From Peptoniphilus raoultii (GTDB lineage: Bacteria; Bacillota; Clostridia; Tissierellales; Peptoniphilaceae): a stretch of 64,000 nucleotides of DNA. The DNA lies in the NCBI RefSeq assembly GCF_900099555.1, contig NZ_FMWM01000002.1, forward strand, positions 878,018 through 942,017, read 5' to 3'. Position numbers and translations under genes: made by a program. Each line of letters opens with the position of its first letter. Within the stretch, counting starts at the first letter, position 1. This document shows positions 1 through 64,000 of this stretch, one piece after another. The notes below the pieces were generated by a model, which was not told the origin of the DNA, did not search any database, and was given only the letters and a program-made list of their open reading frames with translations.

Positions 1-2
1 AT

Positions 3-869
3 ATGTCAATAGCAACTGGCGGTACTGGTGGTACATATTATCCATTAGGTGGAGCACTTTCTACAATCCTAAACGGAGCAGGACTTAACTATACAGCTAC
101 TGCTCAAGCAACAGGTGCGTCAGTAGAAAACATAAACCTAATTCAAAAGGGCGATGCTGAAATTGCTTTTGTACAAAATGACGTTGCATATTATGCAAAA
201 GAAGGTATAGAAACATTTGATGGCAAACCAGTTGAAGAAATCAGAGGATTATGTACATTATATCCTGAAATAGTTCAAATCATAGCTTCTAATGATTCAG
301 GCATTGAAAAAGTAGAAGATATGAAGGGCAAAAAAATTGCCGTTGGAGCTCCAGGATCTGGTGCTGAAGTTAATGCAAAGCAAATTCTTAAAGCTCACGG
401 ATTAACTTATGATGATTTAGGTAAAGCCGATTATTTATCATTCTCAGAAGCAACTGATCAAATTAAGAGTGGTCAAATAGATGCTGCTTTCGTAGTAGCT
501 GCTATTCCATCTTCAGCAGTTACTGAACTTGCAACAACTCATGATATTCATATGGTTCCAATTGATGCTGCTAAGGCAGAAGAACTTATTAAAGAATATC
601 CATACTATGTTCACCTAAACATTACTCCTACAGAATATAAGGGCCAAGAAGGCGAAGTTTCTGTAGTAGCTGTTCAAAGTATGTTAATCGTAAGTAAAGA
701 TATGCCAGATGCAGATGCTTATAACATTACAAAATTATTATTTGAAAATCTTGATGTTATGAAAGAATCTCACGCTAGAGGCGGAGACATTACTTTAGAT
801 ACTGCTCTTGACGGTATGAGTATTGATTTGCACCCAGGTGCACAAAAATATTTTGACGAAGCTAAATAA
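3..869 (+). CDS. TAXI-family TRAP transporter solute-binding protein, 5' partial
   Basis: Extracytoplasmic binding protein of a TAXI-type TRAP uptake system. The visible part opens with the family hallmark (ATGGTGGTYYPLGG), which normally follows the signal peptide, so the true start and the secretion signal lie upstream of the window and the first Met here is internal. Further family features are the stretch around 'GAPGSGAEV' and the segment with 'ATDQIKSGQIDAAFVVA'. The DUF1850 protein and fused permease follow with a 2-nt gap, the standard TAXI order. The ligand cannot be read from sequence; TAXI systems are linked to glutamate or other organic acids. Identity is secure, substrate unknown. 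Confidence 0.93.
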   Translation: MSIATGGTGGTYYPLGGALSTILNGAGLNYTATAQATGASVENINLIQKGDAEIAFVQNDVAYYAKEGIETFDGKPVEEIRGLCTLYPEIVQIIASNDSGIEKVEDMKGKKIAVGAPGSGAEVNAKQILKAHGLTYDDLGKADYLSFSEATDQIKSGQIDAAFVVAAIPSSAVTELATTHDIHMVPIDAAKAEELIKEYPYYVHLNITPTEYKGQEGEVSVVAVQSMLIVSKDMPDADAYNITKLLFENLDVMKESHARGGDITLDTALDGMSIDLHPGAQKYFDEAK

Positions 870-871
870 TC

Positions 872-1408
872 TTGAAAACAAATTATAAAGAAAAGAGTAT
901 TGGGAGAAATTTTTTTCTTCCACTACTCTTTATCTTACTTGTCTTTTTTTTATTAATTGCACTTATTAAAATTAACTGTTTAATAATTAGGGACCCCTTT
1001 ACAAATCAATATAAAAAAATTTATTATGTAAAAAAGGACGACTTAATAGGAATTATTTATACACATTCAGTTATGAGAACTCAGACAAGTGAGTGGTACA
1101 AAATCCAAGATGGTAAACTTATCCTAAAGGAAGAAAGATATAGGTCTCAAGGGGCGGGTCTTCCTGTGGATTTAATTTATAAATTCAAACATGAAAATGG
1201 GGATTTTGTTTTATATGACATTGACGAGCCCTTTGAAACTGTGATATACAGAACAGGAGATGTTCGTGCAAATCACAGGCTTAAAATCGGTGACAAAGAT
1301 GAAGAACTTTTTACAGATTTTTCTGAGCCTAGAGAGGCTTTAGAATTTTCTGCCAAGAAGATGTCACTTTTAAATTATTTATGGAGGAGGTATCATATTG
1401 AGCGATAA
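872..1408 (+). CDS. DUF1850 domain-containing protein of TRAP operon
   Basis: A 178-residue protein with a TTG start 2 nt after the preceding stop. One hydrophobic segment (about residues 14-35) anchors a small soluble domain typical of DUF1850 ('YTHSVMRTQTSEWYKI' in the middle). DUF1850 proteins are almost always encoded between a TAXI binding protein and its fused permease, as here; their role is not established. The 3' end overlaps the permease start by 11 nt, which suggests coupled translation. Family assignment rests on the context and on the S-V-x-x-[TS]-x-x-x-E-W-[YF] pattern. Confidence 0.82.
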   Translation: MKTNYKEKSIGRNFFLPLLFILLVFFLLIALIKINCLIIRDPFTNQYKKIYYVKKDDLIGIIYTHSVMRTQTSEWYKIQDGKLILKEERYRSQGAGLPVDLIYKFKHENGDFVLYDIDEPFETVIYRTGDVRANHRLKIGDKDEELFTDFSEPREALEFSAKKMSLLNYLWRRYHIER

Positions 1409-3527
1409 GAACTTAAAAAAAGATAATCTTGAAAATTCTGACGTAGACATTAGGACAGATGAAAAGAAATCTGAAGAAACTAAAGCTGAAGCTAAAGAAA
1501 AAGAAATCGATAAACAATTGAGCGAAAAGGTAGAAGATATTCATGAAGTTGCATCTTCAGCCCATGCTGAAACTCTTGATGTAAATGAACTTCTTGAAAA
1601 ATACGATTTAGATTCTTCTAAACTTCGTAAACTTACTGGTTCTGTTGGACTTGCTATTACAATAGTTGCCATTTTAATGTCAGCTTTCCATTTATATACA
1701 TCTGCTTTTGGAACGTTACTTGCTATGAAGCAAAGGTCACTTCACTTGATTTTTGCCTTTGTATTAGGATTTGCCCTTTATCCGGGCAGAGAAAAATCTA
1801 GCAAGAAAAAAATTGAAATTTTAGATTGGTTATTAATGATCCTTTCAGCTGTAGTTTGGGGATACATATTCTTTAATGTTGAAGCTATAACTTTAAAGGG
1901 TGGCGAAATGAGTACACTTGATACTGTATTTGGATGTTTAGCAATTCTTCTTACTCTTGAAGTTACAAGAAGAGTTGTTGGACCAGAACTTCCAATAGTA
2001 ACCATAATTTTCTTACTATTTGCATATTTTGGAAGGTCAATGCCAGGTATTTTAGCACACAGAGGTTTTTCGGTATCAAGAATTATTTCACATATGTATA
2101 TGACAACAGAAGGTATTATGGGTACACCTCTTGGAGTATCTTCAACTTTCGTATTTATGTTTATCTTATTTGGATCATTCCTCGATAAGACAGGTGTTGG
2201 TCAATTCTTTATTGACTTTGCTTATGCTTTAACAGGACATACAAGATCAGGCCCAGCCATGACGTCTGTACTTTCTTCAGGACTTATGGGATCAATTTCA
2301 GGTTCATCTGTAGCGAACACAGTTACAACAGGTGCCTTCACAATCCCACTAATGAAAAAAGTAGGTTACGCACCATATTATGCAGGTGCTGTGGAAGCAA
2401 CATCTTCAACAGGTGGACAAATTATGCCACCAGTTATGGGTGCAGCAGCCTTTATTATGGCGGACTTCACAGGATTTAAGTATATTGAAATAGTTAGGGC
2501 CGCAGTTATCCCAGCAATTTTATATTACATTGCTGTTGGCACTATGGTTCACTTAGAAGCTTGTAAAATTGGATTAAAGGGACTTCCAAGAGAATCTCTT
2601 CCAAAAGTTTCAAAGATTATGGCTAGACAAGGCTATTTATTACTTCCCTTAATTGCTATTATCTATATGTTAATTAAACAATTCCCACCAACACAAGCAG
2701 CCCTTACAGGCATTGTTGTAGGAACAGTTGTTGCTGGCGTAGTTTCACTTATTAAAAAAGACCATTCTTTTACATGGAAATCAATTTTTGAAGCCATGGA
2801 AGCCGGAGCTAAGGGTGCTCTTGGTGTAGCATGTGCCTGTGCATGTGCCGGTATGATTGTTGGTGTTGTAACGCTAACAGGATTTGGTTTAAAAATTGCC
2901 GAAGTTATCGTAGCAATTGCTCAAGGAAAATTAATTCCAACACTAATCTTAACTATGATTTCTTCACTTATTCTTGGTATGGGACTTCCAACAACTGCAA
3001 AATATATTGTACTTGCAACAATGGCAGTTCCTGCTATTACAAAACTTGGTGTTAACTTAATGTGTGCTCACTTATTTATCCTTTATTTTGGCGTTGTAGC
3101 AGACGTTACCCCTCCAGTTGCCCTAGCGGCTTATGCAGGAGCAGGTATTGCAGGTGCTAATTCAATGAAAACTGGTGTTCAAGCCTTTAAACTTGCCATT
3201 GGAGCCTTCATCATACCTTATATATTTGCTATAAATCCTCACCTTATTTTAGTTGATAAGGTTGTGGGAACAACAATCACTTGGCTTCCAATTACAGCCG
3301 CTATTCCAACAATTATAACGGCTCTTATTGGTACAATGTGCCTTGCTGGTTGCGTTGAAGGATATTTATTTGGTAAATTAAGAGTATGGCAAAGAGTTTT
3401 ATTAATAGTTGCCGCTTTCGGACTTCTTGATCCAAAGACTTTGACAGATATCATAGGTCTTGCAGTTTTAGTAATAATCTATGTTTCTCAAAAGATGTTA
3501 AATAAAAAGAATCCAGAAGCTGTTTAA
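1398..3527 (+). CDS. TRAP transporter fused permease (4TM/12TM)
   Basis: Fused small (DctQ-like) and large (DctM-like) membrane subunits of a Na+- or H+-driven TRAP transporter, 709 residues. A charged, probably cytoplasmic leader of about 75 residues precedes the first helix, followed by many hydrophobic segments. DctM-type signatures include 'SGLMGSISGSSVANTVTTGAFTIP', 'GGQIMPPVMGAAAFIMAD' and 'ILGMGLPTTAKYIV'. The TTG start at 1398 is preceded by a strong GGAGGAGG site inside the DUF1850 gene. It completes the TAXI transporter with the two upstream genes; a hairpin terminator follows at 3540. Confidence 0.93.
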   Translation: MSDKNLKKDNLENSDVDIRTDEKKSEETKAEAKEKEIDKQLSEKVEDIHEVASSAHAETLDVNELLEKYDLDSSKLRKLTGSVGLAITIVAILMSAFHLYTSAFGTLLAMKQRSLHLIFAFVLGFALYPGREKSSKKKIEILDWLLMILSAVVWGYIFFNVEAITLKGGEMSTLDTVFGCLAILLTLEVTRRVVGPELPIVTIIFLLFAYFGRSMPGILAHRGFSVSRIISHMYMTTEGIMGTPLGVSSTFVFMFILFGSFLDKTGVGQFFIDFAYALTGHTRSGPAMTSVLSSGLMGSISGSSVANTVTTGAFTIPLMKKVGYAPYYAGAVEATSSTGGQIMPPVMGAAAFIMADFTGFKYIEIVRAAVIPAILYYIAVGTMVHLEACKIGLKGLPRESLPKVSKIMARQGYLLLPLIAIIYMLIKQFPPTQAALTGIVVGTVVAGVVSLIKKDHSFTWKSIFEAMEAGAKGALGVACACACAGMIVGVVTLTGFGLKIAEVIVAIAQGKLIPTLILTMISSLILGMGLPTTAKYIVLATMAVPAITKLGVNLMCAHLFILYFGVVADVTPPVALAAYAGAGIAGANSMKTGVQAFKLAIGAFIIPYIFAINPHLILVDKVVGTTITWLPITAAIPTIITALIGTMCLAGCVEGYLFGKLRVWQRVLLIVAAFGLLDPKTLTDIIGLAVLVIIYVSQKMLNKKNPEAV

Positions 3528-3539
3528 GAAAAAATTCAT

Positions 3540-3573
3540 AAGGCTGCAAGAAAACTTGCAGTCTTATTTTTTT
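3540..3573 (+). terminator. Rho-independent terminator of TRAP operon
   Basis: An 11-bp stem (3540-3550 with 3555-3565, one G-T pair) with an AAAA loop is followed by a run of T. It separates the transporter operon from murI. Confidence 0.85.
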
Positions 3574-3609
3574 GAGTTAAAATATATATAATAAAAGGAG
3601 AGATGACAT

Positions 3610-4422
3610 ATGGATAATAAATTAATAGGATTTTTTGATTCAGGAGTTGGAGCTCTTAGCGTATTAAAAGTTGCAACACAAAAGCTGCCTGAGGAGTCTT
3701 ATATATATTTTGGGGACACCCAAAGAATGCCCTATGGAATTAGGTCAAGTGAGGAAGTTGAAAAATTTACTTGCCAAGCCATGGGCTTTTTTAAGGAAAA
3801 AGATGTAAAACTTGCAATTATTGCCTGCAATACTGCAACATGTTATGGACTTAAAAAAGCTAGTGAAATTTCAGATTTTCCAATTTTCGGAGTTGTAAAA
3901 CCAGCAGTTAAGGCTGCCTTAAAGGTAACGAAAAATAAAAAAGTTGCATTAGTTGCAACGGAAGGAACTGTTAAATCAAATGTATATAAAAATTATTTTA
4001 AAGAAGCTGATCCTGAAGTAGAACTTCGAAGTGTAGGCTGTCCTGACCTTGTTTTGGCAGCAGAAGAGGGGGATTTAAGTCATGAAAAAATAGTTCCAAT
4101 TATTAATAAGTATTTAGATAAATTTGAGGACTTTGACTACGATACAATAATTTTAGGTTGCACTCATTTTCCGCTGGCAAGGCCATCTTTTGAAAAGATT
4201 TTTAAGGATACAAATAGAAATATTAATATTGTGGACCCAGCAGAAGAAACGGTGGAAGAAGTGAAAAATTATTTAGATGAGAATAATGAAAGAACTGATC
4301 TCAAGGAAAAGAAAATAGACTTTTTCCAATCAGGAAATCTTGAAGATTTTAAAAATACTTTAAATAAAGTTGTAGATGTTTCTGCCTATAAATTAAATTT
4401 TGCAAGCAAAAGATTTGACTAA
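3610..4422 (+). CDS. murI: Glutamate racemase
   Basis: Interconverts L- and D-glutamate to supply D-Glu for peptidoglycan; cytosolic, 270 residues, the usual length. The N-terminal 'FFDSGVG' carries the catalytic Asp. The two catalytic cysteines are at C73 in 'ACNTAT' and C184 in 'GCTHFPL'. A GGAGAG site precedes the ATG. It is a single gene between two terminators. Another aspartate/glutamate racemase is less likely because all three MurI motifs are canonical. Confidence 0.95.
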   Translation: MDNKLIGFFDSGVGALSVLKVATQKLPEESYIYFGDTQRMPYGIRSSEEVEKFTCQAMGFFKEKDVKLAIIACNTATCYGLKKASEISDFPIFGVVKPAVKAALKVTKNKKVALVATEGTVKSNVYKNYFKEADPEVELRSVGCPDLVLAAEEGDLSHEKIVPIINKYLDKFEDFDYDTIILGCTHFPLARPSFEKIFKDTNRNINIVDPAEETVEEVKNYLDENNERTDLKEKKIDFFQSGNLEDFKNTLNKVVDVSAYKLNFASKRFD

Positions 4423-4484
4423 TTATTAGCTTTTTTGAAATTTCAAGTAAAATTTTAAGCTATAAATCTTTTGAATTATAAAGA

Positions 4485-4521
4485 AAACCCTCTTATGATC
4501 TTTTCATAGGGAGGGTTTTTT
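4485..4521. terminator. Bidirectional terminator between murI and coaX-like gene
   Basis: AAACCCTC on the left arm pairs with GAGGGTTT on the right, extended by TATG/CATA with one bulge. A T-run lies on the plus side and an A-run before the stem gives T on the minus strand. It sits between convergent genes. Confidence 0.75.
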
Positions 4522-4532
4522 ATAGTTTATAA

Positions 4533-4567
4533 AAATAAAGACTTCCGCTATTTTGCAGAAGTCTTAT
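4533..4567 (-). terminator. Terminator overlapping the coaX-like stop codon
   Basis: AAGACTTC (4538-4545) pairs with GAAGTCTT (4558-4565), and an inner GC/GC pair extends the stem. On the minus strand a T-rich tail follows. The stop codon of the CoaX-like gene (4548-4550) lies inside the hairpin. Confidence 0.7.
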
Positions 4568-5327
4568 TTAAGTCATAAATAATTTTTAGACCCTTAAAGT
4601 TTAAATCCTTGTCACAGTAAATATTATAATTTTCCATATCCCTTAAAAGATGGGCAAATTCACCAGTCAAAACTATGTGAAAATCTTTATGACCTAAAGA
4701 TTTTTCTATGTCTTTAATTATGCCCTTAACTGAATTTATATAGGAATAATAAAGTCCTGACTTCATGGCAAGGCTTGTAGTATTTCCAATAATTTTTTCG
4801 CTAAAAGAAATTTCAACATTGGGAAGTTTTGCACTTTCTATCTTTAAAATTTCCTGTGCAAGGTCAATGCCGGGGAAGATAAGTCCGCCCATAAACTGAT
4901 TTTTTTCGTTAATGTAATCAATTGTTGTAACTGATGACATATTAATTACAAGAATGGGGCCCTTGAAAATATTTAAGGCACCAACTGCCCTAGTAATCCT
5001 ATCAGCACCAACTTCCTTGGGGCTTTCGCATTTTATATCTAGGCCGCTTTTAGTTCCACGTCCAACATTTATTATTTTCTTTTTAAATAGATAGAGAGAA
5101 ATTTCTTCAAAAATCCCAAGCATTTCAGGGACAACATTGGACACAATGAGGTCATCAATATTTTTTAAAGAAATATTTCTTTCCATTAACAAATTTTTTA
5201 TTAAAAAGGAAAGTTCATCAGCTGATCTATTTATGTCAGTTTTTATTTTAAAAGACCCTATTAAATTATTAGCTTCAAAAATTCCAAAGGATATATAATG
5301 ATTTTCTATATTTACTGCAAGTAACAT
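4548..5327 (-). CDS. CoaX-like protein (type III pantothenate kinase family, degenerate motifs)
   Basis: A 259-residue member of the type III pantothenate kinase family by overall pattern: 'KEVGADRI' with the conserved catalytic Asp, 'GGLIFPGI', 'GNTTSLAMKSGLYYSYI' and 'LTGEFAHLL'. The two nucleotide-binding loops are altered. The usual N-terminal D-x-G-N-T reads N-I-E-N-H, and the usual D-F-G-T-A-T-T reads N-M-S-S-V-T-T. ATP binding and kinase activity are therefore doubtful, and it could be a regulatory pseudo-kinase. It lies 7 nt after an ECF S-component gene, which suggests a vitamin or pantothenate context. The family is clear; the activity is not. Confidence 0.75.
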   Translation of the reverse strand: MLLAVNIENHYISFGIFEANNLIGSFKIKTDINRSADELSFLIKNLLMERNISLKNIDDLIVSNVVPEMLGIFEEISLYLFKKKIINVGRGTKSGLDIKCESPKEVGADRITRAVGALNIFKGPILVINMSSVTTIDYINEKNQFMGGLIFPGIDLAQEILKIESAKLPNVEISFSEKIIGNTTSLAMKSGLYYSYINSVKGIIKDIEKSLGHKDFHIVLTGEFAHLLRDMENYNIYCDKDLNFKGLKIIYDLNKTSAK

Positions 5328-5334
5328 AATTCTC

Positions 5335-6096
5335 CTAAGACCTGTAATATACTTTTATTGCCTTAACAACGGCTGTTGTAATTATTATGGATAATATTGC
5401 TTCCGGAATCCCACTTGTAATAGAAACCCCTAAAATTGCGGCTTTTGCATTTTCGAGAGGCATACCAAGGGCGGCCATATATTTTTTGGCGAATAACAAA
5501 TAAATTCCTCCAAGGACAAAAACTGTATTTGTCATAGAGCCAACAAAGGCACCTATTACCACTGGGAAATTATCATTAATTTTAAAAAATGAATAGATAG
5601 TTATTCCAAGAGATGCTGCCAAAAATATAGTCATATAAATCCTATTTGCAGTGGACATTTGACCAAAATTTTTGACCATAAAAAAGATTAAGAAGGCAGT
5701 GATAACTGACCAAATAATTTTAGAAAAAATTCTTAATTTTTTTACTGGAAAATTTTCAAAGGCCTTATAGGCATAATAGCTTGTAATTCCAATTAATACA
5801 CGAGGCAAAACTGAAATTAAAGGATTGTAAAATACAAATGAAACGGGTGAAGCATTTTTTAGTAGGGCATTGAAAAGTGATGATAAACCAAAAATCAGTC
5901 CCACTAAACCGCCCACAATTGGGCCTTCAATAATGCTTGCTACAATTACAGGGATGTGCATTGTCGTTGCATTAATAACGCCAAGCGGTATAAATCCCAA
6001 AGGGGTCATTCCTAAGACAATAGTGATTGCCCCGAGTACGGAAACTAAAATTAATTTCCTTGTCGTTAAAGACTCTTTTTTTAATGTGTTATTCAT
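5335..6096 (-). CDS. ECF transporter S component (pantothenate-type candidate)
   Basis: Integral membrane substrate-binding subunit of an energy-coupling-factor vitamin transporter, 253 residues from the start chosen here, with about six hydrophobic segments. The N-terminal region 'GFIPLGVINATTMHIPVIV' followed by 'GPIVGGLVGLIFGLSS' is typical of S components. The ATG at 6096 is preferred because AGGAGG lies 7 nt upstream; an ATG 39 nt further up has no such site. It lies directly upstream of the CoaX-like gene, so pantothenate is the best guess for the substrate. The shared ECF ATPases and T subunit are not in this window. Confidence 0.82.
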   Translation of the reverse strand: MNNTLKKESLTTRKLILVSVLGAITIVLGMTPLGFIPLGVINATTMHIPVIVASIIEGPIVGGLVGLIFGLSSLFNALLKNASPVSFVFYNPLISVLPRVLIGITSYYAYKAFENFPVKKLRIFSKIIWSVITAFLIFFMVKNFGQMSTANRIYMTIFLAASLGITIYSFFKINDNFPVVIGAFVGSMTNTVFVLGGIYLLFAKKYMAALGMPLENAKAAILGVSITSGIPEAILSIIITTAVVKAIKVYYRS

Positions 6097-6145
6097 TTTT
6101 TCCTCCTGATGCAGCTCGAATTCGATGCCGCTCAAATATTTAGGG

Positions 6146-7111
6146 CTATTTTATATCTTCGTGGGCATATAAACCATAAGAAGATTTGCTTGCATAAATT
6201 GCATTGGCAATTGATCTTGAAATGGATTTGGCTGCCATCATTCCCACAAGGCTAATGTCAGCTTTAACCTTTCCAGAAGCAGCTGTAAAAATAGTGTCTC
6301 CGTCAAACATGGTATGAACAGGATTTATTGATCTTGCATAACCATCGTGAGCCATTTGTGAAACCTTATTACAAGATGCCTTTGTTAAGTCAGCATTTGT
6401 TGCCACAAGGGAAATTGTTGTATTAGTAGCCCTATTAAAAGCATTATAATCCGAATTTGCCTTTTCGTAAAGGTTTAAAGTAGATAAAAACTTTTTATTT
6501 TTTCTGTCATAGACTCCAGCAATTTGTTTTCCCTTTTCATAGTCAAAAATATCTCCAAAAGCATTTAAGATGACCATTGAAGAAACGACAAGATTATTTA
6601 TTTTAAGAGATGACTGACCAAGACCTGATTTCATGGCAAAGTCATTGCCTAAAATTTTGCCAACACTTGCTCCGCATCCGCCGCCAATATTTCCAAGGGA
6701 AGAATCTTTAAAAGAAGCATTTTTTGCAGCATCATAAGCCATTTGAAGGTCAGGCCTAACAAAGGGGTCACCAACAGATAAATCAAAAATTACTGCACTA
6801 ACAACAATAGGGACTTTACAAACTGTAACATCCATGCCAATATTATTTTCCCCTAAAAATTTCATAAGTCCACTGGCAGCATCAAGGCCATAGGCTGAGC
6901 CGCCGGCAAGGACAATGCCGTGAACTTTATCCACTAAATTTTCAGCCTTTAATAAATCTGTTTCACGAGTGCCGGGAGCTGATCCTCTAACATCAACACC
7001 GCAGCTAAATCCTTCTTCAAAAATTGCAAGGCTAAGTCCTGTCCCTGCTCTTTCATCTTGACCATGGCCAACTTTTATACCATCCACATCAGTTAAAAAA
7101 CCATCATACAT
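6146..7111 (-). CDS. P1 family (DmpA-like) aminopeptidase
   Basis: N-terminal-nucleophile hydrolase of the S58/DmpA peptidase family, 321 residues. Family stretches are 'FLTDVDGIKVGHGQD', 'GIVLAGGSAYGLDAASG', 'GGGCGASVGKI', 'ILNAFGDI' and 'NTTISLVATNADLTK', then 'MAHDGYARSINPVHTMFDGDT'. The Thr of N-T-T is the expected nucleophile after self-cleavage. The start at 7111 has a GAGGTGG site 6 nt upstream; an upstream in-frame ATG would add 20 hydrophobic residues that look like promoter DNA, not protein. It is the first gene of the minus-strand group with the ECF S component and the CoaX-like gene. The natural substrate is unknown. Confidence 0.88.
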   Translation of the reverse strand: MYDGFLTDVDGIKVGHGQDERAGTGLSLAIFEEGFSCGVDVRGSAPGTRETDLLKAENLVDKVHGIVLAGGSAYGLDAASGLMKFLGENNIGMDVTVCKVPIVVSAVIFDLSVGDPFVRPDLQMAYDAAKNASFKDSSLGNIGGGCGASVGKILGNDFAMKSGLGQSSLKINNLVVSSMVILNAFGDIFDYEKGKQIAGVYDRKNKKFLSTLNLYEKANSDYNAFNRATNTTISLVATNADLTKASCNKVSQMAHDGYARSINPVHTMFDGDTIFTAASGKVKADISLVGMMAAKSISRSIANAIYASKSSYGLYAHEDIK

Positions 7112-7123
7112 TTTTACCACCTC

Positions 7124-7141
7124 AAAAACATTATAGCAAAG
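7124..7141 (+). repeat. 18-bp direct repeat, copy 1
   Basis: AAAAACATTATAGCAAAG occurs here and again at 7258-7275. On the minus strand it contains TATAAT, a possible -10 box for the peptidase gene. No convincing -35 lies at the right distance. Confidence 0.6.
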
Positions 7142-7234
7142 TAATGGGAAAAATAAAAAAAGATAGTGCAAGATAATAAGAAAAAGATAGAATGGGGAGA
7201 GTTATGAAAAAAGTAGCTCCAATAAAATAATGAA

Positions 7235-7252
7235 CTGGGGACAGTCCCCTAG
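7235..7252 (+). repeat. Palindromic intergenic repeat, GGGGACAGTCCCC type
   Basis: GGGGA-CAG-TCCCC forms a perfect short stem in a spacer without genes. The same core returns at 8524, 10469, 10502, 10534, 17744 and, as GGGCTGTCC, at 19288, 19342 and 34514. It is a dispersed repeat family and not part of a protein gene. Confidence 0.75.
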
Positions 7253-7257
7253 AAATA

Positions 7258-7275
7258 AAAAACATTATAGCAAAG
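7258..7275 (+). repeat. 18-bp direct repeat, copy 2
   Basis: Exact second copy of the sequence at 7124-7141, 134 bp away. The palindromic repeat at 7235 lies between the copies. Confidence 0.6.
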
Positions 7276-7362
7276 AAACAAAAAGAGCGAGCCATGAAGG
7301 CCCACTTCAAATTAGAAGATAATATGTTTTAATAAAATAAAATTCTATATTATAATTTTTAA

Positions 7363-7665
7363 TCATTTGAGGAATTTAATTCCCTTATTTTTTACATAAC
7401 CACTGTATTCAGCATAATAAGTGTTAGTTTCATCTTTTCTTACAGAATCAGGATTGAATTTCATATCTCCCCTGTAAGAGAAAAGACCCTTATTTGTTTT
7501 ATAGGTAATATATTCTGGAAAGCTTGATGGGCTATATCTTCTTTTAACAATAGTTAAATACATTTCAGATTTAAAGCCATTAAATAAGTAGATAATGGAG
7601 GAAATTAGCACTATAGCTAATACAATTGTAATTTTTTTGTTTACTTTATTTATAAGCATTGGCAT
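7363..7665 (-). CDS. Small membrane-anchored protein, paralogue of its upstream neighbour
   Basis: Unrecognised protein with one N-terminal hydrophobic segment and a small extracytoplasmic domain. It aligns with the adjacent upstream gene: I-V-K-x-R-Y, F-P, G-x-F/Y-x-x-R-G, D-S-V/I-R and N-x-Y-x-A-x-Y-x-G occur in the same order, so the two arose by tandem duplication. The start is uncertain. ATGs at 7665 and 7659 overlap the end of the upstream gene (stop at 7646) and would be translated by coupling; none of the possible starts, including a GTG at 7701, has a good ribosome site. About 100 residues. Confidence 0.55.
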   Translation of the reverse strand: MPMLINKVNKKITIVLAIVLISSIIYLFNGFKSEMYLTIVKRRYSPSSFPEYITYKTNKGLFSYRGDMKFNPDSVRKDETNTYYAEYSGYVKNKGIKFLK

Positions 7666-7948
7666 TACCAGCAAAATAACAAGTGCCTTCATATACTGCA
7701 CTATAACTGTTGTCGTTTTCCTGTCTTATAGATGAATAGTCTAAATTAAGTCTTCCCTTATATTTTCCTGAACTTCTATATTCTGTGTGCTCGATACTTG
7801 ATGGAAAAGCCCTATCATATCTGTATTTAATTACTCTTACATAAATTGTATCATCGTCAAAACCTAAAACTCTAGAGTCCCCAAAAACTGGTACAATAGA
7901 AATCAGTAATAACAATAGAATCATTGCTATAATTGTAACTTTTTTCAT
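7646..7948 (-). CDS. Small secreted or membrane-anchored protein
   Basis: A 100-residue protein beginning with a clear signal sequence or anchor (MKKVTIIAMILLLLLISIVPVFG, possible cleavage after residue 23). The remaining 75 residues are rich in Tyr, Arg and Ser and have no known motif. GGAGGT lies 7 nt before the ATG, and a TTGACA-17-TATCAT promoter is upstream. It is homologous to the downstream overlapping gene. Function unknown. Confidence 0.65.
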   Translation of the reverse strand: MKKVTIIAMILLLLLISIVPVFGDSRVLGFDDDTIYVRVIKYRYDRAFPSSIEHTEYRSSGKYKGRLNLDYSSIRQENDNSYSAVYEGTCYFAGNANAYK

Positions 7949-7993
7949 AATTTAACCTCCAAAGAAAATCAACATACTATCTTTCAATTACTA

Positions 7994-8022
7994 ATGATAA
8001 ATTATTTCAACAAATTTGTCAA
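7994..8022 (-). promoter_or_regulatory. Sigma-A promoter for the tandem secreted paralogues
   Basis: On the minus strand TTGACA (8022-8017), 17-bp spacer, TATCAT (7999-7994). It is about 45 nt before the start codon at 7948. Confidence 0.7.
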
Positions 8023-8113
8023 TTGAAATATAATAAAAGTAATAAAAATGCGTAAAAAGAATTTAAATAGAAAATTAAATAATGAATTTAAAATTATATG
8101 GCAAAATGTAAAT

Positions 8114-8125
8114 TTGTGATATAAT
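8114..8125 (+). promoter_or_regulatory. Extended -10 promoter for the 118-residue protein
   Basis: TGATATAAT (TG-n-TATAAT) ends at 8125, 15 nt before the ATG. No good -35 is visible. The leader would be very short. Confidence 0.45.
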
Positions 8126-8140
8126 AACCTTGGTGATGAA

Positions 8141-8497
8141 ATGAAAAAGATTGTTTTTGATTTTAATCCTCTTGGAAATTTTTCCCTATCCGCTGAAGTA
8201 TATTATGAATATTATAAGGAAAAATATGGCAGAGAAATATATTTTTATACAAGGGAAAATGGTATTTATAAAAAAGTTATAGATATATCAAAGCTTAAAA
8301 ACTCGCAAAATAGAGTTATTACTTTTGTTGATTTAGGAGATGAAGTCAAAAAAATCCCCTTTGATAAGGATATAAGAGTAAAGATAATTGACGAATCTTA
8401 TGAAGAGGATGAGCTTTTAATAGAAATTGTAAAAAAGCTTGGTTCTTTAGCATCATGGAAAAATTCAAAAATTAGAGTTTTAGAACTTGCAGAATAA
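8141..8497 (+). CDS. Conserved-looking small cytosolic protein, function unknown
   Basis: A 118-residue protein without signal or membrane segment. It starts 'KKIVFDFNPLGNFSLSAEVYYEYYKEKYG' and has alternating beta/alpha character with an acidic stretch (ESYEEDELLIEI). It resembles small proteins of unknown role that bind nothing identifiable from sequence. Transcribed alone; a palindromic repeat and a strong bidirectional hairpin follow. Codon use matches the neighbours, which supports a real gene. Confidence 0.6.
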   Translation: MKKIVFDFNPLGNFSLSAEVYYEYYKEKYGREIYFYTRENGIYKKVIDISKLKNSQNRVITFVDLGDEVKKIPFDKDIRVKIIDESYEEDELLIEIVKKLGSLASWKNSKIRVLELAE

Positions 8498-8523
8498 AAA
8501 CCACAACTGATAAAGTAAAAAAT

Positions 8524-8542
8524 AATAGGGACAGTCCCTATT
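8524..8542 (+). repeat. Palindromic intergenic repeat, GGGACAGTCCC type
   Basis: AATAGGGA-CAG-TCCCTATT is a perfect 8-bp inverted repeat. It is a member of the family described at 7235, placed between a gene end and its terminator. Confidence 0.75.
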
Positions 8543-8555
8543 CAACAAAAAAATC

Positions 8556-8585
8556 ACCACCGATTTTTTCGGTGGTCTTTTTTTT
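8556..8585. terminator. Bidirectional terminator
   Basis: ACCACCGA (8556-8563) and TCGGTGGT (8569-8576) form a perfect 8-bp stem. T-runs follow on both strands. It lies between convergent genes. Confidence 0.9.
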
Positions 8586-9072
8586 AAGAAGATCTTTCTC
8601 TATCATCAATAATATTATCAATGGCTATGCAAAGGCCAATAATAAGGTCTGCAAATTTTTCGTCATAAATAGTGAGTTCAAAAGAATCCCCAAAAGAAAG
8701 CCATACCTTATTAATTTCTGCTGCAAGGTCCTCATCCTTATATATTTTATAATTGTGACTAAAAAAATCACCTTTCACACTAAGGTCATAATCTTGTGAA
8801 ATAATATTCATACTGTCTTTAAAAAATGTAAAATTTGATTTTATAATAACTTCCTGACCATTTGCATAGGAAATATGATATTCCGGTAACCAAGTTAAGA
8901 TTTTTTTATTAATGACAAAAATTTCGTTTTCATCCCTATCAGAAACGTGAACAGTTTTGCCTATAAGTGTAAAGTCTTGGTCCACAAAGTAGAGAGTATT
9001 TTCCTCTTCATCTAAAATGGGATAGTGGTCTGTTATTTTAAAGACCTTTTGCTTAATATAAAGTTTTTGCAT
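8584..9072 (-). CDS. LURP-one-related (tubby-like fold) protein
   Basis: A 162-residue protein of the LURP-one-related family. The N-terminal 'LYIKQKVFKITDHYPILDEEENTLYFVDQD' matches the family pattern (YxIKQK.F, then D-E-x-x-x-x-x-Y-x-V), and the rest is a run of beta strands ending in a helix, as in the tubby-like fold. The molecular role in bacteria is not known. The start codon overlaps the stop of the CorC-like gene (TAATG), so the two are co-translated. Confidence 0.8.
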   Translation of the reverse strand: MQKLYIKQKVFKITDHYPILDEEENTLYFVDQDFTLIGKTVHVSDRDENEIFVINKKILTWLPEYHISYANGQEVIIKSNFTFFKDSMNIISQDYDLSVKGDFFSHNYKIYKDEDLAAEINKVWLSFGDSFELTIYDEKFADLIIGLCIAIDNIIDDRERSS

Positions 9073-10313
9073 TAAATTTCAACCTCCAAAAGGATTTTTT
9101 CAATTCTATTTTTTGAAACTTCTTTAACGATACATTTGCCCTTATCAAATTTAATAACTTCGCCTTTTTTTGGGAAACGGTCAATTTTTTCAATTATAAA
9201 GCCGCCAATGGAGTCTATTTCTTCAGATTCCAAGTCAAGGCCAGTAATTTGATTTAGCTCTTCTAAATTCATTGTTCCGTCAACTAAATATTTGCTGGGA
9301 CCTAGTTTAATAATATCTTCGTCATCTTCATCATCATATTCATCAGAAATTGTACCCACAATTTTTTCAATCAAATCTTCAATTGTAATCATGCCGCAAG
9401 TGCCGCCATATTCATCGGTAACAATGACAACGGAAATTTTACCAGATCGCATATCTGAAAAAAGTTTTGAAATTTCCTTATATTCATAGGTAAAATAGGG
9501 CTTTTTAAAGTATGATATATTTTCTCTTAGGGACTTATTTTGATCCATCATAAATAAATCTTTTACATTTAAAATGCCTATAATATTGTCTATATTTTCT
9601 TCATAAACGGGCATCCTTGAAAAATTTTCCCTGCAAATTATGTCAATAATTTCATGGTAGGTTGATTCTATGTCAATGGCAATAATATCTGTTCTTGGAG
9701 TCATAATATCCTTTGCATAAGAATCACGAAATTCCATAACATTTTCAATCATTAGTGATTCATTGTGATCAAGTATTCCTTCTTTCTTGCCACGAGTCAT
9801 GGCATCAATTAAATCCTCTTCTGTGATTAAAGGCTCTTTAAAATTGCCATTACCTGATAATTTTAAAATTATTTGGGAAATTTTTGAAATTAAAAAGGCG
9901 AGGGGTCTAAAAATTATTATTGCATAATAAACTAGCCTAACATTTTTTGATAAAATTTTCGGATAGGCATTTTTTGCATAATTTCTGGGGAAGGATTCTC
10001 CAATTGTAATTACTAGTAAAACTGACAAAAATATGCCGAGGATCACATAAATAGGTCCAAAGGCCATATAAAAAAATAGGCTTAGAAATATTTGACATAA
10101 GGCATTGGAAAAGTAGTCCACAATTAGGGTTGTGGGAAATAATTCCTCGTCAGATGTAAGTTTATATATTAAATCGTAATTTTTTATTCCTTCTTCTTCC
10201 ATCTTTGCCAGCTTAATTGAATTTAGGGCTAAAAAAGCATTTTCTATTAAGGTGAATTTATAGGATAAGTATAAAAATACCAAAGATAAAAAAAGATATG
10301 AGTACATTGTCAT
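9072..10313 (-). CDS. CNNM/CorC (hemolysin C) family membrane protein with CBS pair
   Basis: A 413-residue inner-membrane protein with a DUF21/CNNM membrane domain (residues about 1-180, three to four helices), two CBS domains (about 195-315, 'DIMTPRTDIIAID' and 'IGILNVKDLF') and a C-terminal CorC/HlyC domain ('KYLVDGTMNLEELNQITGLDL', 'IGGFIIEKIDRFPKKGE'). Related proteins export Mg2+ or Co2+, or affect Na+/Mg2+ balance, under control of nucleotides bound by the CBS pair. A consensus promoter and an AAGGAGAG site support the start at 10313. Despite the historical name it is not a toxin. Confidence 0.92.
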   Translation of the reverse strand: MTMYSYLFLSLVFLYLSYKFTLIENAFLALNSIKLAKMEEEGIKNYDLIYKLTSDEELFPTTLIVDYFSNALCQIFLSLFFYMAFGPIYVILGIFLSVLLVITIGESFPRNYAKNAYPKILSKNVRLVYYAIIIFRPLAFLISKISQIILKLSGNGNFKEPLITEEDLIDAMTRGKKEGILDHNESLMIENVMEFRDSYAKDIMTPRTDIIAIDIESTYHEIIDIICRENFSRMPVYEENIDNIIGILNVKDLFMMDQNKSLRENISYFKKPYFTYEYKEISKLFSDMRSGKISVVIVTDEYGGTCGMITIEDLIEKIVGTISDEYDDEDDEDIIKLGPSKYLVDGTMNLEELNQITGLDLESEEIDSIGGFIIEKIDRFPKKGEVIKFDKGKCIVKEVSKNRIEKILLEVEI

Positions 10314-10331
10314 AAAACTCTCCTTATCCTA

Positions 10332-10360
10332 ATTATAATAATATATTAACTAGCTGTCAA
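10332..10360 (-). promoter_or_regulatory. Consensus promoter of the CorC-like operon
   Basis: On the minus strand TTGACA (10360-10355), 17-bp spacer, TATAAT (10337-10332). It lies just upstream of the start at 10313. Confidence 0.85.
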
Positions 10361-10468
10361 AATTTTAATTAGGGTGCCTAATAAAACAAAAGAAAATATT
10401 TTTAAGTATATGAAATATCTAGTGAAGTTTTGATAGTTATATTCTTACAATTATTACAATTTTTCCCA

Positions 10469-10547
10469 AAGAGGACAGCCCTCTTAGCTTTAACTAAAAG
10501 AAAAGGGACTGTCCCTTGCTTGCACCAATAGAGTGTGGACTGTCCCA
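10469..10547 (+). repeat. Cluster of three palindromic GGGAC(A/T)GTCCC-type repeats
   Basis: The spacer 10361-10601 has no gene. It holds AAGAGG-ACAGC-CCTCTT (10469-10485), AAGGGACTGTCCCTT (10503-10517) and GTGGACTGTCCCA (10535-10547). All belong to the dispersed family first seen at 7235. Confidence 0.75.
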
Positions 10548-10601
10548 AAATTTTATAATTATTTCTATAAACTAAGCCAGCAGGAAACCGACCTAATATT
10601 T

Positions 10602-12422
10602 TTATTCAACTGTAACTGATTTTGCAAGGTTTCTTGGCTTGTCAACATCATTTCCTAATAGGGCAGATGTGTAGTAGGCAATAACTTGAAGAGGCACAAC
10701 TGCAAGAATAGGTGCAAATAAATCTATAGTTTTTGGAATACCAATAAATTCTAAAGATGATGCCTTTAAAAGATTATTTTCTTTAAAGCCAAGGGCATAA
10801 ACTTTTGCTCCCCTTGCCATTAGTTCTTCATTATTTGAAGCCGTCTTTTCCATAGTATGATTTTGAGTTGCTATAGAAATAACGGGGGTGTCTTTTTCAA
10901 TCAAGGCCAAAGGACCATGTTTTAGTTCTCCTGCCTGAAAGGCCTCTGCATGAATATAAGAAATTTCCTTTAATTTTAAGGCACCTTCCTTAGCAGTAAC
11001 AAAATCAAGACCACGACCAGTATAGAAAATTGATTTTGCCAATTTTATTTCATCTGCAATCTTTTTATAGTCTTCCTCATCTTTTAAAATCTCATCAATT
11101 TTTGCTGGGATTTTTTTAATTTCTTCAATATATTTTTGAACTTCATCGTCAGAAATTTTGTCTAATTTTAAGGCCATATCTATTGCAAGAAGATAGCCTG
11201 CAATGATTTGTGAAGTGTAGGCCTTTGTTGAAGCAACAGAAATTTCCGGACCGCAATAGCAATACATAACCCTGTCTGTAATTCTTGAAATTGTAGAACC
11301 TAAAACATTTGTTATGGAAAGAGTTGTTGCTCCAAGGTCCTTTGCCTTTCTTATGGCAGAAATTGTGTCGGCAGTTTCTCCTGATTGAGAAACAACAAGC
11401 ACAAGTGAATTTTCATCTACAAAATAATCTTCATACTTAAATTCAGATGCCACTTCACAGGTAACTGGCAGCCTTAAAAGTTTTTCCATGGCATATTTAA
11501 TGGCAAGGCAGGCATGATAGGCTGTGCCGCAGGCAACTGCATAAATCTTTTTAAATTTTTTTAAATCAGAAGAAGAAAAAGCTCCCTCTCCTAAGTCAAT
11601 TTTATTATTCTTTATTCTTATGGAAAGACCTTCTTGTAAAACTTTGCCTTGCTCATGAATTTCTTTTAAAAGAAAATGAGGATAATTTTCCTTTGATGCT
11701 TCTTCAAGACTCATCTTTGTTTCCTTAAAGGGTCTATCAATAATTTTTCCCTTATTATAAATTGTGTAGTCCCCATTATTTACATCTATAATATCGTCTT
11801 CTTCAAAATAAATTATTTTTTTGCTATGGGAAATTACAGAAGTTACATCACTGGCAAGAATAATACCATCTTCAAAAACTCCGCCTACAAGAGGGGAGGA
11901 ATGTTTAACTGCTATTAGTCTATTCTCTTCATCTGAAGATAAGACAGCAAAGGCATAAGCTCCTCTAATTAGGCCTATAGTTTTTTCTACAGCCTTTAAA
12001 AGATCGCCCTCATAAAATTTTTCAATTAACATAGGTATAACTTCTGTGTCAGTTTGAGATTTAAAAACGTAGCCTTCAGCTTCAAGCATATTTTTTAATT
12101 CCAAATAATTTTCAATTATTCCATTGTGAACAAGAGAAAATTTTCCATTCATGGAAATTTGAGGATGGGCATTAGTTTCATTTGGGACTCCGTGAGTTGC
12201 CCATCTCACATGGCCAATTCCAATATGAGATTTTAAAGGATTTTTTTCTAAAGCTTCCTCTAAAATTTTAATTTTCCCCTGTCTTTTAAGACTTTTAATT
12301 TCTCCATTGCTAATGACAGAAATTCCCGCACTGTCATAGCCCCTGTATTCAAGTTTGCTTAAACCGTTTAAAATAACGTCCTGTGCATTTAGCTTTCCAG
12401 TATAGGCAACTATTCCACACAT
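10602..12422 (-). CDS. glmS: Glutamine--fructose-6-phosphate aminotransferase (isomerizing)
   Basis: Makes glucosamine-6-phosphate from fructose-6-phosphate and glutamine, the first step to UDP-GlcNAc and the cell wall. It has 606 residues, the normal length. The N-terminal glutaminase domain starts M-C-G-I-V with Cys2 as nucleophile and includes 'HVRWATHG'; two SIS sugar-isomerase domains follow ('VVSQSGETADT', 'ISVASTKAYTSQ', 'GRGLDFVTAKEGALKLKEISYIHAE'); and the C-terminal 'PRNLAKSVTVE' is canonical. A GGGAGG site precedes the start, and a glmS ribozyme and promoter lie upstream, giving feedback control by the product. Confidence 0.97.
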   Translation of the reverse strand: MCGIVAYTGKLNAQDVILNGLSKLEYRGYDSAGISVISNGEIKSLKRQGKIKILEEALEKNPLKSHIGIGHVRWATHGVPNETNAHPQISMNGKFSLVHNGIIENYLELKNMLEAEGYVFKSQTDTEVIPMLIEKFYEGDLLKAVEKTIGLIRGAYAFAVLSSDEENRLIAVKHSSPLVGGVFEDGIILASDVTSVISHSKKIIYFEEDDIIDVNNGDYTIYNKGKIIDRPFKETKMSLEEASKENYPHFLLKEIHEQGKVLQEGLSIRIKNNKIDLGEGAFSSSDLKKFKKIYAVACGTAYHACLAIKYAMEKLLRLPVTCEVASEFKYEDYFVDENSLVLVVSQSGETADTISAIRKAKDLGATTLSITNVLGSTISRITDRVMYCYCGPEISVASTKAYTSQIIAGYLLAIDMALKLDKISDDEVQKYIEEIKKIPAKIDEILKDEEDYKKIADEIKLAKSIFYTGRGLDFVTAKEGALKLKEISYIHAEAFQAGELKHGPLALIEKDTPVISIATQNHTMEKTASNNEELMARGAKVYALGFKENNLLKASSLEFIGIPKTIDLFAPILAVVPLQVIAYYTSALLGNDVDKPRNLAKSVTVE

Positions 12423-12439
12423 ATATAAAACCTCCCGAT

Positions 12440-12580
12440 ATTTAATTAGGGATTCACTATATTTAATTTGTTGTAAGATTGCTCTTAGTTTTTTTAAATA
12501 TTCAGGTTGTGATACCTATGGAGCATCCGCCGAAAATTTCGATAACTCCATACCTCGTCAGCCACATGGGCTCTGGCGCT
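12440..12580 (-). ncRNA. glmS ribozyme (GlcN6P-activated self-cleaving leader)
   Basis: Reading the minus strand from 12580: AGCGCC at the cleavage site (cut expected between A12580 and G12579), then GACGAGG, TTATCGAAATTTTCGGCGGATG and CTCCATA, the conserved core in the right order. A short P3-like stem (AGGT/ACCT) and an A-rich tail follow. It directly precedes glmS. The 3' limit is approximate because the P4 region is not resolved by eye. Confidence 0.93.
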
Positions 12581-12602
12581 TATTAATTTTATCCCTTAAA
12601 GA

Positions 12603-12631
12603 ATTTTAACATATTAGAAGAATTGTGTAAA
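12603..12631 (-). promoter_or_regulatory. glmS promoter
   Basis: On the minus strand TTTACA (12631-12626), 17-bp spacer, TAAAAT (12608-12603). Transcription would begin near 12596, about 15 nt before the ribozyme cleavage site. Confidence 0.75.
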
Positions 12632-12662
12632 CTTTCGTGCTAAAATAAGAAGGGGAGGGTCT

Positions 12663-13355
12663 ATGGGAAAATATTCAAAAAAAATAATTAGTGAAAAAAA
12701 TTTATCCTTAAAAGAATTTTTAAGATTATTTATAGAAATTTCAGGAGAAGATTCTGCAAAAAAAACCAAGGTCAATAAATATTTTGCAGATAATTTTTTA
12801 ACTTGGATGATATATAAGTGGCGAATAGAAATTTTAGGGAACATGAATGTTAGTGGCCAGTTTACTATTAGGACTTGGGCCTCAGGCTATGAAAAAATTT
12901 CATCATTTAGGGAGTTTGAAATTATTAAAGATGAAAAAATATTAGCTAAGGCATCAACAGTATTTATAATTGTAAATACAAAAGGCAAAAAACTTTCCGC
13001 CATCCCAAAGATTGTTACGGATTCTTATTTAGTTTTAAATGAGAGAAATTTTGAAGACTTCCCAAGATTTAAAGCCAAGGGCAAAATTTTAAATGAGATT
13101 AGTCATGAAGTTTTAAAAGAGGAAATTGACAACAATCACCATGTCAATAATTTTTATTATATAGAATGGATTTTGAAGTCCCTGCCAGAGGTTTATAAAA
13201 AAGAAAAGATTAAGGAGATTAATATTACCTATATGAAGGAAATTTTATATCCCAATACCTTGAAAATCACTGTCTTTGAAGGGGAGAATAGGCTTTATTT
13301 TTCCATAAAATCAGAGGACTATAATGCCAGAGCCTTTTTAAGTTTTTATAATTAA
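12663..13355 (+). CDS. Acyl-ACP thioesterase
   Basis: Hydrolyses acyl-ACP to release free fatty acid; cytosolic, 230 residues, double hotdog fold. 'TWMIYKWRIEIL' in the first hotdog and 'DNNHHVNNFYYIEW' in the second match the FatA/FatB-type family; the Asn and His of the latter are the expected catalytic residues. GGGGAGGG lies before the ATG. Transcribed divergently from glmS. It is related in function to the fatty-acid operon at 39 kb but stands apart from it; products may be short or medium acids for export or lipid turnover, which sequence alone does not settle. Confidence 0.88.
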   Translation: MGKYSKKIISEKNLSLKEFLRLFIEISGEDSAKKTKVNKYFADNFLTWMIYKWRIEILGNMNVSGQFTIRTWASGYEKISSFREFEIIKDEKILAKASTVFIIVNTKGKKLSAIPKIVTDSYLVLNERNFEDFPRFKAKGKILNEISHEVLKEEIDNNHHVNNFYYIEWILKSLPEVYKKEKIKEINITYMKEILYPNTLKITVFEGENRLYFSIKSEDYNARAFLSFYN

Positions 13356-13387
13356 TTAGGGGAAATTAAAATTAGAATCTTTAGGCA

Positions 13388-13406
13388 GCAGAGGGCAACC
13401 CTTGCA
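13388..13406 (+). other. GC-richer hairpin in the spacer after the thioesterase
   Basis: GCAgAGGG-CAA-CCCTTGC can form a short stem with one bulge. No T-run follows directly, so it is a poor terminator. The rest of the 181-nt spacer shows only a good ribosome site for the next gene. Confidence 0.35.
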
Positions 13407-13537
13407 CAATAAAAATTCCTTTGATATTATGAAAGTGACCTAGGGATCTCAAAAAGTATGAAGAATAATCTGCAATTTTTTTTGGGAAATTCTTATAGAA
13501 TTAATTTATAAGATTTTTATGGGCTATAGGAGGAAAT

Positions 13538-14875
13538 ATGAAACTTGAGCTCTTTAAATATATAGATGATGTGCTTGATTTATTAGAATATCACAGACTC
13601 GAGCTTGTAAGCATGAATAAAGAATTAAAGACATTTTTTAATGATATTTTGGCAGATGATGAAGGACTTTTAAATTTGTCAACAAGGATAAAAAGTCAAA
13701 GTTCTCTAAGGGAGAAATTAATTAGAAAAAACTATTTTATGAATTATCCCAATCCCTTTGATGCCTTTAATAATATTCCGGACCTTGTGGGTTTAAGAGT
13801 TGAATGTAGATTTATTAAAGATGAAGTAGAAATGTATAAAAAAATAATAAGGGACTTCACTCTTTATATGGGCGATGGATATTATGCATCAAAGTCAAAT
13901 CCCGGCATCTTATTAAATTTAGAAGATGAGCAGCCCCAAATTTTAAATAATGGCTTTAAAATTTATAAGCTTGACGGCAGATTTATTTCCAGAAATTATT
14001 CCTATGCCTTTGAACTTCAAATAAAATCACTAGTCAACCTATTTTGGGGAGAAATAGACCACAAAATCCTCTATAAAAATTATAATTATATGATAATTGA
14101 GGACTTTTTCAGGGATATTATGAATTCCATTATTGATAATCTTTTTATGGTGGATAAGCAGCTTATGATTTTATATGATCATGTGACAAATTCTGACGCA
14201 TCGGCAAAAGTTCCTGCCGAAAAGCAGCTTAAGGTTTTACTGTCAAAAATTGTCAATGATGTATTTATAAATAAAATCTATGAAGAAATTGGTTTTGTTA
14301 TAAATATTAAGACTTCAACAGATGTTATTGTTGAATATATTTTTATGAAACTTAAGAAAAATAGGGACCTTTCCTATGGGGAGGACTTTATTGCTCTTAT
14401 AAATAAAATAAATAACATTAGAAAAGTTGATATGAACCTTGAAGAATATATAAATATAAAAAATAAGCCCAAATTTTATGATGAATTTACAGCAACAATT
14501 GGCAATCAAATTCTTTCATCCCTAAATAAGGACTTTGAATGGAATATATTTTTTAAGATTATAACCACAATTGATGATGCTTCTGACGATGAAATTTTTG
14601 AAGATTTTATGCACTTTGTAAGATATGAATACACCCTTCTAATTATGGAAATCTTTGACAGATATGCCTTTAGCAAGGAAGAAGAAAATGATTTGGAAGC
14701 CTTTATTTTAAATATAGTTATAAAAAAATTTAAGGAGCATCCAAATATTGACTATTTAATGGTAAAATCAATTGAGGCCTTTCACAGAATTTTAAAGGTT
14801 CTTGAAGATTTAAATGTAAAATCCCCACAAGATATAAAAGAAATTTTTATAAAAGAATATAAACCTTGCAAGTAA
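13538..14875 (+). CDS. RelA/SpoT-domain protein lacking the YRSLH motif
   Basis: A 445-residue protein with a RelA/SpoT-type nucleotidyltransferase-like region at about residues 45-215: 'RIKSQSSLREKLIRKNYF', 'DLVGLRVECRF' and 'AFELQIKSLVNLFWGEIDHKILYK' match small alarmone synthetases. The central GTP-binding motif (usually N-G-Y-R-S-L-H) is replaced by N-N-G-F-K-I-Y-K, so (p)ppGpp synthesis is uncertain. The C-terminal 230 residues are helical and unrecognised. No HD hydrolase, TGS or ACT domain is present. AGGAGG precedes the ATG. It may make another nucleotide, or act as a binding protein. Confidence 0.72.
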   Translation: MKLELFKYIDDVLDLLEYHRLELVSMNKELKTFFNDILADDEGLLNLSTRIKSQSSLREKLIRKNYFMNYPNPFDAFNNIPDLVGLRVECRFIKDEVEMYKKIIRDFTLYMGDGYYASKSNPGILLNLEDEQPQILNNGFKIYKLDGRFISRNYSYAFELQIKSLVNLFWGEIDHKILYKNYNYMIIEDFFRDIMNSIIDNLFMVDKQLMILYDHVTNSDASAKVPAEKQLKVLLSKIVNDVFINKIYEEIGFVINIKTSTDVIVEYIFMKLKKNRDLSYGEDFIALINKINNIRKVDMNLEEYINIKNKPKFYDEFTATIGNQILSSLNKDFEWNIFFKIITTIDDASDDEIFEDFMHFVRYEYTLLIMEIFDRYAFSKEEENDLEAFILNIVIKKFKEHPNIDYLMVKSIEAFHRILKVLEDLNVKSPQDIKEIFIKEYKPCK

Positions 14876-14935
14876 ATGATTTTTTTATTTATTTCAGGGT
14901 ATCAAATTAAAAAATAATAAAGGAGAAAAAATATT

Positions 14936-15316
14936 ATGACTGATAAAGAAAACAAATGCTCATGTGGACATGACCATGAAGAAATGAAAGACCACCATCA
15001 AGGAGAAGGCTGCGGATGCGGTCATGATCACAATCATGAAGAAATGGAAGGCTATGATACTTTGACTTTAACCTTTGATGACGGAAGTGAAGCAAAATGT
15101 TTAGTCTTAGGAATTTTTGAAGTAGAAGAAAAAACATATATTGCCCTTCTGCCAGAAGAAGAAATAGATGGAGAAGATGTATATCTATATGCTTATAATG
15201 AAATTTCAGAAGAAGAGGTTGAACTTCTAGACATTCAAGATGATGACGAATTTGAAAAAGTATCAGCAAAATTTGATGAACTTTTCTTAGAAGAAGATGA
15301 AAGTCTTGAAGACTAA
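14936..15316 (+). CDS. DUF1292 protein with Cys/His-rich N-terminus
   Basis: A 126-residue acidic protein. The C-terminal two thirds ('LTLTFDDGSEAKCLVLGIFEVEEKTYIALLPE') is a DUF1292 domain. The first 38 residues carry repeated C-x-C-G-H-D-H motifs and HDHNHEE, typical of metal-binding tails. DUF1292 proteins are common in Firmicutes and have no settled role; the His/Cys tail suggests zinc or nickel storage or sensing. The 3' end overlaps the peroxiredoxin start by 20 nt in another frame, so it is the first gene of a compact operon reaching to 17737. Confidence 0.85.
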   Translation: MTDKENKCSCGHDHEEMKDHHQGEGCGCGHDHNHEEMEGYDTLTLTFDDGSEAKCLVLGIFEVEEKTYIALLPEEEIDGEDVYLYAYNEISEEEVELLDIQDDDEFEKVSAKFDELFLEEDESLED

Positions 15317-15755
15317 TTTTTGTTTAGAATCAAGCGAAGGACTTGAAAAAAATTTGTCTGACTACAAAGGCTCAATTTTAGTTTTATATTTTTATCCCAA
15401 GGACTATACAAAGGGCTGCACCATAGAAGCCCTTGAATTTTCAGATCTTAACGATGAATTTGAAAAACTCGGAGCAAAAGTTGTAGGCATAAGTAAAGAT
15501 AAAGTAACAAGCCACAAAAATTTTAAGAATAAAGAAAATTTAAAACAAGAACTTTTGGCAGACCCTGACAGAAAAATTCACAAGGAATTTGGAGTTTTAA
15601 AGGATGCCAAAATGTATGGAAAAGATGTTATAAAAACAGTTAGATCAACATTTATTTTTAATAGGAAGGGAGAACTCGTAAAAGAATTTAGGGACGTTAA
15701 AGCCGAAGACCATGCTAGAGAAGTCCTTAAATATATAAAGGAAAATGACTTATAA
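15297..15755 (+). CDS. bcp: Thiol peroxidase, Bcp/PrxQ peroxiredoxin
   Basis: Reduces hydrogen peroxide and organic peroxides with thioredoxin; cytosolic, 152 residues. The active site 'FYPKDYTKGCTIEA' gives the peroxidatic Cys41 and Thr38. The resolving Cys five residues later, found in many Bcp proteins, is a Leu here, so this is a 1-Cys-like form or uses another thiol. The ATG lies inside the DUF1292 gene, and the 3' end overlaps the radical SAM gene by 11 nt, which indicates coupled translation. Confidence 0.92.
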   Translation: MKVLKTNFCLESSEGLEKNLSDYKGSILVLYFYPKDYTKGCTIEALEFSDLNDEFEKLGAKVVGISKDKVTSHKNFKNKENLKQELLADPDRKIHKEFGVLKDAKMYGKDVIKTVRSTFIFNRKGELVKEFRDVKAEDHAREVLKYIKENDL

Positions 15756-16653
15756 AAGTTATTCAGAATTTTTAAAAGAAAAATTTGGTGAGAAAGTTTA
15801 TAAACTGCCAATAAAATTAAATATAACTTGCCCTAATAGGGACGGGAGTCTGGGCTTTGGTGGCTGCACCTTTTGCGGCGAAGAAGGAGGCTCCTTTGAA
15901 AATAATTTAGGAACTATTATAGAGCAAATGGAAAAGGTCAAAGAGGCAATTTCAAAAAGATATAAGGCAAAAAAATTTATAGCTTATTTCCAAAATTTCA
16001 CCAATACCTATATGGATTTTGAAACTTTTAAAAAAGATGTTAGCGAGGCTCTTTCAGTTGATGATATAGTGGGCCTAAGTATTTCTACAAGGCCCGACTG
16101 TTTATTTGAAAAGCACTTAGAATATTTAGAAGAAATAAATAAAAATTATATGGTTACCTTAGAGCTAGGTCTGCAAACAGTTAATTATCACACTCTAAAA
16201 AAAATAAATAGGGGGCACGGACTTGCAGAATTTATTGATGGAGCCTTAAGGGCAAAAAGAAAGGGTCTAAGGATTTGCGTCCATATAATTATCGGTCTTC
16301 CTTGGGATGATGATTTAGATTTAATAGAAGAGGCAAAAATTTTATCAATTTTAAATGTTGATGAAGTAAAAATCCACGCCCTCTATATCCTAAAAAATAC
16401 AGTAATGGGAAGGCAGTATGAAAAGGGAGAAATAAAAACAATTTCCCTTGAAGAATATAAAAGAAAAGTTATACTCTTTTTAAGACATCTAAAAAGTGAT
16501 ATAATTATAGAAAGATTAGTTGGCAGAAGCCCAGAAGAAGATTCACTATTTTCAAACTGGAACACTTCCTGGTGGAAGATTCGGGATGAGATAGTTGAAG
16601 AAATGAAAAAAAATAATTTTAGGCAAGGAGATATAAGGGGGACTTTAAAATGA
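15745..16653 (+). CDS. TIGR01212-type radical SAM protein (YhcC/YtqA-like)
   Basis: A 302-residue radical SAM enzyme. The cluster-binding cysteines sit in 'CPNRDGSLGFGGCTFC', the long-spaced motif of the Elp3-like TIGR01212 family, followed by 'ISTRPDCL', 'LGLQTVNYHTLKKINRGH' and 'HIIIGLPWDD'. The substrate of YhcC/YtqA proteins is not established; tRNA or protein modification is possible. It starts within the peroxiredoxin gene and ends with ATGA overlap to the P-loop gene. Full length, with no sign of decay. Confidence 0.9.
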   Translation: MTYKSYSEFLKEKFGEKVYKLPIKLNITCPNRDGSLGFGGCTFCGEEGGSFENNLGTIIEQMEKVKEAISKRYKAKKFIAYFQNFTNTYMDFETFKKDVSEALSVDDIVGLSISTRPDCLFEKHLEYLEEINKNYMVTLELGLQTVNYHTLKKINRGHGLAEFIDGALRAKRKGLRICVHIIIGLPWDDDLDLIEEAKILSILNVDEVKIHALYILKNTVMGRQYEKGEIKTISLEEYKRKVILFLRHLKSDIIIERLVGRSPEEDSLFSNWNTSWWKIRDEIVEEMKKNNFRQGDIRGTLK

Positions 16654-17075
16654 TTAAGTATATTTTAGGAGCAAAAGGCTCTGGAAAAACAAGATGGCTA
16701 ATTGAAAAAGCAAATGAAGATATGGAAAAGGGTGATGGAAACATAGCCTTTGTCGAAGTTGATGACGACCATATTTTCAGTCTTGATTATAATGTAAGAC
16801 TAATCAATGCAACAAACTATAGACTTAACAATATAGAATCTTTTTATGGATTTATTTGTGGACTTTTAGCAATGGATTATGACCTTCACAAAATTTATAT
16901 TGACGGAATTTACAAGGTATTAAAATTAAATATCGAAGATTTAGAATATGTACTATCAAAACTTTCAAAAATTCCAGATATAGAAGACAAAGAAATTTAT
17001 ATTAACGTAGATTATTTAATGGAAGATATGACAGAAACTCTTGCTAAATGTGCTTTTGAAGTAAAAGGCGAGTAG
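16650..17075 (+). CDS. Small P-loop NTP-binding protein
   Basis: A 141-residue protein with a Walker A motif G7-A-K-G-S-G-K-T14 and a likely Walker B at residues 82-86 (IYIDG). Beyond these no family signature is visible; some such proteins are labelled 'PilT-like' by weak similarity, but no pilus genes are here. The start overlaps the stop of the radical SAM gene (ATGA). It probably acts as a small nucleotide kinase or switch; the substrate is unknown. Confidence 0.7.
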   Translation: MIKYILGAKGSGKTRWLIEKANEDMEKGDGNIAFVEVDDDHIFSLDYNVRLINATNYRLNNIESFYGFICGLLAMDYDLHKIYIDGIYKVLKLNIEDLEYVLSKLSKIPDIEDKEIYINVDYLMEDMTETLAKCAFEVKGE

Positions 17076-17083
17076 GTGATAGT

Positions 17084-17170
17084 TTGAACAGAAAATTTGC
17101 AACAAGAGTATTAATTGCAATTCTTGTGCTTTCTATGTTAATACCTATTGTATTTTCATTTAGAATTTAG
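17084..17170 (+). CDS. 28-residue single-span membrane peptide (Prli42-like candidate)
   Basis: TTG start 8 nt after the P-loop gene, with GTAGGTGA as a possible ribosome site. The product MNRKFATRVLIAILVLSMLI... is 28 residues: a short basic head and one hydrophobic helix ending in S-F-R-I. Size, composition and the 'small basic head, one helix' layout resemble Prli42/DUF4044 stress-associated peptides of Firmicutes. It sits in frame-independent operon order between two genes with a ribosome site after it. Short length makes it tentative, but the coding look is good. Confidence 0.55.
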   Translation: MNRKFATRVLIAILVLSMLIPIVFSFRI

Positions 17171-17182
17171 ATAGGAGAATTT

Positions 17183-17737
17183 GTGAAAACCCTAGGGGAA
17201 AAAAGTTTATTTGAAGATTTTTTTGAACATAGAGCATTTTTGATTATGCAATATACCAACGGAGATTTGACAAAGAGAGAATTTTTGCGGAAAAATTTTG
17301 ACTACCTAATATTAAAAAATACAAAACCTTACATAAAAGTTGATTCTTATGAAAAGGGCATGTATAACTACCAATATTATAATGTCATGGCAAAATATTA
17401 TAGATCACTTTCTCGAGAATTTTATAATTCAAAAAAACACTCCAGATATTATAATCATTACTTAAATTTGGCAAATAAATATTATCATGAAAAAGATAGG
17501 TCAGTCCTTTCAATTTTAAAAATAGAAAATTTTGAAAATATGGATGCCTACTTTATAAAATGCAAGTCAAAAGCCTTAAGAAATGAACTTTATGAAATAG
17601 TATTAAATGACCACCAAATGGCCATATTTCATTCCAAGGCCAAGTGGCTATTAGATATATTAATAGAAGAAAATATATTTGAAGAAACAACAAAAAAATC
17701 TTTAATAGATTCTTACATTAACGAAAAATATTATTAA
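17183..17737 (+). CDS. Helical cytosolic protein of unknown function
   Basis: A 184-residue protein with a GTG start 6 nt after AGGAGA. It is rich in Tyr, Lys and Asn and predicted mostly helical ('YNYQYYNVMAKYYRSLSREFY', 'HYLNLANKYYHEKDRS'), with no signal, membrane segment or known motif. It ends the operon that begins at 14936; a hairpin repeat follows. I do not recognise the family. Confidence 0.7.
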   Translation: MKTLGEKSLFEDFFEHRAFLIMQYTNGDLTKREFLRKNFDYLILKNTKPYIKVDSYEKGMYNYQYYNVMAKYYRSLSREFYNSKKHSRYYNHYLNLANKYYHEKDRSVLSILKIENFENMDAYFIKCKSKALRNELYEIVLNDHQMAIFHSKAKWLLDILIEENIFEETTKKSLIDSYINEKYY

Positions 17738-17743
17738 ATATTT

Positions 17744-17768
17744 GGGACTGTCCCTTGTGGACAGTCCC
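17744..17768 (+). repeat. Inverted pair of GGGACTGTCC repeats forming a hairpin
   Basis: GGGACTGTCC and GGACAGTCCC form a long perfect stem around CTTGT and are followed by an AT-rich stretch. It may act as terminator of the upstream operon. Member of the dispersed family; the IS target site lies 6 bp further on. Confidence 0.75.
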
Positions 17769-17774
17769 TATTTA

Positions 17775-17782
17775 AATAAATA
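17775..17782 (+). repeat. 8-bp target site duplication, left copy
   Basis: AATAAATA directly abuts the left end of the IS element and is repeated exactly at 19257-19264. Confidence 0.88.
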
Positions 17783-17806
17783 GGCTCTATAATATCTGTT
17801 GGGGAG
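17783..17806 (+). repeat. Left terminal inverted repeat of the ISL3 element
   Basis: 24 bp, GGCTCTAT then a variable 8-bp centre then TTGGGGAG. The centre differs from the right end. Confidence 0.85.
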
Positions 17807-17904
17807 TAAATCTCTAACAGATATTTTTATGAAAAAATTTGCACTTATACGCATTTAATCCTAAACTTAAAATAACAACAAACAAAGCTAGGAGGTGCAT
17901 ATAA

Positions 17905-19083
17905 GTGCAAAATAATAATAACATTAATTTGTTAGGTTTTAAAGATGTAGTTTTTGATAGCTTTGACGAGGATAATGACTTTGTTTATGTTCATGCGTCT
18001 GTTAAAAAGATGAATGCTTGTCCTCACTGTGGTTCTAAAAAGATTTGGGTTCATGATCATAGAATTCAAAAGATTAAGGATACTCACATTCGTGGAAAGA
18101 AATGTCTTATTCATTTAAAGAAAACAAGGTATGATTGCAAGTCTTGTGGCTGTCGTTTTGAAAGAGAACTTAATTTTATTGCTAAGGGTCATACTATGAC
18201 TAATAGACTTGTTTTTGCTATTGTTGCTGAGTTTGATGAGCTCTACTCTATCTCATCTATTGCTAAAAGGTATAATGTTTCTACTAACACTGTTTTTAGA
18301 ATTTTAAATTGTTTAAGTGTTTCGAGAGATAAGCTTTCTGAAGTCCTTTGTATAGATGAATTTAAAGGGGATAGTGGAAATATTAAGTACCAAACATCAC
18401 TTCTAAATGGAGCTAAACACTCTATCATTAATATTTTACCTACTAGAGATATGAATTTTTTGTTCAGCTACTTTAAAAAAGTTCCTAACAAGGAGAGACA
18501 AGCTGTTAAGTTTTTTGTAAGTGATATGTCTAATACCTTTAAGTCTGTTAAGAATAGGTTCTTTAAGAAGTCTATCCATATTGTTGACAGGTATCATTTC
18601 ATTAGGCAAGTTTCATGGGCTTTGGAGAATGTTAGAAAGAGGATTCAAAAAGATATTTCTTCTAAGCTTAGAAAATATTTTAAGAGAAGTAGGAGTCTAC
18701 TTACAAAGCCTGCTTCTAAGCTAACAACTGATCAAGCTGAAGATGTTTCTCTAATGCTTAATATTAGTGAAGATTTAAAATTAGCATATAGGTTAAAGGA
18801 GTTATTCTACCAATATGTTCTTACCCAACCCAATAGAGTTAGGGCAGCTAAATCTCTAAGAGAATGGATAAAAAGAGCTGAAGAATCTAATTTAAAAGAA
18901 TTTAAAGCTTGTATCACTGCTTTTAATAACTGGTTTGATGAGATATGTAACTCTTTTGATTATCCTTGGTCTAATGGTCCTCTTGAAGGCACACATACTA
19001 AGATAAAGACTTTAAAGAGAAATTGTTTTGGTATGAAAAATTTTAATTTATTTAGAAAAAGAATTATGTTTGCTTGTAAGTAG
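17905..19083 (+). CDS. ISL3-family transposase
   Basis: DDE transposase of 392 residues. A zinc-finger pair at the N-terminus (C-P-H-C-G and C-K-S-C-G-C), a helix-turn-helix ('ISSIAKRYNVSTNTVFRIL') and a catalytic core with 'CIDEFKGD', 'VSDMSNTF' and the Glu in 'GPLEGTHTKIKTLKRNCFGMKNF' are all present. The GTG start at 17905 has AGGAGGTG 8 nt upstream. Length and motifs suggest an active enzyme. Confidence 0.95.
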   Translation: MQNNNNINLLGFKDVVFDSFDEDNDFVYVHASVKKMNACPHCGSKKIWVHDHRIQKIKDTHIRGKKCLIHLKKTRYDCKSCGCRFERELNFIAKGHTMTNRLVFAIVAEFDELYSISSIAKRYNVSTNTVFRILNCLSVSRDKLSEVLCIDEFKGDSGNIKYQTSLLNGAKHSIINILPTRDMNFLFSYFKKVPNKERQAVKFFVSDMSNTFKSVKNRFFKKSIHIVDRYHFIRQVSWALENVRKRIQKDISSKLRKYFKRSRSLLTKPASKLTTDQAEDVSLMLNISEDLKLAYRLKELFYQYVLTQPNRVRAAKSLREWIKRAEESNLKEFKACITAFNNWFDEICNSFDYPWSNGPLEGTHTKIKTLKRNCFGMKNFNLFRKRIMFACK

Positions 19084-19108
19084 TGACAAAAAACAGGAAA
19101 AATTTTGC

Positions 19109-19129
19109 AAAACCCCTAGGGGTTTTATT
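19109..19129 (+). terminator. Transposase terminator
   Basis: AAAACCCCTAGGGGTTTT is an 18-bp perfect palindrome shortly after the transposase stop, inside the element. Confidence 0.6.
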
Positions 19130-19232
19130 TGCTATGTTTATTTTTAGTAGTTTTTATTTATTTTAGTTTTGATATTCTATTAGCGTCTATGTATTGATTT
19201 TTACATAAAGAAAGAGACTCGAGTTAACGAGT

Positions 19233-19256
19233 CTCCCCAATATTTGACATAGAGCC
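19233..19256 (-). repeat. Right terminal inverted repeat of the ISL3 element
   Basis: Read on the minus strand: GGCTCTATGTCAAATATTGG then GGAG. It is the more canonical ISL3 end of the two. Confidence 0.88.
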
Positions 19257-19264
19257 AATAAATA
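19257..19264 (+). repeat. 8-bp target site duplication, right copy
   Basis: AATAAATA, identical to 17775-17782. Confidence 0.88.
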
Positions 19265-19287
19265 AAGACATAATTAAATAAAAAAAC

Positions 19288-19323
19288 AAAAGCAGGGCTG
19301 TCCTTTAGGGCTGTCCTGCTTTT
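19288..19323 (+). repeat. Hairpin with two GGGCTGTCC units
   Basis: AAAAGCAGG and CCTGCTTTT pair at the base; the loop arms carry GGCTGTCC twice in direct order. It is a second form of the dispersed repeat family. A further single GGGCTGTT lies at 19344, followed by a TAA triplet run to about 19375. Confidence 0.7.
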
Positions 19324-19421
19324 AAAAAATAAAAAAGAAATGGAGGGCTGTTTTAATAATAATAATAATAAATAAGAAGAATGGCTTTCCTTACAAGAGT
19401 AAAACAAAAATCACTTCTTTA

Positions 19422-19430
19422 TGTTATAAT
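19422..19430 (+). promoter_or_regulatory. Extended -10 promoter for mtaD
   Basis: TGTTATAAT (TG-n-TATAAT) ends 15 nt before the ATG at 19446. No clear -35. Confidence 0.5.
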
Positions 19431-19445
19431 TATTTTGGTGATTTA

Positions 19446-20729
19446 ATGAGCGTTTTATTTAAAAATATAAATTATTTGGACTTAGAAAATGAAAAGATTT
19501 TGGAAGATTATGATGTTTTTGTTGAAGATAATAAGATTTCAAAAATTGCTAAGGATTTAAAGCTTAAGGCCTATGAAGTTTATGATGGCAAGGACAAACT
19601 TTTGACGCCATCTTTTGTAAATGGACACACTCATCTTGGCATGAGTCTTTTTAGAAATTATGCTGATGATTTAAAGCTAATGGATTGGCTTGAAAGTAAA
19701 ATTTGGCCTATTGAAGCAAAATTAACTCCTGATGATATTTATTGGGGCAGCCTTCTTTCCATGGCTGAAAATATTAAATCTGGCGTAAGCTGTGTATGTG
19801 ATATGTATTATGAAATGGATAGGGTCTGTGACGGGGCTATTGAAATTGGTTTAAGAGGAGTTTTTACTAGGGGTCTTACTGATAATGATGGTCTTGGTGA
19901 GGCTAAGTTAAAATCTTTTAGAAAATTTTATAAAAATTACAATGGAAGGGCGGGTGGCAGAATTAGAGTTGCTCCTGCACCTCACGCTATTTATACCTGC
20001 TCCGAAAATTATTTAAGGGAAATTTCTGAAATGGCGAAAAATGAATTTGATGATATTATCCATATTCATCTTTCAGAAACTAAGGGTGAGCTTTCAGACT
20101 GCCAAAAAGCCCATGGCATGACTCCAATTGCATATGTAAATTTTTTGGGACTTTTAGATTCCCATGTCATTGCTGCTCACTGCGTCCATATTACAGATGA
20201 GGAAATTGATCTTGTAAAGGATAAAAGATTTTATCCTATTTATAATCCTTCATCAAATTTAAAGCTTGCCAGCGGTTTTACGCCAGTTGAAAAAATTTTA
20301 AAGAATAATATTAAAATGGGCATTGGTACTGACGGTTCATCTTCAAATAACAATCAAAATTTAATGGAAGATATGCATATTGGTGCCATTGTAAATAAAG
20401 CTAGGGAAATGGATGAGGAAGCTGTTAAGGCTATAGAAATTTTAAAGATGGCAACTGTAAACGGTGAAAAGGCCATGGGTTTTGACAATATTGGACTTAT
20501 TAAAGAGGGATACATTGCTGATTTAACAGTTTTTGACCTTAATTCAAATAATTTTACACCAAGAAATAATTTAATTAACGCCTTGGTCTATTCTGCTCAG
20601 TCAGAGGATATTAAAGATTTAATGGTTGATGGTAAATTTTTAATGAAAAATAGGCAGCTTGTAACTGTAGATGAAGAGAAAATAAGATATATGGTAAATA
20701 AATCTATGGGAGATTTGCTAAAAAGATGA
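19446..20729 (+). CDS. mtaD: 5-methylthioadenosine/S-adenosylhomocysteine deaminase-like amidohydrolase
   Basis: Zn-dependent deaminase of the amidohydrolase family, 427 residues. Metal ligands are seen in H61-x-H63 ('NGHTHLGMSLFRN'), 'IHIHLSE', 'AAHCVH' and 'IGTDGSSSNNN'; the latter and 'LKLMDWLESKIWPIEA' are typical of MTA/SAH deaminases. It turns SAH or MTA to the inosyl form in methyl-cycle salvage. Guanine or chlorohydrolase relatives are possible but fit less well. The 3' end overlaps the CPBP gene by 4 nt. Confidence 0.88.
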   Translation: MSVLFKNINYLDLENEKILEDYDVFVEDNKISKIAKDLKLKAYEVYDGKDKLLTPSFVNGHTHLGMSLFRNYADDLKLMDWLESKIWPIEAKLTPDDIYWGSLLSMAENIKSGVSCVCDMYYEMDRVCDGAIEIGLRGVFTRGLTDNDGLGEAKLKSFRKFYKNYNGRAGGRIRVAPAPHAIYTCSENYLREISEMAKNEFDDIIHIHLSETKGELSDCQKAHGMTPIAYVNFLGLLDSHVIAAHCVHITDEEIDLVKDKRFYPIYNPSSNLKLASGFTPVEKILKNNIKMGIGTDGSSSNNNQNLMEDMHIGAIVNKAREMDEEAVKAIEILKMATVNGEKAMGFDNIGLIKEGYIADLTVFDLNSNNFTPRNNLINALVYSAQSEDIKDLMVDGKFLMKNRQLVTVDEEKIRYMVNKSMGDLLKR

Positions 20730-21580
20730 AAAAATCATTAAAAATTTTTTTAGGATTTTTATTTTTAATGGGCCTAGTTGTTGGTCTGCAAATTGCTTCA
20801 ATAGTAATTTTATCTTTAATCTTCGGACTAGATGCAAATTTTACTATGACAAATGAAAGAGATGTCTTGGTTTTTTTGTTTGCAACTATTGGCCAGCTTT
20901 TGGCATCTTTAATATTTGTAAAATTTATACTGAAGAAAAATTTTTCTTATATATGGCTAAAAAGGGAAAAGTTACTTGAAAATTTTTCCCTAGGTTTTTT
21001 TCTAGGATTCCTTCAAATAAGTTTATTTGTTATTTTGGCAATGATTTTTTCCTATGCTCAAGTTAAAAATATAAACTTTAATAGAATAGATTTAAAGTTT
21101 TTTATGTTTTTAATAGGATTTACTATTCAGTCAACTTCTGAAGAATTTTTAGTAAGGGGAATTTTTACCAGGTATTTATTTGAAAAGATGAAGGCAAGCT
21201 ATGCAGTTTTAATACCTGCCATCATTTTTTCCCTCCTGCATCTTTTTAATGGAGGATATACTTTTTTATCAGCATTAAATACTTTTTTAGTTGGAATTTT
21301 CTACGGGATTTTAATACTTGCTTGTAAAAATATCTTACTTGTAAGTGGTGCTCATAGTGCTTGGAATTTTTCCATGTCTTTAATTTATGGGTTGCCTGTC
21401 AGTGGACAAGTAAAAATAGAAGGACTCATTGGCATAGAAAGTTTAAATGTTAATGCAATGGGAGGTATTTATGGGCCTGAAGGAAGTTTTTTAGTAACAA
21501 TTATTGAATGTTTAAGTATATTATGTGCATATTTATATATAAAGAAAAGAGGTTTTTATGGAAAAGAAAGTAGTTTATAG
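20726..21580 (+). CDS. CPBP-family intramembrane glutamic protease
   Basis: A 284-residue membrane protein with about eight hydrophobic segments. The Abi/CPBP motifs are present: 'TSEEFLVRGIFTRYLF' (EExxxR), 'IIFSLLHLFNG' and 'VSGAHSAWNF'. Related enzymes process prenylated or peptide substrates, and some give bacteriocin immunity. It starts in the mtaD stop region (ATGA) and overlaps trpS by 23 nt. The substrate is unknown; no bacteriocin gene is visible nearby. Confidence 0.87.
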   Translation: MKKSLKIFLGFLFLMGLVVGLQIASIVILSLIFGLDANFTMTNERDVLVFLFATIGQLLASLIFVKFILKKNFSYIWLKREKLLENFSLGFFLGFLQISLFVILAMIFSYAQVKNINFNRIDLKFFMFLIGFTIQSTSEEFLVRGIFTRYLFEKMKASYAVLIPAIIFSLLHLFNGGYTFLSALNTFLVGIFYGILILACKNILLVSGAHSAWNFSMSLIYGLPVSGQVKIEGLIGIESLNVNAMGGIYGPEGSFLVTIIECLSILCAYLYIKKRGFYGKESSL

Positions 21581-22547
21581 TGGTATTCAGCCTTCAGGCT
21601 CACTTACAATTGGAAATTATATTGGGGCTTTAAGAAATTTTAAGGACCTGCAAGATGATTATCTATGCTTATATTGTATAGCAGACCTTCACGCAATCAC
21701 TGTGCACCAAGAACCCAAAAATTTACGAAAAAATACCCTTGATTTAATTGCCCTTTATTTGGCAGCGGGAATTGATCCTGAAAAGTCAATTATTTATATA
21801 CAATCTCATGTTCATGAACATACAGAACTTGCTTGGGCCTTAAACACAATTACTGGTCTTGGTCAGCTTCAAAGAATGACTCAATTTAAGTCAAAATCTC
21901 AAAAGGTTAAGGAAGTTGAAGCAGGACTTTTAAATTATCCTGTTCTTATGGCAGCTGATATTTTACTTTACAATACAAATTTTGTTCCTGTTGGGGAAGA
22001 TCAAAGACAGCATCTTGAAATCACTAGAGATATTGCCGAAAGATTTAATTCAAGATATTCTGAAACTTTTACAATTCCTGAAATTTTGCCAGCAAAAGTT
22101 GGGGGAAGGATTATGTCCCTTCAAGATCCTATGTCAAAAATGTCAAAATCTGATTCTAATAAAGACGGCTTTATTTTAATTATTGAAGATGAAAATGAAA
22201 CGAGAAAAAAATTAAAAAAAGCTGTAACAGATTCTCTTGGGAAAATTTCCTATAATGACGATCAAAAGGGTCTTAAAAATCTTATAGATATTTATGCATC
22301 TTTTAGTGGCCTAAGCACAGATGAAATTGTTTGTAAATATGAGGGCAAGGGCTACGGTATTTTTAAAGAAGAATTGGCAGAAGTAGTAACTTTAGGTCTA
22401 AGGCCCATAAGAGAAAAGTTTAAGGAAATTCGTGATGACAAGGCTTATCTTGAAAAAGTCTATAAAGAAGGGGCAGAAAAAGCATCCTATATTGCGGCAA
22501 AAACTGTGAGAAAAGTATACAAGAAAATGGGCTTTATTCCCCGTTAG
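21558..22547 (+). CDS. trpS: Tryptophan--tRNA ligase
   Basis: Class Ic synthetase charging tRNA-Trp; 329 residues, normal length. 'GIQPSGSLTIGNYIGAL' has the HIGH-like motif and 'MSKMSKSD' the KMSKS loop; 'PVGEDQRQHLE' is also conserved. It starts inside the CPBP gene, an unusual operon partner, with a weak site before the ATG. No T-box is seen upstream. The promoter for valS follows after a short gap. Confidence 0.96.
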   Translation: MEKKVVYSGIQPSGSLTIGNYIGALRNFKDLQDDYLCLYCIADLHAITVHQEPKNLRKNTLDLIALYLAAGIDPEKSIIYIQSHVHEHTELAWALNTITGLGQLQRMTQFKSKSQKVKEVEAGLLNYPVLMAADILLYNTNFVPVGEDQRQHLEITRDIAERFNSRYSETFTIPEILPAKVGGRIMSLQDPMSKMSKSDSNKDGFILIIEDENETRKKLKKAVTDSLGKISYNDDQKGLKNLIDIYASFSGLSTDEIVCKYEGKGYGIFKEELAEVVTLGLRPIREKFKEIRDDKAYLEKVYKEGAEKASYIAAKTVRKVYKKMGFIPR

Positions 22548-22567
22548 ATGAAGACAAAATGTTATAT

Positions 22568-22596
22568 TTGACAAAAATAACATTTATAAATATAAT
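22568..22596 (+). promoter_or_regulatory. Consensus promoter of the T-box/valS operon
   Basis: TTGACA (22568-22573), 17-bp spacer, TATAAT (22591-22596). Both hexamers are perfect. Confidence 0.9.
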
Positions 22597-22602
22597 TAAT
22601 GT

Positions 22603-22830
22603 AGTTTAATAAGGCTATAAAAAAGAGGAGTAGTTTTTAATAATTTTTAGAGAGAAACTGGCAGCTGAAAAGTTTTATTTATTAATTACCAAGGTAGCTT
22701 TTTTGCCTTCCAAATGAAAAAAGTAGTTTGGAACGATTTATTTCGTTAAAAATATTGAGAGTTTATTTTTTATAAATAAAAATTAAGGTGGTACCGCGTC
22801 TTTCGTCCTTAGGATGAAAGACTTTTTTTA
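22603..22830 (+). promoter_or_regulatory. T-box leader controlling valS
   Basis: The T-box antiterminator core AAGGTGGTACCGCG lies at 22785-22798, followed by a terminator hairpin (22798-22808 with 22812-22822) and seven T. Upstream are a stem I-like region with AGTA and AGAGAGAAACTGG. A GTA triplet at 22694-22696 is a possible valine specifier, but the stem I pairing was not resolved by eye. Uncharged tRNA-Val would favour read-through into valS. Confidence 0.92.
22798..22829 (+). terminator. T-box terminator hairpin
   Basis: GTCTTTCGTCC pairs with GGATGAAAGAC (one G-T pair), then TTTTTTT. Its 5' arm begins at the end of the T-box core, so the antiterminator competes with it. Confidence 0.9.
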
Positions 22831-22844
22831 TTGAAAGGAGAAAT

Positions 22845-25484
22845 ATGAAAGAGTTAGATAAGGTATATGATCCTAAAAAATTTGAAGAGGAAATTTATGA
22901 TTTTTGGATGAAGAATAATTACTTTGTGGCGGAAGTGGACAAAAATAAGAAGGCTTATTCAATTGTTATGCCGCCGCCAAATGTTACGGGAAATCTTCAT
23001 ATGGGCCATGCTTTAAATGGCACAATTCAAGATATTTTAATTCGCACTAAGAGAATGGAAGGTTTTAGTACCCTTTGGCTTCCAGGAACTGACCACGCAT
23101 CAATTTCAACTGAAGCAAAAATAGTTGCAAAATTAAAAGATGAAGGCAAGGAAAAGGAAGACATTGGTAGGGAAGAATTTTTGAAAGAAGCTTGGGCATG
23201 GACTGAAAAATATGGTGGAAATATTAAAAAGCAGTTCAGAAAACTTGGAGCATCTTGTGATTGGTCAAGGGATAGATTTACCTTAGACGAAATGCTTTCA
23301 AAGGCTGTTGGAGAAGTATTTATTAGGCTTTATGAAAAGGGACTTATTTATAGGGGATCAAGAATTATAAATTGGTGCCCAACTTGCAAGACTTCAATTT
23401 CAGATGCAGAAGTTGATCATGAAGAACATGACGGCGAAATATGGTATTTTTTATATCCCTTTGAAGATGGAGATGGGGGCATAGAAATTGCCACAACAAG
23501 GCCTGAAACTATTCCTGGCGACTTGGCAATTGCTGTTAATCCCAATGATGAAAGATATAAGGATATTGTTGGCAGAAATGTAAAAATTCCTGTTATGGGC
23601 AATAAATTAATTCCAATTATCTCTGATGAATATGTTGACATGGAATTTGGTTCAGGAGCCGTAAAAATCACTCCATCCCATGACCCCAACGACTTTGAAG
23701 TTGGTGCAAGACATAATTTAGGACAATTAAAAATTATGACCGATGACGGTCATTTAAATGAAAATGCTGGAACCTATGCCGGCATGGAAAGATATGAGGC
23801 TAGAAAAAAGATTATTAAAGATTTTGAAGACAAGGGATTTTTTATCGGCAAAAAAGCTCACCACAATGCAGTAGGTCACTGCTCAAGATGTAAGACTGTT
23901 ATTGAACCCTTAATTTCAAAACAATGGTTTGTTGAAATGGCCCCTCTAGCAAAACCTGCTCTTGAAGCTTATAGAAATGGAGAACTTAATATTGTGCCTG
24001 ATAGATTTGGAAAAATTTACGAAAACTGGCTTGAAAATATTAGGGATTGGAATATTTCTAGGCAGCTTTGGTGGGGCCACAGACTTCCAGTCTGGTATGA
24101 TGAAAATGGGGACTATGTTGTTTCACTTGATGATCCAAATGGCAAAGAAGAATATGGGGGAAGAAAATTTGTCCAAGATGAAGATACTCTTGACACATGG
24201 TTTTCATCTGCCCTTTGGCCATTTTCAACTATGGGCTGGCCAGATGATACAGAAGACCTAAATTATTTCTTCCCAACAGATGTTCTAGTAACGGGCTATG
24301 ATATTATATTTTTCTGGGTAATCAGAATGGTATTTTCATCTCTTGAACAAACGGATAAGCTTCCATTCAAAGACGTTTTATTAAATGGTCTTGTTAGGGA
24401 TGGAGAAGGAAGAAAGATGTCAAAGAGTCTTGGAAATGGAATTGATCCCCTTGAAATAATTGATAAGTATGGGGCAGATGCTTTAAGATTTACTCTTGTT
24501 ACAGGAAACACACCAGGAAATGATATGAGATTTTATATTAAGAGAGTCGAATCTTCGAGGAATTTTGCAAACAAATTATGGAATGCATCAAGATTTTTAC
24601 TTATGAATTTAAGTGAAGATATTCTTGACTCAAATTTTGATATTGAAAAATTGTCAGATGAAGATAAGTGGATAATTACAAAAACTCAAAAGACCATAAA
24701 ATCTATAAGTGAAAAAATTGACAAGTATGAAATTGGAATGGCGGCTGCAGATATTTACGATTTTATTTGGTCAGATTTCTGCGACTGGTATATTGAAATG
24801 GTTAAACCAATTTTATATTCAACAAATGATAAGTCTAACACCATGAAAGTTTTATTATATGTTCTTGAAAATATTTTAAAACTTCTTCATCCCTTTATGC
24901 CTTTTATTACAGAAGAAATTTGGCAAAGTCTTCCTGGAAGGAAAAGTCCATTAATTATTGCAAAGTGGCCTGAAGTTAAGGAAGAATTAAATTTTCCTAA
25001 GGAGGAAAGTGCCATTGACTATATAGAAAATGCCATTAAAAATATTAGAAACACAAGAAGTCAAATGAATATTGAAAATTCAAGAAAGGCAAATACAATA
25101 ATTTTTACAAAAGATAAGGATATTGCGGAAATTTTTGAAAAAAATAAGCTACAAATGGAAAACCTTGGTTTTGCAAAATCTCTATCCATTTCATCTGATG
25201 AAGGTATAAAAAATAAAGATCAAGTTTCTATTGTCCTTGATAGGGCAGAAATAATCCTTCCCCTTTCAGACTTAATTGACTATGAAAAAGAAAGAGCAAG
25301 ACTTGAAAAGGAAAAGAAAACTGCCATTTCTGAAATAAAAAGAGCTGAAGGGAAAATTAACAACGAAGGTTTTATTGCCAAAGCACCAGCAAAGCTTGTT
25401 GAAGAAGAAAAGGCAAAGATTACCAAATATTCTGACATCTTAAAAAATATAGAAGAAAGATTAAAACAATTAGAAAATAAATGA
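22845..25484 (+). CDS. valS: Valine--tRNA ligase
   Basis: Class Ia synthetase for tRNA-Val, 879 residues. 'PPPNVTGNLHMGHALN' (HIGH), the editing domain ('TTRPETIPGDLAIAVNP'), 'GRKMSKSLGNG' (KMSKS) and a C-terminal coiled arm ('YEKERARLEKEKKTAISEI') are in the right order. AAAGGAGA precedes the ATG. It is the first gene of a long operon reaching folC and perhaps pyrC; regulated by the T-box leader. The last 4 nt overlap folC. Confidence 0.97.
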   Translation: MKELDKVYDPKKFEEEIYDFWMKNNYFVAEVDKNKKAYSIVMPPPNVTGNLHMGHALNGTIQDILIRTKRMEGFSTLWLPGTDHASISTEAKIVAKLKDEGKEKEDIGREEFLKEAWAWTEKYGGNIKKQFRKLGASCDWSRDRFTLDEMLSKAVGEVFIRLYEKGLIYRGSRIINWCPTCKTSISDAEVDHEEHDGEIWYFLYPFEDGDGGIEIATTRPETIPGDLAIAVNPNDERYKDIVGRNVKIPVMGNKLIPIISDEYVDMEFGSGAVKITPSHDPNDFEVGARHNLGQLKIMTDDGHLNENAGTYAGMERYEARKKIIKDFEDKGFFIGKKAHHNAVGHCSRCKTVIEPLISKQWFVEMAPLAKPALEAYRNGELNIVPDRFGKIYENWLENIRDWNISRQLWWGHRLPVWYDENGDYVVSLDDPNGKEEYGGRKFVQDEDTLDTWFSSALWPFSTMGWPDDTEDLNYFFPTDVLVTGYDIIFFWVIRMVFSSLEQTDKLPFKDVLLNGLVRDGEGRKMSKSLGNGIDPLEIIDKYGADALRFTLVTGNTPGNDMRFYIKRVESSRNFANKLWNASRFLLMNLSEDILDSNFDIEKLSDEDKWIITKTQKTIKSISEKIDKYEIGMAAADIYDFIWSDFCDWYIEMVKPILYSTNDKSNTMKVLLYVLENILKLLHPFMPFITEEIWQSLPGRKSPLIIAKWPEVKEELNFPKEESAIDYIENAIKNIRNTRSQMNIENSRKANTIIFTKDKDIAEIFEKNKLQMENLGFAKSLSISSDEGIKNKDQVSIVLDRAEIILPLSDLIDYEKERARLEKEKKTAISEIKRAEGKINNEGFIAKAPAKLVEEEKAKITKYSDILKNIEERLKQLENK

Positions 25485-26758
25485 CCTATATAGAAATAAT
25501 TAAAAATATAGAAGAAAGAGTTGGGAAGTTTAGGTCCTATGGAAATATTAGGATAAAGAAATTTTTGGAAGCCTTTGACAGCCCTGAAAATAATTTTAAA
25601 GTCATTCATGTGGCTGGCACAAATGGCAAGGGCTCCACATCCTATTTTTTAAAGGAAATTTTAAAGACAGATTACAAAGTAGGACTTTATACTTCTCCCC
25701 ACCTCTTTTCCTATAGAGATAGGATTGTGATTAATGACGAAAAAATATCGGAAGAAGATTTTATCGCCATTAGCACAGAAATTTTAAATAAGGAAAAATT
25801 AATAATTAAAGACTTTGGCCCTCTTAATAATTTTGAATTTTTGACGGCCATAGCCTTAATTTATTTTGCAAGTAAAAAAATTGACCTTGGAATTTTGGAA
25901 GTTGGCATGGGCGGAAGGGCAGACTCTACAAATATTATTGAGCCTAAAAATAAAATTTTATCCCTAATTACATCAATTTCCTATGATCATACAAAATATT
26001 TGGGTAATACTTTAGGGGAGATAGCATATCAAAAGGCCGGCATAATCACAGAAAAAGGCCGTATTGTAACCTCTAATGAAAAGCAGGAGATTTTAAAAGT
26101 TTTGGAAGATGAGGCCAGAGAAAAATGTGCCAAAATTTACTACACAAAAAATTTGGACCTTGAAATTTTAAAGTCAGATTTAGGGGGAAGTTATTTTTCC
26201 TTTAAACTAGACGGCAGAAATTTTTCATGTCAAATTTCCCAGCTTGGACTTTATGAAGTTGAAAATTCTCTTTTAGCACTTTACGGCCTTTATATATTAA
26301 ATAAGAGGGGGATAATTAATTTATCCTTAGATGAAGCCATTAATAGGATAAGATATGCTAAATTTAGGGGAAGGATGGAAATTGCAAAAAGTGATCCCCT
26401 TATAATTTTAGACGGAGCCCATAATTTAGATGGGATGGAAAAACTTTTGAAAAGTCTTAAGAATTTTTCCTTTGGCAGGCTCTATATTATTTCATCCATT
26501 TTAGGAGAAAAAGACCACGAAAAAATGATTGGCCTAATGGCAAAGAAAGCTGACAAATTAATTTTTGTATCTCTTGAAGACAAAAAAAATGAAGATTTAG
26601 AAATTTTGGAAAGAGAAGGCAGAGAGTTTTCTCAAAATATTTTAAAATTTGAAGGTTTAAAAGAAGCCATGAATTTTGCAAGGGAAGATGCAAAAAAAGA
26701 AGACTTAATTTTAATTACAGGCTCCCTTCATCTTTTAGAGGATTTTTATAGGCTATAG
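25481..26758 (+). CDS. folC: Folylpolyglutamate/dihydrofolate synthase
   Basis: Mur-type ligase adding glutamate to folates, 425 residues. The P-loop 'HVAGTNGKGSTS', 'TSPHLFSYRDRI', 'LEVGMGGRADSTN' and 'IILDGAHNLDGM' are canonical for FolC. The ATG overlaps the valS stop (ATGA), a common valS-folC pairing in Firmicutes. A second, divergent FolC-like gene lies 2.9 kb downstream; this copy is the one that keeps all folate-type motifs. Confidence 0.94.
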   Translation: MTYIEIIKNIEERVGKFRSYGNIRIKKFLEAFDSPENNFKVIHVAGTNGKGSTSYFLKEILKTDYKVGLYTSPHLFSYRDRIVINDEKISEEDFIAISTEILNKEKLIIKDFGPLNNFEFLTAIALIYFASKKIDLGILEVGMGGRADSTNIIEPKNKILSLITSISYDHTKYLGNTLGEIAYQKAGIITEKGRIVTSNEKQEILKVLEDEAREKCAKIYYTKNLDLEILKSDLGGSYFSFKLDGRNFSCQISQLGLYEVENSLLALYGLYILNKRGIINLSLDEAINRIRYAKFRGRMEIAKSDPLIILDGAHNLDGMEKLLKSLKNFSFGRLYIISSILGEKDHEKMIGLMAKKADKLIFVSLEDKKNEDLEILEREGREFSQNILKFEGLKEAMNFAREDAKKEDLILITGSLHLLEDFYRL

Positions 26759-26770
26759 GCGGAGGAAATC

Positions 26771-28789
26771 TTGAAAGAAATAAATAATACTATTCAAAAA
26801 TTAAATAATTATGAAAAGAATTTTTCAGCCAATAATTATAATGGCAATTATGGAAATGACTATTATATAAAAAAAGGTTCTATACCAATTATGGTTTCCG
26901 CACCCCACAGTGTAAATCATTTTAGGCTCTCTGAAATAAAATATGCTGATATGTTTACTGGAGCAATATCACTACTTTTGTATGAATTAACAGACTGTCA
27001 TTTAATTTTTGCTGGAAGAGAAAATCACACAGACCCAAATTTTTCTAGTGAGGAAGAAAGTTCCTACAAAAGGGTCCTTAAATCTTATTGTCAGGAAAAT
27101 AATATAAGACTATTAATTGACATTCATGGAATGGCAGAAGACCATGAAAGTGCTATTGAACTTGGAACTATAGACGAAAACGACTCATCTCTTGGTAAAA
27201 GTAAATTTATAAAGGACTTTTTTTCTCAAGCTTTTGCCTATTATTTTAAGGGGATTGAAAAGGGCAAGGCAGTTTCAAATAAACATTTTAAGGCTTCAAA
27301 TGAAAACACAATAACAAATTATATTAGTAGTAATTTAAAAATACCATCCATTCAAACTGAAATAAATTATTCTTACAGAGTTCCTAATAAAGAAAATGAA
27401 GAAAATATTAAGGCCCTAATAAAGGCTTATGTCTATATAATTAAAAGTCTTGGAAATTTAGACTGGAACGCCAATAGCTTTAAGGTTTTTAAAAGCCGCC
27501 AAGCAAAGGCTCACAAACCCCAGGACCTTGTTTCCGTAAATTTTTCTTTTTTAGAAGAGGGACGAGAAGATGCTCGTGGTCATAATTTTGGACTTTTAAA
27601 TAGCAATAGGGGCATAGAATTTATACATTTAAAAAACGATGACTCTTTGGCAAGGGATGAAATTTTATTAACCAATAGACTTATATATTTAATCTTTTCA
27701 AGAGAGTGGAAAAAGGAAGAGCCTCCAAATGAAAAATCTTTACTTTATGGCAAGCCCATAATTCTTCATATATATGATAACAAGGTCTATGAAATGGGCC
27801 TTCCCAAGGTTGAAAAAATTGACTATATCACTTTTTCTGATCTCTTATACGATGATTTAAAAAAACTTTCAAGTAGCCATAAATTTATGGTCTATAATGA
27901 ATTTCTTGACACAAGAATAAGTATTGATTTTAATAAGGCAAAATATGGTGACAAGGGCAGAGTTTTAAAGGATGGTAAGGCTGCTAAAAAAATAATGATC
28001 CCCAGATATTTTAAACTACTTTTAGGCTATATTGACTATCCCATAGGCCTAATAAGAAAAGAAGAATTTGAAATTTTGCTAGATTCTTTAGACGAGGAAA
28101 AGAAAGAACTTTTTAAAAAGTATTATAGGAAAATGCAAGGAGAAAATTATTTTGTCTTTGAAAGGGAAAATTTCACTGATAAAGATAAGGATAGTATAGA
28201 CAAGTTAGCAGAATATCAAAAAGATGAAATTGTTAAAAATAGCTGCCAATTATTAATTGCTCCCATAGAAAAATTTGAGGAAATAAGTTTTAAAAATAAA
28301 GTTAAAAAATTTTTAAAGAATAGTGAAAAAAAGATTTTAAATTACTTTGTGGGTTCTAGGACATTTTTACTTAGAAGTAAATGGTCTGTTGAAACAGATG
28401 ATAGACATGGAATTTTAAGGGTTTCAAAAAATATTATGACCCTTTTAGGCATGGAAGACAATGATCTTGTGGAAATAGGCTTTGGCGAAAATTTAGTGAG
28501 AGGAAGACTTTTAAAGTCAGAGTCTTTAAATGACTATACAGTTGAAGTCCCTGCAACAATTAGAAGACAATTGGGACTTAGCTCTATAAATGATATTGTA
28601 TATTTGAGAAGGGATATGCTTTATAATTTCAAAAGACATTCTATCCAACAGGCAATAACATTTTTAGGCACAGTCTTTACAGTATCACAATTGCCCTACA
28701 CCAGCCTTATAAAATTTATTATTGTAATAATAATTTTCCCCTTGATGTTGTGGTGGATTTTAAATGAAGAGAGAATAAAAGTAAAATGA
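26771..28789 (+). CDS. N-formylglutamate-amidohydrolase-like protein with C-terminal barrel-like domain and membrane anchor
   Basis: An unusual 672-residue protein. Residues about 35-230 carry patterns of the N-formylglutamate amidohydrolase fold: A44-P-H-S47, E84-N-H-T-D, D117-I-H-G120 and Q195-T-E-I with E197 as a further metal ligand candidate. The middle has no recognised domain. Residues about 535-625 ('RVSKNIMTLLGMEDNDLVEI' and 'VEVPATIRRQLGLSSINDIVYL') resemble a double-psi barrel or AbrB-like module. Two hydrophobic segments end the chain (about 629-646 and 646-664). TTG start with GGCGGAGG upstream. The last 4 nt overlap the ATP-grasp gene. It may cleave an amide made by the next two gene products; this is inference. 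Confidence 0.6.
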   Translation: MKEINNTIQKLNNYEKNFSANNYNGNYGNDYYIKKGSIPIMVSAPHSVNHFRLSEIKYADMFTGAISLLLYELTDCHLIFAGRENHTDPNFSSEEESSYKRVLKSYCQENNIRLLIDIHGMAEDHESAIELGTIDENDSSLGKSKFIKDFFSQAFAYYFKGIEKGKAVSNKHFKASNENTITNYISSNLKIPSIQTEINYSYRVPNKENEENIKALIKAYVYIIKSLGNLDWNANSFKVFKSRQAKAHKPQDLVSVNFSFLEEGREDARGHNFGLLNSNRGIEFIHLKNDDSLARDEILLTNRLIYLIFSREWKKEEPPNEKSLLYGKPIILHIYDNKVYEMGLPKVEKIDYITFSDLLYDDLKKLSSSHKFMVYNEFLDTRISIDFNKAKYGDKGRVLKDGKAAKKIMIPRYFKLLLGYIDYPIGLIRKEEFEILLDSLDEEKKELFKKYYRKMQGENYFVFERENFTDKDKDSIDKLAEYQKDEIVKNSCQLLIAPIEKFEEISFKNKVKKFLKNSEKKILNYFVGSRTFLLRSKWSVETDDRHGILRVSKNIMTLLGMEDNDLVEIGFGENLVRGRLLKSESLNDYTVEVPATIRRQLGLSSINDIVYLRRDMLYNFKRHSIQQAITFLGTVFTVSQLPYTSLIKFIIVIIIFPLMLWWILNEERIKVK

Positions 28790-29646
28790 AAGAAAAATTA
28801 AAAGGGTATTTAATTGCAAAATATACAAATATGATTGGCTCCTATTCTTGCTATAGGCTTTTGGAAGAGGCTAAAAAAATGGGGATTGACCTAAAATTAA
28901 TAGGAACTTGTGATCTATGTTTTTTTGAAGGGAAGTTTTTTCATAGGGGCGAGCTTTTAGAAAGAAGGGACTTTATAATCAACCGTTATAAATTTGGTCA
29001 CCTTAAGGATGAACTTTCAAATTTGGCTGCTAGGTCCTATAACGAAATTTCTGCCTTTAATATTTACCTAGATAAATTTAAGCAGCTTGAAAATATTAAG
29101 TCTTCTAACTTTAAAAATCCAAAATTTATTTTGGCTACGGCAGATAAAAAATATGAATTTTTAAAAAGATATTTGGGAGAAAAATTTGTTGCTAAGGGCC
29201 TTACTGGTTCTGAGGGTGACGAAATTTATCTTATAAAAAATCAAGAGGGCCTTGAAAATATTAATGAAAAATATGGACCTGAAAAAGAATGGGTTTTTGA
29301 AGAATTTATTGAGCAGTCTTTTGGAAGAGATTTGAGAATTTATTCTATAAGGGGAAGGGCAGCTGGCTGTATGATGAGAAAGTCAGAAAAAGATTTTAGG
29401 GCTAACTTTGCCCTAGGCGGCAAGGTTTCAAATTTTGAAATCACACCTAAGATAAATGACATTTGTAGGGACATATATAAAATAACGGGCATTGACTTTT
29501 TGGGAATTGATTTATTATTTGGAAAAGATGACCTATATTTTTGCGAAGTCAATGTTGCAGCAGGAATTATGGGTATGGAAAAGGCGACTGGAGTAAATAT
29601 AGCAGGGAAAGTTTTAGAAACTATTAGGGAAGATTTTAATGAATAG
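28786..29646 (+). CDS. RimK-like ATP-grasp ligase
   Basis: A 286-residue ATP-grasp enzyme. The C-terminal two thirds shows RimK-type features: 'KFVAKGLTGSEGDEIYLI', 'FEEFIEQSFGRDLRIYSI', 'ANFALGGKV' and 'FLGIDLLFG...CEVNVAAG' with the metal-binding Glu and Asn. RimK-like enzymes join an amino acid, often glutamate, to a carboxylate. The gene overlaps both neighbours (ATGA at the start, 8 nt at the end), so it works with the amidohydrolase-like protein and the Mur-type ligase. No ribosomal S6 or coenzyme F420 link is visible. The substrate is unknown. Confidence 0.85.
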   Translation: MKEKLKGYLIAKYTNMIGSYSCYRLLEEAKKMGIDLKLIGTCDLCFFEGKFFHRGELLERRDFIINRYKFGHLKDELSNLAARSYNEISAFNIYLDKFKQLENIKSSNFKNPKFILATADKKYEFLKRYLGEKFVAKGLTGSEGDEIYLIKNQEGLENINEKYGPEKEWVFEEFIEQSFGRDLRIYSIRGRAAGCMMRKSEKDFRANFALGGKVSNFEITPKINDICRDIYKITGIDFLGIDLLFGKDDLYFCEVNVAAGIMGMEKATGVNIAGKVLETIREDFNE

Positions 29647-30943
29647 AAAAGAAGCTGAAGATTATATTTATAAGTCTTATATGAGGGCAGAAAAATTTCA
29701 AAAATATGGAGATAGGGATGCAAAAAAAAGACACCCCGAGCTTTCAAAAAAAATTTTAGAAGGTCTATCTTCATATCCAAATATTTGCATAACTGGCTCA
29801 AAAGGGAAGGGTAGCGTAGCAAATATGCTTTCACAAATTCTTATGACTAAATTTAAGGTGGGACTTTTCACTAGCCCCCATATTTATAGAATTAATGAAA
29901 GATTTAAAATTAATGGAAAGGATATTTCAGAAGAGGATTTTGTAAAAAATATGGAGACGGTTAAAAAATTATTTGATCCTATTATTGAAAATCTTCCAGA
30001 TGACATCCCACTAAGCCCTATGGCTTTAGAAGCGGCCCTTGCCCTTGTTTATTTTAAGAACCAAAAAACTGACATAAATGTTTTGGAACTTGGCAAGGGG
30101 GCAAAGTATGACGATGTAAATAATCCTATTCATGACTATGCAATTATTAATAAAATATTTTTAGAACACACAAGAGAACTGGGATCAAGTTTAGAAGAAA
30201 TTGCCCATGACAAAAAGGAAATTATAAAAAAAGGGCAAAAGTGCATTTATAGTGCAAGCCAAGCCCTAGAAGTTTTAAAAATTTTAAAAGATAAGGCAAA
30301 AGAAGTAGGAGTTCAGCTAAAAATCTATGGCGAAGATTTTTGGGCAGATAGTATAAAATATTCTCTTGATGGCATGACTTTTGACGGATTTATTGGGGAA
30401 AAAGTTTTTAGGGACATTAAAATTCCCCTCATTGGGAAACACCAAGTGGAAAATGCCCTTTTGGCTTTGGCAGCTGCCTATGATATTTTTGGGGATTTTG
30501 ATTTAGACCTTGTCAAAAAAAATTTAAGAAATTTATCTTATCCTGCAAGATTTGAAATTATTTCAAAAGATCCCCTTATAATTTTAGATGCCTGCATAAA
30601 TGGAAAATCTTGCCCAGAACTTAAAAAATCTTTAAAAGAACTTGGCATAAAGAAAATTACAAGTATTGTGGGTGTTCCTGATGACAAGGATTTTTTGGGA
30701 GTTTGCAATCAAATGAAAGATTTGTCTCAAGAAATTATTTTGACAAAAACATCTAATGCTCATTATGTTTTTACATCAAAGCAAAGAGAAATATTAAGAG
30801 AAAATAATATTTTTGTAAGAGAAAGCAGGGACATTAAAGAGGCCCTTGAAATGAGTGGGGATTCATATCCCATTCTAATTTTAGGAACAACATCTTTAAT
30901 TTCTGAGAGCAAAATATATTTTAGAGAAAAAGAGGGGAGATAA
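29639..30943 (+). CDS. Divergent FolC/Mur-type ligase
   Basis: A 434-residue ATP-dependent amide ligase with a P-loop 'ITGSKGKGSVANML' and 'TSPHIYRINERFKING' as in FolC. It lacks the folate-type signatures: G-G-R-x-D-x-T-N reads G-A-K-Y-D-D-V-N, and D-G-A-H-N reads D-A-C-I-N. It thus keeps ATP use but probably has another acceptor. It overlaps the ATP-grasp gene by 8 nt; pyrC starts 1 nt after it. A Mur ligase next to an ATP-grasp ligase recalls the two modules of cyanophycin synthetase; PgsB/CapB-like polyglutamate ligases are another relative. Confidence 0.8.
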   Translation: MNRKEAEDYIYKSYMRAEKFQKYGDRDAKKRHPELSKKILEGLSSYPNICITGSKGKGSVANMLSQILMTKFKVGLFTSPHIYRINERFKINGKDISEEDFVKNMETVKKLFDPIIENLPDDIPLSPMALEAALALVYFKNQKTDINVLELGKGAKYDDVNNPIHDYAIINKIFLEHTRELGSSLEEIAHDKKEIIKKGQKCIYSASQALEVLKILKDKAKEVGVQLKIYGEDFWADSIKYSLDGMTFDGFIGEKVFRDIKIPLIGKHQVENALLALAAAYDIFGDFDLDLVKKNLRNLSYPARFEIISKDPLIILDACINGKSCPELKKSLKELGIKKITSIVGVPDDKDFLGVCNQMKDLSQEIILTKTSNAHYVFTSKQREILRENNIFVRESRDIKEALEMSGDSYPILILGTTSLISESKIYFREKEGR

Positions 30944-30944
30944 A

Positions 30945-32234
30945 ATGCTAATAAAAAATGGAAGGATTATTGATCCTGAAAATAATATAGACGAAATTTG
31001 TGACCTGCAAATTAAGGACGGAAAGATTTTTAAAATTGGAAAAATTGAAGATCAAAATGATGAGATTCTTGATGCCAAGGGTCTTATTGTTGCCCCTGGT
31101 TTTTGTGATGTCCACGTTCATTTTAGAGATCCCGGTTATACATATAAGGAAGATTTACAGACAGGTTCACTTTCTGCCATAGCCGGCGGTTTTACATCTG
31201 TTATCTGTATGGCAAATACAAATCCCATAATGGATGATGGAGAAAAGATAAAAGATTTTTACCAAAGAGCAAAGGACCTTCCCTTAAAGGTCTACACAGT
31301 TTCAGCCTTAACAAAAAATTTTAAGGACAGGGAACTTGTAGATATGGAAAAAGTTTTGGAAGCAGGAGCAGTTGGCTTTACTGATGACGGCATCCCCAAT
31401 AAAAATTCAAACTTGCTTTTAGAGGCTATGAAAAAAACAAAGGAATTAAATTCGATAATAGCCTTTCACGAAGAAGATCCATATTTAATTTCTGAAAATG
31501 GAATAAATCACGGAAAAATTTCTGACCACTTTAAAATCTATGGTTCTCCAAGTCTTGCAGAGTCATCTTTTATAGCGAGGGATGTGGAATATGCTCTTTA
31601 TACTGGCGCAAAAATTGATATTCAACATATTTCAACAAAAAGGGGTGTTGATTTAATTAGATATGGAAAATCAAAAGGGGCAAATATTTTTGCAGAAGTA
31701 ACTCCCCACCATCTTTCCCTTACAGATGAGGCCCTTTTAAAATATGGTGCAAATGCAAAAATGAACCCGCCTTTGAGAAGTGAGGAAGATAGGCTTAGGG
31801 TTTTAGAGGGGATAAAAGACGGGACTTTAGAAATAATTGCAACGGATCATGCACCCCATTCAAAAGAAGAAAAAAGTGGAGAACTTATCAAGGCCCCATC
31901 AGGAATTATTGGTCTTGAAACTTCTCTTGGACTTTGTTACAAAAATTTAGTGGAGGAAAAAATAATTGACATAAAAAAATTAATTGAAATTATGTCCTTA
32001 AATCCTTGCAGAAAATATAATTTGCCAGGCGGCTCATTAAAAATTGGCGAAAGTGCAGATATAACAATTTTTGATACTAATATGGAATACAGCCTAGATA
32101 AATTTTATTCAAAATCCTCCAACACACCATTTATTAACTATCCCTTAAAAGCAAGGACCATCTATACAATTTATAGGGGAAAAATTGTTTACGACCTAAA
32201 AAAGTCACAAATTGGTTATAGTTTTAAGGAATAG
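30945..32234 (+). CDS. pyrC: Dihydroorotase
   Basis: Zn-dependent cyclisation of carbamoyl aspartate to dihydroorotate in pyrimidine synthesis; 429 residues, type I long form. 'DVHVHFRDPGYTYKEDLQTG' has the H-x-H and carboxylate-binding Arg, 'HISTKRGVDLIR' and 'ATDHAPHS' supply further ligands, and 'NPCRKYNL' ends the barrel. It begins 1 nt after the Mur-type ligase, so it is in the same transcript. No other pyr gene is in the window, which is unusual. Confidence 0.93.
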   Translation: MLIKNGRIIDPENNIDEICDLQIKDGKIFKIGKIEDQNDEILDAKGLIVAPGFCDVHVHFRDPGYTYKEDLQTGSLSAIAGGFTSVICMANTNPIMDDGEKIKDFYQRAKDLPLKVYTVSALTKNFKDRELVDMEKVLEAGAVGFTDDGIPNKNSNLLLEAMKKTKELNSIIAFHEEDPYLISENGINHGKISDHFKIYGSPSLAESSFIARDVEYALYTGAKIDIQHISTKRGVDLIRYGKSKGANIFAEVTPHHLSLTDEALLKYGANAKMNPPLRSEEDRLRVLEGIKDGTLEIIATDHAPHSKEEKSGELIKAPSGIIGLETSLGLCYKNLVEEKIIDIKKLIEIMSLNPCRKYNLPGGSLKIGESADITIFDTNMEYSLDKFYSKSSNTPFINYPLKARTIYTIYRGKIVYDLKKSQIGYSFKE

Positions 32235-32248
32235 GGGTAAAACACTTG

Positions 32249-32277
32249 TTGAATTAATAAAAATAGTATATTATTAT
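32249..32277 (+). promoter_or_regulatory. Promoter of the DUF4153 gene
   Basis: TTGAAT (32249-32254), 17-bp spacer, TATTAT (32272-32277), 17 nt before the start codon. Confidence 0.65.
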
Positions 32278-32294
32278 TTCAGGAAGGAGATTTT

Positions 32295-34049
32295 ATGAAA
32301 ATATTTAGAACAATTTATCAAACTTTAAAAAATGTCACAAGTTCTATTAAAAGATTTCCCGTAACTATGATTTCATCACTTTTGGCTAGTTTTTCCATGG
32401 CCAAGGCTTTAAATTTTAGATCAATTGATGAAGGACATGTAATTTATTCAAGATATGGGGCTTTATTTATTGCAGGAATTTTTATTTATACAGTAATTGC
32501 TTTGGGTCTTGAAGCTTTAATTGGACAAGTGGAAAATAAGGAGGCAAAAAGGGCATATTATTTAAGCACTTTTGTTGCCTACGCCCTTTCACTCCCATTA
32601 ATGTATGGTCTTTATGAAGTTATTTATTCTAAGGACTTGGGATTTTTTGCCTATGAAAATAAATATATTTATTTTGGCATGCTGGGAGTTTTTATTGTAA
32701 TGGCTTCTTATATTGCAAAACTTTCCTATCACAAAGACTATGTTTCCTACGTTTCAAAGATAATTGACTCCTTTATAATTGCTAATATATATTCAACTGT
32801 GGCCTTCATAGGAATAAGTGCCATAATTTTTGCCCTAAAATCACTTTTTAATATTTATTTTACCGATAATATATATATGAAAATATTTTATTTTCTATTT
32901 TTATGCTTTAATGTGGCAATTTTTCTGTCTAACTTTCCAAAGACGAGAGAATCTTTTAATGACAGTCAGTTTTCAAAGGCCACAAGAGTTTTAATGTTAT
33001 ATATTATTTTGCCTTTAATTTTAATTTATTCAGCAATTTTACTGATTTACTTTTTAAAAATTTTAATTATTTGGAAGCTTCCCAAGGGAACCATTGTCAA
33101 TTTAGTTTTGTGGTTTGCCATCTTCACAGTTTTTTACCAATTTTTTGCCCAAAAGCTGGAAGGAAAAGCCATTTTAAATTTTAGGAGATATTATCCTTAT
33201 GTTTTAATGCCCCTTCTTGCCATGATGTTCCTATCAATTATTATAAGAATTAGAGAATATGGCTTAACAGAAAATAGGTATTTTGTCATTGCAGGAGGCA
33301 CATGGGTTTTAATTTCCCAAATTTACTATCTAACCTACAGAAAAAATTCTAATATTTTTATACCAATAATTTTAAGCGGCGTAATTTTAATTTCCTGTTT
33401 AGGACCAATTTCATCCTATAGGCTTTCCTTTAAAAATCAAGCAAATAGGTTGGAAAGAGTTTTGACAAAAAATGGAATGCTTGAAAGCGGAAAAATAATT
33501 TCAAAGGATGATCTTTCAAAGGAAGATAGGGAAACAATAATTTCAACAATCTCCTACTTGAGAAATAATCACAGAGATAAGTCCTTGGATTATTTTTCCG
33601 AAGGTTCTTTGAAGGATTTAGAGCAAATGGAAAGTTCCTTAGGATTTGAACTAGACAACAATTATGAAACTAAGTACAATTTTTATTATTTAGACGAAAA
33701 TACACTTTTAGATATAGAAGGCTATGAAAAAATGACTGTCATTGATTCTTCGGCAAAAGAAAGTCAAATTTCAAACTACAAAATAAAATTCAACTCTAAG
33801 ACTATAGAAATTTTTGCCACGGAAGGGGAAGAAAAAACCCTCCTTCAAGAAATTGATTTAAAGGCTCTTGGTGATAAGCTTGAAACCCTTCAAAAGTCAA
33901 ATGGAACAATAAATCCAGATGACCTTTCAATTACTGGCGACTTTAAGGGCAGCAAATACAAGATAATTTTTAGAAATATTGATATGTATTATATGGAACA
34001 ATCAGATATCTTTATAAATTTCTATTTCTTATACAATAAAGAGGATTAA
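32295..34049 (+). CDS. DUF4153 membrane protein
   Basis: A 584-residue protein with about ten to eleven transmembrane segments in the first 380 residues and a soluble C-terminal part of about 200 residues. The stretch 'YYPYVLMPLLAMMFLSIIIRIREYGLTENRYFV' is the DUF4153 hallmark. GGAAGGAG precedes the ATG. The 146-residue gene follows 1 nt after the stop. DUF4153 proteins have no known biochemical role; some are stress- or envelope-linked. Confidence 0.85.
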   Translation: MKIFRTIYQTLKNVTSSIKRFPVTMISSLLASFSMAKALNFRSIDEGHVIYSRYGALFIAGIFIYTVIALGLEALIGQVENKEAKRAYYLSTFVAYALSLPLMYGLYEVIYSKDLGFFAYENKYIYFGMLGVFIVMASYIAKLSYHKDYVSYVSKIIDSFIIANIYSTVAFIGISAIIFALKSLFNIYFTDNIYMKIFYFLFLCFNVAIFLSNFPKTRESFNDSQFSKATRVLMLYIILPLILIYSAILLIYFLKILIIWKLPKGTIVNLVLWFAIFTVFYQFFAQKLEGKAILNFRRYYPYVLMPLLAMMFLSIIIRIREYGLTENRYFVIAGGTWVLISQIYYLTYRKNSNIFIPIILSGVILISCLGPISSYRLSFKNQANRLERVLTKNGMLESGKIISKDDLSKEDRETIISTISYLRNNHRDKSLDYFSEGSLKDLEQMESSLGFELDNNYETKYNFYYLDENTLLDIEGYEKMTVIDSSAKESQISNYKIKFNSKTIEIFATEGEEKTLLQEIDLKALGDKLETLQKSNGTINPDDLSITGDFKGSKYKIIFRNIDMYYMEQSDIFINFYFLYNKED

Positions 34050-34050
34050 A

Positions 34051-34491
34051 ATGTATTATTTAACTTTTGAAAATGAAATATTTTTTGATGGAAATTTAGA
34101 CATAAGTTTTTTAAAAGACCTTGTAAGGCTTTATCTTGGAAAGGCAGACTTTTTTGAAATAAGATCCCTTGAAGAAGATAAAATTGCAAGAGAATTTATT
34201 AAAAATTATGGAGCCTATGATGAAAATGAATCCTTTGAAGAAATTGGTTCAGGAATTATTGATGAGGATTTAAGAGATGGGCTTTTAAATATTTTATTGA
34301 AGGATAAACAAACATTAAATTTTTATAAACTAAGTCTTTTTAGGGAAAATATTTTAATTATGGAAATTTTAAATTATGGAGAAGAAGTTTCCATTTATAA
34401 TTTAAACGAGAAAGAAGTAGTAAATCTTGCAAATGAACTTGAAAGTCTTTATGGTTTAAAAGAAATTAATATTTCAAAAACTGATGATTAA
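34051..34491 (+). CDS. Acidic cytosolic protein of unknown function
   Basis: A 146-residue acidic protein starting 1 nt after the DUF4153 gene ('MYYLTFENEIFFDGNLDISFLKDLVRLYLGK'). No motif, signal or membrane segment. The alpha/beta pattern and coupling suggest it partners the membrane protein upstream. I do not recognise the family. Confidence 0.62.
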   Translation: MYYLTFENEIFFDGNLDISFLKDLVRLYLGKADFFEIRSLEEDKIAREFIKNYGAYDENESFEEIGSGIIDEDLRDGLLNILLKDKQTLNFYKLSLFRENILIMEILNYGEEVSIYNLNEKEVVNLANELESLYGLKEINISKTDD

Positions 34492-34513
34492 AAAATTAAT
34501 AATTATTTTTTTT

Positions 34514-34570
34514 GAGGGCTGTCTTAATAAATTGAGCTTTAGTGAAATTTATGTAAGGCTGTCCTCTTTT
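34514..34570 (+). repeat. Intergenic repeat with two GGCTGTC units in an imperfect hairpin
   Basis: GAGGGCTGTCTTA-ATAAATT and AATTTAT-GTAAGGCTGTCCTC pair over most of their length, with GGCTGTC in direct order in both arms. T-run after it. May end the DUF4153 transcript. Same family as 19288. Confidence 0.65.
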
Positions 34571-34577
34571 GTTTAAT

Positions 34578-34606
34578 TTGGTTTTATTTTAAAAATAAAT
34601 TATAAT
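34578..34606 (+). promoter_or_regulatory. Promoter of the type III R-M operon
   Basis: TTGGTT (34578-34583), 17-bp spacer, TATAAT (34601-34606), about 50 nt before the mod start. Confidence 0.65.
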
Positions 34607-34660
34607 AGTTTTTATACAGTAATAATAAATAAAGTAATAAAAAATTATGGAGTAGTATAA

Positions 34661-36586
34661 ATGAAAGAAAATATTTTTGAAAAAGTTGCTAAATTATTAA
34701 AAAGTCAAGAAAAATACATATCAGAAGATGGGGAGCTTTTAAAGGCAAAAGTTTATTCAGATATTATGACAATGGATAAAGATTTGATAAGGCTTTTATT
34801 ATCAGATGAAGAGATTAAAGATACATTTTTTGTAAGAGTGGAAGATACCCTTGTTTTTGACAAGCAAAAATTTGCTTGGCTAATTGATTCAAAAGAGTTT
34901 CTCCCTGATTCCTATACCGCTTATACAAATAAAATAGGACTTACAAGCGGTGGAGATTTTATTTCAAGTAAAAATGACATTGTTTTAGATTTTCCATACA
35001 AAGACTGTGTGCTTCAAGGAGGACAAGACAAGGATGACCAAAAAAGAGAAGAGATTTTTTACAATGAAATCTTAGCATCAGATGAAATAAGAAGAATGCT
35101 AGACCCAAAAGTCTTCACAAATGCAAAAAGATATAAAAAAGACGGATTTGAAGAAAATATAACTTTTAATGAAGATGATAATTTAATTATAAAGGGAAAT
35201 AATTTAATCGCCTTAACAAGCATTCTTAAAAGGTATGAGAGCAAAGTTAAGTGCATCTATATCGATCCTCCCTATAATACAGGTAGCGACTCTTTTAATT
35301 ATAACGACTCTTTCAACCACTCTAGCTGGCTTACATTTATGAAAAACAGACTTGAAATTGCAAAAAAATTACTAAAAGATGATGGAGTAATTTTTGTGCA
35401 ATGTGATGATAACGAACAAGCATATTTAAAGGTGTTAATGGATGAAGTTTTTGGAAATAGTCAATTTATTGAAACTATAACAGTTGTAAATAATCCTAGA
35501 GGCAGAGATTATGGTGGAATTGCAAATATGCATGAGTTCATACATGTATATTCAAAATTAAGGGAAAATATTAATTTATATAAAATTGCTAATCCTGAAA
35601 AAATCTTTCCTTTTGAAGATAGCGTAAGTGGTTATGAAGTTAGAGAACTTAGAAATAGAAATACAGCTTTTCATATAGGAAATAGGCCTAATTTATGTTA
35701 TCCATTTTATATAAACCCTAATCAAGAAGTAGATAACGGATTTCTAAAATTATCACTTGTTCCAAAAGAAGGATATATAGAAGTAATGCCAGCAAAATCA
35801 ATGGGGATTCAAACTGTATGGAGATGGGGAAAAGAAAAATCAGAAGAAAATTTAAATATTAATATAGTTGGTAAAGCTATGAAAGAAAATGATAGATATA
35901 TGATAGTAGAAAAATATCGTGATAATACTCAAATGTCAAGATCTGTGTGGTGGGATAAAGAAGTAAATTCAGAAAGAGGAACGGTTCATCTTAGAGAACT
36001 ATTTGGGAAAAAAGTATTTAACTTCCCAAAACCAGAGGAACTTTTAAAGAGAATTATTCAAATAGGAACAAAAGAAGGTGATCTAATCCTAGATTATCAT
36101 GTAGGCAGTGGTACAACAGCAGCTGTTGCCCACAAGATGGGTCGCAGTTATATTGGTATTGAACAAATGGACTACATTAAGGATATTACAGTTGAAAGAC
36201 TTAAAAAAGTTCTTGACGGCGAACAAGGTGGCATTTCAAAATCTGTTAACTGGCAAGGTGGCGGTTCTTTTGTTTACTGTGAGCTAAAAGAAAATGCTAA
36301 TGAACTTATAAAGCTTATTCAAAATGCAAATGAAATCACGATAGAAGATATAAAAACAAAAATTTACAAGGACGACCGTATAATACCTTATGTCATGACA
36401 CAAGAGCTTGAAGAAGTGGATAGTGATTTTGAAAACTTATCACTTGAAGATAAGAAAAAAGCTCTTATTAAATTAATCGATAAAAATAAACTCTATGTAA
36501 ATTATTCAGACATTGATAATGAAGATTACAAGATAAGTGAAGATGAAAAGAAATTTACAAGGTCTTTTTATGAGGTGCATGATTAA
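34661..36586 (+). CDS. Type III restriction-modification DNA methyltransferase (Mod)
   Basis: Adenine-N6 methyltransferase of 641 residues that both protects DNA and gives target specificity to the Res partner. Motif IV D202-P-P-Y205 ('IYIDPPYNTGSDSFNYNDSFNHSSW') precedes motif I ('DYHVGSGTTAAVAHKMGRSYIGIEQ'), the beta-class order of Mod proteins. The middle (about 260-440) is the variable target-recognition region. The stop overlaps the Res start (TAATG). No simple-sequence tract that could cause phase switching is seen in or just before the gene. Recognition site unknown. Confidence 0.94.
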   Translation: MKENIFEKVAKLLKSQEKYISEDGELLKAKVYSDIMTMDKDLIRLLLSDEEIKDTFFVRVEDTLVFDKQKFAWLIDSKEFLPDSYTAYTNKIGLTSGGDFISSKNDIVLDFPYKDCVLQGGQDKDDQKREEIFYNEILASDEIRRMLDPKVFTNAKRYKKDGFEENITFNEDDNLIIKGNNLIALTSILKRYESKVKCIYIDPPYNTGSDSFNYNDSFNHSSWLTFMKNRLEIAKKLLKDDGVIFVQCDDNEQAYLKVLMDEVFGNSQFIETITVVNNPRGRDYGGIANMHEFIHVYSKLRENINLYKIANPEKIFPFEDSVSGYEVRELRNRNTAFHIGNRPNLCYPFYINPNQEVDNGFLKLSLVPKEGYIEVMPAKSMGIQTVWRWGKEKSEENLNINIVGKAMKENDRYMIVEKYRDNTQMSRSVWWDKEVNSERGTVHLRELFGKKVFNFPKPEELLKRIIQIGTKEGDLILDYHVGSGTTAAVAHKMGRSYIGIEQMDYIKDITVERLKKVLDGEQGGISKSVNWQGGGSFVYCELKENANELIKLIQNANEITIEDIKTKIYKDDRIIPYVMTQELEEVDSDFENLSLEDKKKALIKLIDKNKLYVNYSDIDNEDYKISEDEKKFTRSFYEVHD

Positions 36587-39210
36587 TGGATAAGTTTTTG
36601 TATGAGGATTTAGATTCTATAAATAAATTTGGTCTTTTAAAAGATTTGCCAGAATTTATAGAAAAAGCTTTAGCTGATAAGATTGTTTTAAGAGAATATC
36701 AAAAAGATGCTTTAAAATATTTTATAACTTATCTAGAAAATGATGAACTTTCAAAAAACAAGCAAATACACACGCTTTTTCACATGGCAACGGGATCTGG
36801 TAAAACTGTCATAATGGCGGGTCTTATCCTATATTTATATATAAGAGGATACAAAAATTTTCTATTTTTTGTAAATCAAACAAATATTTTAGAAAAAACG
36901 AAAGAAAACTTTTTAAATAATCTTTCCGGCAAATATTTATTTAAGGACCTTATAGAGTATTTAGGCGAAAAAGTAAAGATTAATGAAGTGGATAACTTTA
37001 TGGGCTTAGACAAATCTTCAAATGATATTAATATTTACTTTACAACAACTCAAAAGCTCCACATGGATTTAGTTACGCCTAAAGAGAACTCCATAAGTTA
37101 TAGAGATTTTGAAGACAAAAAGATAGTATTTATTTCTGATGAGTCCCACCATGTTAATTCAAATACTAAAAAATTAACAAAAGATGAAGAGGCAGATAAA
37201 AATTCTTGGGAGTATTCTGTTATGAGTGCTTTTGCAAGAAATAAAGATCACATTATGCTTGAATTTACGGCGACGGCGGATCTTAAAGATAAGAATGTAA
37301 AAGCAAAGTATATGGATAAGATTATTTACAATTATCCCCTACTTAATTTCCGTAAAAGTGGTTACACAAAAGACTTTCAAAACTTTGCTACTAACTCTAA
37401 CTTGTGGGAAAGAGCCTTAATGGCTATTATCATGAGCGAATATAGGAAATATCTTTTTAGTGATGCTCATGTAAATATAAAGCCTGTCGTATTATTTAAA
37501 TCGCAAAAAATTAAGGAATCGGAAAGTTTTTATGACGAGTTTTTTAAAAAAATAAAGAATTTAACTATAGGTGATATTAATAAGTTATATAATTCAGAAA
37601 TTAAAGAATTAGATGATGCACTTGATTATTTTAAAGTAAAAGATTCTTCATTTATGCTTTTAATTAACTCTCTTAAAGACAGCTTTTCAGAAGAAAAAGC
37701 CATTATTATGAATGGAGCAAGCGATAATACAAAAGATCAGCAACTTCAAATAAATTCACTTGAAGATAAGGATAATCCAATCCGTTTTATATTTGCAGTA
37801 GATATGCTTAATGAAGGTTGGGATGTTTTAAATTTATTTGATATTGTTAGGCTTTATGATACACGTCAAGGTTCTGGTAAGGCGGGTAAAATTGGGTCTT
37901 ACACTATAAAAGAAGCACAGCTTATTGGTCGTGGTGCTAGATATTGCCCATTCAAAGTTGAAGAAACTCAGGAAAAGTATAAAAGAAAGTATGATTTTGA
38001 TTTAGATAATCCTAATAGAATACTTGAAACTATGTATTTTCATTCAAGAGATGATTCACGATATATTGCAGAATTAAGAGCAGCATTAATTGAAACGGGC
38101 ATGGAAGATAAGGAGCCTGTAAAATTAACTTATGAACTTAAAGATTCTTTTAAAGAGTCTGATATCTATAAAAAGGGATATGTATTTTCTAACAAAAGAG
38201 TTTTAAAAGACAGGTCAAACGTTAGAGAACTTGAAGGAAGCAAAAAAAACACTCTGCATTCTTATACTGTAAGAGATGCTAAAGGTCATATTAATATTTT
38301 GTTTGGGGATGATGAAAATTTTTTAGCATCTGAAAAAGATATATTCACAAAAAGCATTAAGTTTAAGGATATTGATTATAATATTTTGCTAGGTGCAGCA
38401 GAAAGTTATAGCGAACTAAAATTTTCTGTTCTTAAGGAAAAATATCCCCATCTTAAAAGTATGAGGGAATTTTTAACAAGTGATAAATTTCTTGGAGAAA
38501 ACACATTAGAAGTTTCATACAGTAGCAAAAAAATAAATGGGAAAGATATTTTTAATGGACTTATCCGTGCTTTTAATAATATTTCATCATATATTTTAAG
38601 CTTAAAACCTGAATATGAAGGCTCAAAAACTTTTTATCCTAAAAAATTATCTGAAGTTATAAAAAATAAGTCTATTTATATATCAAGTGTAGATGAAAAT
38701 GGTGGTCTTGGTAAATCTCAAAATGATAACCCAAATAAGAATTATCAACTAAGTTTATTTTATATGGATTGGTATGTTTTTAACGATAATTATGGTACGA
38801 GCGAAGAAAAACTTTTTATACAATATTTTAACAGAGAAATAAAACCAAAACTTGAAGAAAGAGGTCTTAAATTTTTTCTTGTAAGAAATGAAAGAATACC
38901 AGATCTCGCCATATATTCCTTTGCAGATGGAGAAAGATTTGAACCTGACTTTTTACTTTTTGTTGAAAAAGAAAAAATAGATAAAAATTCGAGTTTTCAA
39001 GTTTATATAGAACCTAAAGGGGAGCACTTACTAGAAAAAGATGAGTGGAAAGAAAAGTTTTTGTTAGAGATAGAAGAAAAGCATGAAATTAAAAATACAA
39101 CAATAACTGCAAATAAGGACTATATTATTTTAGGATTACCTTTATTTAATGAAAAAGAAAGAAAAAACATATTTGATAAAAATATTGTCAAGTGGATAGA
39201 AAGTGTTTAG
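36586..39210 (+). CDS. Type III restriction enzyme Res subunit
   Basis: An 874-residue helicase-nuclease. The ATP-binding loop A68-T-G-S-G-K-T74, D186-E-S-H-H190 (Walker B), 'DMLNEGWDVLNLFDIVRL' and 'LIGRGARYCPF' are superfamily 2 motifs. The C-terminal 'EPDFLLFVE' with a later 'YIEPKG' is the PD-(D/E)xK nuclease site. It forms a complex with Mod from the overlapping upstream gene. Both genes look intact, so the system is probably active. A strong terminator follows. Confidence 0.94.
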   Translation: MDKFLYEDLDSINKFGLLKDLPEFIEKALADKIVLREYQKDALKYFITYLENDELSKNKQIHTLFHMATGSGKTVIMAGLILYLYIRGYKNFLFFVNQTNILEKTKENFLNNLSGKYLFKDLIEYLGEKVKINEVDNFMGLDKSSNDINIYFTTTQKLHMDLVTPKENSISYRDFEDKKIVFISDESHHVNSNTKKLTKDEEADKNSWEYSVMSAFARNKDHIMLEFTATADLKDKNVKAKYMDKIIYNYPLLNFRKSGYTKDFQNFATNSNLWERALMAIIMSEYRKYLFSDAHVNIKPVVLFKSQKIKESESFYDEFFKKIKNLTIGDINKLYNSEIKELDDALDYFKVKDSSFMLLINSLKDSFSEEKAIIMNGASDNTKDQQLQINSLEDKDNPIRFIFAVDMLNEGWDVLNLFDIVRLYDTRQGSGKAGKIGSYTIKEAQLIGRGARYCPFKVEETQEKYKRKYDFDLDNPNRILETMYFHSRDDSRYIAELRAALIETGMEDKEPVKLTYELKDSFKESDIYKKGYVFSNKRVLKDRSNVRELEGSKKNTLHSYTVRDAKGHINILFGDDENFLASEKDIFTKSIKFKDIDYNILLGAAESYSELKFSVLKEKYPHLKSMREFLTSDKFLGENTLEVSYSSKKINGKDIFNGLIRAFNNISSYILSLKPEYEGSKTFYPKKLSEVIKNKSIYISSVDENGGLGKSQNDNPNKNYQLSLFYMDWYVFNDNYGTSEEKLFIQYFNREIKPKLEERGLKFFLVRNERIPDLAIYSFADGERFEPDFLLFVEKEKIDKNSSFQVYIEPKGEHLLEKDEWKEKFLLEIEEKHEIKNTTITANKDYIILGLPLFNEKERKNIFDKNIVKWIESV

Positions 39211-39229
39211 ATACTTTGTTTTGAAATTT

Positions 39230-39260
39230 ACAGCTTAAAAATTTTAAGCTGTATTTTTTT
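39230..39260 (+). terminator. Terminator of the type III R-M operon
   Basis: ACAGCTTAAA and TTTAAGCTGT form a 10-bp perfect stem with a short loop, then a T-run. Confidence 0.88.
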
Positions 39261-39301
39261 GCCTCTTTTTAAAATTAATAGATTGTAATTTTTAAAAAGT
39301 A

Positions 39302-39330
39302 TTGACATAGTTAAAAAAACTATGTAAACT
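39302..39330 (+). promoter_or_regulatory. Promoter of the fatty-acid operon with palindromic operator
   Basis: TTGACA (39302-39307), 17-bp spacer, TAAACT (39325-39330). An 8-bp inverted repeat ACATAGTT-n5-AACTATGT overlaps the -35 box and fills the spacer (about 39305-39325). Such a palindrome would let a repressor block RNA polymerase. The binding protein is not encoded here; FabT-like or FapR-like regulators are candidates. Confidence 0.75.
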
Positions 39331-39370
39331 ATTCAATGAAATTAAAACATGAAATTAAAGGAGAAGAAAA

Positions 39371-39607
39371 ATGACATTTGAAAAAATTAAAGATATTATT
39401 GTAGAAAATTTAGGTGTGAGCCCAGAAGAAGTTAAGTTGGAAGCAAGCCTTGCAGATGATTTGGGAGCTGATTCTCTTGATGCAGTTGAAATTTCCATGG
39501 CTGTGGAAGAAGAATTTAGTATTTCTATTCCTGATGAAGAATTAGAAAAATTTAAAAGTGTTAAAGATCTTGTAGATTTTGTTGAAAAAGAAAAAGACAA
39601 TGACTGA
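39371..39607 (+). CDS. acpP: Acyl carrier protein
   Basis: Carries growing acyl chains in fatty-acid synthesis, 78 residues. '[19 protein letters not shown]' has the phosphopantetheine serine at S35. AAAGGAGA lies 6 nt before the ATG. First gene of the twelve-gene fatty-acid operon; the stop overlaps accB by 8 nt. Confidence 0.96.
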
Positions 39608-40025
39608 TTTTGAAAGTATTTTTGATAAATTTGTAAATTCAAATCTTGGAAAAATTAAATTTAAAAATAAGGATTTTGAAGTGGAAATGGAAAAGGCCTT
39701 TGCTCAAAATGGGGAAAGTTTTTTTGAAAGTTCAATTTCCCAAAATGAAGGATTTGAAAAAATTACTAGGGAAGAAAAAAGTAATTTTGAAGAAATTAAA
39801 TCGCCAATTGTAGGCATAATTTATTTTGCATCTTCACCTGACGAAGCTAATTTTGTAGCGGCAGGCTCAAGGGTTAAAAAGGGAGATGTGCTTTGTATTT
39901 TAGAGGCAATGAAAGTTTTTAATGAACTTAAGGCTCCCTTTGACGGCTTCATTAGAAAAATTAATTTTAAAAATGAAGACCTTGTTGGCGAGGGTGATGT
40001 GATTTTTGAGATGGAAAAATGTTAA
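39600..40025 (+). CDS. accB: Acetyl-CoA carboxylase biotin carboxyl carrier protein
   Basis: Biotinylated subunit of acetyl-CoA carboxylase, 141 residues from the chosen start. The C-terminal domain ('[17 protein letters not shown]', '[19 protein letters not shown]') has the biotin Lys in E-A-M-K. The ATG at 39600 lies within the acpP end (ATGACTGA) and fits coupled translation; an ATG 21 nt upstream would only add a Lys-rich stretch read through the acpP gene. The N-terminal part and linker are short. Confidence 0.93.
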
Positions 40026-41413
40026 AGAGAATTTTAATTGCAAATAGGGGAGAAATTGCCCTAAGAATTTTAAGGTCTGCTAGGGAACTGGGAATAGAAA
40101 CTGTTGCAGTTTTTTCTGAGGCGGATAGGGAATCTCTTGACGTTAAATTTGCGGATAGGGCAGTTTGCATAGGAAGAGCTCCTGCCCAAAAATCTTATTT
40201 AAATATAGACAAATTAATAACTGTTGCCAGGGCCTTAAATTGTGACGGAGTCCATCCAGGCTATGGCTTTTTATCTGAATCCTATGAATTTGCCCTTGCC
40301 CTTGAAGGGGAAGGCATAAAATTTATTGGCCCTGATCCTGAAACAATAAAAAATATGGGCAATAAGTCCTATGCTATAGCAAGTGTAAAAAAATTAAAAG
40401 TTCCAACTGTGCCAGGTTCTGACGGAAATGTAAAAAATGTGGACGAGGCCCTAAAAATTGCAGAAAAAATTGGTTACCCCGTTTTATTAAAGGCTGCAGT
40501 TGGTGGCGGTGGCAAGGGGATTAGAAAAGTTTCTTCAAGGGAAGAAATGCAAAACCTTTTTAAAATTGTTAAGCTCGAAGCTGGGTCATCTTTTAAGGAT
40601 GATTCTATTTATTTGGAAAAATTCATTGAAAATCCAAGGCATATTGAAGTTCAAATTTTGGCAGATGACTTTGGAAATGTAATCGCCCTTCCAGAAAGAA
40701 ACTGTTCAATTCAAAGAGAAAATCAAAAGATGATTGAAGAATCACCAGCCCCTAACATTTCAAATGAACTTGGGGAAAAATTAAAAAAAGCTGCCATAAA
40801 TGCTGCCAAGGCCTGTAAGTATAAAAATGCAGGGACTGTTGAATTTTTAGTAGATAGGGACGAAAATTTTTATTTTATTGAAATGAACACAAGAATTCAG
40901 GTTGAGCATCCCGTAAGTGAAATGGTCACAGGTATTGACCTTATAAAAGAGCAGTTAAAAATTGCAGCTGGTCTTAAATTAAAAATAAAAAATGAGGACA
41001 TAAAAATTCATGGTCATGCCATTGAAGCGAGAATAATTGCCAAAGATCCCTTTAATAATTTTAAGGCTTCAAGTGGAAGTCTTGAATTTTTTCACGGGCC
41101 TTCTGGCATGGACACAAGATTTGACTCTGATCTATATCAAGGTTTAAATATTAGTCCCTTTTATGATTCTATGATTGGGAAATTAATTGTAATGGATAAA
41201 ACCAGGTCCCTTGCTATAAAAAAACTTAGGAGAGCCTTAGAGGAACTTGTCATTACGGGAGTTCAAACTAATTTATGGTATGTTTACACAATTTGCTATA
41301 TTTATGAATTTTTAAGGGGAAATTACACCACCAATTTTCTTTTTGAAAATGAAAAAGAAATATTAAAAATAATGGGAGAATTTCATGACAAATATTTGGA
41401 AAGACAGGACTAG
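40019..41413 (+). CDS. accC: Acetyl-CoA carboxylase biotin carboxylase subunit
   Basis: ATP-grasp enzyme carboxylating biotin on AccB; 464 residues. 'ILIANRGEIALRILRSARELGI', 'GYGFLSE', 'AAVGGGGKGIR', 'YIEKFIENPRHIEVQ'-type segment, 'ERNCSIQRENQKMIEE' and 'FIEMNTRIQVEHPVSEMVTG' are all canonical. It overlaps accB by 7 nt and accD by 29 nt. The sequence after about residue 445 is lightly extended compared with the usual 445-450. Confidence 0.96.
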   Translation: MLKRILIANRGEIALRILRSARELGIETVAVFSEADRESLDVKFADRAVCIGRAPAQKSYLNIDKLITVARALNCDGVHPGYGFLSESYEFALALEGEGIKFIGPDPETIKNMGNKSYAIASVKKLKVPTVPGSDGNVKNVDEALKIAEKIGYPVLLKAAVGGGGKGIRKVSSREEMQNLFKIVKLEAGSSFKDDSIYLEKFIENPRHIEVQILADDFGNVIALPERNCSIQRENQKMIEESPAPNISNELGEKLKKAAINAAKACKYKNAGTVEFLVDRDENFYFIEMNTRIQVEHPVSEMVTGIDLIKEQLKIAAGLKLKIKNEDIKIHGHAIEARIIAKDPFNNFKASSGSLEFFHGPSGMDTRFDSDLYQGLNISPFYDSMIGKLIVMDKTRSLAIKKLRRALEELVITGVQTNLWYVYTICYIYEFLRGNYTTNFLFENEKEILKIMGEFHDKYLERQD

Positions 41414-42227
41414 GCTTTTAAAGGATATTAGGGAGGGGAGAAACCTTTCTAAAATAAAGGCCAAATATAAAAAATTAAAAAAATGTCCAGCTTGTGGAAG
41501 GCATATAGGAATTGAAGAGCTTTGCAAAAATTCTTATATCTGCTCCTGTGGTCATTATTTTCCTATGCCTGCCAAAAAGAGGTTAGATAATATTTTAGAT
41601 TCAGAATATGAAATTATAGAAAAGGAAATGCCCTTTGAAAATCCTTTGGACTTTCCTGATTATGACAGAAAATTTTTAAAGGCCCATATGGAAACTGGCT
41701 TAAATGAGGCCCTAATTATTGCAAGAGGAAAAATTGAAGGTCATAGCTGTATAATTTTTGTTATGGAAAGTGAGTTTTTTATGGGGTCTATGGGAAAGAA
41801 CACAGGAAGATTAATAAAAAGTGCAATTGAACTTTCCGGGGAAGAAAAACTACCTCTCATTTCCTTTGCTGTAAGCGGAGGAGCCAGAATGCAGGAAGGA
41901 ATTTTTTCCCTTATGCAAATGGCAAACACAGTAAATTCTCTTTATAAATTTTTAAAAGATGGCCTTTATATATCAATTTTAACAAATCCAACAATGGGCG
42001 GAGTTTCTGCTTCTTTTGCAAGTTTAGGTGACATTATTCTCGCAGAAAAGGGAGCAAGAATTGGTTTTTCAGGACCAAGGGTCATTGAAAAGACTTTAAA
42101 TGTAACTTTGCCTAAAAATTTTCAAAGTCCTAAGGAAGTTTTGGATTTTGGATTTTTAGATGATATTCTTGAAAGAAATAATTTCAGACCCTATTTAGCT
42201 AGGCTTTTGGATTTTTATGAGGTTTAA
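41385..42227 (+). CDS. accD: Acetyl-CoA carboxylase carboxyltransferase subunit beta
   Basis: Transfers CO2 from biotin to acetyl-CoA with AccA; 280 residues. The N-terminal zinc ribbon is C-P-A-C at about 34-37 and C-S-C-G-H further on. The crotonase-like core shows 'FAVSGGARMQEGIFSLMQMA' and 'ILTNPTMGGVSASFASLGD'. The start lies inside accC with GGGAGAA upstream; the stop falls 1 nt before the chosen accA start. Confidence 0.94.
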   Translation: MTNIWKDRTRLLKDIREGRNLSKIKAKYKKLKKCPACGRHIGIEELCKNSYICSCGHYFPMPAKKRLDNILDSEYEIIEKEMPFENPLDFPDYDRKFLKAHMETGLNEALIIARGKIEGHSCIIFVMESEFFMGSMGKNTGRLIKSAIELSGEEKLPLISFAVSGGARMQEGIFSLMQMANTVNSLYKFLKDGLYISILTNPTMGGVSASFASLGDIILAEKGARIGFSGPRVIEKTLNVTLPKNFQSPKEVLDFGFLDDILERNNFRPYLARLLDFYEV

Positions 42228-42228
42228 G

Positions 42229-43119
42229 ATGAGTATTAAGGATATTTACACAAGTTTTTATAATAAACTTGAAGCTGGAAGAATTGACATGGAAGACTAC
42301 AGGGAATATGCCTTTGACAAAATAAAAAAGCATGAACTGACAAGTCTTGATAAATTATTTTTGGCTCGTGAAAAAAATAGGCCTAAGGCTAGAGATTTTT
42401 TAAATGGTCTTTTAGATGAAAAAATAATCTTTAAGGGTGATAGAAAGGGAGGAGAAGACCCCTCGGTTATTGCCGGAATTGGAAAAATCAAGGACCTAAA
42501 AATTTCTTTTGTGGCAATAGATAAGGGAAATTCTCTAGAGGAAAAAATTGAAAGAAATTTCGGCATGGTTAGTCCAGAGGGTTTTAGAAAGGCCATAAGA
42601 ATTTTTAAGCAGGCGGAAAAATTCAAGACGCCTATTTTAACAATTATTGATACTCCAGGGGCCTATCCAGGAGTGGAAGCTGAAAGAAATGGTCAGTCTA
42701 ATGCCATTGCCTCTTCACTTTTAACAATGTCTGGTCTAAAAGTTCCGGTAATTTCAATAATAACATCTGAAGGATATTCAGGTGGTGCTCTTTCTCTTTC
42801 CCTTTGTGATTATTTAATTATGCTTGAAAATTCAGTTTTTTCAATCTTATCGCCAGAAGGTTTTGGGTCAATTATTTTTAGGGACGCAAGCAAAATAAAA
42901 GAAGCTGCTAAACTTTTAAAATTTACTGCCCAAGATATGCTTAAAAATGGAATTTGCAATGAAATTATTGGCGAAAAAATTGATCCTCTCTATTTAAATT
43001 TTGACAGGGTTTATAGGGACTTAAGAAAATCCCTTCTTAAAAATTTTAAGGACCTAAAAAAATTAGATGAGGAAGAACTTTTAAAAAAAAGGCATAGGAG
43101 GTATGACTTGTGGGGCTAA
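42229..43119 (+). CDS. accA: Acetyl-CoA carboxylase carboxyltransferase subunit alpha
   Basis: Partner of AccD; 296 residues. 'FGMVSPEGFRKAIRIFKQAEKF', 'PILTIIDTPGAYPGVEAERNGQSNAIA' and 'ISIITSEGYSGGALSLSLCD' are typical. The ATG at 42229 has AGGT 6 nt upstream and follows the accD stop; an in-frame ATG 12 nt earlier is possible. The 3' end overlaps fabH. Confidence 0.94.
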   Translation: MSIKDIYTSFYNKLEAGRIDMEDYREYAFDKIKKHELTSLDKLFLAREKNRPKARDFLNGLLDEKIIFKGDRKGGEDPSVIAGIGKIKDLKISFVAIDKGNSLEEKIERNFGMVSPEGFRKAIRIFKQAEKFKTPILTIIDTPGAYPGVEAERNGQSNAIASSLLTMSGLKVPVISIITSEGYSGGALSLSLCDYLIMLENSVFSILSPEGFGSIIFRDASKIKEAAKLLKFTAQDMLKNGICNEIIGEKIDPLYLNFDRVYRDLRKSLLKNFKDLKKLDEEELLKKRHRRYDLWG

Positions 43120-44015
43120 TTATAAAAAAAGCTGCCAAGTTAAAAATGGATAAATTTTATGACAATTTTTATTTTGAAAAAATGTTAGACACTTCAAATG
43201 AATGGATTGTTAAAAGGACGGGCATTGAAAAAAGATTTTTTTCTGAAAAACCCTTGAGCCAAATGGCAGAGGAGGCAGCAGAAAATTTAAAGCTCACAGA
43301 TGAAGAAAAGAAAAAAATTAGACTTTTAATTGTTTCAACTGTTGGCGGAGATTTTATTGTCCCGTCACTTGCGGCCATCCTTCAAGGTAGGCTTGGTCTT
43401 GAAAAGGAAATTTTGGCCTTTGACCTAAATATTGCATGCACAGGTTTTGTGGGAGGAACAATTTTGGCAGAGTCTTACTTAAGGGCTGGCGAATATGCTC
43501 TGGTTATTGGAGCAGAAAAATTATCAAACTTTACTAATTTTAAGGACAGGACAACAGCAATAATTTTTGCAGACGGCGCTGGAGCTTGCCTCTATGAAAA
43601 AAGCAAGGAAAAATTTTATAAGGATCTTGGCACAATTTCCGATGAAAAATTTTTGACCCTAAAAAGTGATGAGGGCTACTTAAAAATGGAAGGCAGAGAA
43701 GTTTTTCGCTTTGCTACAAGCGTCATGCCAAAATCTATAGAAAAAGTTTTAAAGAGGGCAGACCAAAAAATTGATCTTTTTATTTTGCATCAGGCAAATG
43801 AAAGAATCATAAATTTTATTGAGAAAAAAATACCAGGAAATTATTATTCAAATATAAAAAATTACGCCAACACATCATCGGCTTCAATTGCCATGGCTCT
43901 TGCTGATTTATATGAAAAAGATAGCCTAAGGGGAAAGAATATTTTACTTGCTGGTTTTGGTGGCGGTTTAACATATGGGACATGTATAGTTAGGGGAGAA
44001 AATGAGATTAGATAA
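43110..44015 (+). CDS. fabH: 3-oxoacyl-ACP synthase III
   Basis: Starts chains by condensing acyl-CoA with malonyl-ACP; 301 residues. The Cys-His-Asn triad is C110 ('NIACTGFVGG'), H227 ('LHQANERI') and N254 ('YANTSSASIA'). The N-terminus is about 15-20 residues shorter than in most FabH and begins near the usual 'vdTSDEWIvkRTGI' block (here 'MLDTSNEWIVKRTGIEKR'). GTG start with AGGAGG about 8 nt upstream inside accA. Overlaps fabK by 14 nt. Confidence 0.94.
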   Translation: MGLIIKKAAKLKMDKFYDNFYFEKMLDTSNEWIVKRTGIEKRFFSEKPLSQMAEEAAENLKLTDEEKKKIRLLIVSTVGGDFIVPSLAAILQGRLGLEKEILAFDLNIACTGFVGGTILAESYLRAGEYALVIGAEKLSNFTNFKDRTTAIIFADGAGACLYEKSKEKFYKDLGTISDEKFLTLKSDEGYLKMEGREVFRFATSVMPKSIEKVLKRADQKIDLFILHQANERIINFIEKKIPGNYYSNIKNYANTSSASIAMALADLYEKDSLRGKNILLAGFGGGLTYGTCIVRGENEIR

Positions 44016-44934
44016 AATTTTAAATATAAAATATCCCTTTATCCAAGGGGGAATGGCAAATATTTCTAAGGGGAAATTTGCTTCAGATGTTTCAAATGCA
44101 GGAGGTCTAGGATTAATAGGAACTGGCGGCATGGATGCAGAAGACCTTAAAAAAGAGATTGCCATTGCAAAAGAAAATACTGATAAATTATTTGGGGTTA
44201 ATTTATTGCTCTTAAATCCAGAAATAGATAGATTAGTAGACCTGGTAATTTCTGAAGACATTAAATTTATAACAACAGGAGCAGGAAATCCTGGCAAATT
44301 TATGAAAAGATTTAAGGAAAGAGGAATAATTGTATTTCCCATAGTTTCAAACACAAGTCTTGCCATTAGAATGGAAAGACTGGGAGCTGACGGAATTATA
44401 GTGGAAGGAGAAGAAGCCGCAGGCCACATTGGCGAGCTTTCAACAATGGTTCTCTTGCCAGAAGTTGCAACAAAAGTAAAAATCCCTGTGATTGCAGCAG
44501 GAGGAATTGCAAGTGGCAGACAAATTTTTGCAGCTGAAGTTTTGGGAGCATCTGGCATACAGTTTGGAACTTCCATGCTTTTTACAGAAGAGTGTCCCAT
44601 TCACGAAAATTATAAAAATAGGTTATTACAAGCCAAGTCTTCAAATGTAACTGTAATTGGGACTACAAATGGTTACAGGACAAGGGTTTTGAAAAATAAA
44701 ATGGCAAGAAAATATTTGAACCTAGAAAGGGAAGAAGGAAATAAACTTGAACTTGAAAAGCTAACTTTAGGAGCCTTAAAAAAGGCCGTTTTTAATGGCG
44801 ATATGGAAGAGGGTTCAATAATGGCAGGCGAAGTTGTTGGAACTCTTGATAAAATTTATAAAATTGAAGAACTTTTTCAAAAATTTTATGGAGATTATGA
44901 AAGGATAAAAAAATCCTATGAAAAGTCTGAATAA
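44002..44934 (+). CDS. fabK: Enoyl-ACP reductase II (FMN-dependent)
   Basis: Last reduction step of chain elongation, FabK type instead of FabI; 310 residues, TIM barrel with FMN. 'YPFIQGGMANISKGKFASDVSNAGGLGLIGTGG', 'EGEEAAGHIGELSTMVLLPEV' and 'PVIAAGGIASGRQI' match FabK. It lies in the usual FabK position after fabH. A homologous gene follows with 17 nt overlap. FabK enzymes are insensitive to triclosan, as known for the family. Confidence 0.92.
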   Translation: MRLDKILNIKYPFIQGGMANISKGKFASDVSNAGGLGLIGTGGMDAEDLKKEIAIAKENTDKLFGVNLLLLNPEIDRLVDLVISEDIKFITTGAGNPGKFMKRFKERGIIVFPIVSNTSLAIRMERLGADGIIVEGEEAAGHIGELSTMVLLPEVATKVKIPVIAAGGIASGRQIFAAEVLGASGIQFGTSMLFTEECPIHENYKNRLLQAKSSNVTVIGTTNGYRTRVLKNKMARKYLNLEREEGNKLELEKLTLGALKKAVFNGDMEEGSIMAGEVVGTLDKIYKIEELFQKFYGDYERIKKSYEKSE

Positions 44935-45928
44935 TTTAAAATTTCCCCTTATCCAAGGGGGGATGGGCGTTGGAATTTCTCTCTCCCATTTGGCAGGTGA
45001 AGTTGCAAAATGCGGCTGCATGGGAACTATTTCTGCAGCGGATATAGGATTTAGAAAAAAAGATTTCTTTAAAAATTCAAAAAAAAATAATTATGAAGAA
45101 TTAAAAGCAGAAATTGAAAGAGCAAAGAAAATTTCAGAGGGTGAGGGCCTTGTTGCCATAAATATTATGTATGCAAGTGAAGATTATGAGGGATTAGTTA
45201 AAAAATCTGCAGAATTTGGCATTGATGCCATAGTTTCAGGAGCAGGTCTTCCCTTAAATTTAGCAGAACTGACTAAGGATTATAATCTTTTAATTGCCCC
45301 CGTTGTTTCAGGGCTAAGGGCCTTAAAAATAATTTTGAAAAGATGGGCAAAAGTTAATAGGTTGCCAGATTTTATTGTGATTGAAGGGCCTCTAGCTGGT
45401 GGCCATTTAGGTTTTAAAGATCCCCTAAATTCTGAAAGTCTACTTGAAATTACAAGAGAAATAAAAATTTATTTAGACCAAAATTCTTTAGACATAAAAA
45501 TTTTTTCAGCAGGAGGAATAAGGACAAAAAAAGAATTTGAAGATTTAAAAGAAATGGGAGCCTATGGCATTCAAGTTGCAACTCCTTTTATTGCCAGCTA
45601 TGAATGTGACGGGTCAGATGAATTTAAAAATACAATAATTTCAGCATCTGATAGGGATTTAGAAATAATTAATTCACCTGTTGGTATGCCAGCAAGGGCA
45701 GTTAGAAATAGGTTTTTAAATGATATTGATAAGAAAAAAATAAGGCCAAGAAATTTCCCTTGCATAAAATGTATAAGGACTTGCGATGGAAAAACAATGA
45801 AATACTGCATTACAGAATATTTAATTAAATCTGCAAGAGGACAGTCGGGTCTTGTATTTAGCGGCGGAAAAATTGACGGCATAAATAAAATAAGAAGCGT
45901 TAAAGAAATAATAGGAGATTATTTTTAA
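44918..45928 (+). CDS. FabK/nitronate-monooxygenase-like flavoprotein, second copy
   Basis: A 336-residue FMN-type TIM barrel related to the gene before it ('FPLIQGGMGVGISLSHLAGEV', 'EGPLAGGHLGF', 'IFSAGGIRTKKEFEDL'). It differs by a C-terminal Cys-rich stretch 'PCIKCIRTCDGKTMKYC' that may bind a cluster or metal. It may reduce or isomerise another enoyl species, or be a nitronate monooxygenase. Placement between fabK and fabD argues for a lipid role. The stop shares one base with the fabD start. Confidence 0.8.
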   Translation: MKSLNNLKFPLIQGGMGVGISLSHLAGEVAKCGCMGTISAADIGFRKKDFFKNSKKNNYEELKAEIERAKKISEGEGLVAINIMYASEDYEGLVKKSAEFGIDAIVSGAGLPLNLAELTKDYNLLIAPVVSGLRALKIILKRWAKVNRLPDFIVIEGPLAGGHLGFKDPLNSESLLEITREIKIYLDQNSLDIKIFSAGGIRTKKEFEDLKEMGAYGIQVATPFIASYECDGSDEFKNTIISASDRDLEIINSPVGMPARAVRNRFLNDIDKKKIRPRNFPCIKCIRTCDGKTMKYCITEYLIKSARGQSGLVFSGGKIDGINKIRSVKEIIGDYF

Positions 45929-46833
45929 TGATAGGAATACTTTTTGCAGGTCAAGGGTCACAAAGAAAAAATATGGGCCTTGACTTTTATGAAAATTTAA
46001 GGGAAGCAAAGGAATTTATTGATTCTTTAGAAGACAGGGACGAAATTTTAAAAATTTTTAATATGGAAGAGGAAGAGCTGACAAGGACAAAAAATACTCA
46101 GCTTGGTTTAATTGCCCTAGAAACAATGATCTCGCACCTTCTTTGCAACCTAGATATAAAAGCTGCAGCCGGCCTTTCCATTGGTGAATATGCAGCCCTT
46201 GAAAGGTCAGGTGTTTTAAGCCTTGAAGATACCTTTAAAATTGCAAAATATAGGGGCCAAAGGATGGAAGAAATTTCTCAAAAGTTTTCTACAGATATGT
46301 ATGCCCTTATGACAGATGATGAAAAAAAAGTGAGAAAAATTTTAGAATCTTTAAATGAAAAAGCTGAATTTGCAGAGGTTTCAAATATTAACACCAAGGG
46401 CCAAATAGTAGTTTCAGGTTCAAAAAATGTTTTGGATAAGGCCCTTATAGAATTTAAAGATCAAAAAATAAAAGCCATTAAATTAAAAGTTTCTGGGCCC
46501 TTTCACACTTCCTATATGAAGACTGTGGAAAATGACTTAAGGGAATATTTTAAGGATATCGACTTTAAAGACCCGAAAAATAATTTGTATTTAAATCTAT
46601 CAGGCAGAAAATTTAAGGAAGAAGATTTAAAAGAGATTATGGCAAGGCAGGTTTCCCATACTGTCAATTTTAAGGAAATTATTGAAAATATGATTCTTGA
46701 TGGTGTTAACACCTTTATAGAAATTGGTTTTGGAAATGTCCTTACAAAATTTGTCAAAAAAATAGATAAGTCTGTAAAAACATTGTCAGTTTATGATTTG
46801 GATTCTTACAAAAAATTAAAGGAGAATTTATGA
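45928..46833 (+). CDS. fabD: Malonyl-CoA--ACP transacylase
   Basis: Loads malonyl onto ACP; 301 residues. 'FAGQGSQRKNMG' opens the fold, the catalytic Ser is in 'GLSIGEYAAL', and 'VSGPFHTSYM' contains the catalytic His. It starts at the last base of the previous stop (TAATG) and overlaps fabG by 4 nt. Confidence 0.95.
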   Translation: MIGILFAGQGSQRKNMGLDFYENLREAKEFIDSLEDRDEILKIFNMEEEELTRTKNTQLGLIALETMISHLLCNLDIKAAAGLSIGEYAALERSGVLSLEDTFKIAKYRGQRMEEISQKFSTDMYALMTDDEKKVRKILESLNEKAEFAEVSNINTKGQIVVSGSKNVLDKALIEFKDQKIKAIKLKVSGPFHTSYMKTVENDLREYFKDIDFKDPKNNLYLNLSGRKFKEEDLKEIMARQVSHTVNFKEIIENMILDGVNTFIEIGFGNVLTKFVKKIDKSVKTLSVYDLDSYKKLKENL

Positions 46834-47540
46834 AAAGTGTATTAATAAGTGGAGCAACGGGAAAAATTGGTCTTGCAATTGCAAGAGCCTTTAAAAAAGA
46901 GGGCTATGGTTTGGCTCTAGTCTATAGAAGTGAAAATAAACTTTCTAACTTAGATGAATTTAAGGATGACGAAAATGTAATTTTTTTAAGAGGAGATCTT
47001 AAAAATTTTGAAGAATGTCAAAAGGTTGTGGACGCTGCCCTTGAAAAATTTGGTAAAATTGATGTCTTAGTAAATAACGCAGGAATGACAAAGGATAAAT
47101 TGCTTTTGAGAATGAAAGTAGAAGATTTTAAGGATGTTATAGAAACAAATTTATATTCAGTTTTTTATATGTCAAAACTTGTATTAAAAAGTATGCTAAA
47201 AAATAAATATGGAAAGATTATAAATATTGCATCTATTTCAGGAATTGTTGGCAATCCGGGACAGTGTAATTATTCTGTATCAAAGGCTGGGGTTATTGCC
47301 TTTACAAAATCTCTTTCCAAGGAAGTGGCAAGAAAAAATATAAATGTTAATGCTCTTGCACCAGGTTTTATTGAAAGTGATATGACAAAAAATCTTTCAA
47401 AAGATGAAATCGTAAAATCCTTACCAGTGGGAAAATTGGGAAGCGCAGAAGATGTTGCAAATGCCGTTTTATTTTTAGGATCAGATAAGGCTTCTTATAT
47501 TCACGGCAAGGAAATTATTGTTGATGGAGGAGCTATATGA
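46830..47540 (+). CDS. fabG: 3-oxoacyl-ACP reductase
   Basis: NADPH-dependent ketoreductase of the SDR family; 236 residues. 'SGATGKIGLAIARAF' (Rossmann), 'NNAGMTKDKLLLRM', catalytic Ser in 'NIASISGIVGNPGQ', and Y-S-V-S-K are present, as is 'ALAPGFIESDM'. Overlaps both neighbours by 4 nt. Confidence 0.96.
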   Translation: MKSVLISGATGKIGLAIARAFKKEGYGLALVYRSENKLSNLDEFKDDENVIFLRGDLKNFEECQKVVDAALEKFGKIDVLVNNAGMTKDKLLLRMKVEDFKDVIETNLYSVFYMSKLVLKSMLKNKYGKIINIASISGIVGNPGQCNYSVSKAGVIAFTKSLSKEVARKNINVNALAPGFIESDMTKNLSKDEIVKSLPVGKLGSAEDVANAVLFLGSDKASYIHGKEIIVDGGAI

Positions 47541-48742
47541 GAAGAGTAGTAGTTACAGGAATGGGGGCAGTTTCTCCAATAGGAAATAGTCTTGATGAAA
47601 TCACAAAATCTTTAAAAAATGGGACCTGCGGCATAAAAGAAATAAAATCTTTTGACAATTCAAAATCCCAAGTTAAATTTGCAGGGGAAATTGACCTAAA
47701 GCTAGAAGAATATTTTTCAAAAAAAGAAATGAGAAGACTTGATAGGATAAATGCCTTTGGAATTTTAGCAGGAAGATTTGCTTTTGAAGATTCAAAACTT
47801 TCAAGGGAAGAAATTTTAGAAGCTGGAATAATTATAGGCTCAGGAATTGGCGGACTTCATACAATTGAAGAAGAGGCGGAAAAGGCAAATCAAAGGGGTT
47901 ATGAAAAAATTTCTCCCTTTTTTATACCAAAGGCAATTGCAAATATGACATGTGCCCACATTGCAATTGATTTAGGAATTCACGGATATTCATCATGTTC
48001 TGTTACAGCCTGTGCTTCATCTTTAAATGCAGTTTTAGATGGTTATAGACATATTAAAGACGGATATAATGATTTAGTATTTGTTGGCGGAGCAGAAGCT
48101 GCCATAAATAGACTTGGAATTTTTGGTTTTGAATCAATGAAGGCCCTTTCAAGGGCAGATGAAATTTCTAGGGCATCTATACCCTTTGACAGAGAAAGAG
48201 ATGGATTTGTTATGGGAGAAGGAGCAGCAGTATTAGTTTTGGAAGAATATGAAAGAGCAAAAAATAGGGGTGCAAAAATTTATGGAGAAATAGTTGGAGC
48301 TGAATCGGCAATTGATGCCTACCACATAACTGCCCCTATTGAATCGGGAATTTACGCTAAAAAAGCTATGGAAAAGGCCATAAAAGAAGCAAGGATAACT
48401 CCTGATCAAATTGATTATATAAATGCCCACGGAACATCCACAAATTTAAATGATAAAATAGAAGCAAAAATTTATAAGGAGCTTTTTAAAGACCCAACAG
48501 TTTCATCAACAAAATCCATGACTGGCCACCTTTTGGGATCAAGTGGAGCTATGGAAACAATCATATCAATTTTAGCCTTAAATAATAATTTTATCCCTCC
48601 AACAATTAATTATAGGGAAAAAGATCCTGAATGTGATTTAAAAATAAATGGGGAAGCCATTGACAAAAAAATCACCTATATCATGACAAATTCTCTTGGA
48701 TTTGGAGGGCATAATGTTTCAGTAATAATAAAGGAGCTTTAA
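47537..48742 (+). CDS. fabF: 3-oxoacyl-ACP synthase II
   Basis: Chain-elongating condensing enzyme, 401 residues. Cys in 'VTACASSLNAVLDGY', first His in 'NAHGTSTNLND', Lys in 'TKSMTGHLLGSSGA' and second His in the latter. It ends with 'GGHNVSVIIKEL', the normal C-terminus. The stop overlaps the fabZ start by 1 nt. No FabB-type second copy is in the operon. Confidence 0.96.
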   Translation: MRRVVVTGMGAVSPIGNSLDEITKSLKNGTCGIKEIKSFDNSKSQVKFAGEIDLKLEEYFSKKEMRRLDRINAFGILAGRFAFEDSKLSREEILEAGIIIGSGIGGLHTIEEEAEKANQRGYEKISPFFIPKAIANMTCAHIAIDLGIHGYSSCSVTACASSLNAVLDGYRHIKDGYNDLVFVGGAEAAINRLGIFGFESMKALSRADEISRASIPFDRERDGFVMGEGAAVLVLEEYERAKNRGAKIYGEIVGAESAIDAYHITAPIESGIYAKKAMEKAIKEARITPDQIDYINAHGTSTNLNDKIEAKIYKELFKDPTVSSTKSMTGHLLGSSGAMETIISILALNNNFIPPTINYREKDPECDLKINGEAIDKKITYIMTNSLGFGGHNVSVIIKEL

Positions 48743-49167
48743 TGGAATACGGAATAAATGAAATTTTAAAAATTCTTCCCCATAAATATCCCTTTTTAAT
48801 GGTGGATAAAATAATTGATGGGGAAGAGGGCAAGTGGGCCCTTGGAATTAAAAATTTAACAATAAATGAAGAATTTTTTCATGGACACTTTCAAGGAAGG
48901 CCAATAATGCCTGCGGTTTTAATATTAGAGGCCATGGCCCAAACAGGAGCCATAGCAATTTTAGCAAAAGAGCCAAAAAAACTGGCAGTATTTACAAGCT
49001 TAAAAAATGCAAAATTTAAAAAAATGCTAGTGCCTGGAGATAGGCTAGAAATAAAAACAGAAATGATAGATAAAAAATTAAATGTAGGCTTTGCTAAGTC
49101 ACAAGTAAAAGTCGACGGAAAACTTGCGGCAACAGCAGAATTTTCCTTCGCAATAATTGACAAATAA
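48742..49167 (+). CDS. fabZ: 3-hydroxyacyl-ACP dehydratase
   Basis: Hotdog-fold dehydratase, 141 residues. 'ILPHKYPFLMVDKI' carries the catalytic His and 'HFQGRPIMPAVLILEAMAQ' the catalytic Glu. Last gene of the fatty-acid operon; a hairpin follows. No fabM or fabA is present here, so unsaturated chains, if made, need another enzyme. Confidence 0.96.
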   Translation: MEYGINEILKILPHKYPFLMVDKIIDGEEGKWALGIKNLTINEEFFHGHFQGRPIMPAVLILEAMAQTGAIAILAKEPKKLAVFTSLKNAKFKKMLVPGDRLEIKTEMIDKKLNVGFAKSQVKVDGKLAATAEFSFAIIDK

Positions 49168-49170
49168 AAA

Positions 49171-49208
49171 TCCACCCTTGCATAAGTGCTTGGGTGGAAT
49201 TCTTTTAT
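49171..49208. terminator. Terminator after fabZ
   Basis: TCCACCC (49171-49177) and GGGTGGA (49192-49198) pair, followed by ATTCTTTTATT. Convergent genes on both sides. Confidence 0.65.
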
Positions 49209-49213
49209 TCACT

Positions 49214-49477
49214 CTATTCATCTTGCTCATCAAAAAATAAATTCTCTGAATCATAGTCTTCAGTAAAATATACTAATAATTCTATTGCCTTATCAAAATC
49301 TTCTTCTCTAACATAAATTGATTTTTCATAATTCGAAAATCCTGTCAAAAGTCTTAAATAAATCTCTTCATCATCATAGAGATAGGGAATTTCATTGTCT
49401 TCTAAAATTTCACAAATTTCGGCAAAACGCAATTCATTTGTAATTGAAACTAATTTTTTGTAATTTAATTCATCCAT
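49214..49477 (-). CDS. Small DUF2007-like protein
   Basis: A very acidic protein of 87 residues from the chosen start. 'LRFAEICEILEDNEIPYLYDDEE' followed by 'SIYVREEDFDKAIELL' is the layout of DUF2007 (putative signal-transducing) domains. The ATG at 49477 has AAAGGTGA 5 nt before it; a longer reading would run into the rpsD terminator. It follows rpsD but after a terminator, so it may have its own weak promoter. Confidence 0.68.
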   Translation of the reverse strand: MDELNYKKLVSITNELRFAEICEILEDNEIPYLYDDEEIYLRLLTGFSNYEKSIYVREEDFDKAIELLVYFTEDYDSENLFFDEQDE

Positions 49478-49492
49478 AAAATCACCTTTAAG

Positions 49493-49524
49493 ATAGTAAA
49501 AAAAGACTCTCAAGGAGTCTTTTA
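49493..49524 (-). terminator. rpsD terminator
   Basis: AAAAGACTC and GAGTCTTTT form a 9-bp perfect stem (49501-49509, 49515-49523). A T-run follows on the minus strand, 3 nt after the rpsD stop. Confidence 0.88.
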
Positions 49525-49525
49525 A

Positions 49526-50122
49526 TTACATATTTTTAGAATAATATTCAACGATTAATTGATCTTCAATTTCTATTGGAATATCTTCTCTATTAGGTAG
49601 GCTAACTAGTTTTCCTTTAAAATCTTCTTCCTTAGTAAGATATGGATAAGATACAGGGAAAGCTGTATTATAATTTTCTTTAAAAAGGTCTACCTTTTTG
49701 CCCTTACGAGAAAGAGCAATTTCGTCTCCTGCTTCACATCTGTAAGATGGAATATCAACTTTTTGTCCATTAACAAGAATGTGACCGTGAGTAACCATTT
49801 GTCTAGCTTGTCTTATTGAAGAAGCAAAGCCTAGTCTATAGCAAAGATTATCAAGTCTTCTTTCAAGGAAAGAAATAAGATTTGGACCTGTCTGTCCTTG
49901 GACTCTTTGAGCTTCTTTAAAAAGATTAACAAATTGTTTTTCAAGAAGTCCGTAGTAAGCTCTAAGTCTTTGTTTTTCCAATAATTGCTTACCATATTCA
50001 GTTAATTTCTTATCACTTCTTGCACTACCTCTTTCGGCTCTTTTCATAGCCTTGGGGTGGCCACAAACATTTAATCCCAATCTTCTTGATTGTTTGAATT
50101 TGGGATCCATCATTTTTGCCAT
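49526..50122 (-). CDS. rpsD: 30S ribosomal protein S4
   Basis: Primary 16S rRNA-binding protein of the small subunit; 198 residues. 'SRRLGLNVCGHPKAMKR' is the N-terminal region, with a single Cys where zinc-type S4 has four. The S4 RNA-binding fold is at about 92-150 ('RLDNLCYRLGFASSIRQARQMVTHGHILVNGQKVDIPS'). Single gene outside the large ribosomal operons, a common place in Firmicutes. Promoter and terminator are both clear; the leader is only about 45 nt, too short for the known S4 leader RNA structure. Confidence 0.96.
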   Translation of the reverse strand: MAKMMDPKFKQSRRLGLNVCGHPKAMKRAERGSARSDKKLTEYGKQLLEKQRLRAYYGLLEKQFVNLFKEAQRVQGQTGPNLISFLERRLDNLCYRLGFASSIRQARQMVTHGHILVNGQKVDIPSYRCEAGDEIALSRKGKKVDLFKENYNTAFPVSYPYLTKEEDFKGKLVSLPNREDIPIEIEDQLIVEYYSKNM

Positions 50123-50172
50123 ATTTTATCAAACTCCTATATATATTGCCGCGATAATTAGAAGCCGACTGT

Positions 50173-50201
50173 ATTATACTAAAAGTTCGGGAAAATGTAA
50201 A
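50173..50201 (-). promoter_or_regulatory. rpsD promoter
   Basis: On the minus strand TTTACA (50201-50196), 17-bp spacer, TATAAT (50178-50173). Confidence 0.82.
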
Positions 50202-50269
50202 GGTCTAAGGTCAATTTTTTTTGTTTTTTTCCTGTACGTTTTTAGTTATGGTGAAAGTTTTTTATTATG

Positions 50270-50286
50270 TAAACATATGTTATAAT
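50270..50286 (+). promoter_or_regulatory. Promoter of the GATC R-M cassette with palindrome
   Basis: TGTTATAAT (extended -10, TATAAT at 50281-50286) lies 46 nt before the dam start. It overlaps AACATATGTT (50272-50281), a perfect 10-bp palindrome that could be an operator. No strong -35. Confidence 0.5.
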
Positions 50287-50332
50287 TTTTATATACCTAT
50301 TTAGAAATATGCTTATGAAGTAGAGGTGAATT

Positions 50333-51277
50333 ATGGAAAAATTATCATTAAATTCTTATAATGAACAGAATTCTTTTTTAAAAAATAACAATATTACAGT
50401 AAGTCCTTTTATTAAATGGGCTGGTGGTAAAAGAGCATTAATTCCTGCAATTTCTAGATTTTATCCTTTTGAATCTTTAAAAATTGATACTTATATAGAG
50501 CCTTTTGTTGGAAGTGGGGCTATATTATTTGATATTCTAAATAAATTTACCTTAAAAAATATTATAATTAATGATATTAATGCACAACTTATAAGCACTT
50601 ATAAATTTATTCAATTAAATCCCAGTATTTTAATTAAAAAATTGAGAGAATTAAAAAAATATTTCTTTGATTTAAGCCAAACAAAAAGATCGGACTTTTA
50701 TTATGAAATAAGGAATATTTATAATAAAAATATTGAGAATAATGATTTTAAAACAGCAGATATGGCTGCAAGTTTTATTTTTTTAAATAAAACTTGCTAT
50801 AATGGGCTGTATAGAGTTAATAAAAAAGGACTTTTTAATGTTCCTTATGGCTCTTATAAAAATCCCTCAATATTTGATGAAGACAATATATATAATATAT
50901 CTAAGTTGCTTAAGAATGTAGTTATTTTAAATGGAGTCTACAATAACACATTAGAGTTCATTGATGAAAATACTTTTGTTTATCTAGATCCGCCTTACAG
51001 ACCCCTAAGTTCTTCATCAAGTTTTACATCTTATGCTAAAGGTGATTTTAATGATTATGATCAAATAGAATTAAGTAATTTTATAAAGATGATAGATAAT
51101 AGAAGGGCAAAATTTATCTTAAGCAATTCCGATCCTAAAAATACTGACATAAATGATAATTTTTTTGATGATCTATATACAGATTTTAAGATTTATAGAA
51201 TTTCAGCAAAAAGGTCTATTAATAGTGATTCAAGTAAAAGGGGTTTTGTAAACGAGTTATTAATTACAAATATTTAA
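50333..51277 (+). CDS. DNA adenine methyltransferase, Dam/DpnM type
   Basis: Adenine-N6 methyltransferase of 314 residues, D12 class (alpha order). Motif I 'FIKWAGGKRALIPAI', then 'YIEPFVGSGAILFD', then D-P-P-Y in 'TFVYLDPPYRPLS'. The next gene is a DpnII-type nuclease, so GATC is the expected target. GTAGAGGTG precedes the ATG. It protects host DNA from the linked nuclease. Full length. Confidence 0.92.
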   Translation: MEKLSLNSYNEQNSFLKNNNITVSPFIKWAGGKRALIPAISRFYPFESLKIDTYIEPFVGSGAILFDILNKFTLKNIIINDINAQLISTYKFIQLNPSILIKKLRELKKYFFDLSQTKRSDFYYEIRNIYNKNIENNDFKTADMAASFIFLNKTCYNGLYRVNKKGLFNVPYGSYKNPSIFDEDNIYNISKLLKNVVILNGVYNNTLEFIDENTFVYLDPPYRPLSSSSSFTSYAKGDFNDYDQIELSNFIKMIDNRRAKFILSNSDPKNTDINDNFFDDLYTDFKIYRISAKRSINSDSSKRGFVNELLITNI

Positions 51278-51288
51278 GGAGGATATAT

Positions 51289-52149
51289 ATGAATAGGAAT
51301 TTTAAAGAGTGGTTTTCAACTTTTTCACCAAGCATTTCAGATTATAGCTATTATACTGACTTTGAAAAGATATTGAAAAATGTAGATTCGATTAAAGTTG
51401 AATTGAATATTTTAAATTCTTTGATAGGTTCAAATAATATTAGTCATGATTTTATTGATTTAGTGAAAAAATATCCGGATACTCTTAAATGCATACCAAT
51501 TTTATTAGCTGTTAGGTCTAATGAAATATTTATTAAAGATAAAGATAAGGAATTGATTTATAATTTTAATAAACCGAATATGAATTTTTCTGATTATGGA
51601 ATTTTTATGGAAAAGACGGGTCTTTTTTCTTTAATGGAAAAATCAAAAATTAAAGATTTAGTGGATTATGTTACAGGAGTAGAAACTGGACTAGATTCGA
51701 ATTCTAGGAAAAATAGAGGCGGTCATATTATGGAGAATCTTGTAGAATCCCACATAAGTAAATATTGTCAAGAACATGGTTTTGAATATTTTAAAGAGAT
51801 GAGGAGTCGAGATGTTGAACTTAAATGGAATATTGACTTGGGAGATATTTCTAATAATGATAAAGTAATTAAAAGGTTTGATTTTGTAATTAAAACAAAT
51901 ACTTGTGCCTATTTAATTGAAGCAAATTTCTATAGTTCGCAAGGCTCTAAGCTTAATGAGACTGCAAGAAGCTATAAGAATATCGCAATTGAAATGAAAA
52001 ATGTAGAAGGGGCTGAATTTATATGGTTTACTGATGGTTATGGTTGGAAAAGTGCGAGAAATAATCTTGAAGAAACTTTTGATAATATGAAACATATATA
52101 TAATATCAAAGATTTAAATAGTGGAATTTTAGACGAGATAATTGTATAG
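51289..52149 (+). CDS. DpnII/MboI-type restriction endonuclease
   Basis: Type II nuclease predicted to cut unmethylated GATC; 286 residues. 'FKEWFSTFSPSISDYSYYTDFEKI', 'TGVETGLDSNSRKNRGGHIMENLVE' and 'EMRSRDVELKW' closely fit DpnII-family proteins. The PD-(D/E)xK-like core is probably 'RFDFVIK...LIEANF'. It stands 11 nt after the methyltransferase, with AAGGAGG before the ATG, and 7 nt before a second methyltransferase. Confidence 0.9.
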   Translation: MNRNFKEWFSTFSPSISDYSYYTDFEKILKNVDSIKVELNILNSLIGSNNISHDFIDLVKKYPDTLKCIPILLAVRSNEIFIKDKDKELIYNFNKPNMNFSDYGIFMEKTGLFSLMEKSKIKDLVDYVTGVETGLDSNSRKNRGGHIMENLVESHISKYCQEHGFEYFKEMRSRDVELKWNIDLGDISNNDKVIKRFDFVIKTNTCAYLIEANFYSSQGSKLNETARSYKNIAIEMKNVEGAEFIWFTDGYGWKSARNNLEETFDNMKHIYNIKDLNSGILDEIIV

Positions 52150-52156
52150 GTGACTT

Positions 52157-52900
52157 ATGAATAAAAAAATAAAATCTTTTGAACCTGAAAATTTTGAGCT
52201 TGAGTTAAATACAGTTTGGGGGTTTCCTGATAGGGGTAGTTGGGCCACACATGATGCTAAGTATAGAGGGAATTGGTCGCCGTATATTCCTCGAAATTTG
52301 ATATTAAGATATACTAAAGAGCAAGACCTAATTCTTGACCAGTTTATTGGTGGAGGGACAACACTTGTTGAAGCAAAGTTACTTAATAGAAATATTATAG
52401 GGATTGATATAAATCAAAATTCTTTAGATATTTGTAAAGAAAAAATTGATTTTGAATATAAAAGCAATTCAAATATTTCTTTAAAAAATGCAGATGCTAG
52501 GGATTTATCTTTTTTAAAAAATGAAAGTATCGATTTTATTTGTACTCATCCCCCTTATGCTAATATAATAAGATATAGTGAAGATATAGAAGGTGATTTA
52601 TCACATCTTGAAATAAAAGATTTTTTGATAGAAATGAAAAAAGTTTCAGAAGAATCTTATAGGGTTTTAAAAAAGGGTAAGTTCTGCACAATTCTTATTG
52701 GTGATACTAGGAAAAATGGAAATGTAATTCCTCTCGGGTTTGAGACCATGAAGGTCTTTCAAGATGCAGGATTTAAACTAAAGGAAATAATTTTAAAAGA
52801 ACAGCATAATTGTCGAGCAACTGGATTTTGGAAAACAAGAAGTATAAAATATAATTTTCTACTTCTTGCTCATGAGTATTTGTTCGTTTTTAGAAAATAA
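52157..52900 (+). CDS. Second DNA methyltransferase of the GATC cassette, not DpnA-like
   Basis: A 247-residue SAM-dependent methyltransferase. Motif I is 'LDQFIGGGTTLVEA' and motif IV 'CTHPPYANIIRYS', in the order I then IV with no large recognition domain between. DpnA, the usual second enzyme in DpnII cassettes, is of beta class with D-P-P-Y before motif I, so this is a different family; H-P-P-Y with such an order is also seen in N4-cytosine and RNA-type methylases. It ends the cassette. Target base unknown. Confidence 0.8.
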   Translation: MNKKIKSFEPENFELELNTVWGFPDRGSWATHDAKYRGNWSPYIPRNLILRYTKEQDLILDQFIGGGTTLVEAKLLNRNIIGIDINQNSLDICKEKIDFEYKSNSNISLKNADARDLSFLKNESIDFICTHPPYANIIRYSEDIEGDLSHLEIKDFLIEMKKVSEESYRVLKKGKFCTILIGDTRKNGNVIPLGFETMKVFQDAGFKLKEIILKEQHNCRATGFWKTRSIKYNFLLLAHEYLFVFRK

Positions 52901-52917
52901 TTTAAATAATAAGCTTG

Positions 52918-52951
52918 AACTTTGGAGATTTTATCTTCAAAGTTTTTTTAT
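52918..52951 (+). terminator. Terminator of the GATC R-M cassette
   Basis: AACTTTGGAGAT (52918-52929) pairs with ATCTTCAAAGTT (52933-52944, one G-T), then TTTTTT. Confidence 0.88.
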
Positions 52952-53022
52952 TGATATTTTTCTAAAGGAAAATTTAATTTTAATAATCAAAAATGAAAGT
53001 ATATAAAAATTTAGTAAAAGAG

Positions 53023-53035
53023 AATGATTTGCATT
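53023..53035 (+). promoter_or_regulatory. Operator 1 of the zinc operon
   Basis: AATGATTTGCATT ends inside the -35 box. Its exact reverse complement is at 53073-53085. Ends AATG/CATT make each copy an imperfect palindrome. Confidence 0.75.
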
Positions 53036-53062
53036 GACTTTTATTTTTTATGGATTTATAAT
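53034..53062 (+). promoter_or_regulatory. Promoter of the zinc operon
   Basis: TTGACT (53034-53039), 17-bp spacer, TATAAT (53057-53062). It lies between two identical inverted operators. Confidence 0.85.
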
Positions 53063-53072
53063 ACTGAAAGTA

Positions 53073-53085
53073 AATGCAAATCATT
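53073..53085 (+). promoter_or_regulatory. Operator 2 of the zinc operon
   Basis: AATGCAAATCATT, exact inverse of operator 1, just downstream of the expected transcription start. Centres are 50 bp apart. Confidence 0.75.
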
Positions 53086-53115
53086 AACAATAAATATGTT
53101 TTAAATGGAGGATAT

Positions 53116-54060
53116 ATGAAAAGAAAAATTTTTTTACTAGGGCTTTTATTTTTAATTTTTTTAAGTGCTTGTACAAATAAAAATGGAGGTCAATTAAATA
53201 ATGCTTCTAATAAGGAATTGGCATTAAGTCAAAATTCGGAGAAAAAAATTATTTACACCACTTTTTTTCCTGTCTATGATCTGACAAAAAGAATTGTGGG
53301 GGACAAAATGGAAATTAAAAGTATTATTAAGGGCAGCCAGGAGCCCCACGATTTTGAATTACAAACTAAGGATATGGTTGAAATTTCTAAGGGCGATTTA
53401 ATTATTTATAATGGAGCTAATATGGAGGCCTTTATTCCAAGTCTCATGGATGCGGCAGGTGATGATTCAAAATTTTTAGATTTATCACAAAACTTAAGGA
53501 TTTTGGCAAAAAAAGATGAAATTTCTGAAGATACAAAAAAAGTAAATCCTCACACTTGGCTTAGCATAAAAAACACCATGGTGGAATTAAAGGAGATTTA
53601 TGAAAAAGTTTTAGAAATAGATCCAGAAAATCAAAGTTTTTATAAGGAAAATCTCCAAAAGGCTCTTGCAGATTTTCAAGTTCTTGACCAAAAGTTTGAA
53701 GATGAACTTTCAAAAGTTCATGGGGAAAAATATTTTGTTGTTTCTCACGCAGCCTTTAATTATTTGGCAAAGGATTATGGCTTAAAACAAGTTGCCGTAA
53801 CTGGAATTTCTCCAGAGGAAGAGCCATCAGCTAAGCAGCTAAAAACAATTGCAGATTTTGTAAAAAGTCATGAGATTGGAACAATTTTCTTTGAGGGAAA
53901 GGCAACACCTAAAGTTGCAGAAACTCTTGCCAAGGAAACAAATACAAAGACGGCAACTCTTTATACAATGGAAAATTTAACAGAGGAAGAAATGGAAAGG
54001 GGATATTTAAAATTAATGGAAGAAAATTTAGAGGCACTGGTGAAATCTTTTAATGAATAA
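53116..54060 (+). CDS. adcA: Zinc ABC transporter substrate-binding lipoprotein
   Basis: Cluster A-I metal-binding lipoprotein, 314 residues. A lipoprotein signal ends at L-S-A-C19. Metal ligands are expected from His in 'EPHDFE', 'NPHTW', 'VVSHAAF' and a C-terminal acidic residue. The His-rich loop found in many ZnuA/AdcA is absent, as is a ZinT domain; the His-rich lipoprotein at the operon end may take this role. The ATG at 53116 is chosen for its GGAGG site; an earlier in-frame ATG lies within operator 2. Manganese cannot be excluded, but the context favours zinc. Confidence 0.9.
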   Translation: MKRKIFLLGLLFLIFLSACTNKNGGQLNNASNKELALSQNSEKKIIYTTFFPVYDLTKRIVGDKMEIKSIIKGSQEPHDFELQTKDMVEISKGDLIIYNGANMEAFIPSLMDAAGDDSKFLDLSQNLRILAKKDEISEDTKKVNPHTWLSIKNTMVELKEIYEKVLEIDPENQSFYKENLQKALADFQVLDQKFEDELSKVHGEKYFVVSHAAFNYLAKDYGLKQVAVTGISPEEEPSAKQLKTIADFVKSHEIGTIFFEGKATPKVAETLAKETNTKTATLYTMENLTEEEMERGYLKLMEENLEALVKSFNE

Positions 54061-54712
54061 GATTTTAGAAGTCAAAAATTTGTCCTTTGCTTATGATCAT
54101 AAGTTAATTTTAGATGATATAAATTTTTCCCTAAAGAAGGGAGAATTTAATGGCTTAATTGGAAAAAATGGTGTTGGAAAATCAACTCTATTAAATTTAA
54201 TTTTAGGAAATTTAAAAAATTATAGGGGGCAAATTTTTTTATTTGCTGATGATATAAAAATTACTAACCACCACAAAGACCTTGCCTATATTTCTCAAAA
54301 TAAAAGTTCATCCTACAAAAATTTTCCAACAAGTGTGGAAGAAGCTTTAAAAATTCATCTTTCCTATTTAAAAAAGAAAGATTCAATAGAAAAATATCTT
54401 GAAATGGTAGGGCTTCTAAAGGAAAGGAAAAAGGCTTTGAAAGAACTTTCTGGAGGTCAGCTTCAAAGGCTTTCCCTTGCTCTTGCTCTAATTAAGGATG
54501 CAAAATTGTTTTTATTAGATGAGCCAACGGCAAGCACCGATGATGAGTTTTCAAGAGAATTTTTTTCTCTTTTAAAAAATTTTACAAGAGATGGCAAGAC
54601 CATTTTACTTGTCAGCCATGATTTGCAAAAGGCTCGGGACTTTGCCCATCAGCTTTTGAAACTTGAAGGGGGAAAGTTAAAAATTTTCAGGAGGGAGGAA
54701 GAAGATGCTTGA
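54053..54712 (+). CDS. adcC: Zinc ABC transporter ATP-binding protein
   Basis: ATPase of the metal importer, 219 residues. Walker A 'GKNGVGKST', signature 'LSGGQLQRLSLALAL', Walker B 'LFLLDEPTAS' and the switch His in 'LLVSHD' are present. Overlaps the binding-protein gene by 8 nt and the permease gene by 8 nt. Confidence 0.93.
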   Translation: MNKILEVKNLSFAYDHKLILDDINFSLKKGEFNGLIGKNGVGKSTLLNLILGNLKNYRGQIFLFADDIKITNHHKDLAYISQNKSSSYKNFPTSVEEALKIHLSYLKKKDSIEKYLEMVGLLKERKKALKELSGGQLQRLSLALALIKDAKLFLLDEPTASTDDEFSREFFSLLKNFTRDGKTILLVSHDLQKARDFAHQLLKLEGGKLKIFRREEEDA

Positions 54713-55499
54713 AATTTTGTCCTATGATTTTATGCAAAGGGCCTTTATTGTGGGGACTCTTCTAGGGATAATTCTTCCTTGCCTTGGAATGACAATTTTA
54801 TTAAAAAGACTTTCTATGATGGGCGACAGTCTTTCTCACGCTTCTCTTGCAGGAGTAACTATTGGAATTTTTGCAGGCATAAATCCCCTAATCGGTTCTA
54901 TTTTCATCTGTATTTTTGCCGGGCTTTTTGTGGAATTTATTAGAAATAAATTAAAAGCCTATGAAGAGATTTCCACTCTTGTAATTTTATCGGCCTCTGT
55001 TGGACTTGCGGGAATTTTTTCAAGTCTTAGTGGTAATGCGACAAATATTTCTTCCTTTCTTTTTGGTTCAATTGTAACAATTACAAAGGGAGAATTTTAT
55101 GGAGTTTTAATAATTTCAGTCCTTTTGTTAGCTGTTTACTCCCTTATATATAAGGATTTATATTTATCAGTTTTTGACAGGGAAGGTGCAAAATTAATGG
55201 GCATAAAAACAGGTCTTATAGATTTTATTTTTACAATCTTAAGTGCCCTTGCTATTTCCCTTGCTGCCAAAACTATTGGGTCTTTAATTGTGTCATCACT
55301 TTTAATTATTCCATCTATAACGGCAATGGCACTTACAAAAACTTATAAGGGAGCTTTAATTTTGTCAATTGGTCTTTGTCTTTTATATATGTACTTGGGT
55401 CTTTTAATTTCTTATAATTTTAATTTAAAGCCAGGATCAGTTATAGTTTTAATAGGAGTAGTTAGTTTAATATTTACATTAATGTTTAATAAAAAATAA
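54705..55499 (+). CDS. adcB: Zinc ABC transporter permease
   Basis: Membrane subunit of the metal importer, 264 residues with about eight helices. 'LSMMGDSLSHASLAGV' is the metal-type permease hallmark, and 'IGSLIVSSLLIIPSITAMAL' follows. The next gene, the multi-triad lipoprotein, begins 10 nt after the stop with AAGGAGA, so all four are one transcript. Confidence 0.93.
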   Translation: MLEILSYDFMQRAFIVGTLLGIILPCLGMTILLKRLSMMGDSLSHASLAGVTIGIFAGINPLIGSIFICIFAGLFVEFIRNKLKAYEEISTLVILSASVGLAGIFSSLSGNATNISSFLFGSIVTITKGEFYGVLIISVLLLAVYSLIYKDLYLSVFDREGAKLMGIKTGLIDFIFTILSALAISLAAKTIGSLIVSSLLIIPSITAMALTKTYKGALILSIGLCLLYMYLGLLISYNFNLKPGSVIVLIGVVSLIFTLMFNKK

Positions 55500-55509
55500 G
55501 GAGAAAAAA

Positions 55510-57795
55510 ATGAATAAGCAGTTTTTAAATAGTAAAATTTTGCCCCTAGCCCTACTTTTAAGTCTTAGTCTTAATTTAGGTGCTTGCCAAAGGGAGTTTG
55601 GTAAAAGTCCAGATACAAAAATCGAAAATCTGTCAGAAGAAAATCAAAAATATATCGATGATGACACAACAGAAGTTCTTTTAGATGACAGCGATATAAA
55701 TAAGGATGATATTGTAAAAGTAATTGAACATGGGGACCATTGGCACGTTTTTACAAAGGATGGCAAGGAACATATAACTTACACAGATCCAAATTCTATG
55801 GGTGGAAAAATGGAAATGGTAAGTGTAGTTTCTCTTGACCAGCTTAAAAATTTAGATGTTTCAGAAATTAAAGTTCATGGCAATCACTGGCATGTCTTCA
55901 CAAGTGATGGAGAAGAATATTTGACCTACGAAAATCCTAAAGATATGTTTCCAAATATAAAAATTGGAAAATATGAGGGTCATGACAAAGTCCTTGCCAA
56001 TAAAAAAACTAGTAAAAAATTTTTGCCTGGACCTACAAAAGAAAATAATTCTGATGAAGTAGTAAAAATTTTAAAGCATGGAGATCATTACCATGTTTAT
56101 ACAGCATCTGGAGAAGAATTTATAACTTATGAAAATCCAAGCAAGGCCTATCCAAATATAAAAATAGGAACTTATACTGGTAGCCATGGAAGTAATGGAA
56201 GCAAAAATAATTTAAAACTTACTAAGGTAAATAATGAAAATAATTTAAATAAGGGAATTGAATTTATAAGTGCTGTTGGATTAAATGATTTAAAAAATCT
56301 AAATGTAGAAAAGATTTTAAAACATGAAGATCATTATCATGTTTACACAAAAGACGGAAAAGAACTTATAACCTATGAAGACCCAAGCAGTTTATTTCCA
56401 AATATAAAAATAGGGACATATATTGGAAGTCATGGTTCTAATAATAGCAAGTCTTTAAATGGTTTTAATAATTTAGCCTTTAATAATAGCCCTCTTAATC
56501 AAAATAATTTATTAAGTAATTTAGGACAAAATTTTAATCAAAGGTCAAATAATCCCAATGAAGTAGTTAAAATATTAAAGCATGGCGACCATTATCACGT
56601 TTATACAGCAAGTGGAAAAGAATTTATAACCTATGAAGACCCAAGCTCAATGTACCCAAATGCACAGCGTGGAATTTATCAAGGAAGCCATGGACCCTTA
56701 AATGGATTAAATAATAATAACAACTTTAACAATAATTGGAACAATAATAATTGGAATGAAAATTTAAGACCTTCCTACCCCAATTATCCTGATTTTGGAA
56801 ATAATAATGAAAATTCATTTTTTATAAGGACAATTAATAAAAGTGAATTGCAAAATATAAGCATAAAGAAAATAAAAAAACATGGGGATCATTTTCATAT
56901 TTACGATTATAATAACAAAGAATATATAACTTACGAATATCTTGGAGAAATTGGAGGAGTTTATAATTCTGTAGTTATAGAAGAGTATCAAGGCAGTCAT
57001 GGGAAAAATAATAATGAAAACACTGACAATAAGTGGCCAAAGGGCATTACAAAAATAATAGACCATGGAGATCATTGGCATTTATATATTGGGGATAGGG
57101 AAGTTGGAATTGTTAGAGAAAATCCAAAAAAACATTATCCAAATGCTGAGTATATTGTAGAAAAGGGCGAAGATCATTCTAATATTAATGTAGATAAGGA
57201 AGAAATTTTTCCAATTGATGATGTAAGTCCAAGGCTTGTAAGTAGTGTTATACCATATTTAGGCAATTTAAGAGCTATGACAAATTATGGGAATTTAAAT
57301 ACTACCCTACCAGTTTTTGGATCAGACGGGCAAACATCAAATATATTTTACTGGCTACATGGAAACCACTACCATGCAATTTCTGTTAAACAAATAATTA
57401 AAAATCAAAAGGCAGGGGACTATGGCGATAATTCTGCCAGAGATGTTGTAGCAACTTTAAAATATTTAATAGATAATAAAAAAACAGGAAATCAAGAAAA
57501 TGAAGAAGAGGAAGACTATAAATTTTCAGTATCAATGGAAGAGGTAATAACTTATCTTAAAAATTATTATGGCCCAGATGCAAAGGTTGAAAATGATTTT
57601 GGATTACGTATTTTAGTTACTAATAATAAAAATGACATGATATCATTTAATCAAGCAGATTTTGACAAAAAGGGTGGTTTAATTATTTATAAAAAAGGAG
57701 AACTACCAAAATTTCCTGAAACAGTAGAAGAAGCTGATGGAAAAGAAATAAATAATAATTATAAGTTAGATGAAAATATAGAATTAGAAAATTAA
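55510..57795 (+). CDS. Multi-repeat histidine-triad lipoprotein (Pht-like)
   Basis: Surface lipoprotein of 761 residues with lipobox ending at C26. Eight H-x-x-H-x-H triads start at residues 74, 123, 190, 272, 358, 458, 519 and 617. Most sit in a repeat of about 45-85 residues: V/I-K-H-G-D-H-[WYF]-H-V-[FY]-T-x-x-G-x-E-x-I-T-Y-E-[ND]-P, then Y-P-N-x-x-x-G-x-Y-x-G-S-H-G. An Asn-rich linker spans about 397-434. The triads match the streptococcal Pht (Strep_his_triad) zinc-binding motif. Its place right after adcB argues that it captures zinc and hands it to AdcA. The C-terminal 140 residues are not repeated. Confidence 0.9.
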   Translation: MNKQFLNSKILPLALLLSLSLNLGACQREFGKSPDTKIENLSEENQKYIDDDTTEVLLDDSDINKDDIVKVIEHGDHWHVFTKDGKEHITYTDPNSMGGKMEMVSVVSLDQLKNLDVSEIKVHGNHWHVFTSDGEEYLTYENPKDMFPNIKIGKYEGHDKVLANKKTSKKFLPGPTKENNSDEVVKILKHGDHYHVYTASGEEFITYENPSKAYPNIKIGTYTGSHGSNGSKNNLKLTKVNNENNLNKGIEFISAVGLNDLKNLNVEKILKHEDHYHVYTKDGKELITYEDPSSLFPNIKIGTYIGSHGSNNSKSLNGFNNLAFNNSPLNQNNLLSNLGQNFNQRSNNPNEVVKILKHGDHYHVYTASGKEFITYEDPSSMYPNAQRGIYQGSHGPLNGLNNNNNFNNNWNNNNWNENLRPSYPNYPDFGNNNENSFFIRTINKSELQNISIKKIKKHGDHFHIYDYNNKEYITYEYLGEIGGVYNSVVIEEYQGSHGKNNNENTDNKWPKGITKIIDHGDHWHLYIGDREVGIVRENPKKHYPNAEYIVEKGEDHSNINVDKEEIFPIDDVSPRLVSSVIPYLGNLRAMTNYGNLNTTLPVFGSDGQTSNIFYWLHGNHYHAISVKQIIKNQKAGDYGDNSARDVVATLKYLIDNKKTGNQENEEEEDYKFSVSMEEVITYLKNYYGPDAKVENDFGLRILVTNNKNDMISFNQADFDKKGGLIIYKKGELPKFPETVEEADGKEINNNYKLDENIELEN

Positions 57796-57810
57796 AATAT
57801 TCAAAAAAGT

Positions 57811-57836
57811 GAGCAGGGAAAAAGCCTTGCTCTTTT
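57811..57836 (+). terminator. Terminator of the zinc operon
   Basis: GAGCAGGG and CCTTGCTC pair (one G-T), followed by TTTT. Confidence 0.75.
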
Positions 57837-57885
57837 AAAATTCCTAAGTTTTTAAAAATCAAGAAAATAATTTAAAAGGCAAGAT

Positions 57886-57915
57886 TTTACAAAGTCCCAT
57901 TTTATAGTTTATAAT
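57886..57915 (+). promoter_or_regulatory. Promoter of the yebC operon
   Basis: TTTACA (57886-57891), 18-bp spacer, TATAAT (57910-57915), about 35 nt before the start. Confidence 0.7.
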
Positions 57916-57949
57916 AAGGAAAGGAAATTATTTTAGAAAAGGTGATTAA

Positions 57950-58687
57950 ATGAGCGGACATTCCAAATGGAATAATATAAAAAATAAAAAGGGCAAGGAA
58001 GATGCCAGAAAGGGAAAGATTTTTACAAAACTTGCCAGATATATAACTGTTGCAGCTAGGGAAGGTGGAGCGGATCCAGATTATAATCCTCAGTTAAAGG
58101 TCGCAATTGATAAGGCAAAGGCTGAAAATCTTCCAAATGACAATATTGAAAGAGCAATAAAAAAAGGCTCAGGCGAAGATTCAGCTACAAATTATGAAAC
58201 TATAACTTACGAAGGATATGGACCAGGAGGAATTGCAGTTATGGTTAAGTGTTTAACTGACAATAGAAATAGAACTGCACCAGACATTCGCCACTTCTTT
58301 GATAAAAATGGCGGGAATTTAGGCACTCCCGGCTGCGTTTCCTTTATGTTTTCTGAAAAGGGAATTATTGGTGTTGTGAAAAAAGATGGTCTTGATGCTG
58401 ATGAATTTATGCTTAGCGTTTTAGATTTAGGAGCAGAAGATGTCATTGATAGGGGAGAAGCTTTTGAAATTGTAACTGATCCTTCTGACTACCATAAAGT
58501 TAGAAAGGCCCTAGAAGACGATAACTTTGAATTTGTGGAAAGTGATATTACTTTTGTGCCTGCAAATTATTCAAAATTAACAGATGCAGAAGATATTAAA
58601 AAAATGGATAAATTAATTGATACCCTTGAAGATTATGATGACGTCCAAGATGTTTACCATAATTGGGATCAAGATGATGAAGATTAA
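57950..58687 (+). CDS. yebC: YebC/PmpR-family protein
   Basis: A 245-residue cytosolic protein of the YebC/TACO1 family. 'MSGHSKWNNIKNKKGKEDARKGKIFTKLAR' opens the protein and 'YEGYGPGGIAVMVKCLTDNRNRTA' follows; both are invariant family blocks. Members were described as transcription regulators and more recently as helping ribosomes through proline stretches. A tRNA-Pro gene lies 2 kb downstream, probably by chance. First gene of an operon; the stop overlaps the next start (TAATG). Confidence 0.94.
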   Translation: MSGHSKWNNIKNKKGKEDARKGKIFTKLARYITVAAREGGADPDYNPQLKVAIDKAKAENLPNDNIERAIKKGSGEDSATNYETITYEGYGPGGIAVMVKCLTDNRNRTAPDIRHFFDKNGGNLGTPGCVSFMFSEKGIIGVVKKDGLDADEFMLSVLDLGAEDVIDRGEAFEIVTDPSDYHKVRKALEDDNFEFVESDITFVPANYSKLTDAEDIKKMDKLIDTLEDYDDVQDVYHNWDQDDED

Positions 58688-59259
58688 TGACTAAAAAAAT
58701 ACTTGCCTTTATGGCCAGTGAAAGAAGGTTTAGAAATACAGAAAAATTTTTGGATATTTTTTTGAAGGAGAAATTTAAGGACTATGACCTAAAAAAAATT
58801 ATATTAAAGGACCTTGATTTTTCTCCCTGCATTTCTTGCTATGGATGTGCAAAAGTTCCAAGATGCGTCTTAAATGATGATGTGACAAATATTTATCCAT
58901 TAATTGACAATTCTGACCTAGTTATTTTTGCCTCTCCCATTTATTTTAATTCTATGCCGGGAAAGGCAAAATCTTTTGTCGACAGGATGCAGGTCTATTG
59001 GTCTAGGAAATTTTTGCAGGGAGAAAAAATCCCGAAAAATAAAGAGGGAATCGGTCTTTTAGTTGGAGGAGCTCCCTTTACTGACGATCAGTTTTTGGGC
59101 CTTGAACTTGTGTTAAAGCACTTTTATATGGCCATAGGCACAGAATCTTATGTTTTTTACGAAGTAACAGAAACGGATAAAAATGAAATTTCTGAAAGTG
59201 CAAATTTTATTAATTTTATTAATAGGGATAATGAAAATATTTTAATTTACAAAAATTAA
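58687..59259 (+). CDS. NADPH-dependent FMN reductase / flavodoxin-fold protein
   Basis: A 190-residue flavodoxin-like protein. '[19 protein letters not shown]' is the Cys-containing loop seen in iron-sulfur flavoproteins and related FMN reductases, followed by '[26 protein letters not shown]'. The N-terminal phosphate loop (usually G-S-P-R) reads A-S-E-R-R. It could transfer electrons between NAD(P)H and an unknown partner. Translationally coupled to yebC. Confidence 0.85.
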
Positions 59260-59269
59260 GGGAGGGCTT

Positions 59270-59926
59270 ATGGAATTAAATAAATATATTGACCACACTC
59301 TTTTAAAAGCAGAAGCAACTTACGAGCAAATAAAAAAATTATGTGACGAAGCAAAAAAATATGACTTTAAATCCTGCTGCGTAAATCCATGCCAAGTAAA
59401 ACTTGCTAAGGAAGAATTAAAGGACAGTGATGTTTTAGTCTGTACAGTTATTGGATTTCCTCTTGGGGCAACTACAAAAGAAGTAAAAGTTTTTGAAACA
59501 GAAGATGCCATAAAAAATGGTGCAGATGAAATTGATATGGTTATTAATATTGGAACCTTAAAGGCAGGGGACTATGCTAAAGTTGAAGAGGAAATAAAAG
59601 CCTTGGCAGATCTTTGCCACAATAATGGAAAGATTTTAAAGACAATTATAGAATGTTGCCTACTGGATAAAGACGAAATTGTGAAGGTATGCGAGCTTGC
59701 AAAAAATGCTGGAGCAGATTTTGTAAAAACTTCAACGGGCTTTTCTAGTGGCGGAGCAAAAAAAGAAGATGTTGCCCTAATGAGAAAAACTGTTGGAAAT
59801 GAAATGGGCGTTAAGGCATCTGGAGGCATTAGAGATTTAAAAAGCGCAAGAGAAATGATTGAAAACGGAGCAACAAGACTTGGATGCTCAGCAGGAGTTC
59901 AAATAATGGAGGAAGCTAAAAATTGA
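59270..59926 (+). CDS. deoC: Deoxyribose-phosphate aldolase
   Basis: Class I aldolase splitting deoxyribose-5-phosphate in nucleoside breakdown; 218 residues. '[16 protein letters not shown]', '[10 protein letters not shown]', the Schiff-base Lys in '[15 protein letters not shown]' and the second Lys in '[10 protein letters not shown]' are all present. GGGAGG before the ATG. The 3' end overlaps the lgt start. Confidence 0.96.
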
Positions 59927-60666
59927 ATATAAATCCTGTGGCCTTTAGACTTTTTGGTCTTGAAATTAGGTGGTATGGAATTTTAATTGCCATTGGAGCT
60001 TTTTTAGCCCTAATGGTTTGCGAAAATATGGGAAAAAAATATAAATATAAGGATGGACTGTATGAAGGCTTTGCCAGCGATATGGGAATTTTCGCCATAA
60101 TTTTTGGAGTTCTCGGTGCAAGAGCCTATTATGTTTTATTTCAGCTAGACTATTATTTGGCAAATCCTTCTGAAATTTTAGCAATTCGGAACGGTGGCCT
60201 TGCAATTTATGGGGGAATTATTGCTGGTCTTATAACAATTCATATATTTTCAAAAATAAAAAAGATAAATTTTATAACCCTTCTTGATACGGCATCTCCG
60301 GGAGTTGCACTTGCTCAAGGAATTGGCAGATGGGGAAATTTTGCAAATTCTGAAGCCCATGGTGGTCCGACAAATCTTCCTTGGGGAATTTATGTTGATG
60401 GAATTAAAGTTCACCCAACATTTTTATATGAATCAATTTTAGACCTAGGAATTTTTATCTTTCTATATTTTATCTTAAGCAAAAGGCAAAAATTCACAGG
60501 TCAGCTAACGGCATTTTATTTAATCTTATATGGCATTGGCAGATTTTTTATTGAAGGAATGAGAACCGACTCACTATATTTTGGTCCCTTTAGAATTTCG
60601 CAAATTGTGAGCCTGATTTTTATACTTTCTGGCCTTATAATTTACGCTAAAAGAAAAAGAAATTGA
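59923..60666 (+). CDS. lgt: Prolipoprotein diacylglyceryl transferase
   Basis: Inner-membrane enzyme lipidating the Cys of lipoproteins such as those at 53116, 55510 and 61440; 247 residues with about seven helices. '[11 protein letters not shown]', '[13 protein letters not shown]' and the signature '[15 protein letters not shown]' are seen, plus 'HPTFLYES'. TTG start overlapping the deoC stop, with GGAGGAAG 7 nt upstream. The stop codon lies inside the -35 box of the tRNA-Pro promoter. Confidence 0.95.
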
Positions 60667-60691
60667 TTTTAATATGATTATGTGCTATAAT
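60663..60691 (+). promoter_or_regulatory. tRNA-Pro promoter
   Basis: TTGATT (60663-60668), 17-bp spacer, TATAAT (60686-60691), 12 nt before the tRNA. The -35 box contains the lgt stop codon. Confidence 0.75.
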
Positions 60692-60702
60692 TTTGCCATT
60701 AA

Positions 60703-60779
60703 CGGGATGTAGCGCAGCCCGGTAGCGCACATGTATGGGGTGCATGGGGTCGAAGGTTCAAATCCTTTCATCCCGACCA
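60703..60779 (+). tRNA. tRNA-Pro (anticodon GGG)
   Basis: A 77-nt cloverleaf: acceptor CGGGATG/CATCCCG, D arm GCGC/GCGC, anticodon stem CATGT/GCATG with loop ATGGGGT (anticodon GGG, G37), T arm GAAGG/CCTTT with TTCAAAT, and encoded CCA. The acceptor CGGG start and GGG anticodon fit tRNA-Pro reading CCC/CCU. Confidence 0.95.
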
Positions 60780-60781
60780 AA

Positions 60782-60811
60782 GGACTAGTTCTACACTAGT
60801 CCATTTTTTTA
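60782..60811 (+). terminator. Terminator after tRNA-Pro
   Basis: GGACTAGT and ACTAGTCC form an 8-bp perfect stem, then A and seven T. Confidence 0.9.
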
Positions 60812-60822
60812 TGGGAGTTTTT

Positions 60823-61467
60823 ATGAATAAAATTAATTATAATTTGGAAATGGAAAAAATTTTAAAAAATATTGATTTAAATAACAAACCCACTTTATTA
60901 TTACATTCATGTTGCGGGCCATGTTCATCAGCTGTTATTGAAAGAGTAGCACCATTTTTTAAATTACAAATTCTCTATTACAATCCAAATATTGACACTT
61001 ATGAAGAATATATGAAAAGAGCCAAGGAACAAATTAAATTAATTGGAAAACTTGGCCTTGAAGATGAAGTCAAGGTCCAAATTATTGACTATGAAAAGGA
61101 CGAATTTTTAAAGGCTGTTAAGGGATATGAAGATAAGGGTGAAGGATCTGAAAGATGCGTTTCTTGTTTTAATTTAAGACTGACAAAAACTGCTATGCTT
61201 GCAAAAGAGGGAAATTTTGACTATTTTACTACGACTTTAAGTGTTTCTCCCTACAAGGATTCGCAGATTTTAAATAAGCTAGGTGGATATTTGGGGGAAA
61301 TTTATGGAGTTGATTATTTATATTCAGATTTTAAAAAGAGAAATGGCTATCAAAGATCAATAGAACTTTCAAATAAATTTAATATGTATAGGCAATGCTA
61401 TTGTGGATGTGAATTTTCAGAAAGAGAAAGGGAAGAAAAATGCCAAGAAGAGTTTGGAAGACTTTAG
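60823..61467 (+). CDS. queH: Epoxyqueuosine reductase QueH
   Basis: Final step of queuosine synthesis in tRNA, non-QueG type; 214 residues from the chosen start. 'LLHSCCGPCSSAVIE' with C30, C31 and C34, 'ERCVSCFNLR', 'TTLSVSPYKDSQILN' and 'YRQCYCGCEFS' are the family cysteines and blocks. The ATG at 60823 has GGGAG 8 nt upstream, better placed than the ATG at 60811. The 3' end overlaps the CapA-like gene by 28 nt. Confidence 0.93.
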   Translation: MNKINYNLEMEKILKNIDLNNKPTLLLHSCCGPCSSAVIERVAPFFKLQILYYNPNIDTYEEYMKRAKEQIKLIGKLGLEDEVKVQIIDYEKDEFLKAVKGYEDKGEGSERCVSCFNLRLTKTAMLAKEGNFDYFTTTLSVSPYKDSQILNKLGGYLGEIYGVDYLYSDFKKRNGYQRSIELSNKFNMYRQCYCGCEFSEREREEKCQEEFGRL

Positions 61468-62630
61468 GAATTTTCCTTGTCCTTCTTTTTCTTTGTTCAT
61501 GTACTTTTGACTCCCTTAGGACAAGTGATAAAAATCTAGGGCATGAACTTAAAAAGGGAAGTCTAAAAGAAGAGGAAATAAAAAAAGAAGAAGTTCAAAA
61601 ATTTGAGATAAATATTCTTGCTATGGGAGATATGATTTTTCATAGGCCCTTAAACGCTGCGGCAAAAATAGAAGATTCCTATGATTATACCCCCTTTTTT
61701 GCATATATAAAAGATGACATAGAGGGTGCGGATTTTGCCCTTGCAAATTTTGAAGGCTCTATTAATTCAGAAAGGCCAATGGGGAAATTTCCTCTTTTTA
61801 ATTTTCCTAAAGAAAGTCCTCAGTCCTTAAAAAATGTTGGTTTTGATTTACTTTCAACTTCAAATAACCATTGCCTTGACACAGGAGTAGAGGGGATTAA
61901 GGAAACTATAAGGACTATAAATGCCTGCGGCTTAAAAAGTGTTGGAACTTATTTAAATGATAAAAGGGTAGACAAAATTATAGAAGTAAATGGAATAAAA
62001 ATTGGTTTTTTGGCCTACACTGACCTTTTAAATGGTATGGATTCTTTAATTAGTGGCCAAGAATTTTTAGTTGACACCTTTAAGAGGGACTTTGAAGGAG
62101 ATATTAAAAAGTTAAGGGAGAGGACAGATTTTGTAATTGTCATGCCCCATTGGGGAAATGAATACCAATACATAGGAAACCAAAGGCAAAGAGAATTAAA
62201 GGATAAAATTTTTGGGGCTGGAGCAGATATTATTCTGGGTTCCCATCCTCATGTTGTCCAAAATTATGAAGATTATTATATAAATGGTGAGAGAAAATTT
62301 GTAATATATTCCATGGGTAACGCCCTTTCAAACCAAAGAGAGGAAATCATTGGGAAGAAAGCAGTGGACACAGGTCTTATTGTAAAGATAAAAATTTCAA
62401 AATCATCAGGAGATGAAAGAGCAAAGCTAGAAAGTTTTGAACTTATTCCCAGTCTTGTGAGAAAAGAAAGAATATATGAAAAAGACACTTATAGGATTTA
62501 CAAGTTAAAAGATCTTTTGGAAGGTGGAAAATTTTTTGAAAGCCTTGATGATAATACAAAAAATCTTGCTAGGGATAGATATGAATTTGTAGAAAAGACA
62601 ATAAACTATAAAGAGGCGGCAAATGAATAG
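61440..62630 (+). CDS. CapA-family lipoprotein (metallophosphatase-like)
   Basis: A 396-residue lipoprotein; the signal ends at L-C-S-C21. The CapA fold is seen in 'ILAMGDMIFHRPL', 'FALANFEGSI', 'TSNNHCLDTG', 'MPHWGNEYQ' and 'GSHPHVVQNYE', then 'YSMGN'. CapA/PgsA proteins take part in poly-gamma-glutamate export or release, but no pgsBC is adjacent. GAAAGGGAAG precedes the ATG, which lies inside queH. It may trim or anchor a surface polymer. Confidence 0.88.
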   Translation: MPRRVWKTLGIFLVLLFLCSCTFDSLRTSDKNLGHELKKGSLKEEEIKKEEVQKFEINILAMGDMIFHRPLNAAAKIEDSYDYTPFFAYIKDDIEGADFALANFEGSINSERPMGKFPLFNFPKESPQSLKNVGFDLLSTSNNHCLDTGVEGIKETIRTINACGLKSVGTYLNDKRVDKIIEVNGIKIGFLAYTDLLNGMDSLISGQEFLVDTFKRDFEGDIKKLRERTDFVIVMPHWGNEYQYIGNQRQRELKDKIFGAGADIILGSHPHVVQNYEDYYINGERKFVIYSMGNALSNQREEIIGKKAVDTGLIVKIKISKSSGDERAKLESFELIPSLVRKERIYEKDTYRIYKLKDLLEGGKFFESLDDNTKNLARDRYEFVEKTINYKEAANE

Positions 62631-63312
62631 AGATTATGTGCCAGGAACTGAATATATTTTAATGCAGGAGGGCGGACTTTTTAAGGCCACAAGCGATAGC
62701 TTAATTTTAACATCTTTTGTTAAAAGTGGAGATAGGCTTTTAGATTTAGGTTGCGGCAATGGAATTTTGTCCCTCCGTTTAATTAACAGGTGGAAGGAAA
62801 TTTATGGAGTTGATATTAATAATAAGGTCCTAAATCTTTTTCGTGAATCCTTAAAGGTAAATAATTTAGAAGATAGGATAAAAATTTTTAATGAAGATAT
62901 TTTAAATTTAAGGGAAATTTTTGAGCCAAGGTTTTTTGATGCCATTGTCTTTAATCCACCATATTTTAATTTTATTGAACCAAAAGGCAGCATTGAAAGG
63001 GCAAGACATTCTCAAAATTTACAAAAATTTATAGAAATCATCTCCTATTTAATAAAAGATAGGGGAGATGTGACCATAATTTTTCCAACAAATCGCATGG
63101 CAGAAATTATCTATTATTTTACGGAAACGGGGCTAAAGATTAAGGATATAATTGCCATAAAACCAAGAGACACAAAACCAGCCAGACACTTTATTTTAAG
63201 GGCAAGACGAGAAGCGAATTTCGGGAATTTTTATAGGGAATTTATTGTGCATAAGGGTTTGGGCCTTTCAGAAGAAATGGAAAGGGCCATAAAAAATGAG
63301 GTGCTTTTATGA
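62623..63312 (+). CDS. tRNA1(Val) (adenine(37)-N6)-methyltransferase-like protein
   Basis: A 229-residue SAM methyltransferase of the TrmN6/YfiC type. Motif I is 'LLDLGCGNGILSLRL' and the catalytic motif 'FNPPYFNF'. The C-terminal 'IAIKPRDTKPARHFILRARREA' is typical of the group. It is followed by rsmI with a 4-nt overlap, a frequent pair in Firmicutes. The target base is by family only. Confidence 0.88.
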   Translation: MNRDYVPGTEYILMQEGGLFKATSDSLILTSFVKSGDRLLDLGCGNGILSLRLINRWKEIYGVDINNKVLNLFRESLKVNNLEDRIKIFNEDILNLREIFEPRFFDAIVFNPPYFNFIEPKGSIERARHSQNLQKFIEIISYLIKDRGDVTIIFPTNRMAEIIYYFTETGLKIKDIIAIKPRDTKPARHFILRARREANFGNFYREFIVHKGLGLSEEMERAIKNEVLL

Positions 63313-64000
63313 TTTATTTTTGCCCAACACCAATTGGAAATTTGGAAGACATAACCTTAAGAACTTTAAGGGTTTTAAGGGAAAGTGACATAATTTTTGC
63401 AGAGGACACAAGGGTAACACTTAAACTTTTAAATCACTATGATATAAAAAAGAAATTATATTCTTATCAAAAATTTAATGAATCAGAAGTTTCAGAAGAT
63501 ATTATAAAATATAATGAAGATGGCCTTAATATTTGCCTAGTAACAGATGCAGGGATGCCAGGAATTAGCGACCCGGGAGAGGTCCTTGTAAAAAAATTAA
63601 TAGAAGAAAATATTGACTTTAGAGTTCTCCCTGGTCCAAATGCAGCCTTAACTGCCCTTGTTGGGTCAGGTCTTAATACTGAAAATTTTTATTTTAAGGG
63701 CTTTACATCTCCCAAATCATCTGCCAGAAAAAAAGAACTGGAAGCAATTAAAGACCTAAAGGCTACAATAATTTTTTATGAAGCTCCCCACAGGGTTTTA
63801 GACTTTTTAAGAGACCTTTTAGAAATTTTTGGTGATAGGGAAATTTCAATTTCAAGGGAACTTACAAAAATCTATGAAGAAACCATTAGGGGAAAGATTT
63901 CAGAAATTTTGCAAGGAAATCTTAAAGTTAAGGGAGAATTTGTCATTATATGCCACGGAAAAGAAGATGAGGAAATTAAGCTTGACATAGAAGACCTTTT
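63309..64000 (+). CDS. rsmI: 16S rRNA (cytidine(1402)-2'-O)-methyltransferase, 3' partial
   Basis: Tetrapyrrole-methylase-fold enzyme methylating 16S rRNA C1402; the first 230 residues are in the window and the gene runs off the end. 'FCPTPIGNLEDITLR', 'FAEDTRVTLKLLNHY', 'VTDAGMPGISDPGEVLV', 'VLPGPNAALTALVGSGL' and 'FYEAPHRV' are canonical. ATGA overlap with the previous gene fixes the start. Confidence 0.95.
   Translation, partial: MIYFCPTPIGNLEDITLRTLRVLRESDIIFAEDTRVTLKLLNHYDIKKKLYSYQKFNESEVSEDIIKYNEDGLNICLVTDAGMPGISDPGEVLVKKLIEENIDFRVLPGPNAALTALVGSGLNTENFYFKGFTSPKSSARKKELEAIKDLKATIIFYEAPHRVLDFLRDLLEIFGDREISISRELTKIYEETIRGKISEILQGNLKVKGEFVIICHGKEDEEIKLDIEDL

What the first reader, a model, noticed from the sequence alone, without database searches (positions are those of the whole stretch)
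55510..57795. Lipoprotein with eight HxxHxH triads at the end of a zinc importer operon
Streptococcal Pht proteins have up to six triads. Here eight are counted, at residues 74, 123, 190, 272, 358, 458, 519 and 617, in long repeats with a Y-x-G-S-H-G tail that adds another His. The partner AdcA lacks its own His-rich loop, so zinc capture seems to have moved to a separate surface protein.
Basis: partly seen in the sequence, partly recalled or inferred. Interest (0 to 1): 0.62.

Follow-up and report, generated by a model that had tools for sequence, protein, structure and literature searches.

The report
Eight-site zinc-scavenger lipoprotein beside importer
An anaerobic coccus (Peptoniphilus) carries, inside one of its zinc-import operons, a surface lipoprotein with eight predicted zinc-gripping sites; it probably works like the pneumococcal Pht proteins but belongs to a divergent branch that published family signatures miss.

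Summary
Window 55510-57795 (+) encodes a 761-aa lipoprotein with exactly eight HxxHxH triads at the stated residues; composition shuffles give at most two. It is the last gene of adcA-adcC-adcB-pht, behind one strong promoter flanked by two Fur-family-type boxes and followed by a terminator-like hairpin. The partner AdcA lacks a His-rich loop and keeps the His-His-His-Glu zinc ligands. In 130 family genomes, all 25 with an orthologue of this AdcA carry the triad gene on the same strand just downstream; only one triad gene stands alone. Triad number is 5-8, changing by tandem duplication. Most likely it is a Pht-like zinc scavenger handing zinc to AdcA. 'Moved' from the loop is too strong: the same genome has a second zinc importer with an 18-His loop, and four relatives have both loop and triads. 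By published signatures (PF04270 cut-off, TIGR01363, the PROSITE motif) it is not a Pht family member, although a chimeric relative joins this module type to a genuine streptococcal Pht half. Each long repeat folds as a small alpha/beta unit with an invariant Glu at +13 and no conserved upstream acid. New variant of a known kind.

The parts
52917..52945 (+). Terminator-like hairpin that ends the preceding DpnII-type operon, so the adc operon is its own unit
53023..53035 (+). Fur-family-type box, copy 1 (AATGATTTGCATT), overlapping the -35
   Evidence: the only two exact copies in the 1.62-Mb genome are both here; 7-1-7 half-sites conserved in six loci
53034..53062 (+). sigma-70-type promoter TTGACT-17-TATAAT (11 of 12 matches)
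53073..53085 (-). Fur-family-type box, copy 2 (inverted AATGATTTGCATT), just downstream of the -10
53116..54060 (+). adcA-like zinc substrate-binding lipoprotein without His-rich loop; ligands H78, H146, H211, E260
   Evidence: PF01297 262 bits; ligand columns and loop; nearest solved structures YcdH, AdcA, AdcAII
54053..54712 (+). adcC-like ABC ATPase
   Evidence: PF00005
54705..55499 (+). adcB-like ABC permease
   Evidence: PF00950
55510..57795 (+). Pht-like lipoprotein with eight HxxHxH triads, 761 aa
55729..55746 (+). triad 1 HGDHWH, residues 74-79 (short module)
55876..55893 (+). triad 2 HGNHWH, residues 123-128 (long module)
56077..56094 (+). triad 3 HGDHYH, residues 190-195 (short module)
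56323..56340 (+). triad 4 HEDHYH, residues 272-277 (long module; modelled alone, pLDDT 87)
56581..56598 (+). triad 5 HGDHYH, residues 358-363 (short module)
56881..56898 (+). triad 6 HGDHFH, residues 458-463 (long module)
57064..57081 (+). triad 7 HGDHWH, residues 519-524 (variant module, no Glu at +13)
57358..57375 (+). triad 8 HGNHYH, residues 617-622 (distinct C-terminal module with following helices)
57811..57832 (+). terminator-like hairpin after the gene (-13.1 kcal/mol, z -2.7, then UUUU)

Best explanation
It is a surface-anchored zinc scavenger that works like streptococcal Pht proteins. Shown from sequence: a lipobox lipoprotein; eight triad modules strung on Asn-rich linkers; co-linear in one predicted transcription unit with a zinc-type SBP and its ABC transporter; a promoter bracketed by two Fur-family-type operators. 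Inferred: each triad holds one Zn(II) through its three His plus a fourth ligand (the best candidate in the long modules is the invariant Glu at +13, with the tail His at +36 as an alternative); zinc is passed to the high-affinity HHHE site of the loop-less AdcA and imported by AdcCB; a Fur-family repressor silences the operon when metal is plentiful. Repeat number is tuned by duplication of modules.
For: Operon of four tightly spaced genes conserved in Peptoniphilus and Anaerococcus. In 130 family genomes, 25 of 25 with the AdcA orthologue have the triad gene on the same strand just downstream, either after adcCB or directly after the SBP with a 28-41 bp gap. The direct arrangement is the same as streptococcal adcAII/lmb-pht (PMC3842936, PMC3603884). 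Zinc ligand set H-H-H-E aligned with YcdH, AdcA and AdcAII. The three His are 100% (the search pattern requires them) and the Asp of HxDHxH 98% conserved over 132 modules; in 26 long modules Glu+13 is invariant and the tail His over 90%. AF2 puts each triad on a beta hairpin, as in PhtA and PhtD. Pneumococcal PhtD binds about one Zn per triad and transfers it to AdcAII (PMC3842936). Two boxes at all six promoters tested, 0-4 of 2000 shuffles as good.
Against: No biochemical data exist for this clade. The boxes resemble Fur as well as Zur sites, and the two Fur-family regulators of the genome could not be told apart as Zur or Fur. Box conservation weakens outside Peptoniphilus and Anaerococcus. 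Relatives with both a His-rich loop and triads show that the triad protein is not simply a loop substitute. One genome (G016) has the gene without its SBP.
Confidence: 0.72

Rival explanations
1. It is a zinc buffer or sink that protects the cell from metal excess rather than feeding the importer.
For: Many sites per molecule; proposed as an alternative for Pht proteins (PMC3842936).
Against: It sits in the importer operon behind repressor-type boxes, which predicts expression under scarcity.
Confidence: 0.1
2. It is mainly a host-interaction protein (adhesin or complement-factor binder) in which zinc is structural.
For: Pht proteins bind host factors and are surface antigens (PMC3842936); long variable linkers and a surface lipoprotein anchor.
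Against: Genetic linkage to the zinc SBP in 25 of 26 cases; the metal-ligand residues are the most conserved part.
Confidence: 0.1
3. The system serves another metal (iron, nickel, cobalt or manganese) rather than zinc.
For: The boxes are close to Fur consensus; triads can bind other divalent metals.
Against: HHHE ligands and nearest relatives of AdcA are zinc SBPs; the genome has a separate TroABCD-like system with two permeases for which manganese is likelier.
Confidence: 0.08

Closest known systems
Streptococcal polyhistidine triad proteins (PhtD with AdcAII; HTP I subfamily)
   Same: Several HxxHxH triads, mostly HGDHYH; secreted surface protein; operon with a zinc SBP that lacks the His-rich loop; each triad on a beta sheet.
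   Different: Eight instead of up to six triads; PF04270 just below cut-off; no TIGR01363 or PROSITE match; no conserved acid about 20 residues upstream, instead Glu at +13; operon contains the whole ABC transporter; Fur-type boxes instead of AdcR control; clear lipobox.
HTP proteins outside streptococci (Shao et al. 2013, PMC3603884: Gemella, Granulicatella, Catonella, Slackia and others)
   Same: Non-streptococcal triad proteins; the one in Slackia exigua lies downstream of adcA.
   Different: Those ten genes were accepted after Pfam analysis; Peptoniphilus and Anaerococcus are not among them. The present clade mostly falls below those signatures.
L046/G098 chimeric protein (family relative, in an adcA-adcC-adcB-pht operon)
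   Same: N-terminal half is the window type (about 41% identity); same operon position.
   Different: C-terminal half is true streptococcal Pht (PhtD 9p1v E 1.3e-12, PF04270 46.4 bits, TIGR01363 45.1 bits).
FtsH periplasmic domain (fold only)
   Same: The long repeat has the same order of strands and helices; top-ranked by Foldseek and VIA-align.
   Different: Below significance (E 1.8e-3; Z 5-6), no sequence family match; the triad sits in the beta hairpin. May be only a common arrangement.
AztD / ZinT / C. diphtheriae ZnuF-ZnuG (auxiliary zinc proteins beside zinc ABC importers)
   Same: Accessory extracellular zinc protein encoded with a zinc importer.
   Different: Different proteins according to published descriptions; not compared by sequence here.

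Membership tests
Pht/HTP polyhistidine triad family | Two or more HxxHxH triads | tested here: met
   Eight; shuffles at most 2
Pht/HTP polyhistidine triad family | PF04270 at gathering score (27 bits) | tested here: not met
   25.5 bits, E 1.3e-5; but orthologue L011 31.1 and relative L046 46.4 bits pass
Pht/HTP polyhistidine triad family | TIGR01363 at its cut-off | tested here: not met
   no match at E <= 1; only the relative L046 matches, through its C-terminal half
Pht/HTP polyhistidine triad family | PROSITE motif of Bersch et al. 2013, at least two hits | tested here: not met
   0 hits in the window protein and in every relative
Pht/HTP polyhistidine triad family | Fourth zinc ligand, an acid about 20-21 residues upstream of the triad | tested here: inconclusive
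   No offset between -26 and -13 is acidic in more than 28% of modules; Glu+13 is invariant in long modules; ligand not determined
Pht/HTP polyhistidine triad family | Operon with a zinc SBP of AdcAII type (no loop) | tested here: met
   but the SBP is not an AdcAII orthologue in an 11-row tree
Pht/HTP polyhistidine triad family | Triad on a three-stranded beta sheet | tested here: met
   AF2: strands 68-74, 77-82, 87-90 and equivalents; order here is H-strand, HxH-strand, then third strand
Pht/HTP polyhistidine triad family | Zinc binding and transfer to the SBP | not testable with these tools
   needs protein
Zinc ABC importer AdcABC/ZnuABC | PF01297 SBP with HHHE ligands, plus ATPase and ABC-3 permease | tested here: met
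FtsH periplasmic domain fold (repeat unit) | Significant structural match | tested here: inconclusive
   E 1.8e-3 with probability 1.00, Z 5-6

The most novel reading that the evidence does not exclude
The repeats are not Pht modules at all but an independent invention: a small FtsH-periplasmic-like alpha/beta unit that acquired the HGDHYH hairpin and a different fourth ligand (Glu+13 or the tail His). It was then amplified to 5-8 copies beside a zinc SBP, so that partnerships of a triad protein with a zinc SBP arose twice, with L046 a later fusion of the two kinds.
Probability: 0.25. Interest if true: 0.6.

Novelty: new variant of a known kind. Interest (0 to 1): 0.42.

Why it matters
It extends the triad-protein plus zinc-importer partnership, studied almost only in streptococci as virulence and vaccine biology, to anaerobic cocci of the Peptoniphilaceae, in a form that the standard signatures miss. 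Natural variation (5-8 triads, SBP with or without loop, SBP-pht or adcACB-pht) gives a ready-made test of what the triads and the SBP loop each contribute. If the fourth ligand differs, it is also a second solution to building a triad zinc site.

Tried and rejected
Triads as chance: rejected by shuffling. Triad protein as a strict substitute for the SBP His loop: rejected as a rule by four relatives with both and by the second znu operon of the same genome. SBP as an AdcAII orthologue: a small tree groups AdcAII with YcdH and AdcA instead (11 rows, AdcAII on a long branch, so weak). PDB profile searches: full-length profile A1 finds nothing; the unit profile A2 hits pneumococcal PhtD/PhtA entries only weakly and only over the HGDHYH core; profile A4 of the last module hits designed repeat proteins by summing many tiny matches (artefact) and PhtD at E 1.2. 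PhtA and PhtD are not among the listed fold matches of either model, which excludes nothing. The box consensus with up to 3 mismatches is too permissive genome-wide (342 places against 52 for the control), so no regulon was derived. No relative on plasmids. 398 genomes of the phylum: only one weak match outside the family. Streptococcal Pht genes could not be reached directly; comparison went through Pfam, NCBIfam, PDB and papers.

Full report
OBSERVATION. The ORF at 55510-57795 (+) encodes 761 aa. HxxHxH occurs at residues 74, 123, 190, 272, 358, 458, 519 and 617, exactly as reported. Shuffling the protein 20,000 times gives a mean of 0.05 such motifs and never more than two. The N-terminus is a signal peptide with lipobox LGAC (Cys26; read from the sequence). 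No other protein of this kind is found in the 1.62-Mb genome.

OPERON. adcA (ATG at 53116), adcC, adcB and the triad gene overlap or lie within 11 bp of each other. The best promoter match of the region (TTGACT-17-TATAAT, 53034-53062) precedes adcA. A terminator-like hairpin lies upstream (52917-52945) and another follows the triad gene (57811-57832, -13.1 kcal/mol, z -2.7). The promoter is bracketed by two inverted copies of AATGATTTGCATT, at 53023-53035 and 53073-53085; these are the only exact copies in the genome. Each contains part of a 7-1-7 palindrome TGCAAATnATTTGCA, the layout used by Fur-family repressors (established knowledge). All five related operons from Peptoniphilus and Anaerococcus also have two such boxes, and 0-4 of 2000 shuffles do as well. 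In other relatives the boxes are weaker or closer to a Fur box. The genome has two Fur-family regulators, one of them divergent from a second znu operon; NCBIfam does not decide between Zur and Fur. Regulation by zinc is therefore inferred.

THE PARTNER SBP. AdcA belongs to PF01297 (262 bits); its nearest solved relatives are YcdH, AdcA and AdcAII. It keeps the H-H-H-E ligand set and has no His-rich loop. The same genome has a second zinc-type operon whose SBP has an 18-His loop and a TroABCD-like system with two permeases. Losing the loop at this locus has thus not removed it from the cell.

DISTRIBUTION. A profile of seven relatives finds the protein strongly in 26 of 130 family genomes (two further hits are weak and triad-free). 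An orthologue of the window AdcA (E <= 1e-70) is found in 25 genomes, all among those 26. In all 25 the triad gene is on the same strand and contig just downstream: in 19 after a gap of about 1.45-1.57 kb, which holds adcCB in every locus inspected, and in 6 (one genus) directly after the SBP, 28-41 bp away. The second layout is that of streptococcal adcAII/lmb-pht (PMC3842936, PMC3603884). Only G016 has the gene alone. Fisher p is 7e-26, but the genomes are related, so this is not a true probability. Outside the family almost nothing is found (1 weak match in 398 phylum genomes; none on plasmids).

LOOP VERSUS TRIADS. SBPs of the adcACB-pht layout all lack the loop. In the SBP-pht genus, four of six have 5-10 His in the loop segment and still an adjacent triad protein. 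A strict trade-off is therefore not supported.

REPEATS. Intact relatives have 5-8 triads; the three Peptoniphilus proteins have eight. G153 also has eight through a clear tandem duplication of a two-module block, where its sisters have six or fewer. Modules 3, 4 and 5 of the window protein are 70-78% identical to each other, the others far less. Over 132 modules picked by the triad pattern, the Asp of HxDHxH is 98% and Pro+20 is 97% conserved. Over 26 long modules Glu+13 and two Tyr are invariant, and the tail His is above 90%. No acidic residue is conserved at the upstream position that gives PhtA and PhtD their fourth ligand (ligand facts from PMC3842936).

STRUCTURE. The full model is poor overall (pLDDT 57) but shows the same three-stranded unit at modules 1-6 and a strand pair at triads 7 and 8. 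Module 4 alone, with 26 sequences, folds with confidence (pLDDT 87, core 95-96): strand, helix, three-stranded meander with the triad at the first hairpin, last strand. The best fold matches of both models are FtsH periplasmic domains, below significance (E 1.8e-3 at best; Z 5-6).

RELATION TO PHT. By sequence the window protein scores 25.5 bits against the PF04270 cut-off of 27, has no TIGR01363 match and no hit to the PROSITE motif of Bersch et al.. An Anaerococcus orthologue passes PF04270 (31.1 bits). A relative in the same operon position (L046) has an N-terminal half of the window type and a C-terminal half of streptococcal PhtD type (9p1v E 1.3e-12; PF04270 46.4 bits; TIGR01363 45.1 bits). 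This is compatible with common descent or with fusion. Shao et al. 2013 searched non-streptococcal genomes and listed ten htp genes, none from Peptoniphilus or Anaerococcus (PMC3603884). Paper searches combining these genera with histidine triad returned nothing in the held library. I therefore say that it works like a Pht protein, is probably a distant relative, and is not a member by current signatures.

MECHANISM. Shown: gene order, motif number, ligand conservation and promoter anatomy. Inferred: zinc binding at each triad, transfer to AdcA, import by AdcCB, and repression by a metal-loaded Fur-family regulator. The direct precedent is NMR-shown zinc transfer from a PhtD fragment to AdcAII (PMC3842936).

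Noticed in passing
window 50333-52900: A complete DpnII-type restriction-modification set (MethyltransfD12, DpnII endonuclease 349 bits, N6_N4 methylase) lies between rpsD and the adc operon; it was not found in the flanks held for the five related operons.
   Followed up: partly
L037 2559-5597 (own genome C1:1020058-1023096): Second znu operon: SBP with an 18-His loop, ATPase and permease, with a divergent Fur-family regulator; no triad gene.
   Followed up: yes
L018 / G016:C3:216041-217858: Stand-alone triad gene whose protein has long (HD)n stretches inserted between modules, resembling the His loops of zinc SBPs.
   Followed up: partly
L067 (G153:C50:69854-72043): Near-identical tandem duplication of a two-triad block, raising the triad count to 8.
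   Followed up: yes
L013 3315-5346; L066: Apparently frame-broken triad genes in an Anaerococcus MAG and in G155 (several stops); could be assembly error or pseudogenes.
   Followed up: no
G153:C4:33456-34352: A second open frame of 1157 aa, elsewhere in that genome, that matches the profile in triad-module regions; possibly another architecture.
   Followed up: no
L011 7995-10271, residues 718-757: DUF5633 (PF18656, 58 bits) at the C-terminus of one Anaerococcus triad protein.
   Followed up: no
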